Shown: piece by piece, positions 1-44,637 of the stretch | Layout of the letters: every line of letters begins with the position of its first letter | Position numbering within the stretch: the first letter of the stretch is position 1 | IMG/VR virus record: IMGVR_UViG_3300049216_000614 | Coordinates: 1-44,637 of that record | Length of the DNA stretch: 44,637 nucleotides | Reading direction: 5' to 3' (one strand) | DNA from: a virus | Position numbers and translations under genes: made by a program | The notes under the pieces: model-generated | Told to the model about the DNA's origin: nothing | The model's database searches: none | Seen by the model: only the letters and a program-made list of their open reading frames with translations

Positions 1-330
1 TGTTCTCAGCGCCGTTTCTGGGAACCAGAGTTTGAAGGATCGGATCTGAATTTTGCAGGCTGGGCAAAAAAATTAAGCGGTAAAGCCACCATCACCGTAG
101 GTTCAGTAGGATTGAGCGGTGACTTCTTTGGCTCTTTTGCCGGTGAAAGTTCGGAACCCAGTTCGTTAGATGAGCTGATACGCCGTTTTGACCGTGGCGA
201 TTTTGACCTGGTAGCTGTAGGCCGGCCGATATTGGTCGACCCGTTCTGGCCGAAAAAAATACATGAAGGACGTTTGAACGAATTAAAGGGTTTTTCGCGA
301 GAGGCATTGGGCGAGTTGTCGCTTAGCTAA
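1..330 (+). CDS. NADH:flavin oxidoreductase / Old Yellow Enzyme family, 3' end
   Basis: The gene enters from outside the window and only about 109 C-terminal residues are visible. The reading frame runs from base 1 to the TAA at 328-330. The motif DLVAVGRPILVDPFWPKKI matches the C-terminal part of the Old Yellow Enzyme TIM barrel, where the conserved GRPxLxDP segment helps hold FMN. Such enzymes reduce activated C=C bonds of enones using NAD(P)H in the cytoplasm. A terminator hairpin follows directly, so the gene ends its own transcript. It belongs to the host chromosome, outside the prophage. The exact subfamily (N-ethylmaleimide reductase type or another) cannot be set from this fragment. 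Confidence 0.8.
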   Translation, partial: CSQRRFWEPEFEGSDLNFAGWAKKLSGKATITVGSVGLSGDFFGSFAGESSEPSSLDELIRRFDRGDFDLVAVGRPILVDPFWPKKIHEGRLNELKGFSREALGELSLS

Positions 331-351
331 TTTATATATAATGAGAATAAT

Positions 352-394
352 AAAGCCATTCGCATGGATAAAATGTGAATGGCTTTTGTTTTTT
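352..394 (+). terminator. Terminator of the Old Yellow Enzyme gene
   Basis: A 10-bp inverted repeat (AAAGCCATTC at 352-361 and GAATGGCTTT at 377-386) is followed by a T-rich tract, the form of an intrinsic terminator. Confidence 0.8.
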
Positions 395-514
395 TTAAAA
401 TAATGGTGAGGTTAAATATTGGCTACAGGCTGAATCGGCAGTAAAAAAGTGATGGCTGATTTTGAGACGTTGAATAAATGATTAAATTGCCTTTTTAATT
501 TAACCATATCACCA

Positions 515-1063
515 ATGACTAAATTTTACCTGTCTTTATTTTTACTATTTTTTACCGGTATTTTATTCCATCAAACTGCAGAGGCGCAGATAGACACCAG
601 CGGCGGCAAGGGAATAACCTACGTCGAGATCTATTATTCGCTTACCAATACGCCGGGTACCTTTGCCGGTAAATCCAACCTCTCGCTTGAGCTGGGAAAA
701 CAATGGAGCGTATTCAGTATCGGTTTTGACGTTGGTAAAACGACCCTGGACCGTGTACAAGGCGGTGATACCTCAGTTTATTTTGAGATCAGGCCCAACC
801 TGAATATTTTTCAGCAGGGCCGGTTTACCAATACCCTTACCATAGGCGGCGGCTATGTTTTGAACGCCAAAAATAATTTTTTGAGCGAACTAACGTCGGG
901 TATAGAATATACTGCTAACGACCACCTGCACGTGAACGTTAACTTCGGGCAATTTTATTATAGCGGCAGGTACACCGCCCAAACCGCGACCTTTTTCGGC
1001 ACCTCCATCTCTTACTATTTTGTACCCTATACCAGCCGTTCATCTATTTTAAAGCCGAAGTAA
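515..1063 (+). CDS. Secreted outer-membrane beta-barrel-like protein
   Basis: The 182-residue product starts with a clear Sec signal peptide: MTK, a run of Leu/Phe/Ile to about residue 20, then AEAQ as the likely cleavage site. The mature part alternates polar and hydrophobic residues, is rich in Gly, Tyr, Thr and Asn, and ends in a strand with aromatic residues (SISYYFVPY) near the C terminus, as in small outer-membrane barrels. No catalytic motif is visible. It is probably a host porin-like or structural barrel protein; a soluble periplasmic beta protein is the alternative. It stands alone, with about 180 bp of free upstream sequence, and is not part of the prophage. Confidence 0.55.
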   Translation: MTKFYLSLFLLFFTGILFHQTAEAQIDTSGGKGITYVEIYYSLTNTPGTFAGKSNLSLELGKQWSVFSIGFDVGKTTLDRVQGGDTSVYFEIRPNLNIFQQGRFTNTLTIGGGYVLNAKNNFLSELTSGIEYTANDHLHVNVNFGQFYYSGRYTAQTATFFGTSISYYFVPYTSRSSILKPK

Positions 1064-1185
1064 AGGATGTGGGAATGACAAATCTTGATAAAGATCCATA
1101 GGAAACTTACAGCTTTAAAAAACCAAAATCAGATGGTTGATATTTATATCTAAACTTGTTAAATTTATTAGCTAAATATAGTGTT

Positions 1186-1404
1186 ATGGCATTGGCATTG
1201 AATAAACATACCGAATTAAATCCTGTACAGGTAAGTCTGCTCCGATTATTTAACAGGCCTATGTCAGAAAAAGAAACGCTGGAAATAAGAAATTTGCTGG
1301 TAGAACACTATTCCGAAATATTGGAACACGAAGTTACTAAGGCTATCTCGGAAAAGGGTTATACGGCTGAAGACCTCGATAATTTGCTAAACGCTGAAAG
1401 TTGA
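1186..1404 (+). CDS. Antitoxin-like protein paired with a truncated PIN toxin
   Basis: The product is 72 residues from ATG 1186; a TTG 30 bases upstream is possible but less likely. It is helical and charged, with a segment about SEKETLEIRNLLVEHYSEILEHEV and an acidic C terminus. I recognise this type as the small protein encoded directly before PIN-domain toxins in Bacteroidetes, though this rests on context and style. Its stop overlaps the start of the next frame (TGATG), the usual coupling of antitoxin and toxin. Because the toxin is cut short, the antitoxin would now be an orphan. By type II logic it would bind and block the PIN RNase and repress its own promoter. Confidence 0.55.
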   Translation: MALALNKHTELNPVQVSLLRLFNRPMSEKETLEIRNLLVEHYSEILEHEVTKAISEKGYTAEDLDNLLNAES

Positions 1405-1454
1405 TGCGGGTGGTTATCGACACCAATTGCCTGATAGCTTCGATATCAATCTAA
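1404..1454 (+). pseudogene. PIN-domain toxin, truncated after 16 codons
   Basis: From ATG 1404 the frame reads MRVVIDTNCLIASISI and stops at TAA 1452-1454. The opening MRVVIDTNCLIAS is the classic first strand of PIN nucleases, with the metal-binding Asp in DTN. A full PIN toxin is about 130-150 residues, so nearly all of the protein is missing. The rest is not found downstream in this window: the next gene lies on the opposite strand and its stop codon touches this point. The simplest reading is that the element now occupying the downstream sequence was inserted here, with the remainder beyond the right edge. An older deletion is the alternative. Confidence 0.7.
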
Positions 1455-1960
1455 TACCAACTCTTAAGACGTTCTTTATCTTCATCGCTTTCTGCGATCA
1501 AATCTTTATCGGCAAATAATTCATCAATACTAAAAGCGATGTCAGATGCCACACTACCATGCCTGATTATATTGATTATCCAGTTGCCACCACAAAACCA
1601 GCTAAAGAAACCAATACCGATCCACAAAGAATCGCCGGTTTTAAATCCAAAAATTGCCATAACAGTCGACATAATTGCTGCGGCTATAAATAATTTACGC
1701 ATATTAATTTGATAAATTAAAAACCAGTTGCTGTCCTTATAAAGCAAATTAAAGATGCCGTTGTCAACGCTTCCAAAAAGCGCCCCTCTCCATCGAGATG
1801 TTGTGCCCTTATAGCCAACGCTCATGTCTTCAAAAACAACGTTATTTGCGTTGTCTTCTAATATTGATTTTTGTATAAAAAGTAATATCTGCTGTTTATT
1901 ATCCGGAGTTATAGTCGTTTTTAATTTCCTGTTAAAGTTTACAGAAATAGGGAAAATCAT
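1451..1960 (-). CDS. Hypothetical membrane protein with two TM segments
   Basis: The 169-residue product has a polar N-terminal domain (about residues 1-87), two adjacent hydrophobic helices (about 89-106, LFIAAAIMSTVMAIFGF, and 111-132), then a polar, acidic tail. I do not recognise the family. It is AT-rich and lies between the truncated PIN gene and the repressor candidate, on the same strand as the repressor. It could therefore be a lysogenic-conversion gene carried at the left end of the prophage, or a host gene. A membrane location is all the sequence supports. Confidence 0.55.
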   Translation of the reverse strand: MIFPISVNFNRKLKTTITPDNKQQILLFIQKSILEDNANNVVFEDMSVGYKGTTSRWRGALFGSVDNGIFNLLYKDSNWFLIYQINMRKLFIAAAIMSTVMAIFGFKTGDSLWIGIGFFSWFCGGNWIINIIRHGSVASDIAFSIDELFADKDLIAESDEDKERLKSWY

Positions 1961-2039
1961 TGTTTAATTAATTTATAAATAAAGATAACAGATATTTTTA
2001 TAAAGGCTTAATGTGAAGTTTGGAGAAAACAATCAAAAT

Positions 2040-2068
2040 AAAAAAACCCTTCAACTTCTGCTGAAAGG
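2040..2068 (-). terminator. Leftward terminator after the repressor gene
   Basis: Read on the minus strand, CCTTTCA and TGAAGGG form a hairpin with a small bulge, followed by seven T. It lies about 90 bp beyond the stop of the leftward gene at 2161-2547. A second hairpin, AAGTGACC/GGTTACTT with one wobble pair, lies between them. Nothing else is seen in the 200-bp gap 1961-2160. Confidence 0.6.
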
Positions 2069-2160
2069 CTTTCCTTAAGTGACCTGGGAGAGGTTACTTT
2101 CATTAGCTTAATGCATTAACTATCAGTGCTATTTTAAATTCCGTGCGAAACATTTGCAGA

Positions 2161-2547
2161 TTATTCGAATGTTAGGCCGTTTTTATTTGCTTCGCGTTCC
2201 ATCGTGGCCAGCATCTTATCGAGATGTTCGGTCAAGGTTTCCCTGTCACCGGTTACCTTGAATTGTAGCGTGAATTTTTTCTTTGTCCGGTAATCGTGGC
2301 CTGGTTCGGAAAGCTGCAGAGCAGGTCCGCCTTTGTTTACCTGGCACCAATTATAGTAGTCGATAATGATATCGAAATCAAGCGCTTTTGATATTTGTTC
2401 TATAACACCCAACTGGATTGATGAAATGCTATTTATTTTTTCGAACCAACTTAATGACTTATCGATCTCCGCTAAAAGCCAGGGCAATTTCTTTCCCATG
2501 GCCTCATATTTTTGTTTAACTCGCTCTTTAAAAGGGTAATCTTCCAT
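2161..2547 (-). CDS. Putative phage repressor, divergent Cro/CI-like HTH
   Basis: The product is 128 residues. Residues about 18-62 (LPWLLAEIDKSLSWFEKINSISSIQLGVIEQISKALDFDI) have the spacing of a Cro/CI helix-turn-helix: a first helix, a short turn with SLSWFEK as a possible recognition helix, and the typical ending 'IEQISKALDFDI'. The remaining half is polar and may be an oligomerisation domain. Its position is strong support: it is transcribed away from the long rightward early operon, across a 165-bp region full of short repeats. In temperate phages this is the place of the lysogeny repressor. The HTH match is by eye and weak, so another leftward regulator is possible. Confidence 0.55.
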   Translation of the reverse strand: MEDYPFKERVKQKYEAMGKKLPWLLAEIDKSLSWFEKINSISSIQLGVIEQISKALDFDIIIDYYNWCQVNKGGPALQLSEPGHDYRTKKKFTLQFKVTGDRETLTEHLDKMLATMEREANKNGLTFE

Positions 2548-2551
2548 ATTT

Positions 2552-2690
2552 CCCGTAAAATAATCGTACTGAAAATCAATAAGTTATCCATCAGCCCGTA
2601 AAATAATACCGTAAATATTTGTTAGCGCGTAAATAATTACTGATAATTGACTGAAATTACAGTGACAAATTACTGAAAAACAACTGAATT
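2552..2690. promoter_or_regulatory. Operator/promoter region with repeated motifs
   Basis: The gap between the leftward repressor candidate and the rightward operon holds two repeat families. CCCGTAAAATAAT occurs exactly at 2552-2564 and 2595-2607, with relatives CCGTAAATATTT (2609-2620) and GCGTAAATAATTA (2627-2639). TTACTGA occurs at 2637-2643 and 2670-2676, with further ACTGAA copies at 2568, 2650 and 2683. Multiple direct copies between divergent regulators are the usual form of operators for two competing phage repressors. One family may serve each regulator; that assignment is inference. The region is AT-rich and must also hold both divergent promoters, but I could not fix a clear TAnnTTTG. 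Confidence 0.65.
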
Positions 2691-2712
2691 TATACAATAC
2701 CAATTAATTAGT

Positions 2713-2961
2713 ATGGCAGATATAGCTATAGGTAGTAAGATTCCAACAACATTTTTACCTGATGATTGGAGAGCTGTGGGAGCGAAGGAATTTACCTGTT
2801 CGGAAAATACGGTGGAGAGAGTGGTATACGGAATAGCAGCAAAGACTTCCAGGAACTTGCAAATATTTGATTTCATGCTGGCGTTGGCATTGGAGGGCAA
2901 ATACAAAGCAGAGGAAGAAGAGGCGGAAAGGCAGAAACGTTTAACCGATTTAACCGACTAA
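2713..2961 (+). CDS. Small Cro-like DNA-binding protein candidate
   Basis: The 82-residue product opens the rightward operon. Residues about 17-42 (DDWRAVGAKEFTCSENTVERVVYGIA) look like a compact helix-turn-helix with 'CSENTVERVVYG' as recognition helix, followed by an aliphatic helix and a long charged C-terminal helix (EEEEAERQKRL). Small proteins of this pattern are common as the first gene after the control region in Bacteroidetes prophages. The role of Cro-type early regulator is inferred from position and the HTH-like stretch. Start ATG 2713 has no strong Shine-Dalgarno. Confidence 0.55.
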   Translation: MADIAIGSKIPTTFLPDDWRAVGAKEFTCSENTVERVVYGIAAKTSRNLQIFDFMLALALEGKYKAEEEEAERQKRLTDLTD

Positions 2962-2963
2962 CC

Positions 2964-3527
2964 ATGAACCCAATACCTGCAGGCGCGCTCGATCACAATT
3001 TTGAATTTTTTACTCATGAAGGCCTGTACGCATTCTGTCTTAACCATGGTAAGGTTTCCGCGTTCGAGGAATGGCCGAATGAGCTGATCGATCATATCTA
3101 TGACGAAATGTGTTTGGGCTATCCTGATAAAGCTTTCTACCTCAATAAAATGGGGGTGTATGGCAAAAAGGAAATGGTTCGGCAGCTGATCATCTGCAAT
3201 TACGGCGCCTTTGATCATAACGCGGACATGGTGGACGGCAAGCTGCAGCAGCCTGAGTATTGGGATTGCCCGGTGCGCAGCAGCTGTAAATTCGACGGCA
3301 AGGTTTGTAATGGCTGCAAGACCGACACCGGCAAGCAGCTCACCGCGCACCAAGTACAAATTCTTAAATATGTGGTTGCCGGCCATGCCAATAAAGTGAT
3401 CGCCGGCATGATGGGGATATCTAAATATACGGTCGACAAGCATTGTACCCTGATCTGCAAAAAGACAGGACTTTTTACCAAGGTCGACCTTACCAGTTTC
3501 GCTTACCAAAAACGCATCGTACAATGA
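2964..3527 (+). CDS. LuxR-type HTH protein with a Cys-rich segment
   Basis: The C-terminal third of the 187-residue product (about 126-187) is a LuxR/GerE helix-turn-helix: LTAHQVQILKYVVAGHANKVIAGMMGISKYTVDKHCTLICKKTG. Ahead of it, residues about 101-118 carry CPxxxxCxxxxxxCxxC, which could bind a metal. There is no receiver domain, so it does not look like a standard two-component regulator. It starts two bases after the preceding stop and overlaps the next gene by ATGA, so it is part of the early operon. A role as activator of later phage genes is possible but not shown; the metal site and the absent sensor domain are what stand out. Confidence 0.7.
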   Translation: MNPIPAGALDHNFEFFTHEGLYAFCLNHGKVSAFEEWPNELIDHIYDEMCLGYPDKAFYLNKMGVYGKKEMVRQLIICNYGAFDHNADMVDGKLQQPEYWDCPVRSSCKFDGKVCNGCKTDTGKQLTAHQVQILKYVVAGHANKVIAGMMGISKYTVDKHCTLICKKTGLFTKVDLTSFAYQKRIVQ

Positions 3528-3955
3528 TACAGGCTACAGGATTTCACCAGGCTAATGTAATGCTGCTCGAGATCAGTTACCCGGGCGCCACCAAAACCGA
3601 GTTTAAAACCATCTATGGCGAAACCCGCGAGCAGCGCGATCAGCGCGGGTGGGAATATATCTACCAGCTAAATAAGAACCGGATATCGGTTACGCTCTGC
3701 AGCTGGTTAAAGCAGCGCATGTTCGGTTTAAAGGATTATTCGACCGCGAGATCGGCCCAGGCTGCCCGGTTGCTGGTGCTGATGAATTACCATAACCAAT
3801 TTCACTACCTGAAAATGTGCAAGCTTATAGCGGACAACCGCGCGGCCATTGAGGAAGTGGCGCCCGGTGAGCAATCGAGGTTTTACAACGATTATAAGAA
3901 CCGCATCCTCCCGATCCTGGAGGAATGCGATCTGATGAAAGGAGCGAAGCCATGA
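3524..3955 (+). CDS. Hypothetical early protein
   Basis: ATG 3524 overlaps the previous stop (ATGA) and sets the start; the frame extends further upstream without a better start. The product is 143 residues, basic and helical, with 'YGETREQRDQRGWEYIYQLNKNRISV' in the first half and several Tyr-rich helices later. I do not recognise a family. Its place in the early operon suggests a role in takeover or replication, but nothing in the sequence defines one. Confidence 0.65.
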   Translation: MIQATGFHQANVMLLEISYPGATKTEFKTIYGETREQRDQRGWEYIYQLNKNRISVTLCSWLKQRMFGLKDYSTARSAQAARLLVLMNYHNQFHYLKMCKLIADNRAAIEEVAPGEQSRFYNDYKNRILPILEECDLMKGAKP

Positions 3956-4152
3956 CTAACGCGACGCTGACCAAACTGGATATACTGCTGGAGCGCCGGT
4001 TGCATTATCAAAAAATGCGGATGATATACGGCCAGGAGTTTAACGAGCTGCTGGCTCAAAAATATCTGAGTGACACGGAGGAATGGATAGACCGGATTTT
4101 GGAAGAGATCACGCTGCCATACCTACCAGGAATTTTAAAAACTGGAAGATAG
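3952..4152 (+). CDS. Hypothetical small early protein
   Basis: The product is 66 residues from ATG 3952, again overlapping the preceding stop as ATGA. It is predicted to be almost fully helical (TKLDILLERRLHYQKMRMIYGQEFNELLAQKYL). No family is recognised. It is the last gene before the long non-coding stretch at 4153-4604, so readthrough of the operon would carry the structured RNA described there. Confidence 0.6.
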   Translation: MTNATLTKLDILLERRLHYQKMRMIYGQEFNELLAQKYLSDTEEWIDRILEEITLPYLPGILKTGR

Positions 4153-4604
4153 TTCTTTAAGGCGGAGGGTTAGTGTACCTCTCCATAACAACCGGTTACA
4201 GTTCCGGAAGTATTTGGGCATTCGTTCTTTATAAGAGTCAAAAAATTAACAGCAAAGCTGTTTTGAGGCTGGCCAGCCCTGTCGGTATTCGGATAGAACC
4301 AACTTGATCAACTGGCTATCGCAGAACGGAGATCGTCAATGGCCAAGGCGATAGGAGCCCCGTAAGAGAAAGTCCTCTTAGCTCCAAATGTGTGTGTAGT
4401 TCAATGGACAGAATGACTCGGGTATGCTTTGCTACACGAGCGGATAGAGGTTCGAATCCTTTCATACACTCAACCGGTTTCATAACCCGGTTTGCGGCTT
4501 CTTCCATGTGGCCGTAATTGTGATAAGGTTTAGGTTTAGGACTCTGAGACGCGATGTTGAGGAGTCCTTATTTAAAAGCTAATTATTAACTAAAACATAA
4601 AAAA
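4153..4604 (+). ncRNA. Non-coding stretch rich in hairpins, possible structured RNA
   Basis: This 452-bp gap in an otherwise gap-free operon holds no credible gene on either strand but many short perfect stems: GGAGGG/CTCTCC (4164-4184, one wobble), AACAGC/GCTGTT around AAA, the 12-bp palindrome GGCTGGCCAGCC, TATCGC/GCGATA (4318-4353), GGAGC/GCTCC enclosing TAAGAG/CTCTTA (4354-4385), then the tRNA-like domain, AACCGG/CCGGTT, CGGC/GCCG and AGGACTC/GAGTCCT (4536-4566). CAACCGGTT is repeated at 4189 and 4469; its palindromic core could join the two ends. The orientation is taken from the operon and the tRNA-like part. No family was recognised. Confidence 0.55.
4388..4468 (+). tRNA. tRNA-like element with an abnormal anticodon arm
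   Basis: The parts fit tRNA order. Acceptor ATGTGTG pairs with CATACAC (6 of 7 pairs, one G-U). TA at positions 8-9 is followed by D-arm GTTC/GAAT with GG in the loop. The T-arm AGAGG/CCTTT encloses TTCGAAT (one G-U). The variable region is 4 nt and CCA is not encoded. The anticodon arm is wrong for decoding: a four-pair stem CTCG/CGAG encloses a 16-nt loop (4419-4434) that can extend as GTA/TAC and GC/GC around TTT. So this is a tRNA mimic, a decayed tRNA, or one with a small insertion, rather than a normal isoacceptor. Confidence 0.6.
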
Positions 4605-4823
4605 ATGGGACTGAAATTAGAAAATGCGGAGCAAATTATTGAGACACTTCAAAAGCATCTTCCTGATGCCAGGATAAAGAACGTGGTATCGAGTGTAACA
4701 GCTACTATTCAAGGACCTTTTGCAGGATCAATCTTAAAAGAAATTATCCACGAGGTTGTGTTTTTCAACTGTGATTTTTCGATCTATCGCTCAGGGACCG
4801 GGCTAACTATCAAATTCGTTTAA
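4605..4823 (+). CDS. Hypothetical small protein
   Basis: The product is 72 residues from ATG 4605, which follows a run of A without a clear Shine-Dalgarno. It reads as a helix (ENAEQIIETLQKHLP) and then an alternating hydrophobic/polar second half (VVSSVTATIQGPF, EVVFFNCDFSIYRSG) typical of a small alpha/beta fold. No family is recognised. It follows the structured non-coding stretch and precedes the MazG-type gene by three bases, so it is probably cotranscribed with that gene. Confidence 0.55.
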   Translation: MGLKLENAEQIIETLQKHLPDARIKNVVSSVTATIQGPFAGSILKEIIHEVVFFNCDFSIYRSGTGLTIKFV

Positions 4824-4826
4824 CCG

Positions 4827-5174
4827 ATGGAGCCAACGCCATTCGAGATACTCGTTCACAAGCATTCTCTTTTAAAAGGGGATTTGCTTTATAACTCAAA
4901 CGCCCTGGCCGGCGAGGTTGGTGAGTGTGCCAACATCGTTAAAAAGATGCAGATGGCGGTGATCAAACCGGAGTGGACGCAGCAAACCGAGGCTGAGCGC
5001 CTGAAAACGCCGGAGTATTTTTTGCCGAAGCTACAGGATGAGTTGGGTGATGTGCTGTTTTATCTTACCCGGATGATCAACGATACCGGCCTGTCGCTCG
5101 AGGATATCATGCAGCTGCAGCAGGAGAAGCTGGAAAATCAATCTATTCAATACAAACGAACTTTTTTAAAATGA
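4827..5174 (+). CDS. MazG-like nucleotide pyrophosphohydrolase
   Basis: The 115-residue product has the two metal-binding helices of the MazG/all-alpha NTP pyrophosphatase family: 'ALAGEVGECANIVKK' (ExxE) and 'LQDELGDVLFYLTRM' (ExxD), separated by about 36 residues. These enzymes hydrolyse (d)NTPs to the monophosphate and pyrophosphate in the cytoplasm. Phage versions are thought to clean the nucleotide pool or lower alarmones during infection; which applies here is unknown. It is a short single-domain form and it overlaps the next small gene by ATGA within the early operon. Confidence 0.88.
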   Translation: MEPTPFEILVHKHSLLKGDLLYNSNALAGEVGECANIVKKMQMAVIKPEWTQQTEAERLKTPEYFLPKLQDELGDVLFYLTRMINDTGLSLEDIMQLQQEKLENQSIQYKRTFLK

Positions 5175-5305
5175 TCTACGCATTACCCTTTTACATCGGC
5201 GGCGCAGCGCTGCTGATCATGGCCTGGAAAGAATGGCGCCGACAGCGACATATGCGCCGGAATGAAAAGCATTACAAGGATTATAAAAATAGCAGGCATG
5301 AGTAA
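5171..5305 (+). CDS. Small single-TM protein
   Basis: A 44-residue frame starts at ATG 5171, overlapping the stop of the MazG-like gene (ATGA), and ends at TAA 5303-5305 inside the start of the next gene. It has one hydrophobic segment (YALPFYIGGAALLIMAW) followed by a strongly basic tail rich in Arg, His and Lys, the pattern of a small inner-membrane protein with its C terminus in the cytoplasm. The double overlap with both neighbours is the main support. Function unknown. Confidence 0.55.
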   Translation: MIYALPFYIGGAALLIMAWKEWRRQRHMRRNEKHYKDYKNSRHE

Positions 5306-5648
5306 AATTATAATAATAATTGGGGGAGATAATCCGCGAAATACTAAAAAAGTGGAAGAGTTGGCTGCCGGTAAAAAAGTTGCTTATCAGCGTCTTGATG
5401 AAGAGTTCAAACGAATCAACTTTGCCGGTGGGCTCGACTATTATGTATTAGATGAATACACCGCATTAAATAACCCGGCAGCGGTTGACGTTTTACGAAT
5501 GTTATCTAACTTCAATATTGTTAAGACTATCACAGGTGAAAAGCCATTTCCTACAACAATTGTCACGGCTAAGATGAATATCTCTGATCTTCCACGTGAA
5601 TTGCAGGGCCCGAATTTCGAGATCATCGATTTAAATCAACTTAATTAA
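5298..5648 (+). CDS. Hypothetical alpha/beta protein
   Basis: The product is 116 residues from ATG 5298, which overlaps the preceding small gene; a longer frame from 5262 is less likely because it runs fully inside that gene. It opens with a hydrophobic strand and glycines (MSKIIIIIGGDNPRN) and contains 'LDYYVLDEYTALNNPAAVDVLRML' and 'FPTTIVTAKMNISDLP'. The order (strand plus GG, then VLDEY, then TTIVTAK) recalls a P-loop ATPase core with a Walker B-like DEY and a sensor strand, but there is no GK(S/T). It may be a degenerate NTPase partner of the following primase and helicase; no family is recognised. Confidence 0.6.
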   Translation: MSKIIIIIGGDNPRNTKKVEELAAGKKVAYQRLDEEFKRINFAGGLDYYVLDEYTALNNPAAVDVLRMLSNFNIVKTITGEKPFPTTIVTAKMNISDLPRELQGPNFEIIDLNQLN

Positions 5649-5654
5649 AAAAAT

Positions 5655-6752
5655 ATGATATCAGAAAATTCGATTGATCAGATCCACGAGCTCGACCTGG
5701 TAGAGGTGGTAAAACGTTATGTGCCGGATCTGAAACAAAAAGGCGCCAAGTATACCGGGTGCTGTCCGTTCCATAACGAGAAAACGCCAAGTTTCAGCGT
5801 CGACCCGGCTAAGAGCATTTACAAATGTTTTGGCTGTGGCGAAGGCGGCAAGGATGGTATCAAATTTATGATGAGCCTGGAGAAGATCGGGTTTATCGAC
5901 GCGGTAAAACGGCTGGCTGCCGAGTTCAACATCATCCTCGAGGAAAAGGAAGATGATCCCGACCGGAAAGAGCAGATCATGAAGCGCGACGGTTACATCA
6001 AATTGAATATGGCCGTTAAGGAAAAATATCAAAAGGAGCTACTCACGCACATTCATAGCGGTGAGGAAATAAAAATAATACCGGTATTGGATGAACTGTT
6101 TAACCGTCGCAAATTAACGCGGGAAACCATAAGCTTGTTTGAAATAGGTTACGCGCCGATCGACTGGAAGACGATCACACCAAATATTATTGAGCGAGGC
6201 CTTTACGAAGCAGGTGTTGAGCTCGGCCTGATCGCCACAAAAAACGGTAATACTTACGATACTTACCGTGGCCGTATTATTTTCCCGATCCAAAACGAAC
6301 GCGGTGAAATTATCGGGTTCGGAGGACGCAAGCTGGAGGATGGCAAAGACGATAACCCTAAATACATCAACAGCGCCGACAGCGTACTTTACAAAAAAGA
6401 GCAGGTATTGTATGGCATTTACCAGGCCGCAGCTGCTATCAAGAAAATGAGATACGCCACCATCGTCGAGGGCTATTTTGATGTTACCGCCTTTCACCAG
6501 GCCGGGATGCAAAACGCCGTCGCGCCTTGCGGAACCGCGCTCACCGATGGCCATGCCAAGTTGCTTAAAAAGTATACCAATAATATTTTGCTGATGGGGG
6601 ATGGCGACGGCGCCGGCATGAAGGCCAATCTCAAAGCAGTCGACCTTTTACTCAAACATAATTTTAAAGTGGAGATATGCCCGTTGCCGCCCGGCCATGA
6701 CCCGGACAGCTTCGCCCGGGAGTTTGAATACGTGGAGGAAACGGCATCATGA
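5655..6752 (+). CDS. DNA primase N-terminal part (CHC2 zinc finger + catalytic core + Toprim)
   Basis: The 365-residue product has the DnaG order. The zinc finger is at about 36-61 (CCPFHNEKTPSF... YKCFGCGEGG). An RNA polymerase core follows, including 'RGRIIFPIQNERGEIIGFGGRKL'. The Toprim domain has the acidic residues E272 (VEGYFDV) and D316/D318 (GDGDGAG). It makes RNA primers for phage DNA replication. It stops at 'GHDPDSFAREFE...', exactly where DnaG proteins go on to their linker and C-terminal domains. That missing segment appears at the start of the gene at 7323, after two small intervening genes. The stop overlaps the next start by ATGA. Confidence 0.9.
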   Translation: MISENSIDQIHELDLVEVVKRYVPDLKQKGAKYTGCCPFHNEKTPSFSVDPAKSIYKCFGCGEGGKDGIKFMMSLEKIGFIDAVKRLAAEFNIILEEKEDDPDRKEQIMKRDGYIKLNMAVKEKYQKELLTHIHSGEEIKIIPVLDELFNRRKLTRETISLFEIGYAPIDWKTITPNIIERGLYEAGVELGLIATKNGNTYDTYRGRIIFPIQNERGEIIGFGGRKLEDGKDDNPKYINSADSVLYKKEQVLYGIYQAAAAIKKMRYATIVEGYFDVTAFHQAGMQNAVAPCGTALTDGHAKLLKKYTNNILLMGDGDGAGMKANLKAVDLLLKHNFKVEICPLPPGHDPDSFAREFEYVEETAS

Positions 6753-7000
6753 CAAACCAGGAATTTACGGATGGAAAAATATTTACCTACATGGGATCTT
6801 CCGAGCTATACGTCCGCTCCAGGAGTTACGATCGAAACCCATTATCATTTGATCTGCTTTTTAAAAATGGGGTAGGCCCTTGGATGACAAAGGCACATAT
6901 TATGAATGAAACCGAGGATTCATTTACGGTTGCGGATGCGCTGTTTGGGTATAAAGTAATGTGGTTCAAAGACTGTCAAGTGAAGGAGGTTAACCCATGA
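6749..7000 (+). CDS. Hypothetical small protein, paralogue of its neighbour
   Basis: The 83-residue product begins TNQEFTDGKIFTYMGSSELY and ends 'GYKVMWFKDCQVKEV'. The next gene has a matching frame: DLIDGKTFTYSGHFMRI near its start and 'KVCILYKECELVEE' at its end, so the two look like diverged tandem copies of one small beta-rich domain. Both sit between the two primase halves and keep the ATGA overlaps with their neighbours. No known family is recognised. Confidence 0.65.
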   Translation: MTNQEFTDGKIFTYMGSSELYVRSRSYDRNPLSFDLLFKNGVGPWMTKAHIMNETEDSFTVADALFGYKVMWFKDCQVKEVNP

Positions 7001-7326
7001 GCTTCGCCATGATCAATGCACGGAAAACACCGGCAGGTATTACCAGGCAGGACCTGATCGATGGGAAAACATTCACCTACAGCGGCCATTTTATGCGGAT
7101 AGCGCATAAGGAGGTAAAATATAACGCGGAGTTACGGAAGGACATCGAGATATTAAAAAAATGGCATTATCAGCGCGGCGAATACCTGGTGAGTGCCGAC
7201 AAGGATGACAAATGGCTCGTTACCGGTATGATGGAGGATAAGTTTTATGTTTTCCAGCCGTCATTCGGTAAGGTCTGCATCCTGTACAAAGAATGCGAAC
7301 TGGTTGAGGAGGAAGCGGTGATATGA
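6997..7326 (+). CDS. Hypothetical small protein, paralogue of its neighbour
   Basis: The 109-residue product shares the DGKxFTYxG opening and the C-terminal (K/L)xxCxx(F/Y)K(D/E)C pattern with the gene before it, with a longer, charged middle part. It overlaps both neighbours by ATGA, so translation is probably coupled from primase through this gene into the helicase gene. Its place between the two primase fragments suggests that it may act with them, but this is inference from position only. Confidence 0.65.
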   Translation: MSFAMINARKTPAGITRQDLIDGKTFTYSGHFMRIAHKEVKYNAELRKDIEILKKWHYQRGEYLVSADKDDKWLVTGMMEDKFYVFQPSFGKVCILYKECELVEEEAVI

Positions 7327-9830
7327 AGGGAACTTTACCTGAGTATATCGAACAAAACCGGGTTGATGCATCAACACTCCGGTCGGCGTTGCTGCAGGCC
7401 TGGATCAGTCGCCATAGGCTCGACGGCGTAAAATTTAAAGCGGCTTTTCTTAAAAAAGAAGCCGGCGACGATATCCATAAAAAAACCGAAGCGGTTGAGA
7501 TCATTTGCGAAACGCTAAACTCCATTTCCCTGCCGGTACTTCAGGATGAATATATCAAAATTGTCGCCGCAGAGCTCGACGTGAAGGTAGCTACCTTAAC
7601 CAGGAAGATCCGGAGCGACAGAGAGGAAAAGACCACGAAGGACATCAAGAAGATTGGCGAGGAGCTGAAGCGCGTTCGTTTTGTGGCCGAGCAGGTGGAA
7701 CGGAGTGAAATTGATATGACCACCGCTGAGGGCGATCTGCAGATCATCGCTGACGCGCTGGCCTCACTGGGCGAGAGCGCCCGGGATTATTTCCACCGGA
7801 TATGTTCGCAGCGCCCGGAGTATTTGCGCAGTCAGCTCGACCCGGTATTTACCGAAGCGCTGAAAAAGGGAAGGCTTAAAAACGCATCGAGGTTCTTTAA
7901 GCTGGCCGATATCTACGGACTGAAAATTAAGGTACCCAAGACTATCGCGGAAGCGAAGGAGCAAAAGACGGCCCAGGACATTATTGGCGACAAGGAATTG
8001 TCGGAAGAGTTCATGGAGTTCGGGATTTACGAGGAAGACGGCGTATACAAAAGCGTGGATCAGTGGAACAATGCCTACGTGGTTTCCAACTTTACCATGA
8101 AGATATTATGGCACGTGGAGACCAGCGACGATACTGCTTACCGGTTGGTGGCCATCAAAAATGTTTACGGGTACAAAGCGGTGATCAACATGAACACCGA
8201 CAATTTTGTATCCGTAGGATCCTTTAAAAAAGAAGTGGCCCGGAAAGGAAATTACCTGTGGAAGGGTAACGATATCGATCTCACCCGGCTCCAGGACAAA
8301 CTGCAGCGTGATGAAAAACCTACCGAGCTGGTGAAACATCTCGGCTGGCATAAAAGAGGGAAATTCTACGCTTTTGCCAATGGTATTTATGAAGTCGCCG
8401 GCGATGTGTTCCTGCCGGTGGATGAATATGGTATCGTGCAGCATGAAGCTGCCGGCGCCGATGGCGAAGTGAAGCTGCGCAATTACTTTATACCGGCAAT
8501 GAGTAAGATCTACGCCGATAAGGATGACAAGTTCTCCAACGATAAAAAGTTCATTTATAAGCCAAGTGAGAACACGTTTGAGAAATGGAGCAAGCAGTTT
8601 TGCAAAGTTTACGGTTACCAGGGCGAGCTTACACTGGTATTTTATATCATGTGCCTTTTTTCGGATATCATCTTCCAGGACCTTACCCGGCGTTTCCCGA
8701 TGCTGTTTTTATATGGCAAGCGCGGATCGGGAAAGGGCAGCCTGGCACAATCCATCATGCGGCTGTTTGGCCAGGGGCAAGACCAGATCATGCTCGGCGG
8801 CTCCAGTACTGCGGTCGGCTTTATGCGAAAGTTCGCCCAGTTTATCAACGCCATAGTTTGGCTGGATGAATACAAGAATAACCTGCCCAGCAAGATCATT
8901 GAATCTATTAAAAACATTTTCGACCGGATAGGTTACGAACGCGGAAAGAAGGATAACACCTTCGATACAGAAAGTACGCCGATCTACTCAGGATGTATCC
9001 TTTCCGGGCAGGAGATGCCCACCATTGAGCCGGCATTGTTTACCAGGGGAATACTGACGAGCCTGACCGAAACCAAACGTACTGAGGAGCAGCGGGTAAA
9101 TATGCGCGAGCTGGAGCGGATGGAAGAAGGCGGACTAAGCGGGATCACGGTATCGCTGATGAAATTCCGGCCGCTTTTTGCTGAAAAATTCCGCGAAACC
9201 TTTTATGCGGCGCAAAAAACGCTGATCCATTCGGTAAATAATAACGAGGTGGATGAGCGCATGTATGTGAACTACTCGGCCATGATCGCCGCGGCCGAGC
9301 TGATCGATCCGGTGATGCCGCTGCCGTTTAACCTCAACGGGTTTAAGGACCTGATGAAGCGCAATCTGCTCGAACAGTTCTTTGTGCTGAAAGGGAGCGA
9401 CGATGCCAGCAAGTTTTGGGACGTGGTGGAAGGCCTGTTTAACCGCGGTTATATCCTGGAGGATAAACACTTCATCCTTAAAAACGGGTACCTGTACATC
9501 CGCGTGGGCGATATCTACCAAACCTATGCCGAGGAGCTGATCAAACGGCGGGACCCGAATGTGCTGGATAAGGAAACGCTGTATAAATACCTGGAGAGCG
9601 ATACCAAAACATTTGTCAATAAGAAAAAGAAATGGTTCAGCGGCCAGGGCCAGCAGCTGTGGTGTCACGCTTTTAAATATTCCGAGCTCAATATCAACCT
9701 GATCAAAGGTAACGACCAGGAAGAGCTGCGAAGAAAGTACAAGGCCATGAACATGAATTTTGAGGATGAGCAGCAGGAGATGGATTTCCCTAAAAAAACT
9801 GACGAGGACGACGGGGACGTCGGATTTTAA
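7323..9830 (+). CDS. Primase-linker/AAA+ helicase fusion protein
   Basis: The product is 835 residues. Residues about 4-100 (LPEYIEQNRVDA... LKKEAGDDIHKKTEAVEIICETLNSI... LQDEYIKIVAAELDV) match the segment that normally follows Toprim in Bacteroidetes DnaG. The C-terminal half is an AAA+/SF3-like helicase: Walker A GKRGSGKGS (465-473), Walker B AIVWLDEYKN (D515, E516), then 'SGQEMPT..EPALFTRGI' as sensor and arginine-finger region. It probably unwinds phage DNA and couples to the primase encoded two genes upstream. The next gene starts inside its stop (TAATG). Confidence 0.8.
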   Translation: MKGTLPEYIEQNRVDASTLRSALLQAWISRHRLDGVKFKAAFLKKEAGDDIHKKTEAVEIICETLNSISLPVLQDEYIKIVAAELDVKVATLTRKIRSDREEKTTKDIKKIGEELKRVRFVAEQVERSEIDMTTAEGDLQIIADALASLGESARDYFHRICSQRPEYLRSQLDPVFTEALKKGRLKNASRFFKLADIYGLKIKVPKTIAEAKEQKTAQDIIGDKELSEEFMEFGIYEEDGVYKSVDQWNNAYVVSNFTMKILWHVETSDDTAYRLVAIKNVYGYKAVINMNTDNFVSVGSFKKEVARKGNYLWKGNDIDLTRLQDKLQRDEKPTELVKHLGWHKRGKFYAFANGIYEVAGDVFLPVDEYGIVQHEAAGADGEVKLRNYFIPAMSKIYADKDDKFSNDKKFIYKPSENTFEKWSKQFCKVYGYQGELTLVFYIMCLFSDIIFQDLTRRFPMLFLYGKRGSGKGSLAQSIMRLFGQGQDQIMLGGSSTAVGFMRKFAQFINAIVWLDEYKNNLPSKIIESIKNIFDRIGYERGKKDNTFDTESTPIYSGCILSGQEMPTIEPALFTRGILTSLTETKRTEEQRVNMRELERMEEGGLSGITVSLMKFRPLFAEKFRETFYAAQKTLIHSVNNNEVDERMYVNYSAMIAAAELIDPVMPLPFNLNGFKDLMKRNLLEQFFVLKGSDDASKFWDVVEGLFNRGYILEDKHFILKNGYLYIRVGDIYQTYAEELIKRRDPNVLDKETLYKYLESDTKTFVNKKKKWFSGQGQQLWCHAFKYSELNINLIKGNDQEELRRKYKAMNMNFEDEQQEMDFPKKTDEDDGDVGF

Positions 9831-10024
9831 TGAGACGGATCAGGAGCAGGCAGAGTCACCGGTATTACTGCCAAAATTGTATCAAACCGCCCATAAAGGT
9901 CGACGGCAAGAAAAAGACGCTGGACGTTCCTTATGCCAAGTTTGAAGATATCCCGATCGGGCAGCGCTACTATGTAGGGCAACTGATCAAAGCCGGTTAT
10001 AACGCGCAGTATAAATTATTTTAA
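9830..10024 (+). CDS. Hypothetical small basic protein with a CxxC motif
   Basis: The product is 64 residues from ATG 9830, overlapping the helicase stop (TAATG). It has a very basic N terminus (MRRIRSRQSHR), then YYCQNCIKPP, then 'DIPIGQRYYVGQLIKAGYNAQYKLF'. A single CxxC could be half of a metal site shared in a dimer. No family is recognised. An overlapping frame on the same strand (9760-9945) has no supporting features. Confidence 0.55.
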   Translation: MRRIRSRQSHRYYCQNCIKPPIKVDGKKKTLDVPYAKFEDIPIGQRYYVGQLIKAGYNAQYKLF

Positions 10025-10048
10025 AATCAAGTAAAGGAGGTATATAAA

Positions 10049-10216
10049 ATGACTGGAACACAATATGCTATCGAAAGTGCTATTGATGAGGCATTAGAAA
10101 ACGATGAGTTGTATGGACAACGACAGACCTTAATCGAAACGATCAGGTATGCACAAAAGTTACTGGAAGATGTGGAATCCGATATCGAAGCAATGGAAAA
10201 GGAAGATAACGGTTAA
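10049..10216 (+). CDS. Small acidic helical protein
   Basis: A 55-residue frame starts at ATG 10049, preceded by AGGAGG eight bases upstream, an unusually strong Shine-Dalgarno for this genome and the main reason to accept the gene. The product is acidic and helical (ALENDELYGQRQTLIETIRYAQKLLEDVESDIEAMEKED), like small coiled-coil proteins of phage early regions. It ends at TAA 10214-10216. Function unknown. Confidence 0.6.
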   Translation: MTGTQYAIESAIDEALENDELYGQRQTLIETIRYAQKLLEDVESDIEAMEKEDNG

Positions 10217-10248
10217 CTCTGCTACGCGCAGTACAAATTATTTTAGAT

Positions 10249-10542
10249 ATGGTCGAAATTTTAAAAGTAAAGAATACCCAAGGTATTAAACTCGAAATCT
10301 ACTGCTGTTGGTTTACGCTGAGTGACAAGCAGCAATTTATAGTGGTGGATTGTGATCTTGGTATTGATTTGTCAGACGCGTTCCAGGGCGGAGCACCAGG
10401 TGTAGTTACTGAACCTATGGGCTTCCTCGAAGATCAGGGCGCCATATTCGAAATAAGGACGCGCAACAGTTTAGCCACGCATGATTGGGATTTCAGGCGT
10501 TTTCCGAACCCGCAATTGATTTTAATAACTGACAGGAGGTAA
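10249..10542 (+). CDS. Hypothetical early protein
   Basis: The 97-residue product alternates hydrophobic strands (IKLEIYCCWFTLSDKQQFIVVDCDLGIDL) with glycine-rich turns and ends 'PQLILITDRR', the pattern of a small beta-sheet protein. ATG 10249 is the only reasonable start. It lies three bases before the next gene, whose start is preceded by AGGAGG at the end of this one, so the two are translationally close. No family is recognised. Confidence 0.6.
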   Translation: MVEILKVKNTQGIKLEIYCCWFTLSDKQQFIVVDCDLGIDLSDAFQGGAPGVVTEPMGFLEDQGAIFEIRTRNSLATHDWDFRRFPNPQLILITDRR

Positions 10543-10544
10543 TT

Positions 10545-10829
10545 ATGAGTAAAAAAACCAACCAATTTGCAAAGCTGTACACATTTGATACCTGTCAGCT
10601 TATTGTTCGGACGTATTTTAATAACGATAAAGAAAAGAACGAGGTGATTTTTATCACGCAATCCAATGGATTGCAAATTAAGCAAACAGTTGGCTTTCCA
10701 GTCGACTTCCTTGCTGATAGTTACCTGGAAATTTTCGACCGGAGAAAAGCCCGGAAAATATTCAATAACCTGCAAGGCATTGAAAAAGGCGACGTTGATT
10801 TTTTAAATGATTTTGAGAAAGTTATATGA
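10545..10829 (+). CDS. Hypothetical early protein
   Basis: The product is 94 residues. ATG 10545 follows a good Shine-Dalgarno (GGAGG, six bases before). The first half looks like beta strands (AKLYTFDTCQLIVRTYFNNDKEKNEVIFITQ) and the second like helices with 'FDRRKARKIFNNLQGIEKGDVDFLNDFE'. It overlaps the following start by ATGA. I do not recognise a family. Confidence 0.6.
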   Translation: MSKKTNQFAKLYTFDTCQLIVRTYFNNDKEKNEVIFITQSNGLQIKQTVGFPVDFLADSYLEIFDRRKARKIFNNLQGIEKGDVDFLNDFEKVI

Positions 10830-11164
10830 AACGACACGAATATTACGGCTTTAAAAGCGAAGAGCAGCTGGAGGCGCATATCAAGAGATATTATCCAAAG
10901 CCATTTACCGATATGAGCGTAGCGCATAACGCGCACTTATGGCAGGATATCTATACCCTCGGTAAAGAATTATTCGCTCCGGATTTAATTGGCGACAAAT
11001 TTTACTTCCGAAATGGTTTGGCACTGGCTGCCGCTTTAACCACCCGGTTTGGCAAAGATTATGATATCGACGAGCTGGACAGGTTACTTGCAATCGGTTA
11101 CCGGTTTGAAAACGGGGCTTATGTGTTTGAGCGTAATGATTTTTATAAGGAGGTAACGGAATGA
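10826..11164 (+). CDS. Hypothetical early protein
   Basis: The product is 112 residues with ATGA overlaps at both ends. It is helical and mixed-charge, with 'FKSEEQLEAHIKRYYPKPF' and 'DIDELDRLLAIGYRFENGAYVFERNDFYKEV'. No catalytic or DNA-binding motif is seen. It directly precedes the DnaA-domain gene, so a part in replication is possible on position alone. Confidence 0.6.
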   Translation: MKRHEYYGFKSEEQLEAHIKRYYPKPFTDMSVAHNAHLWQDIYTLGKELFAPDLIGDKFYFRNGLALAAALTTRFGKDYDIDELDRLLAIGYRFENGAYVFERNDFYKEVTE

Positions 11165-11595
11165 ATCACCAGGAAGCATTGCAGAAATTTATCGACCTGC
11201 CTGAGCAGGAACGTACCTGGTTGCTGGAATTAGTGACGCTGCAGCCGAAGAAGACTTTACAACGTCCTCAAATAAAAAATCAAGATGTTAAGGCCAGAGC
11301 GGTATTGATCATTTTAGGTGTGTGCAGGGTATTGCAACTGAGCCCGCTTAGACTGAAGGCCAGGAATAACAAACGTGAATTTTCGAATGCCCGATTCATG
11401 GTTTACAATTTACTTCATCAAAACGGCTTTATTAAACTTCACATTGGAGAACTTTTTAGCCGTGATCATTCAACTGTATGCTATGGTATTAACCAGCATG
11501 AAGATTTGATATTAACCGACCGTGGATACAAAGCAAAATATGAATGTGTAGTTAATCATATCGCTTTAAACGTTCTAAATAAACTTGCATCATGA
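11161..11595 (+). CDS. DnaA domain IV-like DNA-binding protein
   Basis: The C-terminal part of the 144-residue product matches the double-strand DNA-binding domain of DnaA: 'KREFSNARFMVYNLLHQNGFIKLHIGELFSRDHSTVCYGINQHEDL', with the signature RDHSTV at 101-106 (GRDHTTV in DnaA), whose residues contact the TTATCCACA box. The AAA+ part of DnaA is absent. Such proteins can bind DnaA-box-like sites and either recruit or block the host initiator. About 1.9 kb downstream lie 12 TATCCA motifs, the core of a DnaA box, which makes that cluster the obvious target. Confidence 0.82.
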   Translation: MNHQEALQKFIDLPEQERTWLLELVTLQPKKTLQRPQIKNQDVKARAVLIILGVCRVLQLSPLRLKARNNKREFSNARFMVYNLLHQNGFIKLHIGELFSRDHSTVCYGINQHEDLILTDRGYKAKYECVVNHIALNVLNKLAS

Positions 11596-11816
11596 AAATA
11601 ACAACGATTTACGAATTCGCGGTCGAGGTGCAGCTGATGCGCAGCCTGCAGAACAAATATTTTAAGGCTAAAGGTGTAGCCGCGCGTAAAAGAACGCCGG
11701 CCGACTTTGAACTGGCTGCCTCGGTGCTGCTGGAATGTAAGCTCCAGGAAAAGAAAGTGGATGAGCTCGTTCAAAATATCGTTAACGCCGGGCCGGATGT
11801 GGAGGTGAAACTATGA
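11592..11816 (+). CDS. Hypothetical small helical protein
   Basis: The product is 74 residues with ATGA overlaps on both sides. It is helical throughout (EFAVEVQLMRSLQNKYFKAKGVAARKRTPADFELAASVLLECKLQEKKVDELVQNIV). The pattern suggests a helical bundle or small adaptor. No family is recognised. Confidence 0.6.
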   Translation: MKITTIYEFAVEVQLMRSLQNKYFKAKGVAARKRTPADFELAASVLLECKLQEKKVDELVQNIVNAGPDVEVKL

Positions 11817-12010
11817 AGGCCTGGAAAAAATATGTGATCGCGGCGGTGCTGATCATCGGGCTGGCCATTGGCGGAGCCGAGTTGCTCCTGCAGTTCCTGG
11901 ACCTGGAAGGCCTCGCGATCCTGGTGGGGATCATGGCGGCGCTGTTTATCATTGTTTTGATCGTTTATGCAATAATGATCATTAGAGTTTTGAAGGAGGA
12001 TAAAAGATGA
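11813..12010 (+). CDS. Small protein with two TM segments
   Basis: The 65-residue product has two hydrophobic helices (about 8-29, VIAAVLIIGLAIGGAELLL, and 33-57, AILVGIMAALFIIVLIVYAI) with basic residues at both ends. A two-TM hairpin of this size is typical of class II holins, but the early location, far from the endolysin, argues against lysis. Another holin candidate lies at 35870. A membrane-anchored early factor is equally possible. It is embedded by ATGA overlaps before and after. Confidence 0.6.
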   Translation: MKAWKKYVIAAVLIIGLAIGGAELLLQFLDLEGLAILVGIMAALFIIVLIVYAIMIIRVLKEDKR

Positions 12011-12636
12011 TCGAACCATATCCATTATGCTGGCCGGACGGCTACGATCGGGCGGTTGAGCGCTATCAGTCTAATTTTAAAATGACAGCTAATAAAGCCC
12101 GAAAACATCTGCTGGATGAGGTATATCGCTTATCCGGTGATGACGCGCCGATCCTGAGCAGTAATGTACCGTTGCGTAAAAAAGACGGGCAAATGTTTGC
12201 TGATGTGGCGAATGATGAGTTGTACGACCCCGGCGTTGCCATTTACTTTAAATACAACAAACAGCAGGTAGTTTTTTGTTGCGACGAATGGCTGACGCCG
12301 GCAGAAAACTTGAGGGCACTCGGTTCAAGTATAGAAGCGTTGCGAAGTTTAGAGCGCTGGAAATGTTCAGGTATCATGAAACGGGCGCTTAAAGGATTTA
12401 AAGCGCTGCCACCGGCGCAACCAGGTAACCAGGTCCAAAAGACGCAGGTACCTGTAGTTGGCAGTGAATGGTGGGAAATTTTAGGCGTATCTAAAAATAC
12501 CGATCGGGCCGTATTAGACGCTGCATATAAGATACTGGTAAAAAAATATCATCCGGACAACCAGGATACCGGGAACCGCTCAAAATTTGAGCAGGTACAA
12601 AATGCTTACGAGCATGCAAAAAAGGCAATTCAATAA
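12007..12636 (+). CDS. J-domain (DnaJ-like) protein
   Basis: The 209-residue product ends in a J domain (about 156-209): EWWEILGVSKNTDRAVLDAAYKILVKKYHPDNQ, with the essential HPD at 182-184, and closes with 'FEQVQNAYEHAKKAI'. J proteins stimulate the ATPase of DnaK. The N-terminal 150 residues are unknown and would supply the client or target. Known phages use host chaperones to remodel replication complexes, so this one may bring DnaK to the phage initiator or helicase. It lacks the G/F region and zinc fingers of true DnaJ. Confidence 0.85.
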   Translation: MIEPYPLCWPDGYDRAVERYQSNFKMTANKARKHLLDEVYRLSGDDAPILSSNVPLRKKDGQMFADVANDELYDPGVAIYFKYNKQQVVFCCDEWLTPAENLRALGSSIEALRSLERWKCSGIMKRALKGFKALPPAQPGNQVQKTQVPVVGSEWWEILGVSKNTDRAVLDAAYKILVKKYHPDNQDTGNRSKFEQVQNAYEHAKKAIQ

Positions 12637-12661
12637 TTTTTTAACTAAATAAATAACCATT

Positions 12662-13381
12662 ATGTCAACAGTAGAAGCGATCCACCATCACGTGGATCAG
12701 TGTAATGAGGAGCTCATTACCGAAGGATTTTTTAACAAGAGTAAAGACGTTATCGATGAGCTAAAGGCCATGGGCTTTATCAACGCTAAAAACGTCACCG
12801 ATGAAGAAGATCACCGGGAAACGCATCACCTGGCGGTAATGTACAGGCAGAAGTACCCGGGCTACAAATTTATTACCCACCGGCAGTTGAACCAAATCTG
12901 TACGGATCATGAACTGAAATGGGCAGCGCTTACAGAATTTAAAGGAGAGATACCGGAAAAGAATGCCAGGGAAATGATCGCCGCGAAGATACAGGCAAAG
13001 GACCTTGATGTTTCTATGCTATCGGCGTTCGGAACAAGGGAAAATCCAATTGTAATTAAAGCTACGGCCGGCGACGCGATGATGTACGATATCAGCAGAG
13101 GTATATCCGGAATAATGGAAATCATCAATAAAGAGGTTGCTCCCAAAAAAGTGACTGAAGCATTGATGAACACTGATCCGGAAAGATTTTTGAAGATTTC
13201 AGAGATAAATAAGATAGCGCCGAACGCGCTGATCATTATCGCGGATCCGAAATTATTTGTAGCACCGAAGAAATTTGTTTGCCCGATGCCGTCGGTTATG
13301 GTAAAAGGCGGATTCCTGATATTGACAGCGTGGGGAGCAGAGGCCGGTCACCAAAATGTTGTGAACGAGAAAATGAACTAA
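12662..13381 (+). CDS. Hypothetical protein, last gene of the early operon
   Basis: The product is 239 residues from ATG 12662, starting 25 bases after the J-domain gene. It is mixed alpha/beta, with 'HHLAVMYRQKYPGYKFITHRQLNQICTDHELKW' near the N terminus and 'RENPIVIKATAGDAMMYDISRG' and 'PNALIIIADPKLFV' later. No family is recognised. A strong intrinsic terminator 22 bases downstream makes it the end of the early transcript. Confidence 0.65.
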   Translation: MSTVEAIHHHVDQCNEELITEGFFNKSKDVIDELKAMGFINAKNVTDEEDHRETHHLAVMYRQKYPGYKFITHRQLNQICTDHELKWAALTEFKGEIPEKNAREMIAAKIQAKDLDVSMLSAFGTRENPIVIKATAGDAMMYDISRGISGIMEIINKEVAPKKVTEALMNTDPERFLKISEINKIAPNALIIIADPKLFVAPKKFVCPMPSVMVKGGFLILTAWGAEAGHQNVVNEKMN

Positions 13382-13403
13382 TAGTATAATCAAATACTCC
13401 GGA

Positions 13404-13450
13404 GCGCCCGTATGGCATAGTTTAAAACTGTGCCGTACGGGCGCTTTTTT
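13404..13450 (+). terminator. Strong terminator of the early operon
   Basis: A near-perfect 14-bp stem (GCGCCCGTATGGCA at 13404-13417 and TGCCGTACGGGCGC at 13431-13444, one mismatched or wobble pair) is followed by six T. It separates the early operon from the AT-rich repeat region. Confidence 0.92.
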
Positions 13451-13495
13451 ATTAAAAAACTACGTATAAACTGCGAAAGCGCGGGTTAGTGGCTG

Positions 13496-13760
13496 TTGGA
13501 TAATTTGGATAAAATACCTGATAAATGAATTAATAGTTTAAAAATCAATATATTATACTATCCAACGCATCCTTAAAATAGCTTATATTTTATCCATGAC
13601 TATCCAACGTTATCCAAAGGAAGGTATATTTTTTTATACGCTGGATAATTGCGGTTAGTTTTTTAATAAAAAATAGGGATTTCGCTGTTTTATGGATAAT
13701 GTAAAGTGCTGATAAACAAAAGTTTTATCCAGTACTATCCATATTATCCAAACTATCCAT
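13496..13760. repeat. Cluster of 12 TATCCA motifs, candidate replication origin
   Basis: The hexamer TATCCA occurs at 13559, 13591, 13601, 13611, 13726, 13736, 13745 and 13754, and as TGGATA on the plus strand at 13498, 13507, 13643 and 13694: 12 copies in about 265 bp. Most extend to TTATCCA or TATCCAA. TTATCCA is the first seven bases of the DnaA box. Spacings of 9-10 bp occur among the last four. The region is strongly AT-rich, with no gene in 13382-13812, and follows an operon encoding a DnaA domain-IV protein, primase and helicase. This fits a phage origin; a multi-copy operator is the alternative. Confidence 0.65.
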
Positions 13761-13776
13761 GAAAAAAATCACGTTT

Positions 13777-13809
13777 TTTGCTTCCGACCTCGTTTTTTAA
13801 GTATTTTTG
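13777..13809 (+). promoter_or_regulatory. Bacteroidetes-type promoter, TTTG-N21-TAnnTTTG
   Basis: TTTG at 13777-13780 and TATTTTTG at 13802-13809 are separated by 21 bases and match the -33/-7 consensus of Bacteroidetes vegetative promoters. The ATG of the next gene lies only three bases after the -7 element, so the transcript would be leaderless or nearly so. This may be the middle promoter. Confidence 0.55.
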
Positions 13810-13812
13810 AGC

Positions 13813-14106
13813 ATGGCGGAAGCTCCATTCTTTATCAGGCCCGGGCGTGGCCGCAAGTACATTTCTACAGCAGACCGGTCGCTGGAGGTTGCCGTATATC
13901 AACTCAACCAGTATAATTTTATTAAAAAATACGGTACCATCGTTTGGTACGGTATGGCCGATGGTCACCCGGTCGCCTTTGAAACCAAGGCTAATATTGA
14001 TAAAACGGATATGATCACCGAGGCTATCCGCTGGTACGCGGCCGAGATCAACGAGCCGGAAATGGTTTTATCGTTAACCGATCCACGTTCCGCCATCATC
14101 AACTAA
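13813..14106 (+). CDS. Hypothetical protein, start of the middle/late region
   Basis: The product is 97 residues from ATG 13813; a TTG six bases upstream lies inside the promoter and is rejected. It has a basic N terminus (FFIRPGRGRKYISTADRSLEVAVYQL), then 'TIVWYGMADGHPVAFETKANIDKTDMITEAIRWYAAEI'. It may be a small DNA-binding or regulatory protein, but no family is recognised. It is the first gene after the origin-like repeats. Confidence 0.6.
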   Translation: MAEAPFFIRPGRGRKYISTADRSLEVAVYQLNQYNFIKKYGTIVWYGMADGHPVAFETKANIDKTDMITEAIRWYAAEINEPEMVLSLTDPRSAIIN

Positions 14107-14108
14107 CC

Positions 14109-14375
14109 ATGTGCAATACACTACCTTCAACCATCACCATCGACGCGCCGCTGAGCAGTATCCGGAAGAAGATTTCGATCACTTGCCCAACAGGTACCGG
14201 CAATAGTTTTGGCATTTATGTAGAAGATCATTACCAGGGCGACCTGCGTTACAGCGATAAGTGGGTGGCGTATTTTATATCCGGAACTGTGCTTTCTTTC
14301 AACGATGTACAAGTATTAGGTGATATTATTGAACGAAACGGATATATTTTACCATTACCGGTAAAAAACTTGTAA
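14109..14375 (+). CDS. Hypothetical small protein
   Basis: The product is 88 residues, starting two bases after the previous stop. It reads as a small beta-rich protein (STITIDAPLSSIRKKISITCPTGTGNSFGIYVEDHYQGDLRYSDKWVAYFISG). No motif or family is recognised. It is followed by 46 bp without a clear promoter. Confidence 0.55.
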   Translation: MCNTLPSTITIDAPLSSIRKKISITCPTGTGNSFGIYVEDHYQGDLRYSDKWVAYFISGTVLSFNDVQVLGDIIERNGYILPLPVKNL

Positions 14376-14421
14376 CGAATAATATTTTCTTCTTATTTTT
14401 ATAGTCTTACCCTGATTAACA

Positions 14422-14973
14422 TTGGCAAACTATTACCTCATCCGGTTATCGGTGCATCCATATATCCGGAAATACTTATGCAGTCATTACAGCGAACCGT
14501 TGTTTGTGTCTAAACGCGGCCATATTCCCTCATTCATCAATAACGTGCTGGAGCCTATGCCTAAGCTGAGCCCGGAAGAGATCAAAAGCGTCGTTAAAAT
14601 AAATTATGGCGCATATTTTGGTTTCGCGGTTACGGCCAGCAGCGCGAGGTCGCAAACCTATTTGAATTCGGACAGCGTTAAAAAGATCAACCAGGTGATA
14701 TCGGATATCATCCATGAAGAAATGTACCGGATGATCACCAGGCAGGCGGGTAAATTCGTCCAGGTCGATCAAACGATCCGCGAATTTACGGCGATGTACG
14801 ATTTTACCGAAGATGAGCTTCCGTTCGAAAATTTAAAGCGCTGGTATTACCGGGAGCGCAAGGAGCGGGAGCTGCGCCGCCAAAAGCTGGAGGCATCCGG
14901 ACCTCAATTTATCCTGACGCTGACCGAGGAGCGCAAATCTGACGAATGCATCGTCAGGAAAATGGCTTCATAA
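14422..14973 (+). CDS. Hypothetical protein, TTG start
   Basis: The product is 183 residues. The only start that keeps the conserved-looking N terminus (ANYYLIRLSVHPYIRKYLCSHY) is TTG 14422; the next in-frame Met would remove about 45 residues. The middle is helical ('SDSVKKINQVISDIIHEEMYRMITRQ') and the C-terminal part has a very basic helix (RRWYYRERKERELRRQKLEA), suggesting nucleic-acid contact. It lies between two promoters, just before the first late promoter, so it is a candidate for the unknown late-gene activator; this is inference from place and charge only. Confidence 0.55.
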   Translation: MANYYLIRLSVHPYIRKYLCSHYSEPLFVSKRGHIPSFINNVLEPMPKLSPEEIKSVVKINYGAYFGFAVTASSARSQTYLNSDSVKKINQVISDIIHEEMYRMITRQAGKFVQVDQTIREFTAMYDFTEDELPFENLKRWYYRERKERELRRQKLEASGPQFILTLTEERKSDECIVRKMAS

Positions 14974-14974
14974 A

Positions 14975-15012
14975 CCTGTCCTTTTTTTGATTTTACGGCG
15001 CCGGTAGTTTTG
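14975..15012 (+). promoter_or_regulatory. Late promoter P1: CCTGTCCTT-N21-TAGTTTTG
   Basis: CCTGTCCTT at 14975-14983 and TAGTTTTG at 15005-15012 are 21 bases apart. The -7 part fits the Bacteroidetes TAnnTTTG; the -33 part replaces the usual TTTG. The ATG at 15017 follows four bases later. Five more copies share this form. Confidence 0.75.
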
Positions 15013-15016
15013 GCGC

Positions 15017-16495
15017 ATGAGTTTTACGATCGCCCAGGATGAAAATGTTGCCAGTTTAAGCGTTGTTAAATTAGCGCAGGCCTACAACATCACCTCTTTA
15101 CTTCCCCTGGTGCAATTTGTGGAAGGCGCCGGCTGGGATACGATAGATTTCCTGGAAGAGTACGCCCAGCTGACCGATGAAACCGCGGAAAGCGATAACG
15201 GGCTTCAGTATACTTACAATCTTATATTTTCCTTCAATAAAAAACGCTCGGATCTGCTGGCATCCTTAGCGCCTTATCTCGGCACCGGCGCCATCGCCCT
15301 GGTGACCGATAATAACGGTTTAACGCAGATCATCGGCAACCTGCAGTCGCCCATCACCTTTAAACAAAATAATGACAGCGGGTTAAAATTCGGCGACATG
15401 AACAATGTGGCCATCACCGGCGCGGTGATCACCGATACAGCTGCAATTATACCGGTACCGGTTTACCAGGCCGTGGATGACGCGATATCGGTGGATGAAG
15501 AACAGGAAACGATCACCATCCCTATTTTAGCGAATGACCTGTCGAGCGAAGGGATCGACCCGGCCAGTGTAGAAATTGTTTTAAAAGATGTTGGAAATCC
15601 TATCGCGCCGACGTGGGATCCGGATACGGAATTGCTGACCTATACGCTGCGCGCGATGGATGGCGGCAATGTAAGGACCTTACAATATCAATGGACGGAC
15701 CTGGCAGGCAATCAATCCAACGTAGCGAATGTAAATATCACCATTACGCCAAGCATCGTTAACGCGGTGGATGACGCGGTATCGGTAGACCAGGGACAGG
15801 CCAGCGTGCTGATCCCGATATTAACCAATGACGAAGCCACCAACGGTATTAACCCGGCCACCGTTGAAATAGTGACCCAGGATGAAGGCGCTCCGGAACC
15901 GGCGACATTTGACAGAGGCACCCAGGAGATCACTTATTATTTACGTGCAAATGATGGCGGCAACACGCGAACGCTGCAATACCAATGGGCAGATAACGGC
16001 GGTAAAGAATCGAACGTGGCCACGGTTACCATTAACATCACCGGCTCGGCCAGGGCAACGGCCTGGAGAGGTTTAGCTTCATCCGCTTATTGTGTACAAA
16101 ACGATGATGATCAGAACACCGGTTATTTGGCTTATGCAACCCTGGAGCAATATTATACCGATGATAATTCAGCCACCGGCGTGACCAAGGCAAATATTAA
16201 TACTGACCCTAATTATATCGCGCCGGTATATAATACGGAAACCTGCCCGCTGCCGGTAATTGTGCAGGAAAAAGAATTGGGCTATAATGAAAGCCGGTCT
16301 GAAGTGGCCTGTTCATTCGCCGATCCTGCAAATTACTATTATGCCGGCGCGGCGGGCTCCAGTCCGCAATTAGGGACGGTAATTTATAACCAGGTTGGTT
16401 TGACCACTAAAGCCGTGCCAGGTTATTATTCCGACCGCGGCAGCTGGTATCAGGTGAACGGCGCCGGAACGGTTATAGCGACAGGCGCCTGCTAA
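15017..16495 (+). CDS. Phage structural protein with two Ig-like repeats
   Basis: The product is 492 residues. Residues 1-149 are an unrecognised domain. Two repeats of about 97 residues follow (150-246 and 247-340), each with 'VDDAxSVDxxQ', 'IPILxND', 'TLQYQW' and 'SNVAxVxIxI', the pattern of tandem Ig-like/cadherin-like domains found on phage surfaces. The C-terminal part (about 345-492) is rich in Tyr, Asn and Thr with paired Cys ('ASSAYCVQNDDDQNTGYLAYATLEQYY', 'ETCPLP', 'VACSFAD', 'TGAC'), as in Bacteroidetes surface-binding proteins. It is probably a capsid decoration or host-adhesion protein. It is driven by its own late promoter and starts four bases after the -7 element. Confidence 0.65.
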   Translation: MSFTIAQDENVASLSVVKLAQAYNITSLLPLVQFVEGAGWDTIDFLEEYAQLTDETAESDNGLQYTYNLIFSFNKKRSDLLASLAPYLGTGAIALVTDNNGLTQIIGNLQSPITFKQNNDSGLKFGDMNNVAITGAVITDTAAIIPVPVYQAVDDAISVDEEQETITIPILANDLSSEGIDPASVEIVLKDVGNPIAPTWDPDTELLTYTLRAMDGGNVRTLQYQWTDLAGNQSNVANVNITITPSIVNAVDDAVSVDQGQASVLIPILTNDEATNGINPATVEIVTQDEGAPEPATFDRGTQEITYYLRANDGGNTRTLQYQWADNGGKESNVATVTINITGSARATAWRGLASSAYCVQNDDDQNTGYLAYATLEQYYTDDNSATGVTKANINTDPNYIAPVYNTETCPLPVIVQEKELGYNESRSEVACSFADPANYYYAGAAGSSPQLGTVIYNQVGLTTKAVPGYYSDRGSWYQVNGAGTVIATGAC

Positions 16496-16508
16496 AGCGG
16501 CGTAATTT

Positions 16509-16546
16509 CCTGTCCTTTTTTCCTCTTTTTTGTGCCGGTAGTTTTG
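16509..16546 (+). promoter_or_regulatory. Late promoter P2: CCTGTCCTT-N21-TAGTTTTG
   Basis: CCTGTCCTT at 16509-16517 and TAGTTTTG at 16539-16546, with exactly 21 bases between. The two cores are identical to P1. The ATG at 16553 follows six bases after the -7 element. Confidence 0.75.
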
Positions 16547-16552
16547 GGCTCT

Positions 16553-17833
16553 ATGAGTTTAAAGCTACCGGCATTTTCATTGACAGGCATTTGGGCGATA
16601 GCTGAAGAAGCTGCTTACCATCGCGCGTCGCTTGAAATTTCCCCTATCCAGGAGCTTAAAATAAAAGCCGAGGACGTTACTCCCGAATATTACACCGGCC
16701 CGCAAGTAGTTATCGACGATAACGAGGACCCGGAAGAATCCGACCAGGAGCAAATTAATATCGCTGTTATCGCTAAACGCGGGCCTATCCCGCAATATGG
16801 TGACGGCAGCGCTACGCAATTATCCACTGTTATTCGCGCTTATGCCGATGATCCGTCCACGGCAGTTATCGTGCTCGACCTGAATACACCGGGCGGAGAA
16901 ATTTATGGTACACAAACCTGGCGGGAAGCGATCATTTATGCCAGGACAATGAAGCCGGTTATAGGTTTTTGCGAAGACGGCTATGTACAGAGCGCCGGCG
17001 AATGGGGTTGGAGCGCATGTACCGAGCGCTATGCCGGCAATGTGCTGTGCATGTTCGGATCCATCGGAATGATGGCCACTTTAATGGATGATTCAAAAGC
17101 GCTGGCCGAAAACGGTATAGAGCAGATCATCATTTACGCGCCTCAAAGCAAGCTGAAAAATAAAACGGTACGGGATGCACTCAATGGCAACACCGAGGCC
17201 TATGAAAAACGCCTGGAATTCAGCTGTAATAAAATGATCGCAGATGTGGCCAGCGACCTGGGCGAAAGTTTAACCAGCGACGAATGGAATACCGGCGCAT
17301 CCTTTTACGCGGAAGACGCGCAGCGCATCGGCCTGATCGACGGGATCATGACCCGGGCGGACGTTATGGCCCGGGCTTTAGAATTAGCACAAAATCAAAA
17401 TCAAAATACCATGTTCAAAAAATTTAAAAAGCTTGCCGACTTAGCCGGCAAAGGCGCCGAGGCAGTGACTGCCGAAGCTGTGGAGGCTATAAACGCCGAA
17501 ATAGAAAGCGAAAAAATCGAGGGAATATCTGTCGTTTTAGACAAGGACCTTGAAGTTATCGACCAAAAAGTAACCGCGCTTGAGCTGGAAGTTACTACTG
17601 CAAAAAGTTCATTAACAGACCTGCAGGGTAAAATTACAGCTAAGGAAACCGAAATCGCGGATCTTAAAACCAAGCTTGCCGCAAAACCTGCAGCCGCTAA
17701 CACGGACACAGCCGCCGTGAATGACGCCCCACCGGCTGACGCGGCGAATAAAGAAAAAATCGAAGCCAGCATTTTAACTGACGTGGATAAGCAAGCAGCT
17801 GACTACGCCAAAGCGATGGGCTGGAAGAAATAA
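16553..17833 (+). CDS. Capsid maturation protease (S49/ClpP-like) fused to scaffold
   Basis: The product is 427 residues from ATG 16553; a GTG at 16532 lies inside the promoter and is rejected. The protease domain spans about 60-285, with 'LDLNTPGGE' (108-116) as oxyanion region and Ser147 in 'GYVQSAGEWGW' as likely nucleophile, as in SppA-type phage proteases. Lys residues in 'APQSKLKNK' could serve as the base. The C-terminal 140 residues are Ala/Lys/Glu-rich coiled coil ('LEVTTAKSSLTDLQGKITAKETEIADLKTKLAAK'), typical of scaffold. It cleaves scaffold and capsid ends during prohead maturation. The capsid gene follows. Confidence 0.85.
   Translation: MSLKLPAFSLTGIWAIAEEAAYHRASLEISPIQELKIKAEDVTPEYYTGPQVVIDDNEDPEESDQEQINIAVIAKRGPIPQYGDGSATQLSTVIRAYADDPSTAVIVLDLNTPGGEIYGTQTWREAIIYARTMKPVIGFCEDGYVQSAGEWGWSACTERYAGNVLCMFGSIGMMATLMDDSKALAENGIEQIIIYAPQSKLKNKTVRDALNGNTEAYEKRLEFSCNKMIADVASDLGESLTSDEWNTGASFYAEDAQRIGLIDGIMTRADVMARALELAQNQNQNTMFKKFKKLADLAGKGAEAVTAEAVEAINAEIESEKIEGISVVLDKDLEVIDQKVTALELEVTTAKSSLTDLQGKITAKETEIADLKTKLAAKPAAANTDTAAVNDAPPADAANKEKIEASILTDVDKQAADYAKAMGWKK
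17411..17833 (+). CDS. Possible nested scaffold protein from an internal start
   Basis: ATG 17411 is in frame with the protease gene (codon 287) and lies exactly at the change from protease domain to Lys/Ala/Glu-rich coiled coil, after an Asn/Gln-rich linker. Lambda-type C/Nu3 pairs make a free scaffold from such an internal start. The product would be 140 residues. There is no strong Shine-Dalgarno (AAAATACC upstream), so this is an inference from domain architecture. Confidence 0.4.
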   Translation: MFKKFKKLADLAGKGAEAVTAEAVEAINAEIESEKIEGISVVLDKDLEVIDQKVTALELEVTTAKSSLTDLQGKITAKETEIADLKTKLAAKPAAANTDTAAVNDAPPADAANKEKIEASILTDVDKQAADYAKAMGWKK

Positions 17834-17863
17834 TTACGCACTCAAAACCCCTATTAAATAATA

Positions 17864-19111
17864 ATGAAAAATTTACTTAAATCTTTAAATGTAGTGGCCA
17901 GCGTGCTGGTAGCTATGTTTGTTTCCGCGTTCCTGTCTACGATGACGGGTATCCGCGTCGGCTTTTTTGTTGCCGGTTTTTTACTGCTCGGCACAGTGGG
18001 CCGTTCCCAGGCAGGCGTTTTATGTATAAACGTTAGCCCGAATGTTGAAGGCATCGCCAATTACCTCGGTTTAGTGAGGCCGACCTTATTCGGTACGCTA
18101 TACAACAATTTTGATATCGCCAACGATATCACGCTGGTGCCGAATGTAAAAAGCACGATGCGCTTAACCAAGCTGCTGATCAATAACGGCGCTGAGCCCT
18201 ATTCAGGAATTTATGAGCCCAACAATGACGATATCGCCTACAGCGAACAGGATTTGGTGGTTTCACAATGGCAGCGTGATATGCTGCTGGATCCCCGCAA
18301 ATATGTGAACACTTATTTAGAGTCGTTCCGTGCTGCTGGTGAAGGCGCGTTAAACAATACCATTCCTTTCGCCCAGTATACCGTTTCGCAATTCCTTCGC
18401 CAGATCGCCGCGTCTATGAACAATACCTCGGCTTTCTTCGGTTTGGGTACAGCTGCTTTCGCCGCTTATAATGCAGGAACGGTATATAATGCCGGCGCGG
18501 CAATAAAATACGTGCCGAACGGTAATACCAAGCTGCAGTATTATATCTGCAACGCTACAACTACTGCGGGCCAAAGCCCGGATACGACACCGGCTAAATG
18601 GACAAAGCGTAACGACCTGGCATTGTGCGTTGGTTTAGGTACCCGCATAAAAACAGACCGTACGAATGGCATTATCACCAACGTAGTATCCACCGGCGCG
18701 ATAACTGATTCCAGCGACGCGTATGATCAGTGTAAAGCGGTTTACCGTTCCTTACCGGATCCGGTAAAAGCGCAGGGTGTGATGCTGTATATGGCCCGCG
18801 GCGTTTACGAGCTTTTGATTGACGATATACAGAACCAGGTTGGTAAATATACCGAGACCGACGAGAGCGGAATTGTGTACCTGTATAACACCGAGCGTAA
18901 ATGTATGCTGAAACCAACCACCTGGCAGTATGGCTCGCAGCTGATCATAGCTACGCCGAAAGAAAACCTTTTGATGGGTACCGACCTGCAGAGCGATATG
19001 AACGAGATCAACATCATCCCGGATGTGTACAACATTAAATGGGGTATGACCGGTGTGATCGGGTTCAACTACCAGGACGCGGCTGTAATGGCCATTAACG
19101 ACCAAAACTAA
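17864..19111 (+). CDS. Major capsid protein candidate with hydrophobic N terminus and inserted CBM-like domain
   Basis: The product is 415 residues. It follows the protease-scaffold gene and has its own terminator, both usual for the major capsid gene. The first 50 residues hold two hydrophobic stretches (about 10-27 and 32-44) and may be removed by the protease. Residues about 198-250 (AFAAYNAGTVYNAGA... YYICNATTTAGQSPDTTPAKW) have the spacing of chitin-binding CBM5/12 domains: W or A-Y, Y..G..I.Y, YYIC, then G.SP...P..W. This would sit as a surface insertion. The rest is a mixed fold with 'SDSSDAYDQCKAVYRSLPDPVKAQGVMLYMARGVYELL'. The capsid call rests on context. Confidence 0.7.
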   Translation: MKNLLKSLNVVASVLVAMFVSAFLSTMTGIRVGFFVAGFLLLGTVGRSQAGVLCINVSPNVEGIANYLGLVRPTLFGTLYNNFDIANDITLVPNVKSTMRLTKLLINNGAEPYSGIYEPNNDDIAYSEQDLVVSQWQRDMLLDPRKYVNTYLESFRAAGEGALNNTIPFAQYTVSQFLRQIAASMNNTSAFFGLGTAAFAAYNAGTVYNAGAAIKYVPNGNTKLQYYICNATTTAGQSPDTTPAKWTKRNDLALCVGLGTRIKTDRTNGIITNVVSTGAITDSSDAYDQCKAVYRSLPDPVKAQGVMLYMARGVYELLIDDIQNQVGKYTETDESGIVYLYNTERKCMLKPTTWQYGSQLIIATPKENLLMGTDLQSDMNEINIIPDVYNIKWGMTGVIGFNYQDAAVMAINDQN

Positions 19112-19121
19112 GACAAGCAAC

Positions 19122-19150
19122 GGTCCTGATCTCACGATCGGGACCTTTTA
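19122..19150 (+). terminator. Terminator after the capsid gene
   Basis: A 10-bp stem with one wobble (GGTCCTGATC at 19122-19131, GATCGGGACC at 19136-19145, loop TCAC) is followed by TTTTA. It may reduce readthrough so that capsid mRNA exceeds that of the genes after it. Confidence 0.8.
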
Positions 19151-19173
19151 TCAATTTTATAATCATTTTTAAA

Positions 19174-19560
19174 ATGCAACTAAAAACTGTAGCTGACTAC
19201 AAAACTATTGATGAGGCCGTTGCTGATGTCAATAAACTACTAACGGCCCTTGCTGACGAAATAACAGCACACGCGGCCACAAAAAGCGCCCTGCAGGAAG
19301 AAATTACCGCGCATGGTGAAACGCAATCCGCTTTGGCCGATGCTGAGACAGCAGCTGACGAAGCAATTGCCCAGGCAAACGAAGCATTAGCTAACGCGCC
19401 TAAAAGTTATACCACTACCGTTGCCGGCGTAGGTAAAGTACAGGTAAATTTTGGCGTGGATAAATTAAGCAAAGACCAATTGCTTGAAAGTCCGGATAAA
19501 ATTGCTGCCCTGGTTAAAAAGGGTTCGCATGCCGTAACTGTTTTAACCGCGGAGGACTAA
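19174..19560 (+). CDS. Coiled-coil structural protein, possible head accessory protein
   Basis: The 128-residue product has an N-terminal helical half with imperfect Ala/Glu-rich repeats ('LADEITAHAATKSALQEEITAHGETQSALADAETAADEAIAQANEA') and a compact C-terminal part ('YTTTVAGVGKVQVNFGVDKLSKDQLLESPDKIAALVKKGSHAV'). The latter resembles small head-associated proteins near capsid genes. It is cotranscribed with the next two genes, with three- to four-base gaps. Its exact role is unknown. Confidence 0.6.
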   Translation: MQLKTVADYKTIDEAVADVNKLLTALADEITAHAATKSALQEEITAHGETQSALADAETAADEAIAQANEALANAPKSYTTTVAGVGKVQVNFGVDKLSKDQLLESPDKIAALVKKGSHAVTVLTAED

Positions 19561-19563
19561 GCC

Positions 19564-20124
19564 ATGGAAGGAGATTACGCGAATGTAGTGCAAACCGGCC
19601 TTGACCTGGTGGACGGTGCCGAGAATCCTTCCGGTTTACAGGAAGATGTGTTTTTGATCGTCGCGAGTGATGTCGCGAGCTTCGGTGTACCTGTAGCTAA
19701 CCCGTTAACGCCGTTGGCGGTGATCACCATCAGCACTAACCACGTGCTGAACGCCGGCGCGGCGCCAATACCCGTTTATTCGATGTTTGAGAAATCGGAC
19801 TTTGAATCGCCATTGACCGGTGAGCTGCTGAGTAAAATGTTTATGCCCGCGATTACGGTATTTATGCCGCAGCCGACCGCTCAAAACGCGGGAACGTTCA
19901 CCACGCTGAAAAACTGCAGGTTTATCGTGCTGATCAAACGCACTAACGCGTCGACCGGCTTTACGCAGATCGGTACCGTTGGTTTATACGCGAAAATTAA
20001 AGAAGGCAAAGTTGCTTATGGTAAAGGCCCTACCGGTGAACCTGGTATCAGCTTTACACTGGAAGCGCCATCGATCCATCCTTATTTCAACTATACCGGT
20101 ACATTACCTGCACCTGCGGCATAG
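19564..20124 (+). CDS. Phage structural protein, unassigned
   Basis: The product is 186 residues and beta-rich: strands such as 'QEDVFLIVASDVASFGVPV', 'LAVITISTNHVL', 'AITVFMPQPTAQ' and 'CRFIVLIKRTNASTGFTQIGTVGLYAKI' are separated by Gly/Pro/Ala turns. It might be a tail-tube or head-decoration protein, as both are small beta proteins placed after capsid genes. No family is recognised with confidence. Confidence 0.6.
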   Translation: MEGDYANVVQTGLDLVDGAENPSGLQEDVFLIVASDVASFGVPVANPLTPLAVITISTNHVLNAGAAPIPVYSMFEKSDFESPLTGELLSKMFMPAITVFMPQPTAQNAGTFTTLKNCRFIVLIKRTNASTGFTQIGTVGLYAKIKEGKVAYGKGPTGEPGISFTLEAPSIHPYFNYTGTLPAPAA

Positions 20125-20127
20125 TAA

Positions 20128-20421
20128 ATGGAAGATCACCTGAACCCTGAACTCGCCGGCAAATTTCGTATTAAAAACACGCATTTGCCGCGGGTTTTGA
20201 ATACACCGGTGGGTGATATTCATTTTAGCCGGCTGACTTTAGACCAGGCAGAAAAATTGGTTGAAGCTGATTTTTTTTACCTGGAGAAATTGCCTGAAGC
20301 GGAAACGGACATACCGGCCGCAGCTGGAGAGCCTGCGCGAGTAGAAGCACCGGAGCCGGTTGTTGCTCCGGAAAGCCACTTCACACCTGAAGGCCCGGGC
20401 GAACAAGTTGTAAAGTCTTAA
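20128..20421 (+). CDS. Hypothetical protein with Pro/Glu-rich tail
   Basis: The product is 97 residues. The first 55 look folded ('GKFRIKNTHLPRVLNTPVGDIHFSRLTLDQAEKLVEADFFYLEKL'), like the short proteins that begin with a 'LT.eqA..L' helix in phage structural operons. The last 40 are disordered, rich in Glu, Pro and Ala. It closes this head block and is followed by a terminator. Confidence 0.6.
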   Translation: MEDHLNPELAGKFRIKNTHLPRVLNTPVGDIHFSRLTLDQAEKLVEADFFYLEKLPEAETDIPAAAGEPARVEAPEPVVAPESHFTPEGPGEQVVKS

Positions 20422-20449
20422 ATTGTTGTGTGTTTAATTGTTTGAAAGT

Positions 20450-20476
20450 AAAGCGGCTGTAAAAGGCCGCTTTTTT
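20450..20476 (+). terminator. Terminator of the capsid/head block
   Basis: AAAGCGGC (20450-20457) and GCCGCTTT (20466-20473) form a perfect stem that runs into six T. It separates the head genes from the methylase. Confidence 0.85.
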
Positions 20477-20524
20477 AATGAGCTCATTTAGGGATCAGAG
20501 CCAACGAACCCAAAAATGTAACTC

Positions 20525-21325
20525 ATGAAAATTAATTTAAAAACGCCGATCAGCTATTACGGCGGAAAACAAAAATTAGCTACCAAAATTTTATCGGTTA
20601 TACCTGAGCATACGCTTTACTGCGAGATGTTTTCCGGTGGCGCTGCTGTGTTTTTTGCAAAACAACCATCCCTGGTTGAAGTACTTAACGACACGAATAA
20701 AGAATTGATCAACTTTTACCGTGTGGTGCAGCAGGATTTTACAAGCCTGGAAAAGGAGATCCGCATATCGCTGCATAGCCGCGATCTGTTTAGCAAAGCA
20801 TCCGTTATTTACAATTACCCGGATATGTTTAGCGAAGTAAAACGGGCCTGGGCAGTTTGGATTTTGTCGACCCAAAGTTTTTGCAGTCAACTGGATGGCA
20901 GCTTCGGATTTGATAAAACCGAAAATACAACCACTAAAAAGATCATCAATAACCGCGACCGTTTTACCGAGGAGTATGCCATCAGGCTGCAAAACGTGCA
21001 AATTGAATGCGCGGATGCTTTGTATATCATCAAAAGCAGGGACGCTGCCGGCAGCTTTTTTTATGCCGATCCGCCATATTTCAACAGCGATTGCGGTCAT
21101 TATAACGGCTACACCGCACAGGATTTTGAAAACCTGCTGCAAGTATTTACAAAGCTGGAGGGTAAATTTTTGTTATCATCCTATCCTTCAGAATTGTTAA
21201 AGCGGTATGTTAAGGAAAACGGCTGGCATCAATGGTCGCTGGAGAGCGGTGTAACAGTTAACCAAAAAGGCGCCGGATATCAGAAAAGAAAAATTGAAGT
21301 TTTGACGGCTAATTACCCGATTTGA
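20525..21325 (+). CDS. DNA adenine N6-methyltransferase (D12/Dam type)
   Basis: The 266-residue product carries the D12 class layout. An N-terminal SAM site (YYGGKQKLA, about 12-20, and 'EMFSGGAAVFFAKQ', about 34-47) is followed by a variable target-recognition region and the catalytic motif DPPY at 182-185. It transfers a methyl group from SAM to adenine in DNA; the site, often GATC in this class, cannot be read from sequence. No restriction enzyme gene is beside it, so it is an orphan methylase, probably protecting phage DNA or timing replication or packaging. Its place between the capsid genes and terminase, with an RNA-rich gap after it, is unusual. Confidence 0.9.
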   Translation: MKINLKTPISYYGGKQKLATKILSVIPEHTLYCEMFSGGAAVFFAKQPSLVEVLNDTNKELINFYRVVQQDFTSLEKEIRISLHSRDLFSKASVIYNYPDMFSEVKRAWAVWILSTQSFCSQLDGSFGFDKTENTTTKKIINNRDRFTEEYAIRLQNVQIECADALYIIKSRDAAGSFFYADPPYFNSDCGHYNGYTAQDFENLLQVFTKLEGKFLLSSYPSELLKRYVKENGWHQWSLESGVTVNQKGAGYQKRKIEVLTANYPI

Positions 21326-21333
21326 GAAAAAAC

Positions 21334-21467
21334 AAAGCCCGGGCGACACTACGTTATGCGCTAACAGTAACAAGTACCAGGTGCAAATAAATGCACCCAA
21401 AGCCCGGGCTTATCTCTATGTAGGGATACAGAGCCCAGTTTTGGGTGGTACTTATTACTGTTAGCGC
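21334..21467. ncRNA. Cloverleaf-like structured element closed by a 22-bp stem
   Basis: Arms at 21358-21379 and 21446-21467 are complementary over 22 bp with one mismatch; CGCTAACAGTAA/TTACTGTTAGCG and AAGTACCA/TGGTACTT are its perfect parts. Inside are GGTGCA/TGCACC (21380-21397), the palindrome AAGCCCGGGCTT (21400-21411), CTC..TGTA/TACAGAG (21414-21433) and CCCA/TGGG (21434-21445). AAAGCCCGGGC occurs again just outside, at 21334-21344, and could pair with the inner copy. No gene overlaps it. Either strand could be the active one; a small mobile element with inverted ends is the alternative to an RNA. Confidence 0.6.
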
Positions 21468-21486
21468 GGTAAAGATAGAAAATTTT

Positions 21487-21524
21487 CCTGTCCTTAAATT
21501 CGATTTTGAGGCGATCTATATTTG
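21487..21524 (+). promoter_or_regulatory. Late promoter P3: CCTGTCCTT-N21-TATATTTG
   Basis: CCTGTCCTT at 21487-21495 and TATATTTG at 21517-21524, with 21 bases between. No start codon follows closely; the transcript runs into a terminator about 90 bases later. Confidence 0.7.
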
Positions 21525-21529
21525 AGTCT

Positions 21530-21622
21530 CTTCTTTATAATTGGTTTTTTTCTTTTTTTATCGTAGTATGAATTAGTTAATTAAATGAAATCCCCGTGGC
21601 GCGAGGCACCGGGGATTTTTTT
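21530..21622 (+). ncRNA. Candidate late small RNA 1, with terminator
   Basis: Between P3 and a strong terminator (ATCCCCG at 21590-21596, CGGGGAT at 21610-21616, then seven T) lies about 90 bp with no credible gene. The 5' part is T-rich. The expected product is a short RNA made with the late genes; its 5' end is an estimate from the promoter. A 14-codon frame across the terminator is not convincing. Confidence 0.5.
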
Positions 21623-21659
21623 CTGTCCTTAAATTAACTTATAAGTGAAGTTATTTTTG
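21622..21659 (+). promoter_or_regulatory. Late promoter P4: TCTGTCCTT-N21-TATTTTTG
   Basis: TCTGTCCTT at 21622-21630 (one base off the other copies) and TATTTTTG at 21652-21659, again with 21 bases between. It begins right at the T-run of the preceding terminator, so the two units are back to back. Confidence 0.65.
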
Positions 21660-21664
21660 AATTG

Positions 21665-21761
21665 AAAGGAGGCGCGTATTAAAACAGTACCTTGACTAAG
21701 CTTATTGACTTTAAAAGGAGTATTTCATCATTAATGCCCGGGCGAATGTCCGGGTATTTTT
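21665..21761 (+). ncRNA. Candidate late small RNA 2, with terminator
   Basis: The stretch after P4 ends in a terminator: AATGCCCGG (21733-21741) and CCGGGTATT (21750-21758, one wobble), then T. It contains AAAGGAGG and AAAGGAGT, which look like ribosome sites, but only weak frames follow, such as TTG 21692. The 3' end overlaps the tail of a leftward gene candidate, so the RNA could also act as its antisense. Confidence 0.45.
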
Positions 21762-21916
21762 GCTTCAGGCAATTCCAAAGGTTTTATTTCCTCGTAGTCG
21801 ATATCGATGGTATCAACATCAACTTCATCCATTGGAACCATGACGTATCCGAATTTAACGCTATAATCCGGAAAGTAATAACTCAACCATAAGCCAGGAT
21901 CATTCATAAGTGCCAT
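21731..21916 (-). CDS. Small acidic protein, leftward, uncertain
   Basis: From ATG 21916 on the minus strand the product is about 61 residues (MALMNDPGLWLSYYFPDYSVKFGYVMVPMDEVDVDTIDIDYEEIKPLELPEAKIPGHSPGH), written here in two pieces by eye as a folded N-terminal half and an acidic C-terminal half. A TATATTTG lies three bases before the ATG on that strand, the same close spacing as the late genes. Its C-terminal codons lie in the stem of the facing terminator. The opposite strand has an open frame of similar length that looks less protein-like. No family is recognised. Confidence 0.4.
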   Translation of the reverse strand: MALMNDPGLWLSYYFPDYSVKFGYVMVPMDEVDVDTIDIDYEEIKPLELPEAKIPGHSPGH

Positions 21917-21936
21917 ATTCAAATATAAGGCAATTT

Positions 21937-21974
21937 CCTGTCCTTTTTAAGCGGGTTTCCCTTTCGCAGTTTTG
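21937..21974 (+). promoter_or_regulatory. Late promoter P5: CCTGTCCTT-N21-CAGTTTTG
   Basis: CCTGTCCTT at 21937-21945 and CAGTTTTG at 21967-21974, with 21 bases between. The ATG at 21978 follows after GGC only. It drives the terminase block. Confidence 0.72.
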
Positions 21975-21977
21975 GGC

Positions 21978-22649
21978 ATGCAGGAAATTAAGGCATGGCT
22001 AAAAGGCGGCGACTATGCTGCCGGCATTATTTTATACAGCAAATATGGCAATAACAGCTTTTTGAAAAAGCAATTTGCCAAACAGCAAAATAAATACCTC
22101 GAGCAAAAATTACGCGAGGAGCTGGTGAAGATCAGTATCCATCTTAAACTCGCTGAAATAACGGAAACAGGTTTTGATGTTATCGACAAATCGCCGGCTG
22201 CTTCAAAAATTTTAATTACCCCGAATTCAGGGGAATTAAAACAATCGCCGCTCCCTGATAAATCCGAATTGCAAAAACAATACCTGCAGCTGGTAAAGAA
22301 ACGGCAGCGCCTGTATACTGAGCTTAATGCTTATATGGAGGAAAAGCATCATTTGCCTGAAGGTGAAAAATTAAGGCTTTGTTGTGTGGCTATTTTGGCT
22401 CATCACCGGCAGATCACCGAAACCTACGCGCTGACCGACCATTACGAGGTTCATCAAAAATTCCCGATGGAAGAGAAAAAACCTGATATCGATCCGGAAG
22501 TGGAGATTGACCTTTTGCGCTCGGCCATCAGCAAAGCGAATAAGCGTCTGTTAAACGCAAATTGCCGTAACCGTGAAAAAACGCAAAAAGGTTTGGATGC
22601 AAAAAAATGCCGTCTGAACGAATTACTGGCTAAACGTGATCAGCAATGA
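21978..22649 (+). CDS. Hypothetical helical protein ahead of terminase
   Basis: The product is 223 residues from ATG 21978; a TTG six bases earlier overlaps the -7 element. It starts with a compact segment (MQEIKAWLKGGDYAAGIILYSKYGNN) that looks like a small alpha domain. Long charged helices follow ('ELQKQYLQLVKKRQRLYTELNAYMEEK' and 'EIDLLRSAISKANKRLLNANCRNREKTQKGLDAKKCRLNELLAKRD'). It overlaps the small-terminase candidate by ATGA, so it may help DNA packaging. No family is recognised. Confidence 0.65.
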   Translation: MQEIKAWLKGGDYAAGIILYSKYGNNSFLKKQFAKQQNKYLEQKLREELVKISIHLKLAEITETGFDVIDKSPAASKILITPNSGELKQSPLPDKSELQKQYLQLVKKRQRLYTELNAYMEEKHHLPEGEKLRLCCVAILAHHRQITETYALTDHYEVHQKFPMEEKKPDIDPEVEIDLLRSAISKANKRLLNANCRNREKTQKGLDAKKCRLNELLAKRDQQ

Positions 22650-23290
22650 GCCGGCAAATGATCAGGTCCAGCGATGTAAAGGGTAATTCTTCCTATGATA
22701 TTATCCTGCGCGCGTTTTTAGATCATAAAATCCATGAATTGCCTGTTCAACTATCGGGAATGCTGGAAAGATGGCAAATGGTGGACAAGCTGATCAGGAA
22801 AGGCGAGATCACGAAATTGATCAATAGCGATGGTGATCTTGAAAGTAAACTTAAACGTTTTTCATTTACCGACCTGGTTGATTACCTGAAGCAAAATTAC
22901 AGCGTATCGACCAGGACAGCTTATGAAGATATCCGCAATGCCAAAAGGTTCTTTTTAAGTTGTGAAGGCAGGGAAGATGTTGAATACGCGCGTGGCGTAG
23001 CGATTGAACATGGCGAAATGATGATGTTCGCCGCTTTGGACGCCGGTGATTTTGACGCGGCCAGTAAGTTTTACAAAGAGCTCAATATCATTAAACACCT
23101 GCACGAGCAGCGTGACGATATTCCTGATTACGCTGATTTTATCCCGCCAACATTTGTTTTGGTTGCCGATGCTACAGAATTAGGTTTTGAAAAGATCGAA
23201 AATCCGGATGAAGTTGTTAAGCGCATCCTGAACGAAAAACGAATAAACTTCCTGGATAAAGAAGCCAGTGACGCGGAGGAAGTTGACTAA
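22646..23290 (+). CDS. Terminase small subunit candidate
   Basis: The 214-residue product has a helix-turn-helix-like part at about 73-105 ('FTDLVDYLKQNYSVSTRTAYEDIRNAKRFF'), which fits a DNA-recognition role. A long helical region and an acidic tail ending EEVD follow. It lies directly before the large terminase and shares a TAATG overlap with it. Small terminase subunits bind the packaging site and hand DNA to the motor. The sequence is divergent, so the call depends on HTH plus position. Confidence 0.7.
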   Translation: MSRQMIRSSDVKGNSSYDIILRAFLDHKIHELPVQLSGMLERWQMVDKLIRKGEITKLINSDGDLESKLKRFSFTDLVDYLKQNYSVSTRTAYEDIRNAKRFFLSCEGREDVEYARGVAIEHGEMMMFAALDAGDFDAASKFYKELNIIKHLHEQRDDIPDYADFIPPTFVLVADATELGFEKIENPDEVVKRILNEKRINFLDKEASDAEEVD

Positions 23291-24975
23291 TGGCTGAACC
23301 GGTACCTATTTGGTTAAACGAACCGCAAAGAATTGCTTTTTTAGTAGGCGCTCATGAACAATATCATGTTTGGGGACGCGCGACCGGTAAAACTGAAGGA
23401 CCGATAGCTTTCAGATCCATCAAACTGCAAAACTTAATGCCACGCGGCGCTACCGGTATGATCGGCGCTACGTATATGCAAATTTTAACGAGGACATTGC
23501 CGCCATTGGAGAAAGCCTGGCAGCGATATGGCTATAAACCCGATCAGCATTATTGGGTAGGAAAATATCCGCCAAAAAACCTGAATATTCCGAAAGCTTT
23601 ATATCATCCGCGAAACCCGGAGCATTGTGTTTTTTGGTGGAACGGCCATGTACGGCATTTTATGAGCCAGGATCGCCCGGGTTTATCAAACGGTAAAACG
23701 GTGGATGCATTAGACGGTGATGAAGCAAGATTTTTAAATTATCAGAAATACGTGGATGATATCGCACCGACAAATCGTGGTAACAGGGAATTTTTCGGAA
23801 AACTTGCAGAGCATCATTCGATCACTTTTTGTACAGACATGCCGGATGACCAGAGCGGTAAATGGATACTTGAGAAAGAAAAGCAGGTCAATAAACAGCA
23901 GATCAATCAAATTATCAACCTGCAGCTGGAATACAATAAACTGGATTTTGAATATAATCATCCGCGAACTACAGATCCGCGGAAAAAATATTTAGCCAGG
24001 AACATGAAAAACTATGCTGCCGCTTTGAATGACCTGCGCAAAGGCAGTGTTTTTTACAGCGAAGCGACATCACTGGCCAACCTGGCTGTTTTGGGTGAAG
24101 AGCAATTTAAACAATGGCGCCGTGAAATGCTGCCAAATGTTTATGACCGCGCAATTTTAAATAAACGCATTATCCAGGTTGAAAAAGGATTTTACCCGCA
24201 ATTAAATTTGGATCAACATTGCTACGATGCTTTTGATTACCATTATATCGATAGCGCAATTATACCTGCACGAGCTGCAGATTTTATACAGGACAGTCGC
24301 TGCGACGCGGACATCAATAAAAAAGCGGGTTTAGATATCGCTTTTGACGCCAACGGATATTTTAACTGCTGTGTTATCGGCCAGGAACGGCCAAAAGAAT
24401 ACCGGGTATTAAATTCGATGTTCATTAAAGACAACAACCCGCTGCCGCGAATGAATCTGAATAGTCCGGTGCATCATGAAGGCAGGTTAGAAGAATTACT
24501 GCACAATGTGATCTTATATTATCATTATCATCCAACCAAAGAATTGAATTTTTATTATGATCATACTTTTGTTCATACTGATTCGATGCGAACAATTAGT
24601 TATGCTGATAGCATTGCCGCGGCGTTTCGCAAAGCAGGCTGGATAGTTAAGAAAATATATATAGGACAACAACCGCGACATGATACCAGGTACAGACTTT
24701 GGGGAAATGTGTTCACTGAAAAGGATCCGCGATTTCAGAAGATCCGCATCAACAAAGGGAACGCGCAGCAGCTGCTGATAGCGCTGCAGCGTACGGCGGT
24801 TCGTCAAGGCTCCAAAGGATTTGAGAAAGATAAACGTGATGAAGCACGTATTCATACAGTTCCACCTGAAGAAGCACCGCACTTAACGGATGCATTAGAT
24901 ACTTTATACATTGGCAAACACAAGCATCAGATCGGCTATACAATGCCGGTGATGGATCTTATTGCAAGCAAATAA
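23290..24975 (+). CDS. Terminase large subunit
   Basis: The product is 561 residues. The N-terminal ATPase has a Walker A-like 'VWGRATGKTEG' (27-37) and a Walker B-like 'VDALDGDEARF' (138-148, with E as likely catalytic residue). The C-terminal RNase H-like nuclease opens with 'AGLDIAFDANGYFNCCVIG' (about 346-364) and ends near 'EEAPHLTDALDTLYIG', where the last acidic residue of the site is expected. It drives ATP-powered packaging into the prohead and cuts the concatemer. It starts inside the previous stop. A large terminase this far downstream of the capsid gene is unusual. Confidence 0.88.
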   Translation: MAEPVPIWLNEPQRIAFLVGAHEQYHVWGRATGKTEGPIAFRSIKLQNLMPRGATGMIGATYMQILTRTLPPLEKAWQRYGYKPDQHYWVGKYPPKNLNIPKALYHPRNPEHCVFWWNGHVRHFMSQDRPGLSNGKTVDALDGDEARFLNYQKYVDDIAPTNRGNREFFGKLAEHHSITFCTDMPDDQSGKWILEKEKQVNKQQINQIINLQLEYNKLDFEYNHPRTTDPRKKYLARNMKNYAAALNDLRKGSVFYSEATSLANLAVLGEEQFKQWRREMLPNVYDRAILNKRIIQVEKGFYPQLNLDQHCYDAFDYHYIDSAIIPARAADFIQDSRCDADINKKAGLDIAFDANGYFNCCVIGQERPKEYRVLNSMFIKDNNPLPRMNLNSPVHHEGRLEELLHNVILYYHYHPTKELNFYYDHTFVHTDSMRTISYADSIAAAFRKAGWIVKKIYIGQQPRHDTRYRLWGNVFTEKDPRFQKIRINKGNAQQLLIALQRTAVRQGSKGFEKDKRDEARIHTVPPEEAPHLTDALDTLYIGKHKHQIGYTMPVMDLIASK

Positions 24976-25007
24976 TCAATAATCATTTTTGTTACTGCGC
25001 AATTCGA

Positions 25008-25111
25008 AAAGCAAGTCGATTGCTTTGGCAATGCCGGTTTTTTAGGACTTTCATCGCAAAAAAGCGTTTTCGGGTTGCCCACTCGCGATAGTGTGTGTTG
25101 TGGGCTTTTTT
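25008..25111 (+). terminator. Two terminator-like hairpins after terminase
   Basis: AAAGCAA/TTGCTTT (25008-25026) is followed by GGCAATGCC and a T run at 25038-25043. GCCCAC/GTGGGC (25077-25105) is followed by six T. The rest of the 272-bp gap up to the next promoter is A-rich and holds the palindrome GCAAACGTTTGC (25186-25197), just before P6. Confidence 0.7.
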
Positions 25112-25206
25112 GCAAAAACGTAAACGAAAAAACAAAAACGAAAGCCTTCCCGCCAAAAAATCAATTAGTTACGATTTTTTGCGCTGCAAACGTTTGCGCG
25201 AATTTT

Positions 25207-25244
25207 CCTGTCCTTTATTTCCCTTTCAATTAGACAAATCTTTG
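25207..25244 (+). promoter_or_regulatory. Late promoter P6: CCTGTCCTT-N21-AATCTTTG
   Basis: CCTGTCCTT at 25207-25215 and AATCTTTG at 25237-25244, with 21 bases between. The first base of the -7 motif differs (A for T). The ATG at 25248 follows after TCT. It drives the portal and tail genes. Confidence 0.68.
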
Positions 25245-25247
25245 TCT

Positions 25248-25547
25248 ATGGAATTTATCCGCGTGTCAGAAATGCTGGGAATTATGGATATGAAAAACGA
25301 GGACGGTCAGCCCATCCCGTTTGATTTCTCATTCATTACCTGCAACATCAAAAATAACACCGGCGGCAAGCGGATCGAGATGAAAAACGCTGTAATTGTT
25401 GGTGGAGCGGCAACCAAAAGCGCTGTGCGCGACCAGGATCACTACGGCAACTACACGCGCAACTTCAGATCAGTTAATAATGATCAGATCCGGCAGTTCC
25501 ATCCACCATTGGTAGAAATTTTTAACGGTATGAAAGTAGTTTTATGA
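25248..25547 (+). CDS. Hypothetical small late protein
   Basis: The product is 99 residues from ATG 25248, fixed by the promoter; the open frame upstream runs through terminator sequence and is not used. It is beta-rich, with 'MDMKNEDGQPIPFDFSFITCNIKNNTGGKRIEMKNAVIVGG' and 'NYTRNFRSVNNDQIRQFHPPLVEIFNGMKVVL'. It overlaps the portal gene by ATGA. The mention of first-position 'FIRVSEMLGIMD' helix aside, no motif is clear; a small head-completion or portal-associated protein is likely from place. Confidence 0.6.
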   Translation: MEFIRVSEMLGIMDMKNEDGQPIPFDFSFITCNIKNNTGGKRIEMKNAVIVGGAATKSAVRDQDHYGNYTRNFRSVNNDQIRQFHPPLVEIFNGMKVVL

Positions 25548-27067
25548 GCGGCATCTTAATTTCCGACAATGGCGATATCGCTTATTTAAAAGGCATCGGT
25601 GCAGCGGTTGTTATGGGCGGCACAGGTGGCAAAACTGTTAAGAAAGCTTATGAAGATGCCGAAAGGCTTCGCGCTGAAGCAGCAAAAGAAACTTCCGTAA
25701 AGCCACCGGTATCAACCTCAACCACTACTTCAACTACTACCACCACCAAAAAACTTCACCCGGCGAAAGCCAACAGGCAGCCGATCACCGACGATAAGCC
25801 GGCCACCAATAATAACGAACCCGCTCCATGGACGCTGGCCATGGTAGACACGATCGCGCTGTGGGGATCAGACAATCTTTTCCCCCAGGAGATCATCACT
25901 CTTTGCCAGCAATCAACCGAGCTGCCGGCATTGCTCGACTGGAAAGCCCGCGCCGCGCAGGGCAAAGAAGTGCTGCCGTACGACCGCGTATGGAACCCGG
26001 CAACCAAACAGCTGGACGATGTGCTCATCCAGGACCCGGATATCCTTAGCTTCTTTACCAGCATTACCACCAAGCGCTACCTGCGCGAGGCCTACAACGA
26101 TTTCTTTTGGTTCGCCAATGTGTTTCCGGACATGATCAAAAATGTCGACGGCGACAAAATAGTTTATTTGGGTACCCACGATGCCAGCTGGTGCCGGTGG
26201 TGGCTGACCAATGATGACGGCGTGATCTTCAAATGCACTGTGTCATCCAACTGGCCCAACGGCACCTATGGCGATCCGCGCTACTTCAAAACTTTCCCGG
26301 TCGTTAATCCATACCAATGGGATGTGGTCGACGCGCTGAAAGCCGCTTCAGGTATCAACCGTTTCGTTTACCCGATATCATATCCTTCACCGGGTAAAAC
26401 TTATTACCAGCTGGCGAATTGGGATGGCATACGCACATCCGGCTGGCTCGACCTGGCATCCAAAATACCGGCGTTTAAGCAGGCGATCATGCAGAACCAA
26501 ATGCAGATCAAATACCTGATCAAAATACCGACGAATTACTGGCCATCGGTTTACCCGAATTGGGAGGCCATGACCTATGAAGATCAGCTGGCCAGGAAAA
26601 AGTTAAAGCTGGATGAACTCAATACACAGCTTACCGGTATGAGCAATGCCGGCAAGTCTATCCTGAACGAGGTGGGTTATGATCCGGAAGGCAAGCAGCT
26701 GCCGGGTTGGGAAATTACCACGATCGATGATAAACTGAAGGACGGCGCGTACATTGAAGACTCCCAGGAAGCATCTGCTCACCTGCTCCGCGCTTTGGGC
26801 CTGGACGGTACGCTCGTTGGACAGGGCCCGGGGCGTGACCTCAATGCCGGCGGCGGATCTGATAAGCTGATCGCTTACAATATGTACTGCGCGCTGCAGC
26901 AGCCCTACCGCGATGTGGTGCTGGAGCCGATCTATTTCATTGCCCGGTATAACGGGTGGATGGACAGGTACCCGCTTTTTAAAGTTAAAACCACCGAAGC
27001 CGACCCGTCGAGCATATTCAACATCGCGCCTGTTTCTCAACCCACTCAACCTGTAGAAGTAAACTAA
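25544..27067 (+). CDS. Portal protein candidate
   Basis: The product is 507 residues. After a flexible Thr/Ser-rich linker (about 55-70) comes 'ALWGSDNLFPQEIITLCQQSTELPALLDWKARAAQGKE', a segment typical of Bacteroidetes phage portal-like proteins. Long helices ('EDQLARKKLKLDELNTQLTG') and 'ASAHLLRALGLDGTLVGQGPGRDLNAGGGSDKLIAYNMY' follow, close to the portal wing-stem pattern 'ih.alGip...G'. It would form the ring at the capsid vertex through which DNA passes. Its place after terminase and before connector genes agrees. It shares a TAATG overlap with the next gene. Confidence 0.75.
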   Translation: MSGILISDNGDIAYLKGIGAAVVMGGTGGKTVKKAYEDAERLRAEAAKETSVKPPVSTSTTTSTTTTTKKLHPAKANRQPITDDKPATNNNEPAPWTLAMVDTIALWGSDNLFPQEIITLCQQSTELPALLDWKARAAQGKEVLPYDRVWNPATKQLDDVLIQDPDILSFFTSITTKRYLREAYNDFFWFANVFPDMIKNVDGDKIVYLGTHDASWCRWWLTNDDGVIFKCTVSSNWPNGTYGDPRYFKTFPVVNPYQWDVVDALKAASGINRFVYPISYPSPGKTYYQLANWDGIRTSGWLDLASKIPAFKQAIMQNQMQIKYLIKIPTNYWPSVYPNWEAMTYEDQLARKKLKLDELNTQLTGMSNAGKSILNEVGYDPEGKQLPGWEITTIDDKLKDGAYIEDSQEASAHLLRALGLDGTLVGQGPGRDLNAGGGSDKLIAYNMYCALQQPYRDVVLEPIYFIARYNGWMDRYPLFKVKTTEADPSSIFNIAPVSQPTQPVEVN

Positions 27068-28035
27068 TGGCCATAAGACTCCTTAACTCCACTGATGATT
27101 TAAAATCCGGCTTAGGATCGTTCCAGGTGGACCTGAATTTTACCGCCTTCAGTTCTTTCGTGGATGACGCGGAGATCAACCATATCATCCCGGCCATTGG
27201 CTACACGATGTATGATAAATTATGCGCCGGTGAGCTGAATGAGGATTACACCACGGTTTTAAACCTGCTGCAGAAAGCGGATGCTAACCTGGCGCTTCAT
27301 TATTCAGTCGCTTTTGGCAGTGTGCAGATAGGCGAGAGCGGCATATTCGTGGTGAAGGATGCCAGGCAATTACCGGCATCCGATAAAAAAGTTTACCAAT
27401 TACGGGTACAATCGCGCGCTGCAGGTTTTGTGGCGCTGGAAGCAGCTATCAATTACCTCGAGGCAAATCTCGGCGATTACCCTGAGTATACCAACGACCA
27501 GGCGCATTTAAACAACCGGCAGAATTATATCAATACTACCGCCTTATTTTCCCAGGCATTTAACCTGGCCAACAATTGTGAAGTTTTCGCCCTCCTTAAA
27601 CCGCAAATGAGCACGGTGGAGGAAAATTATATTGATCCCCTATTAGGTGATACCGTTAGTGAAGCGCTCCGCTCAGCCATAACAGCAGGCTCAACTAGCA
27701 ATATACAGAACGAGCTGCTTGTCCGTATCGCGAAAGCGGTGGCGCCACTAACGATCGCCGAAGCCATACCATGGCGCGTTTTCGATATCACATCCACAGG
27801 CCTGCTCACGCCGACCATAAAAAATAATATCGAGAACGTGGAATTATCTACCGAAGCGAACCTCAATTCGCTGCAGATGATGATGGTAAAAGCGCAGGCC
27901 CGCGGACAGTCAGAGATAGCGAAACTGAAAATATGGCTGGCGGCGAATATTACTTCGTTCCCGGGCTATGTGTCGCCCGACCTGGACGCCGGCAGCAAAT
28001 TAAACGATACACCGCGGGGATTTTACTTCGCATAA
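27067..28035 (+). CDS. Head-tail connector or neck protein candidate
   Basis: The 322-residue product begins 'LLNSTDDLKSGLGSFQVDLNFTAFSSFVDDAEINHIIPAIGYTMYDKL' and contains two long helical halves with a similar layout ('KPQMSTVEENYIDPLLGD' begins the second). Bacteroidetes phages often carry such a helical protein directly after the portal, and a connector role is usual there. I did not recognise a named fold. It starts inside the portal stop. Confidence 0.55.
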   Translation: MAIRLLNSTDDLKSGLGSFQVDLNFTAFSSFVDDAEINHIIPAIGYTMYDKLCAGELNEDYTTVLNLLQKADANLALHYSVAFGSVQIGESGIFVVKDARQLPASDKKVYQLRVQSRAAGFVALEAAINYLEANLGDYPEYTNDQAHLNNRQNYINTTALFSQAFNLANNCEVFALLKPQMSTVEENYIDPLLGDTVSEALRSAITAGSTSNIQNELLVRIAKAVAPLTIAEAIPWRVFDITSTGLLTPTIKNNIENVELSTEANLNSLQMMMVKAQARGQSEIAKLKIWLAANITSFPGYVSPDLDAGSKLNDTPRGFYFA

Positions 28036-28047
28036 CAAATTGGATAT

Positions 28048-28347
28048 ATGAAAATGTTAAAGTTAGGCATCAGGTTAATTGCAAGGTGGAGCGGCGTGGA
28101 AGCAGATATCCAGGCTGATCAGCGTATCGAAACTGCTAATCACCTGATCAAAGGCAGCGAATTTTTCAAAGCCGGTATAGCCCCGCAGATCCGGGTAGCG
28201 AACGCGCTCGGCTTTTATGCTTACCAGCTTAAGAACGGTAACAAATATCCGGACCTGCTCGGCATGCGCTACAGTATCGCCGAAGCCGGTGGCAAAGCGA
28301 TCTTTCACGCGGTCGATACACCTAAAGACCCTAAACCCTCAAAATAA
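28048..28347 (+). CDS. Hypothetical small late protein
   Basis: The product is 99 residues, basic, with 'LGIRLIARWSGVEADIQADQRIETANHLIKGSEFFKAGIAPQIRVANALGFYAYQLKNGNKYPDLLGMRY'. It may be a small head or tail completion protein. Its stop overlaps the endolysin start (TAATG). No family is recognised. Confidence 0.6.
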   Translation: MKMLKLGIRLIARWSGVEADIQADQRIETANHLIKGSEFFKAGIAPQIRVANALGFYAYQLKNGNKYPDLLGMRYSIAEAGGKAIFHAVDTPKDPKPSK

Positions 28348-28922
28348 TGGCAGATTTTAAATTAGCATACCAAAAAACCATCTACGGCAACGAAGGTGGC
28401 TACAACCCCGGCATAGGTGAACGCGAAACCTACGAGGGTATCGACCGCGGCGCGAACCCGGACTGGAGCGGATGGAAAGTGATCGACGCGGCAAAGGCTG
28501 CAAATCCCGGGTTAAATATTCACCAGCTGAATTTACTCTTCGCTCAAAATTTTACACTGCAGGCGAATATCCAGGAATTTTACAAAGCCAATTATTGGGA
28601 CGTATTAAACCTGGATCACGTGAACGACCAGGTACTGGCCGATAATCTTTTCGATTGCTCGGTTAACCAGGGCGAAGGTTTGGCGCGAAAATTAATGCAG
28701 GCCGCTTGTAACAGCGTAAACCTGGCTAATCATTCACCGCTGCATATGCTCACTGTGGACAGGATCATCGGGCCCGCGACGCTGGCCACGTTCAATTCTT
28801 TACCTGCAGCGCAGTTAAACGCCGAGCTCAACGCGATGCGCTGGTGGAGCTACCAGCAGGATGCAGGATTTGCCGAGTGGGGCGCGGTTTGGAAAAAACG
28901 GCTGGAGGATTACCCGTCATGA
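28347..28922 (+). CDS. Endolysin, GH108-type muramidase
   Basis: The 191-residue product begins 'FKLAYQKTIYGNEGGYNPGIGERETYEGIDRG'. EGGY with E16 is the catalytic signature of glycoside hydrolase family 108 (N-acetylmuramidase, 'secretion activator' family). The C-terminal half, with 'VDRIIGPATLATFNSL' and 'MRWWSYQQD', is the associated peptidoglycan-binding domain. It cleaves the glycan strands of peptidoglycan at the end of infection. It has no signal peptide, so it needs a holin. It lies in the connector-tail cluster rather than at the end of the late genes, and overlaps the next gene by ATGA. Confidence 0.9.
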   Translation: MADFKLAYQKTIYGNEGGYNPGIGERETYEGIDRGANPDWSGWKVIDAAKAANPGLNIHQLNLLFAQNFTLQANIQEFYKANYWDVLNLDHVNDQVLADNLFDCSVNQGEGLARKLMQAACNSVNLANHSPLHMLTVDRIIGPATLATFNSLPAAQLNAELNAMRWWSYQQDAGFAEWGAVWKKRLEDYPS

Positions 28923-29275
28923 CGTTAGCCGTAAATAAAATGCACTTTAATATCGGCTTATGGCCGACCATACTTTTCCTGTGCTCCTTCGGCGGCTGCA
29001 TGTGGAAGAGCTCGTCTATATGCACGCAGTTCCTGAATAAACAGGATTCCATCTATGTGGCTATAAACAGGCATTCCGTGCAGCTGGATACCGTTGTGAA
29101 TTGGCATAAGGGAGGTTTGCTGCATCGTAACAGCATCGATCAGAGGGTCGATAAAATATCCAAGCGTGTCGATACCTTATGGCTGGCCTTTACCGACCCG
29201 GAGAGCTTAGTTACCGAACGAAAATTAAAGAACGGCCGTGTAATATTTCAAAAAATTCCACACACCACTAAATAA
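28919..29275 (+). CDS. Membrane-anchored protein, possible spanin
   Basis: The product is 118 residues from ATG 28919, overlapping the endolysin stop (ATGA). It has one N-terminal hydrophobic segment ('IGLWPTILFLCSFGGCMW') containing LCSFGGC, which could be a TM anchor or a weak lipobox. A helical, polar periplasmic part follows ('RHSVQLDTVVNWHKGGLLHRNSIDQRVDKISKRVDTLWLAFTD'). An anchored coiled-coil protein next to the lysin fits a spanin, which disrupts the outer membrane. This is inference from layout. Confidence 0.5.
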   Translation: MTLAVNKMHFNIGLWPTILFLCSFGGCMWKSSSICTQFLNKQDSIYVAINRHSVQLDTVVNWHKGGLLHRNSIDQRVDKISKRVDTLWLAFTDPESLVTERKLKNGRVIFQKIPHTTK

Positions 29276-29281
29276 AATACC

Positions 29282-29734
29282 ATGAATTTATTACAGGAAA
29301 TCGAAGACGATTTTAAAGCAATTTTTGAAAAGGTCAAAGAAGAAGTCGAAGGCGCGGTTTTAAGCGAAGCCGACAAGGTTGTCAATATGCTGATGGCTTT
29401 TGACGCCTCACCAACCGGCGAAATGATCATTTCCGGACTGGAAACCATATTCCCGGCAGCTGATCCGGCCATTGACGCGATCAGCCTGGCGTTACCGGTT
29501 ATCGCCAAGGATATGAACTGGGCGCAGGCTGAAGCGGGTAAATCTGATGATGCCATCTTCCAGGACGCGTGGACCTACCTGAAAAACGCTGTTGGTAACA
29601 CTAAAGCAAGCCAGTTAAACTCCCTTTCCGCGCAAATCGGCGATATCATCAACGGCATTAAGGAAGGGACGCTCACCTTCCAGCAGCTTTTATCATTCGC
29701 CCAGGGCGCTCACGCACCATTGATCGCCATTTAG
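29282..29734 (+). CDS. Hypothetical helical late protein
   Basis: The 150-residue product starts with an acidic helix ('MNLLQEIEDDFKAIFEKVKEEVEGAV') and contains a moderately hydrophobic centre ('MIISGLETIFPAADPAIDAISLALPVIAKDMN') and further helices. The pattern recalls proteins around lysis genes in Bacteroidetes prophages, but there is no clear TM segment. Function unknown. Confidence 0.55.
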   Translation: MNLLQEIEDDFKAIFEKVKEEVEGAVLSEADKVVNMLMAFDASPTGEMIISGLETIFPAADPAIDAISLALPVIAKDMNWAQAEAGKSDDAIFQDAWTYLKNAVGNTKASQLNSLSAQIGDIINGIKEGTLTFQQLLSFAQGAHAPLIAI

Positions 29735-29736
29735 CC

Positions 29737-29826
29737 ATGACAGATCACCAGGTAGATACCATTTGCAGTTTGTTGACGGTCGTCGTCATATTTTATTTCA
29801 TTTTCCGGAGCCAACGCCAAAATTAA
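29737..29826 (+). CDS. Very small single-TM protein
   Basis: A 29-residue frame (MTDHQVDTICSLLTVVVIFY...) runs from ATG 29737 to TAA 29824-29826, filling the gap between two genes exactly: it starts two bases after one stop, and the next ATG follows its stop at once. It has one TM segment and a basic end (FRSQRQN). It lies near the lysin and could assist lysis; size limits confidence. Confidence 0.4.
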   Translation: MTDHQVDTICSLLTVVVIFYFIFRSQRQN

Positions 29827-30591
29827 ATGAACAGCCTGTCATTCACCTATCGAAATAAGCCAAAGCAATACCGCGCGCCGGCAAACTGGAACGAGCTCAA
29901 CCCGGTGCAGCTCATCCGGTGGGCCGCGGTAGCTTTCGGCGACTTCGATAATGATGACAAGCTGCGCCTGGCGGTGTATATCATGTACAATATCGAGTAC
30001 CGCATCTATCTCCACCTGCAGGATCACTTCAAGGTCCAGCTATTTCCGAAGATCGAGTTTCTTTTTAAGCAGTGCCAGGTCAACAAATGGCTCATTAAGC
30101 GGCTGCGCATGGGTTTCCGGTATTATTACGGGCCTGCAGATAAGCTGACCAACCTTACCGCCAACGAATTTTTCAATTATACCGAGGTTTTGTACCAGGC
30201 CTGGACAAAAACCAAGGCGGACAAGCATTTGAACGCCTTATGCGGGATATTATACCGGCAGAAACGCGAATCGGAGGTTTTTGATGATATCCGGGCGCCA
30301 TTGACTGACGCCGGCATCGGCAAACGGGCCAAACGCTTCGAAAAAGTGCATCCCAACATCAAACACGCCATTTTATTAAATTATGAGGGCTGCCGGCACT
30401 ATATCATCACCAATAACCCGGACATTTTTAACTCAAAAGGCAAGATCAAACGGAATAAAACACCGCAGGACCTGGTATTGAGCCTGTCAGACGGGCCGTT
30501 CGGCAATTATGAAGCCACCAAAAACGCCAATTTATTCAAGTTTTTAATGCATATCAACCGCGTAATTGACGAAAGGGAACCTGCCAAATGA
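29827..30591 (+). CDS. Hypothetical late protein, possible tail assembly protein
   Basis: The product is 254 residues: an N-terminal helical domain with many aromatic and basic residues ('LNPVQLIRWAAVAFGDFDNDDKLRLAVYIMYNIEYRIYLHL') and a second half with 'KHLNALCGILYRQKRESEVFDDIRAPLTDAGIGKRAKRFEKV' and 'LFKFLMHINRVIDE'. It reads like the helical proteins near tail tube genes that act in assembly, but no family is clear. It overlaps the next gene by ATGA. Confidence 0.55.
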   Translation: MNSLSFTYRNKPKQYRAPANWNELNPVQLIRWAAVAFGDFDNDDKLRLAVYIMYNIEYRIYLHLQDHFKVQLFPKIEFLFKQCQVNKWLIKRLRMGFRYYYGPADKLTNLTANEFFNYTEVLYQAWTKTKADKHLNALCGILYRQKRESEVFDDIRAPLTDAGIGKRAKRFEKVHPNIKHAILLNYEGCRHYIITNNPDIFNSKGKIKRNKTPQDLVLSLSDGPFGNYEATKNANLFKFLMHINRVIDEREPAK

Positions 30592-31109
30592 TCACTGAAC
30601 TCGATTATATTGCCTATTTTGAGAACCTGGCAACGCAAAGCAAGGATTTTAACCACGTTGCCGGCACGAAGGACGCGTTTTTCTATATCCCGGAGCCTTA
30701 TGACCTGGCCGAGATCGATAAGGCCATCAAACAAACCAAATCGGTGCCTTTTATGATGCTCGACGCCATGACCGGCGGAATGGGCGAATCCACGGCCCAC
30801 AATTACAGCGAAGGCATCAACGCGCAGATCACCATTTTAGATATGGCCACCGTTGGCGATGCTGTCAGCATCCGTGCGGTACGCGATAATTGCCTGGCCA
30901 TAGGTGTAAAGCTGTTAGGGCGACTGGCATACGACAGCCGCAAGCAGCTGCTTATTGAACCCGGCGCCCGGTTCAACTTCAACAATATTAAATTTGATCC
31001 CGTTGGGCCCATCGCGCAAAAGCACTACGGCATCACGTTTCGCTTCCTAATTACCTGTCCTTTCGGCTTTACGGTCGATTCGACAATTTGGCGGGACATT
31101 CCAGCATAA
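30588..31109 (+). CDS. Hypothetical tail/neck protein
   Basis: The 173-residue product has a helix-rich start ('ELDYIAYFENLATQSKDFNH'), a loop region and a beta part with 'GINAQITILDMATVGDAVSIRAVRDNCLAIGVKLLGRL' and 'KHYGITFRFLITCPFGFTVD'. The closing strand pattern resembles tail-completion proteins. The CCTGTCCTT string inside its end codes for TCPF and is not accepted as a promoter (see rejected). Function unknown beyond being in the tail block. Confidence 0.55.
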   Translation: MITELDYIAYFENLATQSKDFNHVAGTKDAFFYIPEPYDLAEIDKAIKQTKSVPFMMLDAMTGGMGESTAHNYSEGINAQITILDMATVGDAVSIRAVRDNCLAIGVKLLGRLAYDSRKQLLIEPGARFNFNNIKFDPVGPIAQKHYGITFRFLITCPFGFTVDSTIWRDIPA

Positions 31110-33269
31110 ATGATCACCGTTACCCAGGCACCAGGCGCAGTTTCTTTTAGTCGTAACCCGATGATCTACGGGCTGCAAACGGATAACCTGTACTCAGCGC
31201 CCGGCGCGGCATTTATCGGTTTACTGAATTTCCCTGATTACACGCTCAGCGGCGATAACGCTTATACATTCGCGCTGATCTATGGCGGCAATACCCTCGA
31301 GTTTATTGTTAACCCTGCCGATGATCCGGATAGCGGTTATAACCTGCCGCCGGTTGCCGGGGCAACTTACCAGCCCTGGTTAACCGCGGCCATGGCCAGG
31401 CTGCAAAGCAATTATTTTATCAACCGCGATTTCTCGCTCGATATTTACAACAATGCCGGCGTTTACAGCATTCGCTTTACTGCCAAAGCGGTAGGTGCGC
31501 AGTACGTGATCACTACCGACACGGCCAACCAAACTACCTTGTTTGGTAAGGCGGTCGCCGTGATCAACACGCTGCAGGCCGGCGTGGCCCAGGTGGTGCG
31601 TCCTAACTTCAAGATCATGATCGAGGTTTGGATGTGGCTGCCTGATGGCAGCGACGCTGAGCGCCTTAGCCAGGCTTTCCCGGATGTGGAGGATGACGGT
31701 ACCTGTATCTATGATATTTCCGGGACGATCAGCGATGGCCTGGCAGCTTATGGCTTCGACCGGCCGAACCTGGCGCTGCCCGATTCGGAAGTACTTACCA
31801 ATTCATCGCGTAAATATTACCTGCAGATAGCGGAAGTGTTCGGTGAACCGCAGGTGATCCGGGCAGTTACAGCCACCCCGACGCAAACAGCCATTTACGG
31901 CGGTTTCAGCAAGCGGATGATGCAGGAGCTGCTCTTCCCTGATTTCTTTTCCGCAAACCCGCTCCAGCGCTTTCTCGACCAGGAACTATCGAATAAAACC
32001 ACGCACATCACCCAGCCGGAGTTTTTAACCTTTTGCCAGTTCTTACCAGGGCCTGTGGTGCTGAATATGCAGGTAACCGTGAATTATTCTACCGGTAACC
32101 CGATCGTGATGAACAATGTTTATCAATACCCGGCCGTGGCGCAGTACACTAAAATATGTTTCCCGGTCGGCTATGGCGCCTTACTGCTCAGCCTGCAGGA
32201 TGAAACGCGCACCGTAGTTTCATGGAGCTGCGTATTGGTTAACGGCACGAATACAGCGGTCAGCGAAACTAAAACCTATGTCCTGGATTATACCTACCGC
32301 CCTTATGGCCGTTACCTGCTGTATCAAAACAGCTTTGGCGGCTATATCAGCAACTTTGTCTATGGCAAGTCGAGCCGCGAATATGATCTCACCTATAAAT
32401 CATCCGAAATAACGCCTACGGGTGGCTTTAACCTGATCGATGGCGAAGTATTGAACTTTGATAACGAGTCCACTGATAAGCTTACCGTGGTAACCGGTTT
32501 TATGCCACGCCGCGCGCTGCTGATCTACCGGGACTTCATTTTAAGCGTCGATAAATTCCTGATCGATAACGGCAAGGCGCTGCCGATCGGGATATTGAGC
32601 GATTCCATCAAAGAATTTAAGGACGGCGATAATTTATACTCGCAATCCTTTGATATCACCTTCCAATGGTCGGAAGAGATGTACACCTATAACCCGGAAG
32701 AGGTTGAGCCATTTAGCCCGGCCGACGTAGGTAATTATTCACCCCCTAATAACGGTCCTGATATGCCCGAAAACTTTGACGACAGGTATTACCTGAAGAC
32801 TTTAACCTACAGCGCGGTGCAGATTGATAATTTGCTGGCCACAGAAACCGCTGCGCGTGTCGCCGGTGATACCAACCTGCAAACGCAGATCAACGCCATC
32901 AACGTGGCGCTTGCCGGCAAAATGGATGCTGATGCCAATTTTAACGCCCTGTATTTCACCAAAGCTGAAGTATTGGCTTTCTTTGGCAGCGGAGCGCCGG
33001 TGGTAAAAGCTATCGGCGTACAGAACCCGATCGTGATATCCGATTATCAAACGGCCTATCCAAATTTTGGTAATTACCCGAATATCATGATCCTGGAAAA
33101 CATCACGGACGGAGAGGGCAATATCATCGCTTATAAGAACCGTACCGACCTCGAGCCGCAGCTTAACCTCGATGAGGATATGAACGTCGACAGCATTACA
33201 ATCGACTCACCTGCAGACGGCAGCGGCAATACCATGTCACCATTCACCATCATTATAAAAGCATCATGA
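31110..33269 (+). CDS. Large tail or baseplate protein
   Basis: The product is 719 residues, mostly beta-rich ('LNFPDYTLSGDNAYTFALIYGGNTLEFIVNP' and similar), with a helical, coiled segment near the C terminus ('DDRYYLKTLTYSAVQIDNLLATETAARVAGDTNLQTQINAINVALAGKMDADANFNALYFTKAEV') of the kind that trimerises tail fibers and baseplate proteins, then a final beta tip. It overlaps the next gene, a fiber with an esterase domain, by ATGA. It is probably a baseplate or fiber-base protein that carries that fiber. Confidence 0.6.
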   Translation: MITVTQAPGAVSFSRNPMIYGLQTDNLYSAPGAAFIGLLNFPDYTLSGDNAYTFALIYGGNTLEFIVNPADDPDSGYNLPPVAGATYQPWLTAAMARLQSNYFINRDFSLDIYNNAGVYSIRFTAKAVGAQYVITTDTANQTTLFGKAVAVINTLQAGVAQVVRPNFKIMIEVWMWLPDGSDAERLSQAFPDVEDDGTCIYDISGTISDGLAAYGFDRPNLALPDSEVLTNSSRKYYLQIAEVFGEPQVIRAVTATPTQTAIYGGFSKRMMQELLFPDFFSANPLQRFLDQELSNKTTHITQPEFLTFCQFLPGPVVLNMQVTVNYSTGNPIVMNNVYQYPAVAQYTKICFPVGYGALLLSLQDETRTVVSWSCVLVNGTNTAVSETKTYVLDYTYRPYGRYLLYQNSFGGYISNFVYGKSSREYDLTYKSSEITPTGGFNLIDGEVLNFDNESTDKLTVVTGFMPRRALLIYRDFILSVDKFLIDNGKALPIGILSDSIKEFKDGDNLYSQSFDITFQWSEEMYTYNPEEVEPFSPADVGNYSPPNNGPDMPENFDDRYYLKTLTYSAVQIDNLLATETAARVAGDTNLQTQINAINVALAGKMDADANFNALYFTKAEVLAFFGSGAPVVKAIGVQNPIVISDYQTAYPNFGNYPNIMILENITDGEGNIIAYKNRTDLEPQLNLDEDMNVDSITIDSPADGSGNTMSPFTIIIKAS

Positions 33270-35839
33270 AAAAACTACTGATCTTATTTATTCTTATTTT
33301 TTGCAGTATTATCTCTTTCGCGCAAAGCGATCCTGCCCCTTCAGGCGGTAATTTCGGCTCATTATCAGGCTATGGCCGGGTTGCCAGTGGCGACACTATT
33401 AAGAGCATTTACATTACCGGTTACGGATGGCTTGATCTTGCCGGATTAAGACATACTGTGCCTTACAGCAACTGGTCGCAAAACGTAAACGGCACCGGGC
33501 ACACTGAATCCCTTAGCTACCTGGTTATCGGTGGAACTACATCAGCCAATATCAATTTGCAGTCGATCAGCGGAACGCCGGGTGTGCCTTTAAACGGTAT
33601 TAATCTTTACGATAAAGGCGGATTTAGCTTTATTGGGAGCGACAGTTTAATAAGGACGTTTGCTGATCACAATACCGGTAACAGGCAGTATTTCTGGCCG
33701 GACGTTAGCGATACCGTAGCGATGCGGAGTTGGGTGCGTGCGCTTTTAAGCGGTTATGTAACCACCACCGGAGGCGCGCTTACAGGTCCGCTCAACATGG
33801 GTTCGTACCCTCTAAATTTCAATGCCGGTGCTATATCGACAGGTTCTGCAAGTTGGATTTTTCATGCATCGTTACGTGACGGCATATTTTTCACAGATGA
33901 TATGGGAAATAACATCATGACGCTTGACGGTAACGTTTCAGGCGCGGATCAACCGGGCGTAGCTCTTTTTCAGCCGTTGGAACTGACTAATACTCCCGTT
34001 GTGCCGCAACCTGCTTTTCATTTTTTAGTGAGGGATGATGCGACCTCTGCCCATGGCACCGTCGCTCAAATATCGCGGGATAGTACGATCGCTCTTTTGA
34101 AAATCGATAGCATAGCGATAGCCAAAGCGGATAGTATCCAAGCGTTAACCACCCTCCAAACGGTGACCGGCAACGGATCAATAACCACCAAACCGGTAAT
34201 AGCGACTGATCACGTAGCGGCTGGCGACAGCACCAGGGCTCCCGTTTTTATCGCTGATGGCAGCTCGATATCACTGGCGTTGGGCCGTGGATTGGTTGAA
34301 ACCTACGCGCAGGCCTTTCCTAACATTGTTGGCGGTAATTTTGGAATGGAAGTTTATAATATGTCGGTATCAGGCCGGTATTTTCAGAAAAACAGCACCG
34401 GTGACGGATCCATAGTCGACCAGGAGGCATTAGTGCCAAATTATACACCCGGTAGTATACTTTTAGCCGAAAGTGTTAACGACCCGGTGCAGGACAGTAC
34501 ATTGCGCAACGCTTCCACCTTTCAGAGCCAGGGCATCGCGTTTGTCAATTACCTGGTAACTACAAAAGGCTGGCCTGCCAGTCATATCATCATATCGCCG
34601 ACCTTGGGTTATACCAATTACACCGGCAACGCTAACCATGGTTACATTCCTTACCGGATCAATCAATACACCGCAGCTGCTAATGCTATCGCCAGCGCGA
34701 CCGGATGTTTGGCATACGTAGGCTATACTGCCGGCAAGCCGACCGCCTCCACAGACATGGTTTCGGACAGCTTGCACTTTAATGTATCGGGCAACGCGAG
34801 GAACGCAGCCAACCTTACTGCCTTTTTAACGGGTTATTTTTCGGTGAATACTATCAATCCCAAGTCAAATGTCTATGGAAATCAAACGGTTTTGGGAAAT
34901 CAAAAGGTTTATGGCACGGGAACTTTTGGAACCATTAATGCGATCAATGGTAATACTTTCGGCCCATCTACATTTAACGGCCCGATCATGGCTACCTACA
35001 GGCCCGGCGTTGCGGATAATTATAACATTATTTTAGGCAGTACTTCATCCTCGTCCGCTGTGACTTCCGGGACAACAAAAAGCGGAGATATCGAGGCTTA
35101 CGATTATACCAATAACCTATATGGGCTGATGGATTATGTTAGCCAATCTACCACAAATACCTTAACAATTGGCCAGGGTAATGGTACCTATTCTCCCACA
35201 TCACTTAGGTTTTATGTGGGTTCGGCTGTGCAAACGAACGGAGCTGACATGTTCCATCTTTTCGCTTCAGGCGGTAAGGCTATGGGATTATCAAGTGTAA
35301 GCGGTAGTTTAACCGATCCGGGTGCAGGTAATTTTTCCATACAGGATAATGCGTATCCTACCTCTGATAATTTTTACACTTTGGGAGCCAGCGGTAAGCG
35401 CTGGTCTACCGTATACGGGGTGAATTATCAAATGGGAGGGACCGGTGTGCCTTTCTCACCAGGCTCGACATCTAATATTACTTTCGCATCTTTTAACGGG
35501 ATAGCAAAATTTAACGGATCAAGCGCTCCTACACAGGCAGTTTCTAACACCGATTTTCTGCCGCCGACGTCCCCGGTGATGAGCGCACCTACTATAAATG
35601 GTAAGATCACCGTTTCTACTTCAGCCAATAACGCTGCAGCGTTTGCAACACTGGCGGCCGGTACAGTGACAGTTTCCAATACTTCAGTCACAGCAAACAG
35701 CATTATTCTCATCCAGCATAAGACAAGCGGCGGTACAGTTGGAACCTATTCTTACTCAGTTACCCCGGGCACTTCATTTACGATCACCTCATCCAGCTCG
35801 ACAGATACTTCGGTGGTTGGCTATGTAATTATCAATTAA
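33266..35839 (+). CDS. Tail fiber/tailspike with SGNH esterase domain and signal peptide-like N terminus
   Basis: The product is 857 residues. The N terminus (MKKLLILFILIFCSIISFAQS) is a standard Bacteroidetes Sec signal, odd for a virion protein. Repeated beta structure with 'TTGGALTGPLNMGSYPLNFNA' (fiber motif) follows. Residues about 320-515 form a SGNH/GDSL hydrolase: 'VFIADGSSIS' as block I (catalytic Ser), 'LAESVND' as block III and 'SDSLHFNVSGN' as block V (Asp-x-x-His). Such domains remove acetyl groups from polysaccharides. The last 300 residues are Ser/Thr/Asn-rich shaft. Likely role: binding and deacetylating host capsule or O-antigen. Confidence 0.78.
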   Translation: MKKLLILFILIFCSIISFAQSDPAPSGGNFGSLSGYGRVASGDTIKSIYITGYGWLDLAGLRHTVPYSNWSQNVNGTGHTESLSYLVIGGTTSANINLQSISGTPGVPLNGINLYDKGGFSFIGSDSLIRTFADHNTGNRQYFWPDVSDTVAMRSWVRALLSGYVTTTGGALTGPLNMGSYPLNFNAGAISTGSASWIFHASLRDGIFFTDDMGNNIMTLDGNVSGADQPGVALFQPLELTNTPVVPQPAFHFLVRDDATSAHGTVAQISRDSTIALLKIDSIAIAKADSIQALTTLQTVTGNGSITTKPVIATDHVAAGDSTRAPVFIADGSSISLALGRGLVETYAQAFPNIVGGNFGMEVYNMSVSGRYFQKNSTGDGSIVDQEALVPNYTPGSILLAESVNDPVQDSTLRNASTFQSQGIAFVNYLVTTKGWPASHIIISPTLGYTNYTGNANHGYIPYRINQYTAAANAIASATGCLAYVGYTAGKPTASTDMVSDSLHFNVSGNARNAANLTAFLTGYFSVNTINPKSNVYGNQTVLGNQKVYGTGTFGTINAINGNTFGPSTFNGPIMATYRPGVADNYNIILGSTSSSSAVTSGTTKSGDIEAYDYTNNLYGLMDYVSQSTTNTLTIGQGNGTYSPTSLRFYVGSAVQTNGADMFHLFASGGKAMGLSSVSGSLTDPGAGNFSIQDNAYPTSDNFYTLGASGKRWSTVYGVNYQMGGTGVPFSPGSTSNITFASFNGIAKFNGSSAPTQAVSNTDFLPPTSPVMSAPTINGKITVSTSANNAAAFATLAAGTVTVSNTSVTANSIILIQHKTSGGTVGTYSYSVTPGTSFTITSSSSTDTSVVGYVIIN

Positions 35840-35869
35840 TACCCCGTAACCCCTAAAAAATAACATATC

Positions 35870-36412
35870 ATGCAAAAATTAAGTTTATTCCAGCGCTTTT
35901 TCAGCCCGACGCCAACATTCGAGCTGTACATGCAATTGCTTTTCGCGGTCATCGGCTACATCGCTTCCTTAGTAGAAAAAGCCGGTTATATCTCGCACCC
36001 GGTATTCCTGGTTGTTTCAGGTCTCTGCGCCGGCGCCATGGTGATCGCGCAGTTTGCTGTCGATCATTCTGCCGAGATCAAGGCGATGATCAGCGACCCG
36101 GCGTCCGCCATCGGTTTGATACCTGAAGTAAAAGAATTGGTGCTGCAGCTGATCTCCGCTTATAAAACACCGCCGCCGGTGGCCACGCTGCAGGCTGTGA
36201 TCACCGATGCCGGGAAAGTATTGCCGGACCTGAACAACGGCGGATACACACCGGTTGCCGATGTAAATACAGATCCTCCTGCAGGCGGAAGCGGTGTACC
36301 TGAAAAAGCCGCGCCGGTTGTGCAGGTTTTAGCAAATGACCTGCTAAGCAAACCCGCTTCCATTATTCCCGAAGGCGCCGCCATCATTAAGGATGTCGTT
36401 CAAAATTTATAG
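35870..36412 (+). CDS. Holin candidate or TM protein with extended tail
   Basis: The 180-residue product has two hydrophobic helices (about 20-36, LYMQLLFAVIGYIASLV, and 45-64, VFLVVSGLCAGAMVIAQFAV) and a C-terminal polar part with Pro/Ala-rich stretches. Two TM segments after a short cytoplasmic start fit a class II holin, though the 115-residue tail is long for that. It lies eight kb from the lysin, between fiber and tail genes. The alternative is a membrane protein that changes host surface. Confidence 0.5.
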   Translation: MQKLSLFQRFFSPTPTFELYMQLLFAVIGYIASLVEKAGYISHPVFLVVSGLCAGAMVIAQFAVDHSAEIKAMISDPASAIGLIPEVKELVLQLISAYKTPPPVATLQAVITDAGKVLPDLNNGGYTPVADVNTDPPAGGSGVPEKAAPVVQVLANDLLSKPASIIPEGAAIIKDVVQNL

Positions 36413-36419
36413 TTGAAGA

Positions 36420-38564
36420 ATGATCTCCCTGTATACATTAGACGGAACCGAGCTGCAGTTTAAAAGCGGCTCGGTTTGTACCATCAGCTGGGTAAGTACC
36501 GCGTTTAATGATTCGGGGGATTTTTCCGGCTCTTTTTCTTACCCGGTATCTTTAGCTTACAGCCCATCCAATAACCGGGCGCTCGGTATGGCCAACCGGC
36601 TCGAGAACCGGAGCGCGCGCCAGGATGTCCTGGTTAACGTGCGTATATTCGGCATCCACTGGAAACAAGTGACGCTGCGCTTTACCATCGACCTGGATAG
36701 CTACAGCGGTTTCCTTTTGATCGACAATGGCGCTTTCGCGCAGGTATTGACCACCTATAACCTGAACGAGATATTCATCAATTTCGACAGCAATAAAACT
36801 TTTGTTTCCTTTCAAAATACGCAGATCACCGGCAGCGCCGCGGCCACCGCGACCTACCTGGAGCAATCCCTGGCCGATAATACCGGCGCGTTCCCTGCTT
36901 ATTTTTTCCCGGTGCACAATAAGAACCTTTTTGGCAGCTTCCAGGATTCCGGGGGCGATCCATTGTACAATGATGATTACCAGGTAGTGAATCCATGGAC
37001 GTTCGGACAGGGCGTTGTGGGATCATCAGGAAATATAGGCGTTTTACAACCCTACGCGTTTTATACGCCGTTTTTCAGCCTGCATTACGTCGTTCGCCAG
37101 GTGCTGAATTACCTGGGCTATTCCGCGGCCGGTGATTTCTTTACTGACCCGATGTGGATGGATAAAGTGATCTATAACACCGGCTTTTTTGATATTAACC
37201 AAATGTTCGCTGCAGGCGGTTTAACGGTGCAGCTGGCCAAGCATTTGCCGCAGATCGCGCTGGCCGACTTTTTCAAAATGCTGCGTACAACGGTTAACCT
37301 GGCCATATACTTCGACGCGGACAGCGCGACCTGTACCATGAACATTGTCCGCAATATCCTGCAAACAAGGGAGCGTACCGATATCAGCGGTTGTGTCAAC
37401 CCCAATATCAGCATCAAGGCGCCTGCACCTTTAGGATTTGAACTGGTGCAGCCGGTCGATAGTTCGGATGCCAATTACGCCGTTTATACCTACGACAGAA
37501 GTTTGTATATCGGCAGCCAGGTAGGCCCGACCGCCGTAGATAATTATATCGGGACGCCATTTATGGCCAACGTTCCGAATTTGTCATCGCTCCCGGATAC
37601 TTACCTGTGGCGCGTTCCCTTCGTACAGCAGACGGGCAACGCTTATACGCCGCTGGCCAACGGCAGCGATGCCTATAACAACCCGGACAATATTCCATGC
37701 TACAATGCGAATTCTTTTTCCTTCAGGCTGTTAACCTACCGGGGGATGCAGAACGCTCCCAATGGGCAGCCCTATCCCTATGCTTCCAGTGATGACCTCA
37801 ACTCGGCAGGCGTTAGCGACTATGGCATGAGCCTGCAGCTGACCACTGATCCTAAAAGTATCGTGAATGTGTACAATTTCGCTTACTATAATTTCTTTTT
37901 GCGGAGCGAGCTGGTGGAACTGGACGTGTTTTTACCTATGCGCCTGTTACAGCAGATCACGCCGCTGGGTGTGCTGCAGTTCCGGACGCCGAGCCAAGCG
38001 ATCATCCCGGCCATGCTGAACGACATGACCTTCGAGGCCAGCCAAAACGAGGCGCGCCTCGAGGCTAAAATGCGGGTTTACCCGATCTATTGTGAAAAGG
38101 ATATCGATCAGCCGGCCACCAGCAATTACGTGGTTAGCCAGGTGATCAACCCGGGCAGCATCTTCGTGAAATTTACGCTGGTTTATGATGACGCGCATAG
38201 CATTTACACGTACAGCAAAGGGAAACGGGTATACACCTATATCGCGGTAATAGCTACCCTGAATTTTTATAGCGACGCTGCAGGCACCGTTCCAAGGAAT
38301 ATTACCGGTACCGGCCTCGCGGTTTTGATGAATTGGCAAACCATACGGGTGGTAGGCGTAGGCCCACAGGTGTATCAAAAATATTCCGGCGATGAGGTTC
38401 CTGATGGATCTGTTTACACCTGCCCGGATATCACCGAAGTCGTACAAAATAACGTGGCCACACAATGGTTCATCACCACTGATCCTGCGCTGATCGCGGG
38501 CCAGCCCATTCCTTATACCGTGATCGGTGACGCGAATGGCGGATATACAGGAGCGCCATCATAA
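36420..38564 (+). CDS. Large tail-associated protein
   Basis: The product is 714 residues and begins 'LYTLDGTELQFKSGSVCTISWVSTAFNDSGDFSGSFSYPVSLAYSPSNNRALGMANRLENR', a pattern I know from large structural proteins of Bacteroidetes phages, where an N-terminal beta domain with 'F.d.G.fs.sfs.P' is common. The long middle is beta-rich. It may be a baseplate hub or distal tail protein. The sequence alone does not settle which. Confidence 0.55.
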   Translation: MISLYTLDGTELQFKSGSVCTISWVSTAFNDSGDFSGSFSYPVSLAYSPSNNRALGMANRLENRSARQDVLVNVRIFGIHWKQVTLRFTIDLDSYSGFLLIDNGAFAQVLTTYNLNEIFINFDSNKTFVSFQNTQITGSAAATATYLEQSLADNTGAFPAYFFPVHNKNLFGSFQDSGGDPLYNDDYQVVNPWTFGQGVVGSSGNIGVLQPYAFYTPFFSLHYVVRQVLNYLGYSAAGDFFTDPMWMDKVIYNTGFFDINQMFAAGGLTVQLAKHLPQIALADFFKMLRTTVNLAIYFDADSATCTMNIVRNILQTRERTDISGCVNPNISIKAPAPLGFELVQPVDSSDANYAVYTYDRSLYIGSQVGPTAVDNYIGTPFMANVPNLSSLPDTYLWRVPFVQQTGNAYTPLANGSDAYNNPDNIPCYNANSFSFRLLTYRGMQNAPNGQPYPYASSDDLNSAGVSDYGMSLQLTTDPKSIVNVYNFAYYNFFLRSELVELDVFLPMRLLQQITPLGVLQFRTPSQAIIPAMLNDMTFEASQNEARLEAKMRVYPIYCEKDIDQPATSNYVVSQVINPGSIFVKFTLVYDDAHSIYTYSKGKRVYTYIAVIATLNFYSDAAGTVPRNITGTGLAVLMNWQTIRVVGVGPQVYQKYSGDEVPDGSVYTCPDITEVVQNNVATQWFITTDPALIAGQPIPYTVIGDANGGYTGAPS

Positions 38565-38566
38565 CC

Positions 38567-39010
38567 ATGGAAACGCGGGAAAAAGATATAACGCAAGTGG
38601 TTACCGGCTGGGCCGAGGTGGTGATCGACCGTTTCCGGGAAGGCCTCGACCGGTATGAGATCGGCAAGCTGGACGGCGACCTGTGGCGGAGTTTTGCCTA
38701 TGAGCTGGTCGCGTCCGGCGGTAATGTGCAGGAGGTGATCTTTAAATTCAAAGCTTATGGCCGCTTCGTGGATATGGGCGTCGGCCGCGGCGTTCCGATC
38801 GGCGCGAAAGGATCCACGGCTTACGAAAAATCGAGGAATGAGAACGGCCAGCTTAAACGCTACGGCCGCAAAGCAAAGCCATGGTACAGTAAAACCAAAA
38901 CCCGGGAGGTGGCCATCCTCCGCCAAATACTGATCCAGGATTATGGCATCAACAGCCTCGCCATGATGGAGAGCGCTTTTAACAGAACGGAAATTGTAAA
39001 TATCAATTAA
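38567..39010 (+). CDS. Hypothetical tail completion protein
   Basis: The product is 147 residues and basic. The centre 'FKFKAYGRFVDMGVGRGVPIG' and 'NGQLKRYGRKAKPWYSKT' resembles small tail-completion (gp10-like) proteins that carry 'G.FvD.G...' turns near head-tail joints. It sits one base before the tape measure gene. The role is inferred from this weak likeness and place. Confidence 0.5.
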   Translation: METREKDITQVVTGWAEVVIDRFREGLDRYEIGKLDGDLWRSFAYELVASGGNVQEVIFKFKAYGRFVDMGVGRGVPIGAKGSTAYEKSRNENGQLKRYGRKAKPWYSKTKTREVAILRQILIQDYGINSLAMMESAFNRTEIVNIN

Positions 39011-39011
39011 G

Positions 39012-41891
39012 ATGTCAGCACAAGCAGAAGACGCGATACTCAACGTCAAAATAAACGGCGAACAGGCCATATCTACTTTCAAGGACCTGAATACCTTGCG
39101 CCGTGAACAGCTCACGCTGGTAAAAGGCTTGAAAGAAAATACGCCTGCCTACGATGAGCAGGCCGCGAAACTCCGCAACCTGAACACTCAGTTCGCGGTT
39201 TGGAAACAAAACCTTTATGGTGTGAACGAGGCCATGGAGGGCGCTACCCAAAAAACCTCCAGGTTTGCCGCGGCCATTAATAAAGTTACCAGCGCGGATG
39301 CGTTAGGCGCACGTGTGGTTAGTCAATTCAGCCGGCAGATCATCAGTTTAGGTACCGGCTTTTTAAGCATGGAAATTGGCGCTAAGGCGATAAAAGCCGT
39401 TGTGGAGCAAATTCAAAAGCTTGATTATTTTACCGGCCGGTTAAACCAGGGCAAACAAAACATCCTCGCGTTAAACGCCGTGCAGGCTGAAGCTGACAAA
39501 GAAGCCGGGAAACAGATCGGTACGCTTAAAATTTTATACGACACGGCGACTGATGTGAATCGCTCCATGCACGACCGGCTGGTCGCGGCCAATGCTTTGC
39601 GTGATGAATTTCCCACCGAATTTCAAAACTCTACCAGCCTGGCTATCGTCAATGGCCAATTAAGAAAGAGCTACGATGAACTTACCGCGTCGATCATCAG
39701 GCAGGCACAATCCCAGGCAGCGTCGAGCAAAATTGGCGAGTTAGCGGGTAAAAAGCTGGATAACGATTATCAAATCGATAAAAACAACTCCTACAAAGAG
39801 TATTTGGAAAAACAGGCACAGGAAGAATATCAGCAAAATAAAAAAAATCCGAACCAAAATTTTGAAGCTATCGCGCTTCAGCAAAATGCTCAAAATTCCA
39901 ATAGTGGTATAAATCCGTTAACCACCGGCATTACTATTAATAGCGCTGAGTCCTTGTTGAAAGCGAAGCTGGCGGCTATTAAAAAAATGACGGATGATAA
40001 AAACTACGAGCCTGCTACCGGCAACAAGGTTATCCAAAAAACACAGGAGTTCCTTGAAACCTACGTTAACACGATAACTAAGGGCAGTAAATCATTGGAC
40101 GATGCCAATAAACTGTTAGGCCCAAAGCTGGAGAATTTCAATCACCTGGTTACCGGCGCCGACGATAAGCTGCAGTTAGAAAATATTAAGTCAGCGCTCC
40201 AGGTAAAATTGGACGCGCTGGCGCCGAATGATAAACAGATCGCTGTCATCCGGGCGAAGATCGAGCAGGTCGAAAAGCTGGAGAAACAATACGACGCGAA
40301 GTTAAAAGGCGCCCATGGCCATAATGAGCAAAACGAAGCGGTAAGCAAACAAAAGGCTATCGATAATGACCTGGCCAAACTGGATGCCGAGCGTGTGGCC
40401 GATACAAAAAGCGCCAATGATAAGGAAATCGCCGAGGTGCAAGCCAAATACAACGAGCTTAAGCAAAAGGAGCTGGAGTACCAGGTTTGGGTGGCGCAGA
40501 ATAAGAACCTGACCAAAAAGCAAAAAACCACCGATATCAACGCCAGCAATTCCACCATCGGGAAGATCGGCGATGACCAGGACGCCGCGGTAAACGCACT
40601 GAAGGCGAAGCAGGCCGGGGACCTGAGCAAAGAAATCCAAAAATACCAGGACGAACAGGCAGCCAATTACAGCGGTAACCTGGATAAGGAGATCGCTAAG
40701 AATAAGGAGTTTTATGATGATCTCCGCTCTAAGCTTGCCGCCAACGACTTCGAGGGTATGATCAAGGTGGAGACTGCCCGTATTTTATCCGATGCCAAAT
40801 CAACCTATGACGCGAAGCTGGAGCAGGAAAGGAAGTACCAGGAGGAGATACAGCAGCTGCGTGATCAGTACGCGGAGATATCCGATGATAAGGAAACTTC
40901 AGAGCTGGCCAAGATCAAAGCTAAATACGACAAGGACGTCGCCATGTTCAAGGATCAGCTGGATAAAAAACTGATCAGCGCGAAGGAGTACCAGGAAGCG
41001 ATCGACCTTTTAAATAAGATCAAGGCCGCGCATGATGAAAAAGCTACCGAGGATGAGCAAAAGAAGATCCGCGACACCGTTGCTGAGTATACCCAGGAAG
41101 CCGCGAACATGGCTTTTAAAATATCGCAGCAAAACCGTGATACCGACCTGGCCAATACCATGACCAAGCTCGACAAGGAACGCACGGCCGAGCTGAGTAA
41201 TGTGAACCTCACCGCTTCGCAAAAAGTTGCTATTAATAACAAATTTGACGAGGAAGAAGCTGCCGCGAAATTGAAAAAATGGAACGCTGATCATGAAGCT
41301 GCCATCGCAAATGCAATCATCAACACAGCTGTGAGTGTCACAAAGGAACTTGATAATCCTCCGCTTGCGATTGAGGTTGGTATTGCCGGTGCCGCGCAGG
41401 TGGCTGAAATCGTCGCGCAAAAAGCACCTCAATTTGAAGACGGCGGTTTTATTCCTTACGGGCCTACGCATCCCTCAGGTGGTTTAAATGTATCTGACCC
41501 GATGGGTAACCTGGTAGCCAGTATAGAAGGCGGCGAGGGCGTGTTATCCCGGGCAACTGTTGCCGCTAACCCTAACCTGGTAGCCTCGCTTATGGGCAGC
41601 GGCGGACAGACCGTTAATTATGAAAAAGTGCTGGCTGCAGCAAATACTACCAGGTCGGCCACGCCCCGCTTTGCCGCCGGCAATGATACCGGTATAGGAT
41701 CCTTTAAAAACAGTGGCTCCAGTTCAGGAAATTCGGATATAGCTTCACATATAGCCGAAATGAAAGCGGTGGTTAACCAGGCGATGCAGGTAGTTATGCA
41801 ATCCGACAGCAAGCCGGTGATATTAAGCAACCGGGTAGTGGCCGATAACGAAGCAAAAATGGCGGAGATAAGTAACGCGGTGAACGCTTAA
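39012..41891 (+). CDS. Tail tape measure protein
   Basis: The product is 959 residues and mostly helical, with long Lys/Glu/Ala/Gln-rich coiled coils (about 370-750) and a moderately hydrophobic patch near 105-130 (VVSQFSRQIISLGTGFLSMEIGAKAI). The C terminus holds 'FEDGGFIPYGPTHPSGGLNVSDPMGNLVASIEGGEGVLSRATVAANPNLVASLM', typical of Bacteroidetes tape measures ('GG.i.G..HasGGi...EGGE.vi.r...'). It fixes tail length and may help DNA entry. It is the last gene of the tail block and ends before a terminator. Its length predicts a tail of siphovirus type. Confidence 0.85.
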   Translation: MSAQAEDAILNVKINGEQAISTFKDLNTLRREQLTLVKGLKENTPAYDEQAAKLRNLNTQFAVWKQNLYGVNEAMEGATQKTSRFAAAINKVTSADALGARVVSQFSRQIISLGTGFLSMEIGAKAIKAVVEQIQKLDYFTGRLNQGKQNILALNAVQAEADKEAGKQIGTLKILYDTATDVNRSMHDRLVAANALRDEFPTEFQNSTSLAIVNGQLRKSYDELTASIIRQAQSQAASSKIGELAGKKLDNDYQIDKNNSYKEYLEKQAQEEYQQNKKNPNQNFEAIALQQNAQNSNSGINPLTTGITINSAESLLKAKLAAIKKMTDDKNYEPATGNKVIQKTQEFLETYVNTITKGSKSLDDANKLLGPKLENFNHLVTGADDKLQLENIKSALQVKLDALAPNDKQIAVIRAKIEQVEKLEKQYDAKLKGAHGHNEQNEAVSKQKAIDNDLAKLDAERVADTKSANDKEIAEVQAKYNELKQKELEYQVWVAQNKNLTKKQKTTDINASNSTIGKIGDDQDAAVNALKAKQAGDLSKEIQKYQDEQAANYSGNLDKEIAKNKEFYDDLRSKLAANDFEGMIKVETARILSDAKSTYDAKLEQERKYQEEIQQLRDQYAEISDDKETSELAKIKAKYDKDVAMFKDQLDKKLISAKEYQEAIDLLNKIKAAHDEKATEDEQKKIRDTVAEYTQEAANMAFKISQQNRDTDLANTMTKLDKERTAELSNVNLTASQKVAINNKFDEEEAAAKLKKWNADHEAAIANAIINTAVSVTKELDNPPLAIEVGIAGAAQVAEIVAQKAPQFEDGGFIPYGPTHPSGGLNVSDPMGNLVASIEGGEGVLSRATVAANPNLVASLMGSGGQTVNYEKVLAAANTTRSATPRFAAGNDTGIGSFKNSGSSSGNSDIASHIAEMKAVVNQAMQVVMQSDSKPVILSNRVVADNEAKMAEISNAVNA

Positions 41892-41923
41892 ATACTTATA
41901 TTGCAGACGCTTCGCCGGGAGCA

Positions 41924-41960
41924 AAGCCGCCTCGTATGCATTTTGCTGCGGGGCTTTTTT
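41924..41960 (+). terminator. Terminator of the late tail operon
   Basis: AGCC..GC (41925-41930) and GC..GGGCT (41948-41955) pair around a loop with a two-base bulge, then six T follow. It lies about 30 bp after the tape measure stop. Confidence 0.65.
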
Positions 41961-41994
41961 ATTTTATATTGCAGCACCTTAAAACTAAATCAGT

Positions 41995-42585
41995 ATGAAA
42001 AAAATTATTCTTATCGCGTTCCTATGCATTTCTTTTAAACTATTTGCACAGGATAAACTGGCAAATCCCGACCAAAAAAACATAGCCGCATCTGGCAAGA
42101 GCAATTTCGAGAAGTTTGCAGAACGAACCGGGAGCTTAGAAAAAAAAGAATATTTCGATCTTGAAAAAATAGCTGATATTAAATTTGAACTTATCCGGCT
42201 CACAGATTTGAATACTGACAGTGTTAAATTTTCTCTATTGCTTTCCGGCCTTTCTAAAACTTATAACAACTGTGAAGTTTATCTCGATCAGGATGAATTC
42301 GAGGCCTTGGATAAAACGATTGGTTTTATGATCGAAAAAGTTATTCCTACCAGTCCAAACGTGGAGCAAGTGGAATATAATTTTTTGTCCCGCAGTGATT
42401 TTCGGTTTAGCACATATAATAACAATGGATTTCTTACTTCAAAAAAGAAATGGCACATCTGGTGTACACTTGATGATGCTCCGCTAATACGTAATTATAC
42501 AAATTTTGAGTTCGATCCCGAAGATTTGCCTAAAGTTAAAACCTTGCTTAGTAATGTGATCACCCGTATAGCTACGATGAAATAA
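41995..42585 (+). CDS. Secreted protein, prophage moron candidate
   Basis: The 196-residue product starts with a Sec signal (MKKIILIAFLCISFKLFAQD). The mature part is alpha/beta with no catalytic motif ('KIADIKFELIRLTDLNTDSVKFSLLLSGLSKTYNNCEVYLDQDEFEALDKTIGFM'). It is more AT-rich than the late genes, has its own terminator behind it and a possible host-type promoter (TTTG at 41942, TATATTG at 41965). Such independent units are typical of morons expressed in lysogens. A function at the cell envelope is likely but undefined. Confidence 0.65.
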   Translation: MKKIILIAFLCISFKLFAQDKLANPDQKNIAASGKSNFEKFAERTGSLEKKEYFDLEKIADIKFELIRLTDLNTDSVKFSLLLSGLSKTYNNCEVYLDQDEFEALDKTIGFMIEKVIPTSPNVEQVEYNFLSRSDFRFSTYNNNGFLTSKKKWHIWCTLDDAPLIRNYTNFEFDPEDLPKVKTLLSNVITRIATMK

Positions 42586-42607
42586 TACCACCAAATTAGT
42601 ATTGCGC

Positions 42608-42631
42608 AGCTGCTAATAAGCAGCTTTTTTT
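42608..42631 (+). terminator. Terminator after the secreted protein gene
   Basis: AGCTGC (42608-42613), loop TAATAA, GCAGCT (42620-42625), then a run of T to 42631. Confidence 0.88.
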
Positions 42632-42669
42632 GTGCTTGTAATTCCCGATTACTTTTTGCACGTTTGTAG

Positions 42670-42823
42670 TGCACAACACGTTGGCGCAATCCAACGATAA
42701 CTTTCTTGAAAATAATGTCCAGGCGCCCGGTGAAAGTCCGGCTACAAATCAGTTCGCTGACGTGTTGTGCAACGACCTGGGCAATTTTCTCATGTTTAAA
42801 TTTTATTCGTCATGCACAACACG
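42670..42823 (+). ncRNA. Structured leader RNA with alternative pairing over a start codon
   Basis: Arms TGCACAACACGT (42670-42681) and ACGTGTTGTGCA (42760-42771) form a perfect 12-bp stem around three hairpins: GTTGG/CCAAC (42680-42695), CCGG/CCGG with loop TGAAAGT (42727-42741) and CAG/CTG with a TTCG tetraloop (42750-42759). The sequence TGCACAACACG returns at 42813-42823, spanning the start codon of the next gene, so the 3' arm can pair with it instead. A terminator ends just upstream and a TACTTTTTG at 42650 could be the -7 element. This is the layout of a translational switch; no known class was recognised. Confidence 0.6.
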
Positions 42824-43078
42824 AAAGAAACCAACCCAATTACCGCGGCTAAAGAAAAGCTGGAGGACACCTTACGTTATTTTATTGATGGCACCAACGC
42901 GTTTGATGCCAGTACAGGAATGTTAACTTTGCTAAAAGAAATGCGCCCGGATGATTTGCTACCGGAAGAAGCGAAGGCAATTTATGGCATGTTACAGGTA
43001 GTAAACGCCGTGAGCCGGCTGCAGGTAGCCGAAAGCCATGAGGCGTTTACCCCAAACCATAAATTAAAAATTGCGTAA
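42812..43078 (+). CDS. Hypothetical small protein under the switch-like leader
   Basis: The product is 88 residues from ATG 42812: helical and mixed-charge ('ITAAKEKLEDTLRYFIDGTNAFDASTGMLTLLKEMRPDDLLPEEAKAIYGMLQVVNAVSRLQVAES'). It may be a small regulatory protein. Its start codon lies inside the third copy of the 11-base leader repeat, and its stop overlaps the next start (TAATG). It lies next to the integrase, where phages often keep excision or control genes, but no HTH or excisionase pattern is evident. Confidence 0.6.
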   Translation: MHNTKETNPITAAKEKLEDTLRYFIDGTNAFDASTGMLTLLKEMRPDDLLPEEAKAIYGMLQVVNAVSRLQVAESHEAFTPNHKLKIA

Positions 43079-43299
43079 TGGATATCGAAACCAAATATAT
43101 ATTGAACAAGTCACGCCTGCAGCACCTGCAGCGCGTGACCAGGTTCAAGTTAAACTGGCTTAAAAAGCATCACCCGGAAATATTCGAAGCGATGAACGCG
43201 GCCAGTGACTTGAACGATGAGAAACATGCCGACAGCCAAATGGAGATTTTTAACACGCCATCCTTAGTTAGGATTAAACGTGATCTCTCCATCGAATGA
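43078..43299 (+). CDS. Hypothetical small protein, convergent with integrase
   Basis: The product is 73 residues, basic at the N terminus and helical ('NKSRLQHLQRVTRFKLNWLKKHHPEIFEAMNAASDLNDEKHADSQMEIFN'). Its last 36 bases overlap the 3' end of the integrase gene on the other strand. Cotranscribed with the gene before it. A DNA-binding or excision-related role is possible given charge and place, but unproven. Confidence 0.55.
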   Translation: MDIETKYILNKSRLQHLQRVTRFKLNWLKKHHPEIFEAMNAASDLNDEKHADSQMEIFNTPSLVRIKRDLSIE

Positions 43300-44514
43300 G
43301 TCGTCTATCTTGAACCGCATTTCCTTCATTCCGCCTAACTTATTCATGTTTTGCATTTGGAGATCTTTCCGTTTTTCGCTCATTTTAATATAAATCATCG
43401 TAGTCTCGATACTCGAGTGGCCCATCAGGCCCATAAGCGTATATACATCGCCGCCCATCTCGATAAACAGCGTTCCGAAGGTATCCCGGCTAACATGAAA
43501 CGTTAATTTTTTTTCAATGTCGGCCAGTATCGCTATCGATTTTAAATACCGGTTGCAGGTCTGATCTGTTACCGGCTCAAACAATAAGCCATTCCTGCCT
43601 TTTATCAGCTGCAGCGCATAGTCTGGCAGCGTCATGTGGACCTGCTTTCCGAAATTGAAACCTTTGATCAGGTTCATGTGCAGCTTGCCGTTCCTGATCA
43701 TCGAACGATGCACCTCATGGGTATCGCTAACGCGTAGGCCTGTGTAGCAGCTGAATAAAAATTTCCTTAACACTTCCTGCGCGATGCCGGTTAACTTTCC
43801 CGATCCGTAAAGTTCTTTCAGTGCCTCGAGCTCATGCTCCTCCAGGGCCTCGCGTTCACCCTCGACAAATTTGAAAGAAAATTTATCATACGGATAATCA
43901 AACTTGATCTTATCGGCCATCGCGTACTGCATGTAGGAACGGAATGTTTTATGATCAGTGCAAACCGTATTATGCGACCAGCCTTTTTTCTTTCTTGCCC
44001 AGGCGTTATAGGCTTTCACGAGGTTTAAGCTGATATCGTTGAATAATAATACCTCTGCGCCCAAATATTCGGCTAACCGGTTATAGCTGGTCGTGTGGTT
44101 CGTTTTCGTGGTTTCAGTGATGATATCTTCCTTCCGGTTACCGGCCATCTTTTTTTTCCAGTAGTTCATGAAATTGTCTGCCGACAAATAATTCAGGAAT
44201 TCCTCCCGGAAGATCACGATGGTCAGTTTTTTATTCTCCGAAAAATATTTGGTTTTTATGCGGTTAGCCCGGGTTTTTGCTTCGCCAATCACCATATTAA
44301 GCGGATCAACGTCAAGATCGCCGGCAAACCGTTGTAAAGCGATTTCTTTGTCAGCATCAAAAAATTTCGCAGGCCACGCCTGGTTAAGCGGGAATTCTTT
44401 TTTCTTACGATCTATGATCACTCGCAGGTACAAACTGCTCAACCCGGACTTTTGGACGTGGTGATGGCAAAACACATAGGCTGTAACAGCCTGGCTAAAA
44501 CTACTTTTTTTCAT
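43264..44514 (-). CDS. Tyrosine recombinase / phage integrase
   Basis: The product is 416 residues from ATG 44514 (or 419 from 44523); the frame is open further upstream to the window edge, but MKKSSFSQAV is the usual kind of start for Bacteroidetes integrases. An N-terminal arm-binding and SAM-like core-binding domain precede the catalytic domain, with 'SCYTGLRVSD' (first Arg), 'FHVSRDTFGTLF' (H-x-x-R) and 'LMGHSSIETTMIYIKMS' (His and nucleophilic Tyr). It integrates and excises the prophage. It faces left and converges with the early-late direction of the genes before it. Confidence 0.9.
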   Translation of the reverse strand: MKKSSFSQAVTAYVFCHHHVQKSGLSSLYLRVIIDRKKKEFPLNQAWPAKFFDADKEIALQRFAGDLDVDPLNMVIGEAKTRANRIKTKYFSENKKLTIVIFREEFLNYLSADNFMNYWKKKMAGNRKEDIITETTKTNHTTSYNRLAEYLGAEVLLFNDISLNLVKAYNAWARKKKGWSHNTVCTDHKTFRSYMQYAMADKIKFDYPYDKFSFKFVEGEREALEEHELEALKELYGSGKLTGIAQEVLRKFLFSCYTGLRVSDTHEVHRSMIRNGKLHMNLIKGFNFGKQVHMTLPDYALQLIKGRNGLLFEPVTDQTCNRYLKSIAILADIEKKLTFHVSRDTFGTLFIEMGGDVYTLMGLMGHSSIETTMIYIKMSEKRKDLQMQNMNKLGGMKEMRFKIDDSFDGEITFNPN

Positions 44515-44524
44515 GCGAAACATT
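44514..44524. repeat. TGCGAAACATT repeat, possible attachment-related site
   Basis: TGCGAAACATT (44514-44524, continuing GCA) overlaps the integrase start. The same string followed by TGCA stands at 2144-2158, near the left end, and TGCGAAACAT ends the window at 44628-44637. Repeats near both ends of a prophage can be attachment cores or integrase arm sites. Eleven bases is short, so this is only a candidate. Confidence 0.25.
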
Positions 44525-44637
44525 GCAAAATGTGTGAAACAGGAAAGCTTTATGCCACTTAAAAGGGCACGTTGCGCACGTAGTGTATAGCGCTTGCGAA
44601 ACAAAAACGTCAATTGCTTTTCGTTTTTGCGAAACAT

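Follow-up and report, generated by a model that had tools for sequence, protein, structure and literature searches.

Non-decoding tRNA mimics, as judged from their sequences, recur in bacteriophages, and in one case, that of phages of the gum bacterium Porphyromonas, the RNA is clearly conserved. The element from which this analysis started lies in a viral DNA of 44,637 nucleotides, analysed over its whole length and hereafter called the window. It was confirmed as a real tRNA-like element, and its RNA is predicted to be unable to decode since it lacks a 7-nt anticodon loop. Phage tRNAs are already known; what may be new is the recurrence of a phage tRNA-like RNA that would not decode. Non-translating tRNA-like elements are known in principle, as described for tRNA-Other (PMC3399842), and among titles and opening lines of abstracts, with few subscription journals covered, no conserved non-decoding tRNA-like RNA of phages was recognised.

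The tRNA-like element of the window

The features of the element and its surroundings are the following.

4354..4385, + strand: hairpin on the upstream side, 4 nt away from the element; its membership is only suggested (10 of 60 random sites equal it)
4390..4470, + strand: tRNA-like element without a 7-nt anticodon loop, from acceptor to discriminator (Rfam RF00005, pair count)
4390..4396, + strand: 5' strand of the acceptor stem, GTGTGTG (7/7 pairs with 4463-4469)
4399..4414, + strand: D-arm, nearly identical to that of Bacteroidota tRNA-Arg (CCG, CCT), with 4/4 pairs and one edit in the 20 nt of 4397-4416
4416..4441, + strand: anticodon arm, with 4/5 stem pairs and a 16-nt loop at 4421-4436 (pair count)
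4446..4462, + strand: T-arm with a TTCGAAT loop (5/5 pairs)
4463..4469, + strand: 3' strand of the acceptor stem, CATACAC (pair count)
4470..4471, + strand: discriminator T and then C, at the position of C74 (sequence; C in 9/9 listed elements)

The Rfam tRNA model (RF00005, gathering score 29) matched the element from end to end with 42.5 bits and an E-value of 7.8e-6 for the whole window. By direct count, 20 of the 21 stem pairs of the cloverleaf were formed: all seven in the acceptor (six Watson-Crick and one G-U), all four in the D-stem and all five in the T-stem (one G-U each), and four of five in the anticodon stem, which encloses a loop of 16 nt (GGTATGCTTTGCTACA). The element scored 14.5 with a cloverleaf descriptor made for this analysis, and a single shuffle, covering 1.33 Mb, gave no match of 14 or more. 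A previous sequence-only reading had placed the element at 4388-4468, two bases to the left of the position found here; its existence was borne out, as was the near-intact state of its acceptor, D-arm and T-arm. That reading had also described an anticodon arm with a 16-nt apical part extended by further pairs. The enlarged loop stands, but the inner pairs are at chance level, as 533 of 2000 shuffled loops folded at least as well, and the extended anticodon hairpin was dropped as a conserved feature of the window.

ARAGORN with default settings found no tRNA in the whole window. When introns were allowed (-i) it reported the element as 'tRNA-Ser(gct)' with a 7-nt intron, a reading that was dropped because the body is tRNA-Arg-like and the class II variable arm is absent. 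The relaxed ARAGORN check that had been proposed (-ps80 and -ps60) has no discriminating power, the number of places reported in the window ranging from 29 to over 200. Folded in isolation by free energy, the 81-mer was not predicted to form a cloverleaf and its folding energy was ordinary (z -0.47); therefore, it is the tRNA pattern, rather than the energy of the fold, that makes the case for the element.

With canonical tRNA (RF00005), and specifically tRNA-Arg, the window element shares the acceptor, D and T arms, the consensus T-loop and the C after the discriminator. It differs in having a 16-nt loop and 4/5 pairs where canonical tRNA has a 7-nt loop on a 5-bp stem, and in its discriminator U, which is unusual for arginine tRNAs; decoding would not be expected. 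The tRNA-like domain of tmRNA is likewise an acceptor and T-arm without anticodon, whereas the window RNA keeps its D-stem. No tmRNA was called in the window by ARAGORN, and the only Rfam match above the cut-off was tRNA. Two near-identical 12-mers were also observed in the window, at 4189-4200 (CAACCGGTTACA) and 4471-4482 (CAACCGGTTTCA); the second starts immediately 3' of the element's discriminator, and a hairpin between it and AACCCGGTT could form.

Genome setting and origin of the window element

The record is a 44.6-kb contig of a virus that infects Bacteroidota. One of its ends has a tyrosine integrase, and the record further contains a gene for a GerE-type regulator, the element, and genes for a MazG-like protein and a DnaG-type primase. 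The order of regulator and then primase is common to Cellulophaga phage Ingeline and Flavobacterium phage 6H, and no element was found at a descriptor score of at least 9.5 in stretches of these two phages and of Leptospira phage LE3. A small phage protein encoded at 11161-11595 of the window has the C-terminal helix-turn-helix domain of DnaA.

Comparison of the D-arm stretch with 44 unique tRNAs called by ARAGORN in genome loci revealed that the six nearest were all tRNA-Arg, the best of them differing by one edit in 20. When 395 Bacteroidia genomes were searched at the DNA level, five short matches emerged, three of which were D-arms of tRNA-Arg. At the other two (L304 and L308; L-numbers are locus or record labels of this analysis) ARAGORN called no tRNA, and L304 had neither a credible protein match to the window nor a full acceptor partner. 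From these likenesses, the best explanation is that the window RNA would derive from a Bacteroidota tRNA-Arg whose anticodon loop was replaced.

The search for homologues of the element itself was negative. Window positions 4150-4610 found none in phages by blastn, two sequence patterns of the element had no match in viral contigs, and the element pattern with one mismatch allowed matched twice in 395 Bacteroidota genomes, neither time at a tRNA called by ARAGORN. As markers for relatives, the MazG-like protein gave only three weak loci and the ORF at 3925-4152 none. A helicase search of 395 Bacteroidia genomes found relatives, whose loci contained no element at a descriptor score of at least 11. 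The primase proved to be a useful marker. Because no close homologue of the window copy was found, we can only infer selection on this copy. The earlier statement that the tRNA shape had been kept and not the decoding function thus agrees with the pattern seen in related phages and in the Porphyromonas-phage family described below, and it may hold for the window copy as well.

Non-decoding elements in phages sharing the primase

Primase relatives in IMG/VR numbered 139, of which 80 were kept. Rfam tRNA matches at E ≤ 0.001 were present in 17 of the 50 records that were scanned whole, and several of them were odd. Non-decoding elements were found in L007 (two), L012, L013 (two), L022, L024 and the group L065/L067/L068, whose elements are near-identical to one another. 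Those of L007 are in tandem and have greatly enlarged anticodon regions; L013 also has a tandem pair, the second of which (L013b) has 113 nt between acceptor and T-stem; the loops of L022 and L024 are enlarged; and L012 has 10 nt between acceptor and T-stem and is followed by CCA. The anticodon arm is enlarged, rebuilt or absent and the interior varies from 10 nt (L012) to 113 nt (L013b), the helix of acceptor and T-arm being kept throughout. A looser descriptor, demanding only a T-arm and a matching acceptor, gave 49 matches in 81 sources at a score of at least 12, against 1.7 in shuffled sequence. It added L012 and L065/L067/L068, and many of the 49 were ordinary tRNAs, some of them grouped in arrays (L036, L037 and L041).

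A C follows the discriminator in 9/9 elements (window, L007a, L007b, L012, L013a, L013b, L022, L024 and L067), which the descriptor did not demand and which was likewise seen in the ordinary Bacteroidota tRNAs examined. The non-decoding tRNA-like RNA of primase-sharing phages is a kind and not a sequence family, and the window element shows its traits: the acceptor and the T-arm are paired, an anticodon loop of 7 nt is missing, and a C follows the discriminator. The bodies are unlike, that of the window resembling tRNA-Arg and that of L007a tRNA-Leu, which suggests that such elements may have arisen repeatedly.

Ordinary Met tRNAs occur in nine records (L014, L020, L023, L026, L027, L028, L035, L060 and L069). 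That of L035 sits between regulator and primase, the same map interval as the window element. No homologue of the window tRNA with a normal anticodon loop was found, the finding which, according to the earlier reading, would have pointed to simple decay, yet this phage carries an ordinary tRNA in the same place. The element could thus be a phage tRNA-Arg gene in recent decay, in which the anticodon loop has grown by an insertion while the remaining arms are still unbroken. We consider this unlikely, while giving it real weight: it agrees with the tRNA-Arg-like D-arm, with inner loop pairs at chance level, with the Met tRNA of L035 and with the lack of a homologue showing conservation of the window copy. 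Against decay stand the 20 intact stem pairs of 21, the occurrence in related phages of several elements of this kind that do not resemble one another, and the Porphyromonas-phage family, conserved with compensatory changes. In three Met(CAT) tRNAs located upstream of the primase (L014 3706, L035 4221 and L060 17) the first acceptor pair is mismatched, a feature of initiator tRNAs, and from this they are possibly phage initiator tRNAs.

A conserved RNA in Porphyromonas phages

Phage025a (BK068106) has a descriptor match in the interval from its HTH repressor to its primase. BLAST located this region in 17 phage records, all of Porphyromonas, eight of them covering at least 80% of the query. 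The records that can be checked by name belong to phages described as Nixviridae that integrate into tRNA-Pro (PMC10367356, PMC12451628). The T-arm and the acceptor end were present in all 12 records examined of the 17. Eleven of these 12 sequences were aligned, L288 being omitted as 99% identical to the first, and in 11/11 the anticodon-like loop is 11-17 nt long and mostly U-rich. Short hypothetical proteins annotated across the RNA in these records (e.g., BK068106 1111-1296) may not correspond to real genes.

Without fitting, 90.9% of the 363 cells of the alignment were paired; 500 shuffles gave 79.7 ± 1.1 and slid controls 39-45%. Changes on both sides of a pair occurred in 45 cells against 17 ± 3 in shuffles, and the covariation score was 0.385 against 0.163. 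Two of the five measures in the shuffle comparison did not exceed the shuffles, namely the count of pairs altered in both strands (12, equalled by 43 of 500) and the further pair types (equalled by 455 of 500). Compensatory changes fall in the acceptor, D and T stems, those of the T-stem at four of its six pairs, and the anticodon-like stem was paired in only 59% of unfitted cells. When the stems were delimited by hand, which favours structure, 354 of the 363 cells paired and 15 of 33 pairs had both-sided changes. The covariation thus argues that the shape of this RNA has clearly been preserved by selection.

The Rfam tRNA model had no match at E ≤ 1 to this RNA in the seven loci scanned. A model built from the Porphyromonas-phage RNA alone, without any tRNA, was then used against 395 Bacteroidia genomes and gave 17 matches in 16 genomes, every one of which coincided with an ordinary tRNA gene, tRNA-Leu in 11 cases. 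That such a model finds tRNA genes is independent evidence for the tRNA-like nature of the RNA. Among 77 sources it added elements in L060 (E 9.6e-4) and, weakly, in L030 (E 0.11), and it had no match to the window at E ≤ 10. The window RNA and the Porphyromonas RNA are alike in kind, and the model lends no support to a single sequence family.

The U-rich loops raise the possibility of a regulatory small RNA on a tRNA scaffold, in which the body would give stability and processing and the insert at the anticodon loop would be the working part. The inserts are diverse and sometimes long, as in L013b, and the Bacillus cereus tRNA-Other has been proposed to form the tRNA-like portion within a larger regulatory RNA (PMC3399842). 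However, the inserts have no common sequence, L012 has hardly any insert and that of the window is only 16 nt, so that a scaffold is an improbable explanation. tRNA-Other is, like the window RNA, a tRNA-like molecule and is reported as non-functional in translation; it differs in being chromosomal and flanking a genomic island (PMC3399842), whereas the window element is a gene of a phage and belongs to a set of several dissimilar elements.

Position of the elements and upstream hairpins

In the window, L007, L012, L022 and L067 early genes flank the element, which precedes the primase, and in L067 it ends about 30 nt ahead of the primase start. Both observations would suit a cis-acting processing site, at which RNase P and 3' enzymes would cut the early transcript and set the mRNA ends for replication genes. 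But the element can be as close to the primase as about 30 nt or more than 6 kb away (L013), and in phage032a of the Porphyromonas family the genes annotated to the left and right of the RNA are on the opposite strand. Should these flanking genes be real, their message would not be cut at the RNA; Pfam gave nothing for or against them. This explanation is, in our judgement, quite improbable.

Hairpins likewise end within 2-7 nt of other elements. They were compared with 60 random sites per locus, counting those that did as well, and the counts were 10 for the window, 2 for L007a, 33 for L012, 23 for L013a, 17 for L013b, 5 for L022, 0 for L024 and 4 for L067, with 5, 2 and 25 in three Porphyromonas phages. 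For comparison, among four ordinary Met tRNAs the counts were 1, 27 and 60, the fourth being too close to the contig end. A hairpin belonging to the element is suggestive only, and as a defining feature it was dropped in view of the values for L012 and L013a. In L177, the phage of L024, hairpins flank the element at 1501-1579 on both sides with the same loop, TTAACCAGA, as if binding one factor.

Possible function

The explanation that we prefer, with confidence about evenly balanced, is that of a non-decoding tRNA mimic acting through its acceptor/T half. The phage RNA, derived from tRNA-Arg and unable to decode after replacement of its anticodon loop, would be transcribed and would probably mature like a tRNA, through RNase P at the 5' end, 3' trimming and CCA addition. 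The mature RNA may then occupy an enzyme that reads the acceptor/T-arm half, or mimic its substrate. This half, with the 3' signature of tRNAs, is the sole part kept by all elements of the kind, the decoding end being lost, and it is read by RNase P, the CCA-adding enzyme, EF-Tu and several toxins. The 20 pairs formed of 21, the elements of related phages and the covariation in Porphyromonas phages count for the mimic. On the other side are the lack of a close homologue, the failure of the Porphyromonas model to match the window, the non-cloverleaf fold, the Met tRNA of L035, the two measures that did not exceed shuffles and the 59% pairing of the anticodon-like stem.

The sequence-only reading had put forward a decoy for host nucleases that cut the anticodon. 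Phage tRNAs do counter tRNA-cutting defences (PMC11555353), and the window element is likewise a phage gene of tRNA type with potential relevance to tRNA-directed defence. However, the tRNAs described in that source are intact and decoding and replace what is cut, whereas the window RNA would not decode. The loop that such nucleases cut is missing from it, and the elements have no loop sequence in common; because the cleavable anticodon loop is absent, a decoy of this type is very unlikely. A better fit would be a decoy directed at enzymes whose target is the CCA tail or the acceptor/T half. Within the mimic explanation we would therefore rank host enzymes attacking the tail or acceptor (as decoy targets), tRNA-maturation enzymes and EF-Tu above anticodon nucleases. 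With regard to Cas12a3 and its described substrates (PMC12851939), this nuclease would be no more than a candidate target of the window RNA. It is conceivable, at low probability, that Bacteroidota phages have repeatedly made anticodon-less mimics, processed and tailed as tRNAs, as decoys against acceptor-stem and CCA-tail defences such as Cas12a3-like nucleases and tail-modifying toxins. If so, these RNAs would form an anti-defence class of their own, different from tRNAs that act by rescue.

The usual explanations of phage tRNAs are codon supply and rescue from anticodon nucleases, neither of which suits non-decoding RNAs. The Porphyromonas phages show that a tRNA-shaped RNA of this type can be conserved, and what a phage gains from tRNA shape alone becomes a testable question. 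Such RNAs escape default finders, since ARAGORN missed the window copy and the Rfam tRNA model that of Porphyromonas phages.

Other tRNA-like matches

Several matches were not counted among the elements: that of L180 (66 nt, below the Rfam cut-off), a minus-strand match in L012 (4509-4569) taken as chance, and the descriptor matches in the large phages L185/L187 and L267, with C after the discriminator in one of five in L185/L187. L185 and L187 (252 and 223 kb) contain ordinary tRNA arrays together with tRNA-like elements of odd interior, one of which, at 2719-2814 of L185, is followed by CCA. Also left out was L179, a 44-nt minihelix far from the primase and with G after the discriminator. 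Located at 1501-1544 of a 97.8-kb phage contig, it consists of acceptor and T-arm without D or anticodon arm and reached 28.6 bits with Rfam, just under the cut-off. Finally, matches to the Rfam RT-17 RNA (gathering score 40.4), below threshold but consistent, were observed in L014 at 10572-10653 (36.4 bits) and in L005 at 11213-11300 (34.2 bits).

Follow-up and report, generated by a model that had tools for sequence, protein, structure and literature searches.

The closest described parallels to the locus analysed here are replicons of mobile elements in which the origin, made of short repeats, is read by the initiator helicase itself. SaPIbov1 Rep and SCCmec Cch both contain DUF927; SaPI Rep reads its short iterons with its C-terminal domain, and in the case of Cch2 the isolated C-terminal domain binds the iterons (PMC7581432, on which our comparison with SaPI rests). 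It has been predicted that proteins with DUF927 and DUF3987 serve mobile elements as replicative helicases, and that related replicases read the origin with their winged helix (PMC5862659). In the SaPI layout the origin comes immediately after the helicase gene, an arrangement that is not required by the mechanism. Phage P4 alpha is likewise an initiator helicase, with a C-terminal origin-binding domain and an origin that comprises two clusters of short repeats, ori and crr. In phage lambda, the O protein is a phage-encoded initiator that reads repeats within the phage origin.

Here, we describe a computational analysis of a hexamer array in a 44,637-nucleotide virus record, IMGVR_UViG_3300049216_000614 (the window, by which we mean the whole stretch). 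As in the replicons of SaPIbov1 Rep and SCCmec Cch, the phage encodes a DUF927 helicase with a matching predicted fold and C-terminal winged helix, and it carries a putative short-repeat origin (12 hexamers in two modules with AT-rich gaps) for which the helicase is likewise proposed as the reader. It differs in that the replicon is a temperate phage of Bacteroidota, with a two-module array of 9-10 bp pitch at the early/late junction. The array lies 3.7 kb downstream of the helicase gene rather than directly downstream of it, although the direct arrangement occurs in relative L092 and in phages 1H and laban6-1. Judged from sequence comparison and the predicted fold, the array appears to work like the SaPIbov1 Rep/Cch replicon, and we file it as a variant rather than a plain member because it is not directly downstream of the helicase gene. 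The likeness to P4, an initiator helicase with two repeat clusters, draws on general knowledge of that phage; P4 alpha is a primase-SF3 helicase fusion, whereas in the window a DnaG-type primase is encoded apart from the helicase, whose core is DUF927/MCM-like, and the letters and spacing of the boxes differ. The iterons of lambda are longer, and O, the protein that binds them, is not a helicase, whereas the reader proposed for the window is the helicase itself. With bacterial oriC the array shares a box starting TTATCCA and a candidate AT-rich unwinding region, but it has no 9-mer DnaA boxes, the phage has no full DnaA, and its DnaA-C protein is not conserved with the array.

Results

A two-module hexamer array at the early/late junction of a provirus

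Because it has a tyrosine integrase at its right end and, at its left end, a host gene tail whose closest match is Mucilaginibacter, the window is an integrated provirus of a Mucilaginibacter-like host. The phage is a temperate phage of Bacteroidota. The early region codes for a LuxR-type regulator, a MazG-like protein, a DnaG-type primase (5655-6752, plus strand; Pfam and PHROG matches), a DUF927-type AAA+ replicative helicase of the same module (7323-9830, plus strand; PF06048, phrog_1139), a DnaA domain-IV-only protein and a DnaJ-domain protein. The last of these (12007-12636; phrog_9210) has its DnaJ domain at the C-terminus and is encoded close to the DnaA domain-IV gene. The early operon is closed by a strong intrinsic terminator of 20 pairs (13401-13447, plus strand) just upstream of the array, and a candidate late promoter of Bacteroidota type (TTTG-N21-TATTTTTG, 13777-13809, plus strand) was read from the sequence. 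Before the early operon, at 4400-4490, there is a tRNA-like stretch (GTTCAATGGACAGAATGACTC...GGTTCGAATCC); ARAGORN called no tRNA in the window, this stretch included. GC skew drops near 14 kb from about +0.1 to about 0; as no extreme of the cumulative curve coincides with this drop, the signal was left unused.

Between the terminator and the late region, 12 exact copies of TATCCA/TGGATA occupy positions 13497-13759, in DNA of 70% A+T, eight on the plus strand and four on the minus strand, as the sequence-only reading had described. They form two modules. Module 1 (13497-13616) has minus-strand boxes starting at 13497 and 13506 and plus-strand boxes starting at 13559, 13591, 13601 and 13611; module 2 (13642-13759) has minus-strand boxes at 13642 and 13693 and plus-strand boxes at 13726, 13736, 13745 and 13754. 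The start-to-start steps are 9, 53, 32, 10, 10, 31, 51, 33, 10, 9 and 9, so that the last four boxes do lie 9-10 bp apart, as that reading had also noted. In module 1, the DNA that separates the outward-pointing boxes (13512-13558) is 85% A+T, with flanks of 55%, and is a candidate unwinding element; a stretch of module 2 (13648-13692; 73% A+T) may have the same role.

In 5000 local dinucleotide shuffles the count of TATCCA/TGGATA never exceeded 3, compared with the 12 seen, and no other hexamer is equally dense anywhere in the window. The window in its entirety has 50 copies where 22 are expected, and no shuffle attains the observed number. The local array score is 10^-16.9, the best of 30 codon-shuffled loci reaching about 10^-6.3. 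Since host-chromosome loci also score strongly (9 of 61 in the same scan reached 10^-8), the case made here rests on recurrence, position and covariation, and not on any single score.

Relatives keep the geometry of the array and change its letters

First searches of viral contigs using single proteins found no relatives. A search for the helicase in 399 genomes of the host family identified nine that carry it, and most of the phages in these genomes have arrays at or near the same junction, composed of other letters. A conserved protein encoded at the start of the late region (14422-14973, plus strand) was then used, as an alignment, as the marker for relatives, yielding 18 IMG/VR viruses and further genomes, mostly with arrays. 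The resulting comparison set comprises over 30 related phages. Nearly all have a corresponding array, which in most cases sits, as in the window, at the early/late junction and is often beside the replicase gene, the boxes being of the types TATCCA, TGTCCA, TGTCTA, TGTCCCA, GTTCCA, GCTCCA, CCTACA, ATTACA, GTTACA, GGTTAA, TTAAC types, CGTTCC and CGTTTC.

The commonest layout consists of three minus boxes at 9 bp pitch, 84-110 bp of AT-rich DNA, and three plus boxes at 10 bp. The steps of module 1 (-9 -53 +32 +10 +10 +, each sign giving the strand of a box and each number the step to the next) recur exactly in relative L096 and with little change in L180, and a counterpart of module 2 (-10 -31 -42 +9 +9 +) is found in L096 and L180, which have TATCCA, and in L094, which has TGTCCA. 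Among same-strand neighbours, 68 of 128 are 9 or 10 bp apart, and the central gaps of the TATCCA/TGTCCA group are mostly 69-86% A+T. Such fixed spacing with free letters is the pattern that would be expected of a binding-site array for one protein.

The array directly follows the replicase gene in L092 (TGTCCCA), in L172, L176 and L177 (CGTTCC), and in the cultured phages 1H and laban6-1 (GTTGAG). Six named phages with distant DUF927 replicases (23-31% identity) all have an array: Microcystis phage Mea-Yong924-1 (TGTCCG, nine copies), Cellulophaga phage Ingeline_1 (GTTCCA, five copies), two Porphyromonas phages (CCTACA, 12 and 13 copies), and Flavobacterium phages 1H and laban6-1 (GTTGAG, five and eight copies, respectively).

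Several arrays show further structure. In TGTCCA phages, a second box module lies just after the homologue of the 14422-14973 protein, about 1 kb from the first (in oriented coordinates, L095 14903-15052, L097 12040-12168, L098 14514-14657 and L181 about 9879-10017). In L100, a GTTCCA array (10782-11390, oriented) is seemingly tandem-duplicated, the first copy being partly diverged (GCTCCA/ATTCCA). L175 (G185 C1) retains an intact six-box TGTCCA array together with a fragment of the 14422-14973 homologue at 10020-10160 (oriented), and no matching replicase is present in that genome; this array is an orphan, probably the relic of a prophage.

Box letters follow the replicase

Gene maps and Pfam matches divide the replicases of the relatives into DUF927, DUF5906 and DUF3987 classes, each with its own group of boxes. 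The DUF927 replicase cluster is present in 16 of 16 DUF927-type loci and 0 of 12 others, as the definition of the class dictates, and no other gene cluster is general to these loci and at the same time confined to them. A Mantel test covering 24 phages gives a correlation of r 0.749 between the similarity of boxes and that of replicases, a value reached in 0 of 2000 permutations, a figure that overstates the strength of the association since the relatives are not independent of one another. The correlation is 0.744 when the LuxR-type regulator is controlled for.

A natural swap, to which the dependence among relatives does not apply, points the same way. L164 and L172 have LuxR-type regulators that are 96% identical and 14422-14973 homologues that are 78% identical; their replicases are unrelated (DUF5906-type and DUF3987, respectively), and so are their boxes, GGTTAA in L164 and CGTTCC in L172. 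When each genome was checked for the other's array, L164 had no CGTTCC array and L172 no GGTTAA array.

Within the DUF927 class, the helicase is accompanied by a separate DnaG-type primase in the window (5655-9830) and is fused to a BT4734-like primase domain in L094-L098, an apparent exchange of primases around a conserved helicase. TATCCA is common to the window, with its DnaG-type primase, and L096, whose helicase is fused to an N-terminal domain that aligns with the BT4734-like primase domain of L094. Thus, the type of primase does not set the letters. The covariation as a whole points to the replication module, and within it the helicase itself is the putative box reader.

The helicase is predicted to resemble Cch and Rep

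The replicase of the window scores 23.8 bits against PF06048 (DUF927), passing the cut-off of 22.6. When the PDB was searched by sequence with an alignment of the replicase, no solved structure was matched. The AF2 model, of moderate confidence (pLDDT 74.8, pTM 0.50), combines an AAA+ core with a winged helix at the C-terminus. The solved structures closest to it in fold are SCCmec Cch (5dgk), aligned over 451 aa with Z 22.2, and SaPIbov1 Rep (8tch), aligned over 436 aa with Z 19.1. These two matches span model residues 229-798, extend at the C-terminal end to residue 795-798, and include the winged helix; the next fold group, MCM (Z 16), covers mostly the core. The winged-helix region (residues 694-785; 9402-9677, plus strand), in which the model places helices at 728-741 and 750-759 and strands at 764-772 and 777-785, is the proposed box-binding domain. 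By analogy with SaPI Rep (PMC7581432), it may be this region that reads the boxes.

A single residue of the winged helix was considered as the determinant of specificity, being Asn in the window and L096 and mostly Gly, Ala or Glu in TGTCCA phages; the pattern is broken by L178 and L180, and the candidate was rejected. The winged helices of L178, which has mixed TATCCA/TGTCCA boxes, and L132, which has TGTCCA, are nearly identical.

Other candidate readers

The sequence-only reading had proposed an origin read by the DnaA domain-IV-only protein (11161-11595, plus strand). Its description of this protein holds: the product matches Bac_DnaA_C (PF08299; E 5e-8, over the curated cut-off), contains RDHSTV and lacks the ATPase. 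TTATCCA is indeed the first seven letters of the DnaA box, and in whole-record searches the PF08299-bearing genomes (the window, L097, G431, G439, G440 and G441) all have TATCCA or TGTCCA boxes. However, none of the 12 sites extends to the DnaA 9-mer; the boxes are followed by AAC, AAA, ATG, AGC and so on, at none by TTATCCACA, there is no 9-mer DnaA box (TTATNCACA) within 13497-13759, and the window contains a single degenerate match to TTWTNCACA, at 33887. PF08299 is absent from many relatives that share the boxes and the geometry (L094, L095, L096, L098, L128, L130, L132, L138 and L124), and those that do have it show drift in its DHST signature (RDHTT, RERTT, RDRTT, RNHST) with the box still TGTCCA. 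The position of the gene also varies among relatives, lying upstream of the helicase in L180. On distribution, motif drift and the missing 9-mers we reject this protein as the reader; an origin read by it seems very unlikely, and we regard the protein as at most an accessory to the origin. A DnaA-like domain beside DnaA-like letters can therefore mislead. The same reading had offered an operator for a repressor as its alternative. The array sits just upstream of the candidate late promoter, NarL-family proteins bind heptamer arrays in mixed orientation, and a LuxR/GerE-type regulator (2964-3527, plus strand) is found in nearly all relatives, so that the array could serve the late promoter as an operator or an upstream activating region, with this LuxR/NarL-type protein binding to it. 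The regulator is, however, conserved in the group whatever the box type: it is 96% identical in L164 and L172, in which the boxes differ, and its partial correlation with the box is nil once the replicase is controlled for (0.03, p 0.31). Moreover, L092, L172, L176, L177, 1H and laban6-1 have their arrays within the early region, behind the replicase gene. On the swap and the partial Mantel test we reject the regulator as the reader, and because it does not covary with the box we disfavour the operator reading, which now seems highly improbable.

We consider it equally improbable that the array is a centromere-like or packaging site, or an autoregulatory site of the adjacent 14422-14973 protein. 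A homologue of that protein adjoins the array in most relatives, and its AF2 model begins with a strand-helix-helix N-terminus that is faintly ribbon-helix-helix-like. The model has no fold match in the PDB below E 0.001, the protein itself has no Pfam, PHROG or PDB match, and its partial correlation with the box is 0.016 with the replicase controlled for; on this partial Mantel result and the L164/L172 swap we reject it as the reader. In addition, array and homologue lie apart in L164, L172, L092 and others, and a separate HTH-like protein encoded just before TerL (22646-23290) is a candidate TerS. One point against the helicase as the reader is the 3.7 kb that separates its gene from the array in the window.

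Discussion

The array is quite probably a phage replication origin, its hexamers being iterons read by the DUF927 initiator helicase, probably via the C-terminal winged helix; this view draws on the comparison of relatives and on the modelled fold. The proposal of an iteron-like phage origin thus finds support in the kept geometry, the frequent position beside the replicase gene, and the change of letters with replicase class. We infer direct binding, melting and origin activity. In the proposed mechanism, a phage helicase resembling SCCmec Cch and SaPIbov1 Rep would bind the iterons, probably through its winged helix. The sets of boxes 9-10 bp apart, pointing outward around AT-rich DNA, would bring the helicase subunits into line, let the AT-rich stretch melt and load helicase rings for both forks. 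The phage primase (5655-6752) would then prime. A more elaborate version, which we think unlikely, is that the array may be a timing switch as well as an origin: by being loaded or firing at the early/late junction, the helicase would tie replication to transcription of the late region, whose promoter lies roughly 20-100 bp downstream, and the DnaA domain-IV protein of some phages would modulate this process by steering or excluding host DnaA.

In the literature examined we found no described origin for temperate phages of Bacteroidota. As an origin read by its DUF927 helicase, the array would provide one that is readable and family-wide, and the comparison indicates that phages similar in other respects swap whole modules of replicase and array. 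Arrays of this kind also occur in Cellulophaga phage Ingeline and Flavobacterium phage laban6-1, both cultured, which makes the proposal testable. With their fixed geometry, drifting letters and module swaps, these phages would offer naturally occurring data on the recognition code that MCM-like (DUF927) initiator helicases use.

Follow-up and report, generated by a model that had tools for sequence, protein, structure and literature searches.

A short tract of phage DNA that lies upstream of its own complement and recurs across the next start codon raises the question of what such an arrangement controls. The DNA analyzed here, referred to as the window, consists of 44,637 bases (IMG/VR virus record IMGVR_UViG_3300049216_000614, positions 1 to 44,637) and is prophage-derived, with a terminase 70–71% identical to Mucilaginibacter prophage terminases. 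A preliminary description of the locus had proposed an anti-sequester logic, in which one strand would pair either with the 5′ arm of a leader RNA, leaving the start codon free, or with the start codon itself.

The structured leader occupies positions 42670-42782 (+ strand), between a promoter and two small genes. The upstream boundary of the cassette is marked by the intrinsic terminator of the preceding gene (42608..42629, + strand), with the stem AGCTGCT/AGCAGCT followed by a T-run. A Bacteroidota-type promoter is then present at 42635..42666 (+ strand), with the −33 element CTTG (42635-42638) and the −7 element CACGTTTG (42659-42666). The promoter consensus derived from 43 leaders was TTTG ... 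[C/T]A..TTTG at −35 to −4 relative to arm a, with an A at −10 in 43/43, and transcription in the window would begin at ∼42669-42670, where arm a begins.

Three tracts of the + strand define the putative switch. Arm a (TGCACAACACG, 42670..42680) is a candidate 5′-terminal decoy that pairs with strand a′ (42761..42771), as indicated by covariation; a′ is the exact reverse complement of both a and a″ and thus the common partner of arm a and the start codon. The a″ element (42812..42823) comprises the ATG and a second copy of TGCACAACACG at 42813-42823, which overlaps the ATG at 42812. Both direct copies lie where they had been reported and were exact and unique in the window; no further site without mismatch to a, a′, or a″ was found anywhere in it. 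The complement had been placed at 42760-42771. An exact complement is indeed present, but the part common to both pairings is the 11-nt segment 42761-42771, and position 42760 pairs only with T42681. For k = 9, 10, and 11, this was the sole occurrence in the window of a direct-copy pair flanking its own complement within 170 nt, and no such triple was observed at k = 9 or 10 in 60 Markov-shuffled windows.

The three hairpins already described are enclosed by the a:a′ helix. Hairpin H1 (42681..42694, + strand) carries a GNRA tetraloop in most relatives (alignment A4). Hairpin H2 (42727..42741, + strand) has a covarying stem and the loop TGAAAGT in the window, with TGNAAGT near-invariant in alignments A1 and A4. 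Hairpin H3 (42749..42760, + strand) has a TTCG loop in the window, is directly stacked on a′, and displays two-sided changes at 4/4 pairs. These hairpins were confirmed; the upstream promoter had been missed, as had a 7-bp helix outside the fold formed by strands b (42717..42723, + strand) and b′ (42776..42782, + strand), which covary with each other. Given that b:b′ crosses a:a′, the leader is a pseudoknot. The conserved core consists of the GNRA loop, the TGNAAGT loop, a GNGACC joint, and the pseudoknot. A different candidate pseudoknot, between the linker ACTTTC and the loop GAAAGT, was hinted at by the window sequence and was rejected, as it is not kept in relatives (alignment A4). Minimum-energy folding gave z = −2.1 for the leader and −0.04 with the start region included; such folding is uninformative by itself because it cannot show pseudoknots or alternative structures.

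The two small ORFs behind the leader converge on the integrase gene (43264-44514, − strand). Gene 1 (42812..43078, + strand) encodes a predicted three-helix protein of 88 aa that matches no known family and is not SymE; its structure model was of low confidence (pLDDT 66, pTM 0.41). Gene 2 (43078..43299, + strand) encodes 73 aa, with no family above cut-off, and its start overlaps the gene 1 stop (TAATG), so that it is probably translationally coupled to gene 1. Searches of viral contigs, genome contigs, and phages with short peptides or tblastn revealed no relatives of the 88-aa protein. When 401 family genomes were searched in six frames, one relative emerged (L022), and a homologue with 38–39% identity sits behind a variant leader in L060. 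The phage proteins had no match in PHROGs or PADLOC. Such small helical phage proteins form a diverse family (window 42812-43078; L060, L061, and L214; L014:2028-2255 and 2796-3065) whose genes lie near the integrase or terminase, and several members end in LKIA, LKVVA, or LLKIPA. Elsewhere in the window, a tRNA-like Rfam match of 42.5 bits at 4390-4470 (+ strand), which ARAGORN does not report, is possibly an odd or decayed phage tRNA.

The first homologues of the leader came to light when 401 Sphingobacteriaceae genomes were searched at the DNA level. Among them, L028 is situated ∼2 kb upstream of the terminase gene in a related M. gossypiicola Gh-48 prophage; the others were located in other phages and in chromosomes. 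Two covariance models were used, R1, which describes the leader without the start region, and R2, which was rebuilt from 21 leaders. With R2, 34 of 391 Sphingobacteriaceae genomes (about 9% of the sample) yielded 51 matches, and these figures apply to this family only. Applied to 395 genomes sampled across the phylum, R1 detected the leader in only 2, one being the starting genome; at genus level it did so in 3 of 150 genomes. Together with further phage copies found in IMG/VR, a total of 58 leaders from Bacteroidota phages and Sphingobacteriaceae genomes was assembled (alignment A5). The full a/a′/a″ triple is present in 43 of the 58, with 39 distinct triples and 33 distinct a′ sequences. The exact a..a′ pattern found no match in viral contigs because the arms vary between relatives. 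A promoter-plus-arm pattern applied to viral contigs returned 51 stretches, nearly all unrelated; among the 37 distinct sites scored, none besides the known L012 phage exceeded 16/20, and the 43 accepted leaders scored at least 17.5, so that the pattern search serves as a negative control. The earlier statement that the RNA belongs to no known class holds against Rfam 15, in which no known riboswitch or leader class was matched at gathering or relaxed thresholds. For C4 RNA (RF01695), no match was obtained in window 42500-43100 at E ≤ 10 or in eight relatives at E ≤ 1, and no description of this leader was found in the open-access papers searched.

Covariation was assessed in a plain MAFFT alignment of 13 leaders (A2), which was not fitted to a structure, and in alignments A4 and A5, which were fitted to the structure model and therefore lean towards it. 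In A2, a:a′ was 97.7% paired, with two-sided change at 7/10 pairs, and a:a′ plus the hairpins was 93% paired; among the 58 leaders, a:a′ was 96.3% paired. Pairing of a′ with a″ was complete in the 13 rows of A2 (143/143 cells), with two-sided change at 8/11 pairs and in 39 cells, and its covariation score of 0.79 compares with 0.20 in shuffles and at most 0.11 for slid helices. The nested structure in A5 was 94% paired, with two-sided changes at 20/21 pairs and a covariation score of 0.63 versus 0.18 in shuffles. The crossing helix b:b′ was paired in 87% of cases across the 58 leaders, with two-sided changes at 7/7 pairs, as illustrated by the variants GCTCAGG/CCTGAGC, GCATAGG/CCTATGC, GTCTAGG/CCTAGAC, and GCCCGAG/CTCGGGC. 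A lack of covariation, or of joint conservation of the three copies, had been named in advance as grounds for refuting the proposed logic. The outcome was the opposite: the copies change together in phages and in chromosomes alike, and a:a′, a′:a″, and all hairpins covary. Two mutually exclusive pairings, one of them over the start codon, are thus both conserved, and a core with invariant loops and joints (A1/A4) is separate from a switch strand that occurs in 33 different forms. Two copies of a divergent leader, preceding paralogous genes (L012/L016, in a 40,701-base phage record and adjoining its integrase), keep the a/a′/a″ and b/b′ logic with a different inner fold, a GAGCCGG...CCGGCA hairpin, and are likely a second subclass.

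Models R1 and R2 do not include a″. In 24 of 36 leaders found with them, an ATG was followed by bases able to pair with a′ at ≥9 of 10 positions, compared with 3.4% in shuffles. At positions 2-10, differences between a and a″ give G-U in a:a′ with Watson-Crick in a′:a″ at 26 sites and the reverse at 1 site (p = 4e-7), although these sites come from related leaders and are not all independent events. That G-U rather than A-C occurs at the wobble sites shows that the + strand RNA is the pairing molecule. The asymmetry itself means that selection keeps a′:a″ perfect and a:a′ somewhat weaker, as would be needed for a displaceable decoy. The sister leaders L053 and L054 have identical a arms, and one of the two shows a joint change of a′ and a″. 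Between a′ and the ATG, the spacing is short and varies little (27-51 nt). The start-codon 12-mer of L028 has a single occurrence in the 8.2-Mb genome that contains this leader, at its own start. Two observations count against the best explanation given below. Free energy computed without the pseudoknot favors a:a′ in most leaders, the forced a:a′ and a′:a″ folds being near-equal with a median of 1.8 kcal/mol in favor of a:a′ (pseudoknot ignored), and the ATG copy or the gene is lost in some leaders (L190, L201, L205, and the first of the L192 copies). In L205, the arm-a copy is located about ten codons into the gene rather than at the ATG, and L201 is similar but weaker. Gene-less copies at L192:4931-5046 and L190:5355-5626 lie immediately upstream of complete ones and are either decayed remnants or free-standing RNAs. 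Tandem leader-plus-short-ORF units are present in L053 (G074:C6) and L054 (G074:C15); in L053, three leaders fall within one continuous 332-aa open frame, so that the structured RNA itself would be translated.

The genes behind the leaders are unrelated to one another. They encode small helical phage proteins (the window, L060, L061, L214, and others), SymE_toxin proteins (PF08845) above the curated cut-off (L025/L213, two scanned in L185, L186, L190, and L209), and RadC-like JAB proteins (L187, L202, and L211). In the prophage context of L191, inspection placed the leader between tape-measure-like and integrase-like genes, as in the window. A defense island in L185 contains AIPR/AbiU and OLD/Gabija-like genes with three SymE cassettes around them; each SymE-type cassette (L185:2301-7503) has its own leader with a different a′ and is interleaved with those defense genes on the opposite strand. 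The defense-island leaders of L202 and L213 adjoin HsdM and HsdS and FRG and GmrSD-like genes, respectively, and L211 adjoins HsdM/HsdS-like genes by inspection only. The same leader thus precedes SymE toxins or RadC-like genes in defense islands and is found near the terminase in other phages. Because the cassette also occurs in these places, the earlier suggestion that it ties excision or lysogeny to a signal does not follow.

The leader is probably a translational switch that acts in cis and is carried in cassette form, a reading to which a probability of about 0.6 is assigned. Sequence comparison shows its helices, both alternative pairings and their unequal strength, the strand, the position, and the promoter motif; the transcription start, the order of folding, the default state, and the effect on translation are inferred. 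RNA polymerase would start at about 42669-42670, making arm a the 5′ end of the RNA. In an early fold, a:a′ would close H1, H2, and H3, with b:b′ forming the pseudoknot and the start codon left free. Once the start region is transcribed, a″ would take a′ from a, the displacement being possible because a′:a″ is the stronger helix. The a′:a″ helix would then cover the start codon, leaving gene 1 and the coupled gene 2 untranslated. The balance might be set by whatever stabilizes or disturbs the core, be it a ligand, a protein, an RNA, or merely time and ribosome traffic.

The same a′/a″ complementarity would serve an RNA acting in trans, and this counts against the cis reading. A co-transcribed antisense RNA, like P4 CI or P1/P7 c4, would be a short species of ∼115–130 nt that is ended or processed after b′; its a′ would silence full-length or incoming copies at their start codon, a would keep a′ folded until a″ is met, and in a lysogen immunity to like phages would result. 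This alternative is judged unlikely, although it is the likeliest of the rivals. The layout a–a′–a″ equals seqA–CI(seqB)–seqC of P4 (PMC4825925) and resembles the antisense-before-target order of c4 (PMC5320573). That one conserved scaffold carries 33 different a′ in 39 distinct triples is as diversified specificities would predict, tandem copies carry different a′ (L053, L054, L185, and L012), and a″ divergence is already at its plateau (∼0.49) between leaders with 70–80% identical cores. The b:b′ helix and the U-rich sequence that follows could end the short RNA, but a loop of ∼50 nt and an irregular T-run are ill suited to a terminator. Also against action in trans are the short, fixed distance to the leader's own start codon and the location of the sole site in the L028 host, which is the leader's own gene; moreover, the closing stems of riboswitches vary freely too. 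Considered improbable is a folding timer of the hok or AapA type that senses no signal, in which a:a′ would be a metastable early fold, a′:a″ the final inert fold, and translation would follow RNA age or processing. The systematic weakening of a:a′ relative to a′:a″, the synthesis of the 5′-terminal arm first, and the SymE toxins among the targets are consistent with such a timer, and AapA3 is a documented case of such metastable folding (PMC6733600). However, the conserved core exceeds what a timer needs, and forced-fold energies often favor a:a′.

Three further readings carry little weight. An RNA antitoxin acting by attachment to the product of its own gene (type III-like, as RCd22 with AbiF), with the start-codon copy merely a feedback device, would suit toxin-like targets in defense islands and prophages, and a structured RNA upstream of its own gene has been described for AbiF (PMC12373285). 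Given that unrelated proteins (SymE, RadC-like, and several small helical) stand behind one scaffold, a single RNA could hardly bind them all, and the strongest constraint is on start-codon pairing; this makes the antitoxin reading very improbable. Arm a includes an ATG or GTG in 29 of 39 distinct leaders, as might be expected if arm a opened a translated leader peptide or decoy ORF, but 10 of the 39 have neither codon, and there is no conservation of peptide length (3-67 aa), of frame, or of where the stop falls, so that a peptide is, if anything, even harder to credit. Inverted and direct repeats near a tyrosine recombinase could in principle reflect a DNA-level feature (a recombination site, an invertible segment, or insertion terminal repeats) or a chance repeat. 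Yet the repeats differ in sequence among relatives with pairing and G-U wobble preserved, leaders also lie far from integrases, their orientation to promoter and ATG is constant, and none arose in shuffles; this explanation is refuted for the family by covariation and is given virtually no credence.

That one scaffold keeps start-codon complementarity for unrelated genes through many sequence changes makes it a natural re-targetable control element, one that phages and defense-island genes both use. If it works as proposed, toxins such as SymE would, in Bacteroidota, be controlled from within their own leader, and it would become possible to ask directly whether small genes carried by phages stay silent until a signal arrives. 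A speculative and rather doubtful extension is that the cassette is a mobile sensor of phage infection or prophage induction, spread through Bacteroidota phages and defense islands. The pseudoknotted, aptamer-like core would bind an infection signal, and the closing strand, which otherwise locks the start codons of interchangeable toxin and accessory genes, would open.

Several known systems share parts of this design. In a translational riboswitch, a multi-helix core is conserved, the closing stem is variable, and the 3′ strand of that stem doubles as the sequesterer of the start codon. The leader has the same anti-sequester layout, but its genes encode toxins and phage accessory proteins rather than metabolic functions, and it matches no Rfam class. 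The c4 antisense RNA immediately precedes its target on a shared transcript. In P1/P7 c4 RNA (RF01695), the scaffold is conserved and the targeting loop varies (PMC5320573); the leader resembles it in having an antisense segment ahead of the target, a conserved scaffold whose targeting segment is variable, and a translation start that would be blocked. By contrast, the leader is ∼117 nt long versus 77 for c4, has no Rfam match even at E ≤ 10, and its pairing segment is a strand of the closing stem, not a loop. P4 CI RNA has a pairing partner on either side, seqA upstream and seqC downstream (PMC4825925); likewise, an RNA segment is here complementary to two direct copies, one on either side, on one prophage transcript, co-transcription being inferred from the promoter motif. 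In P4, pairing leads to transcription termination, whereas a″ covers the start codon itself, and the leader differs further in its pseudoknotted core, its unrelated small-gene targets, and its Bacteroidota host phylum. The leader is thus laid out like P4 CI and P1 c4 RNA and, by the tests run here, is homologous to neither. Gifsy-1 IsrK is likewise a prophage leader RNA whose alternative folds control translation of the next gene and which has short and read-through forms (PMC4825925), but IsrK activates in trans via long helices, and its description has no a/a′/a″ start-codon triple. Type I toxin mRNAs (hok, AapA3, and timP) also adopt mutually exclusive folds around the start region, and the active form of timP has a pseudoknot as well (PMC11228461). 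Several targets of the leader are SymE-family proteins (PF08845), as in SymE/SymR; in that system and in type I systems, the antitoxin is a separate antisense RNA, whereas here the complement lies inside the leader. The leader is a previously undescribed RNA family of a known broad kind, a regulatory leader with alternative pairing, and its unusual feature is that one mobile scaffold tracks the start codons of interchangeable genes, SymE-family toxins included.
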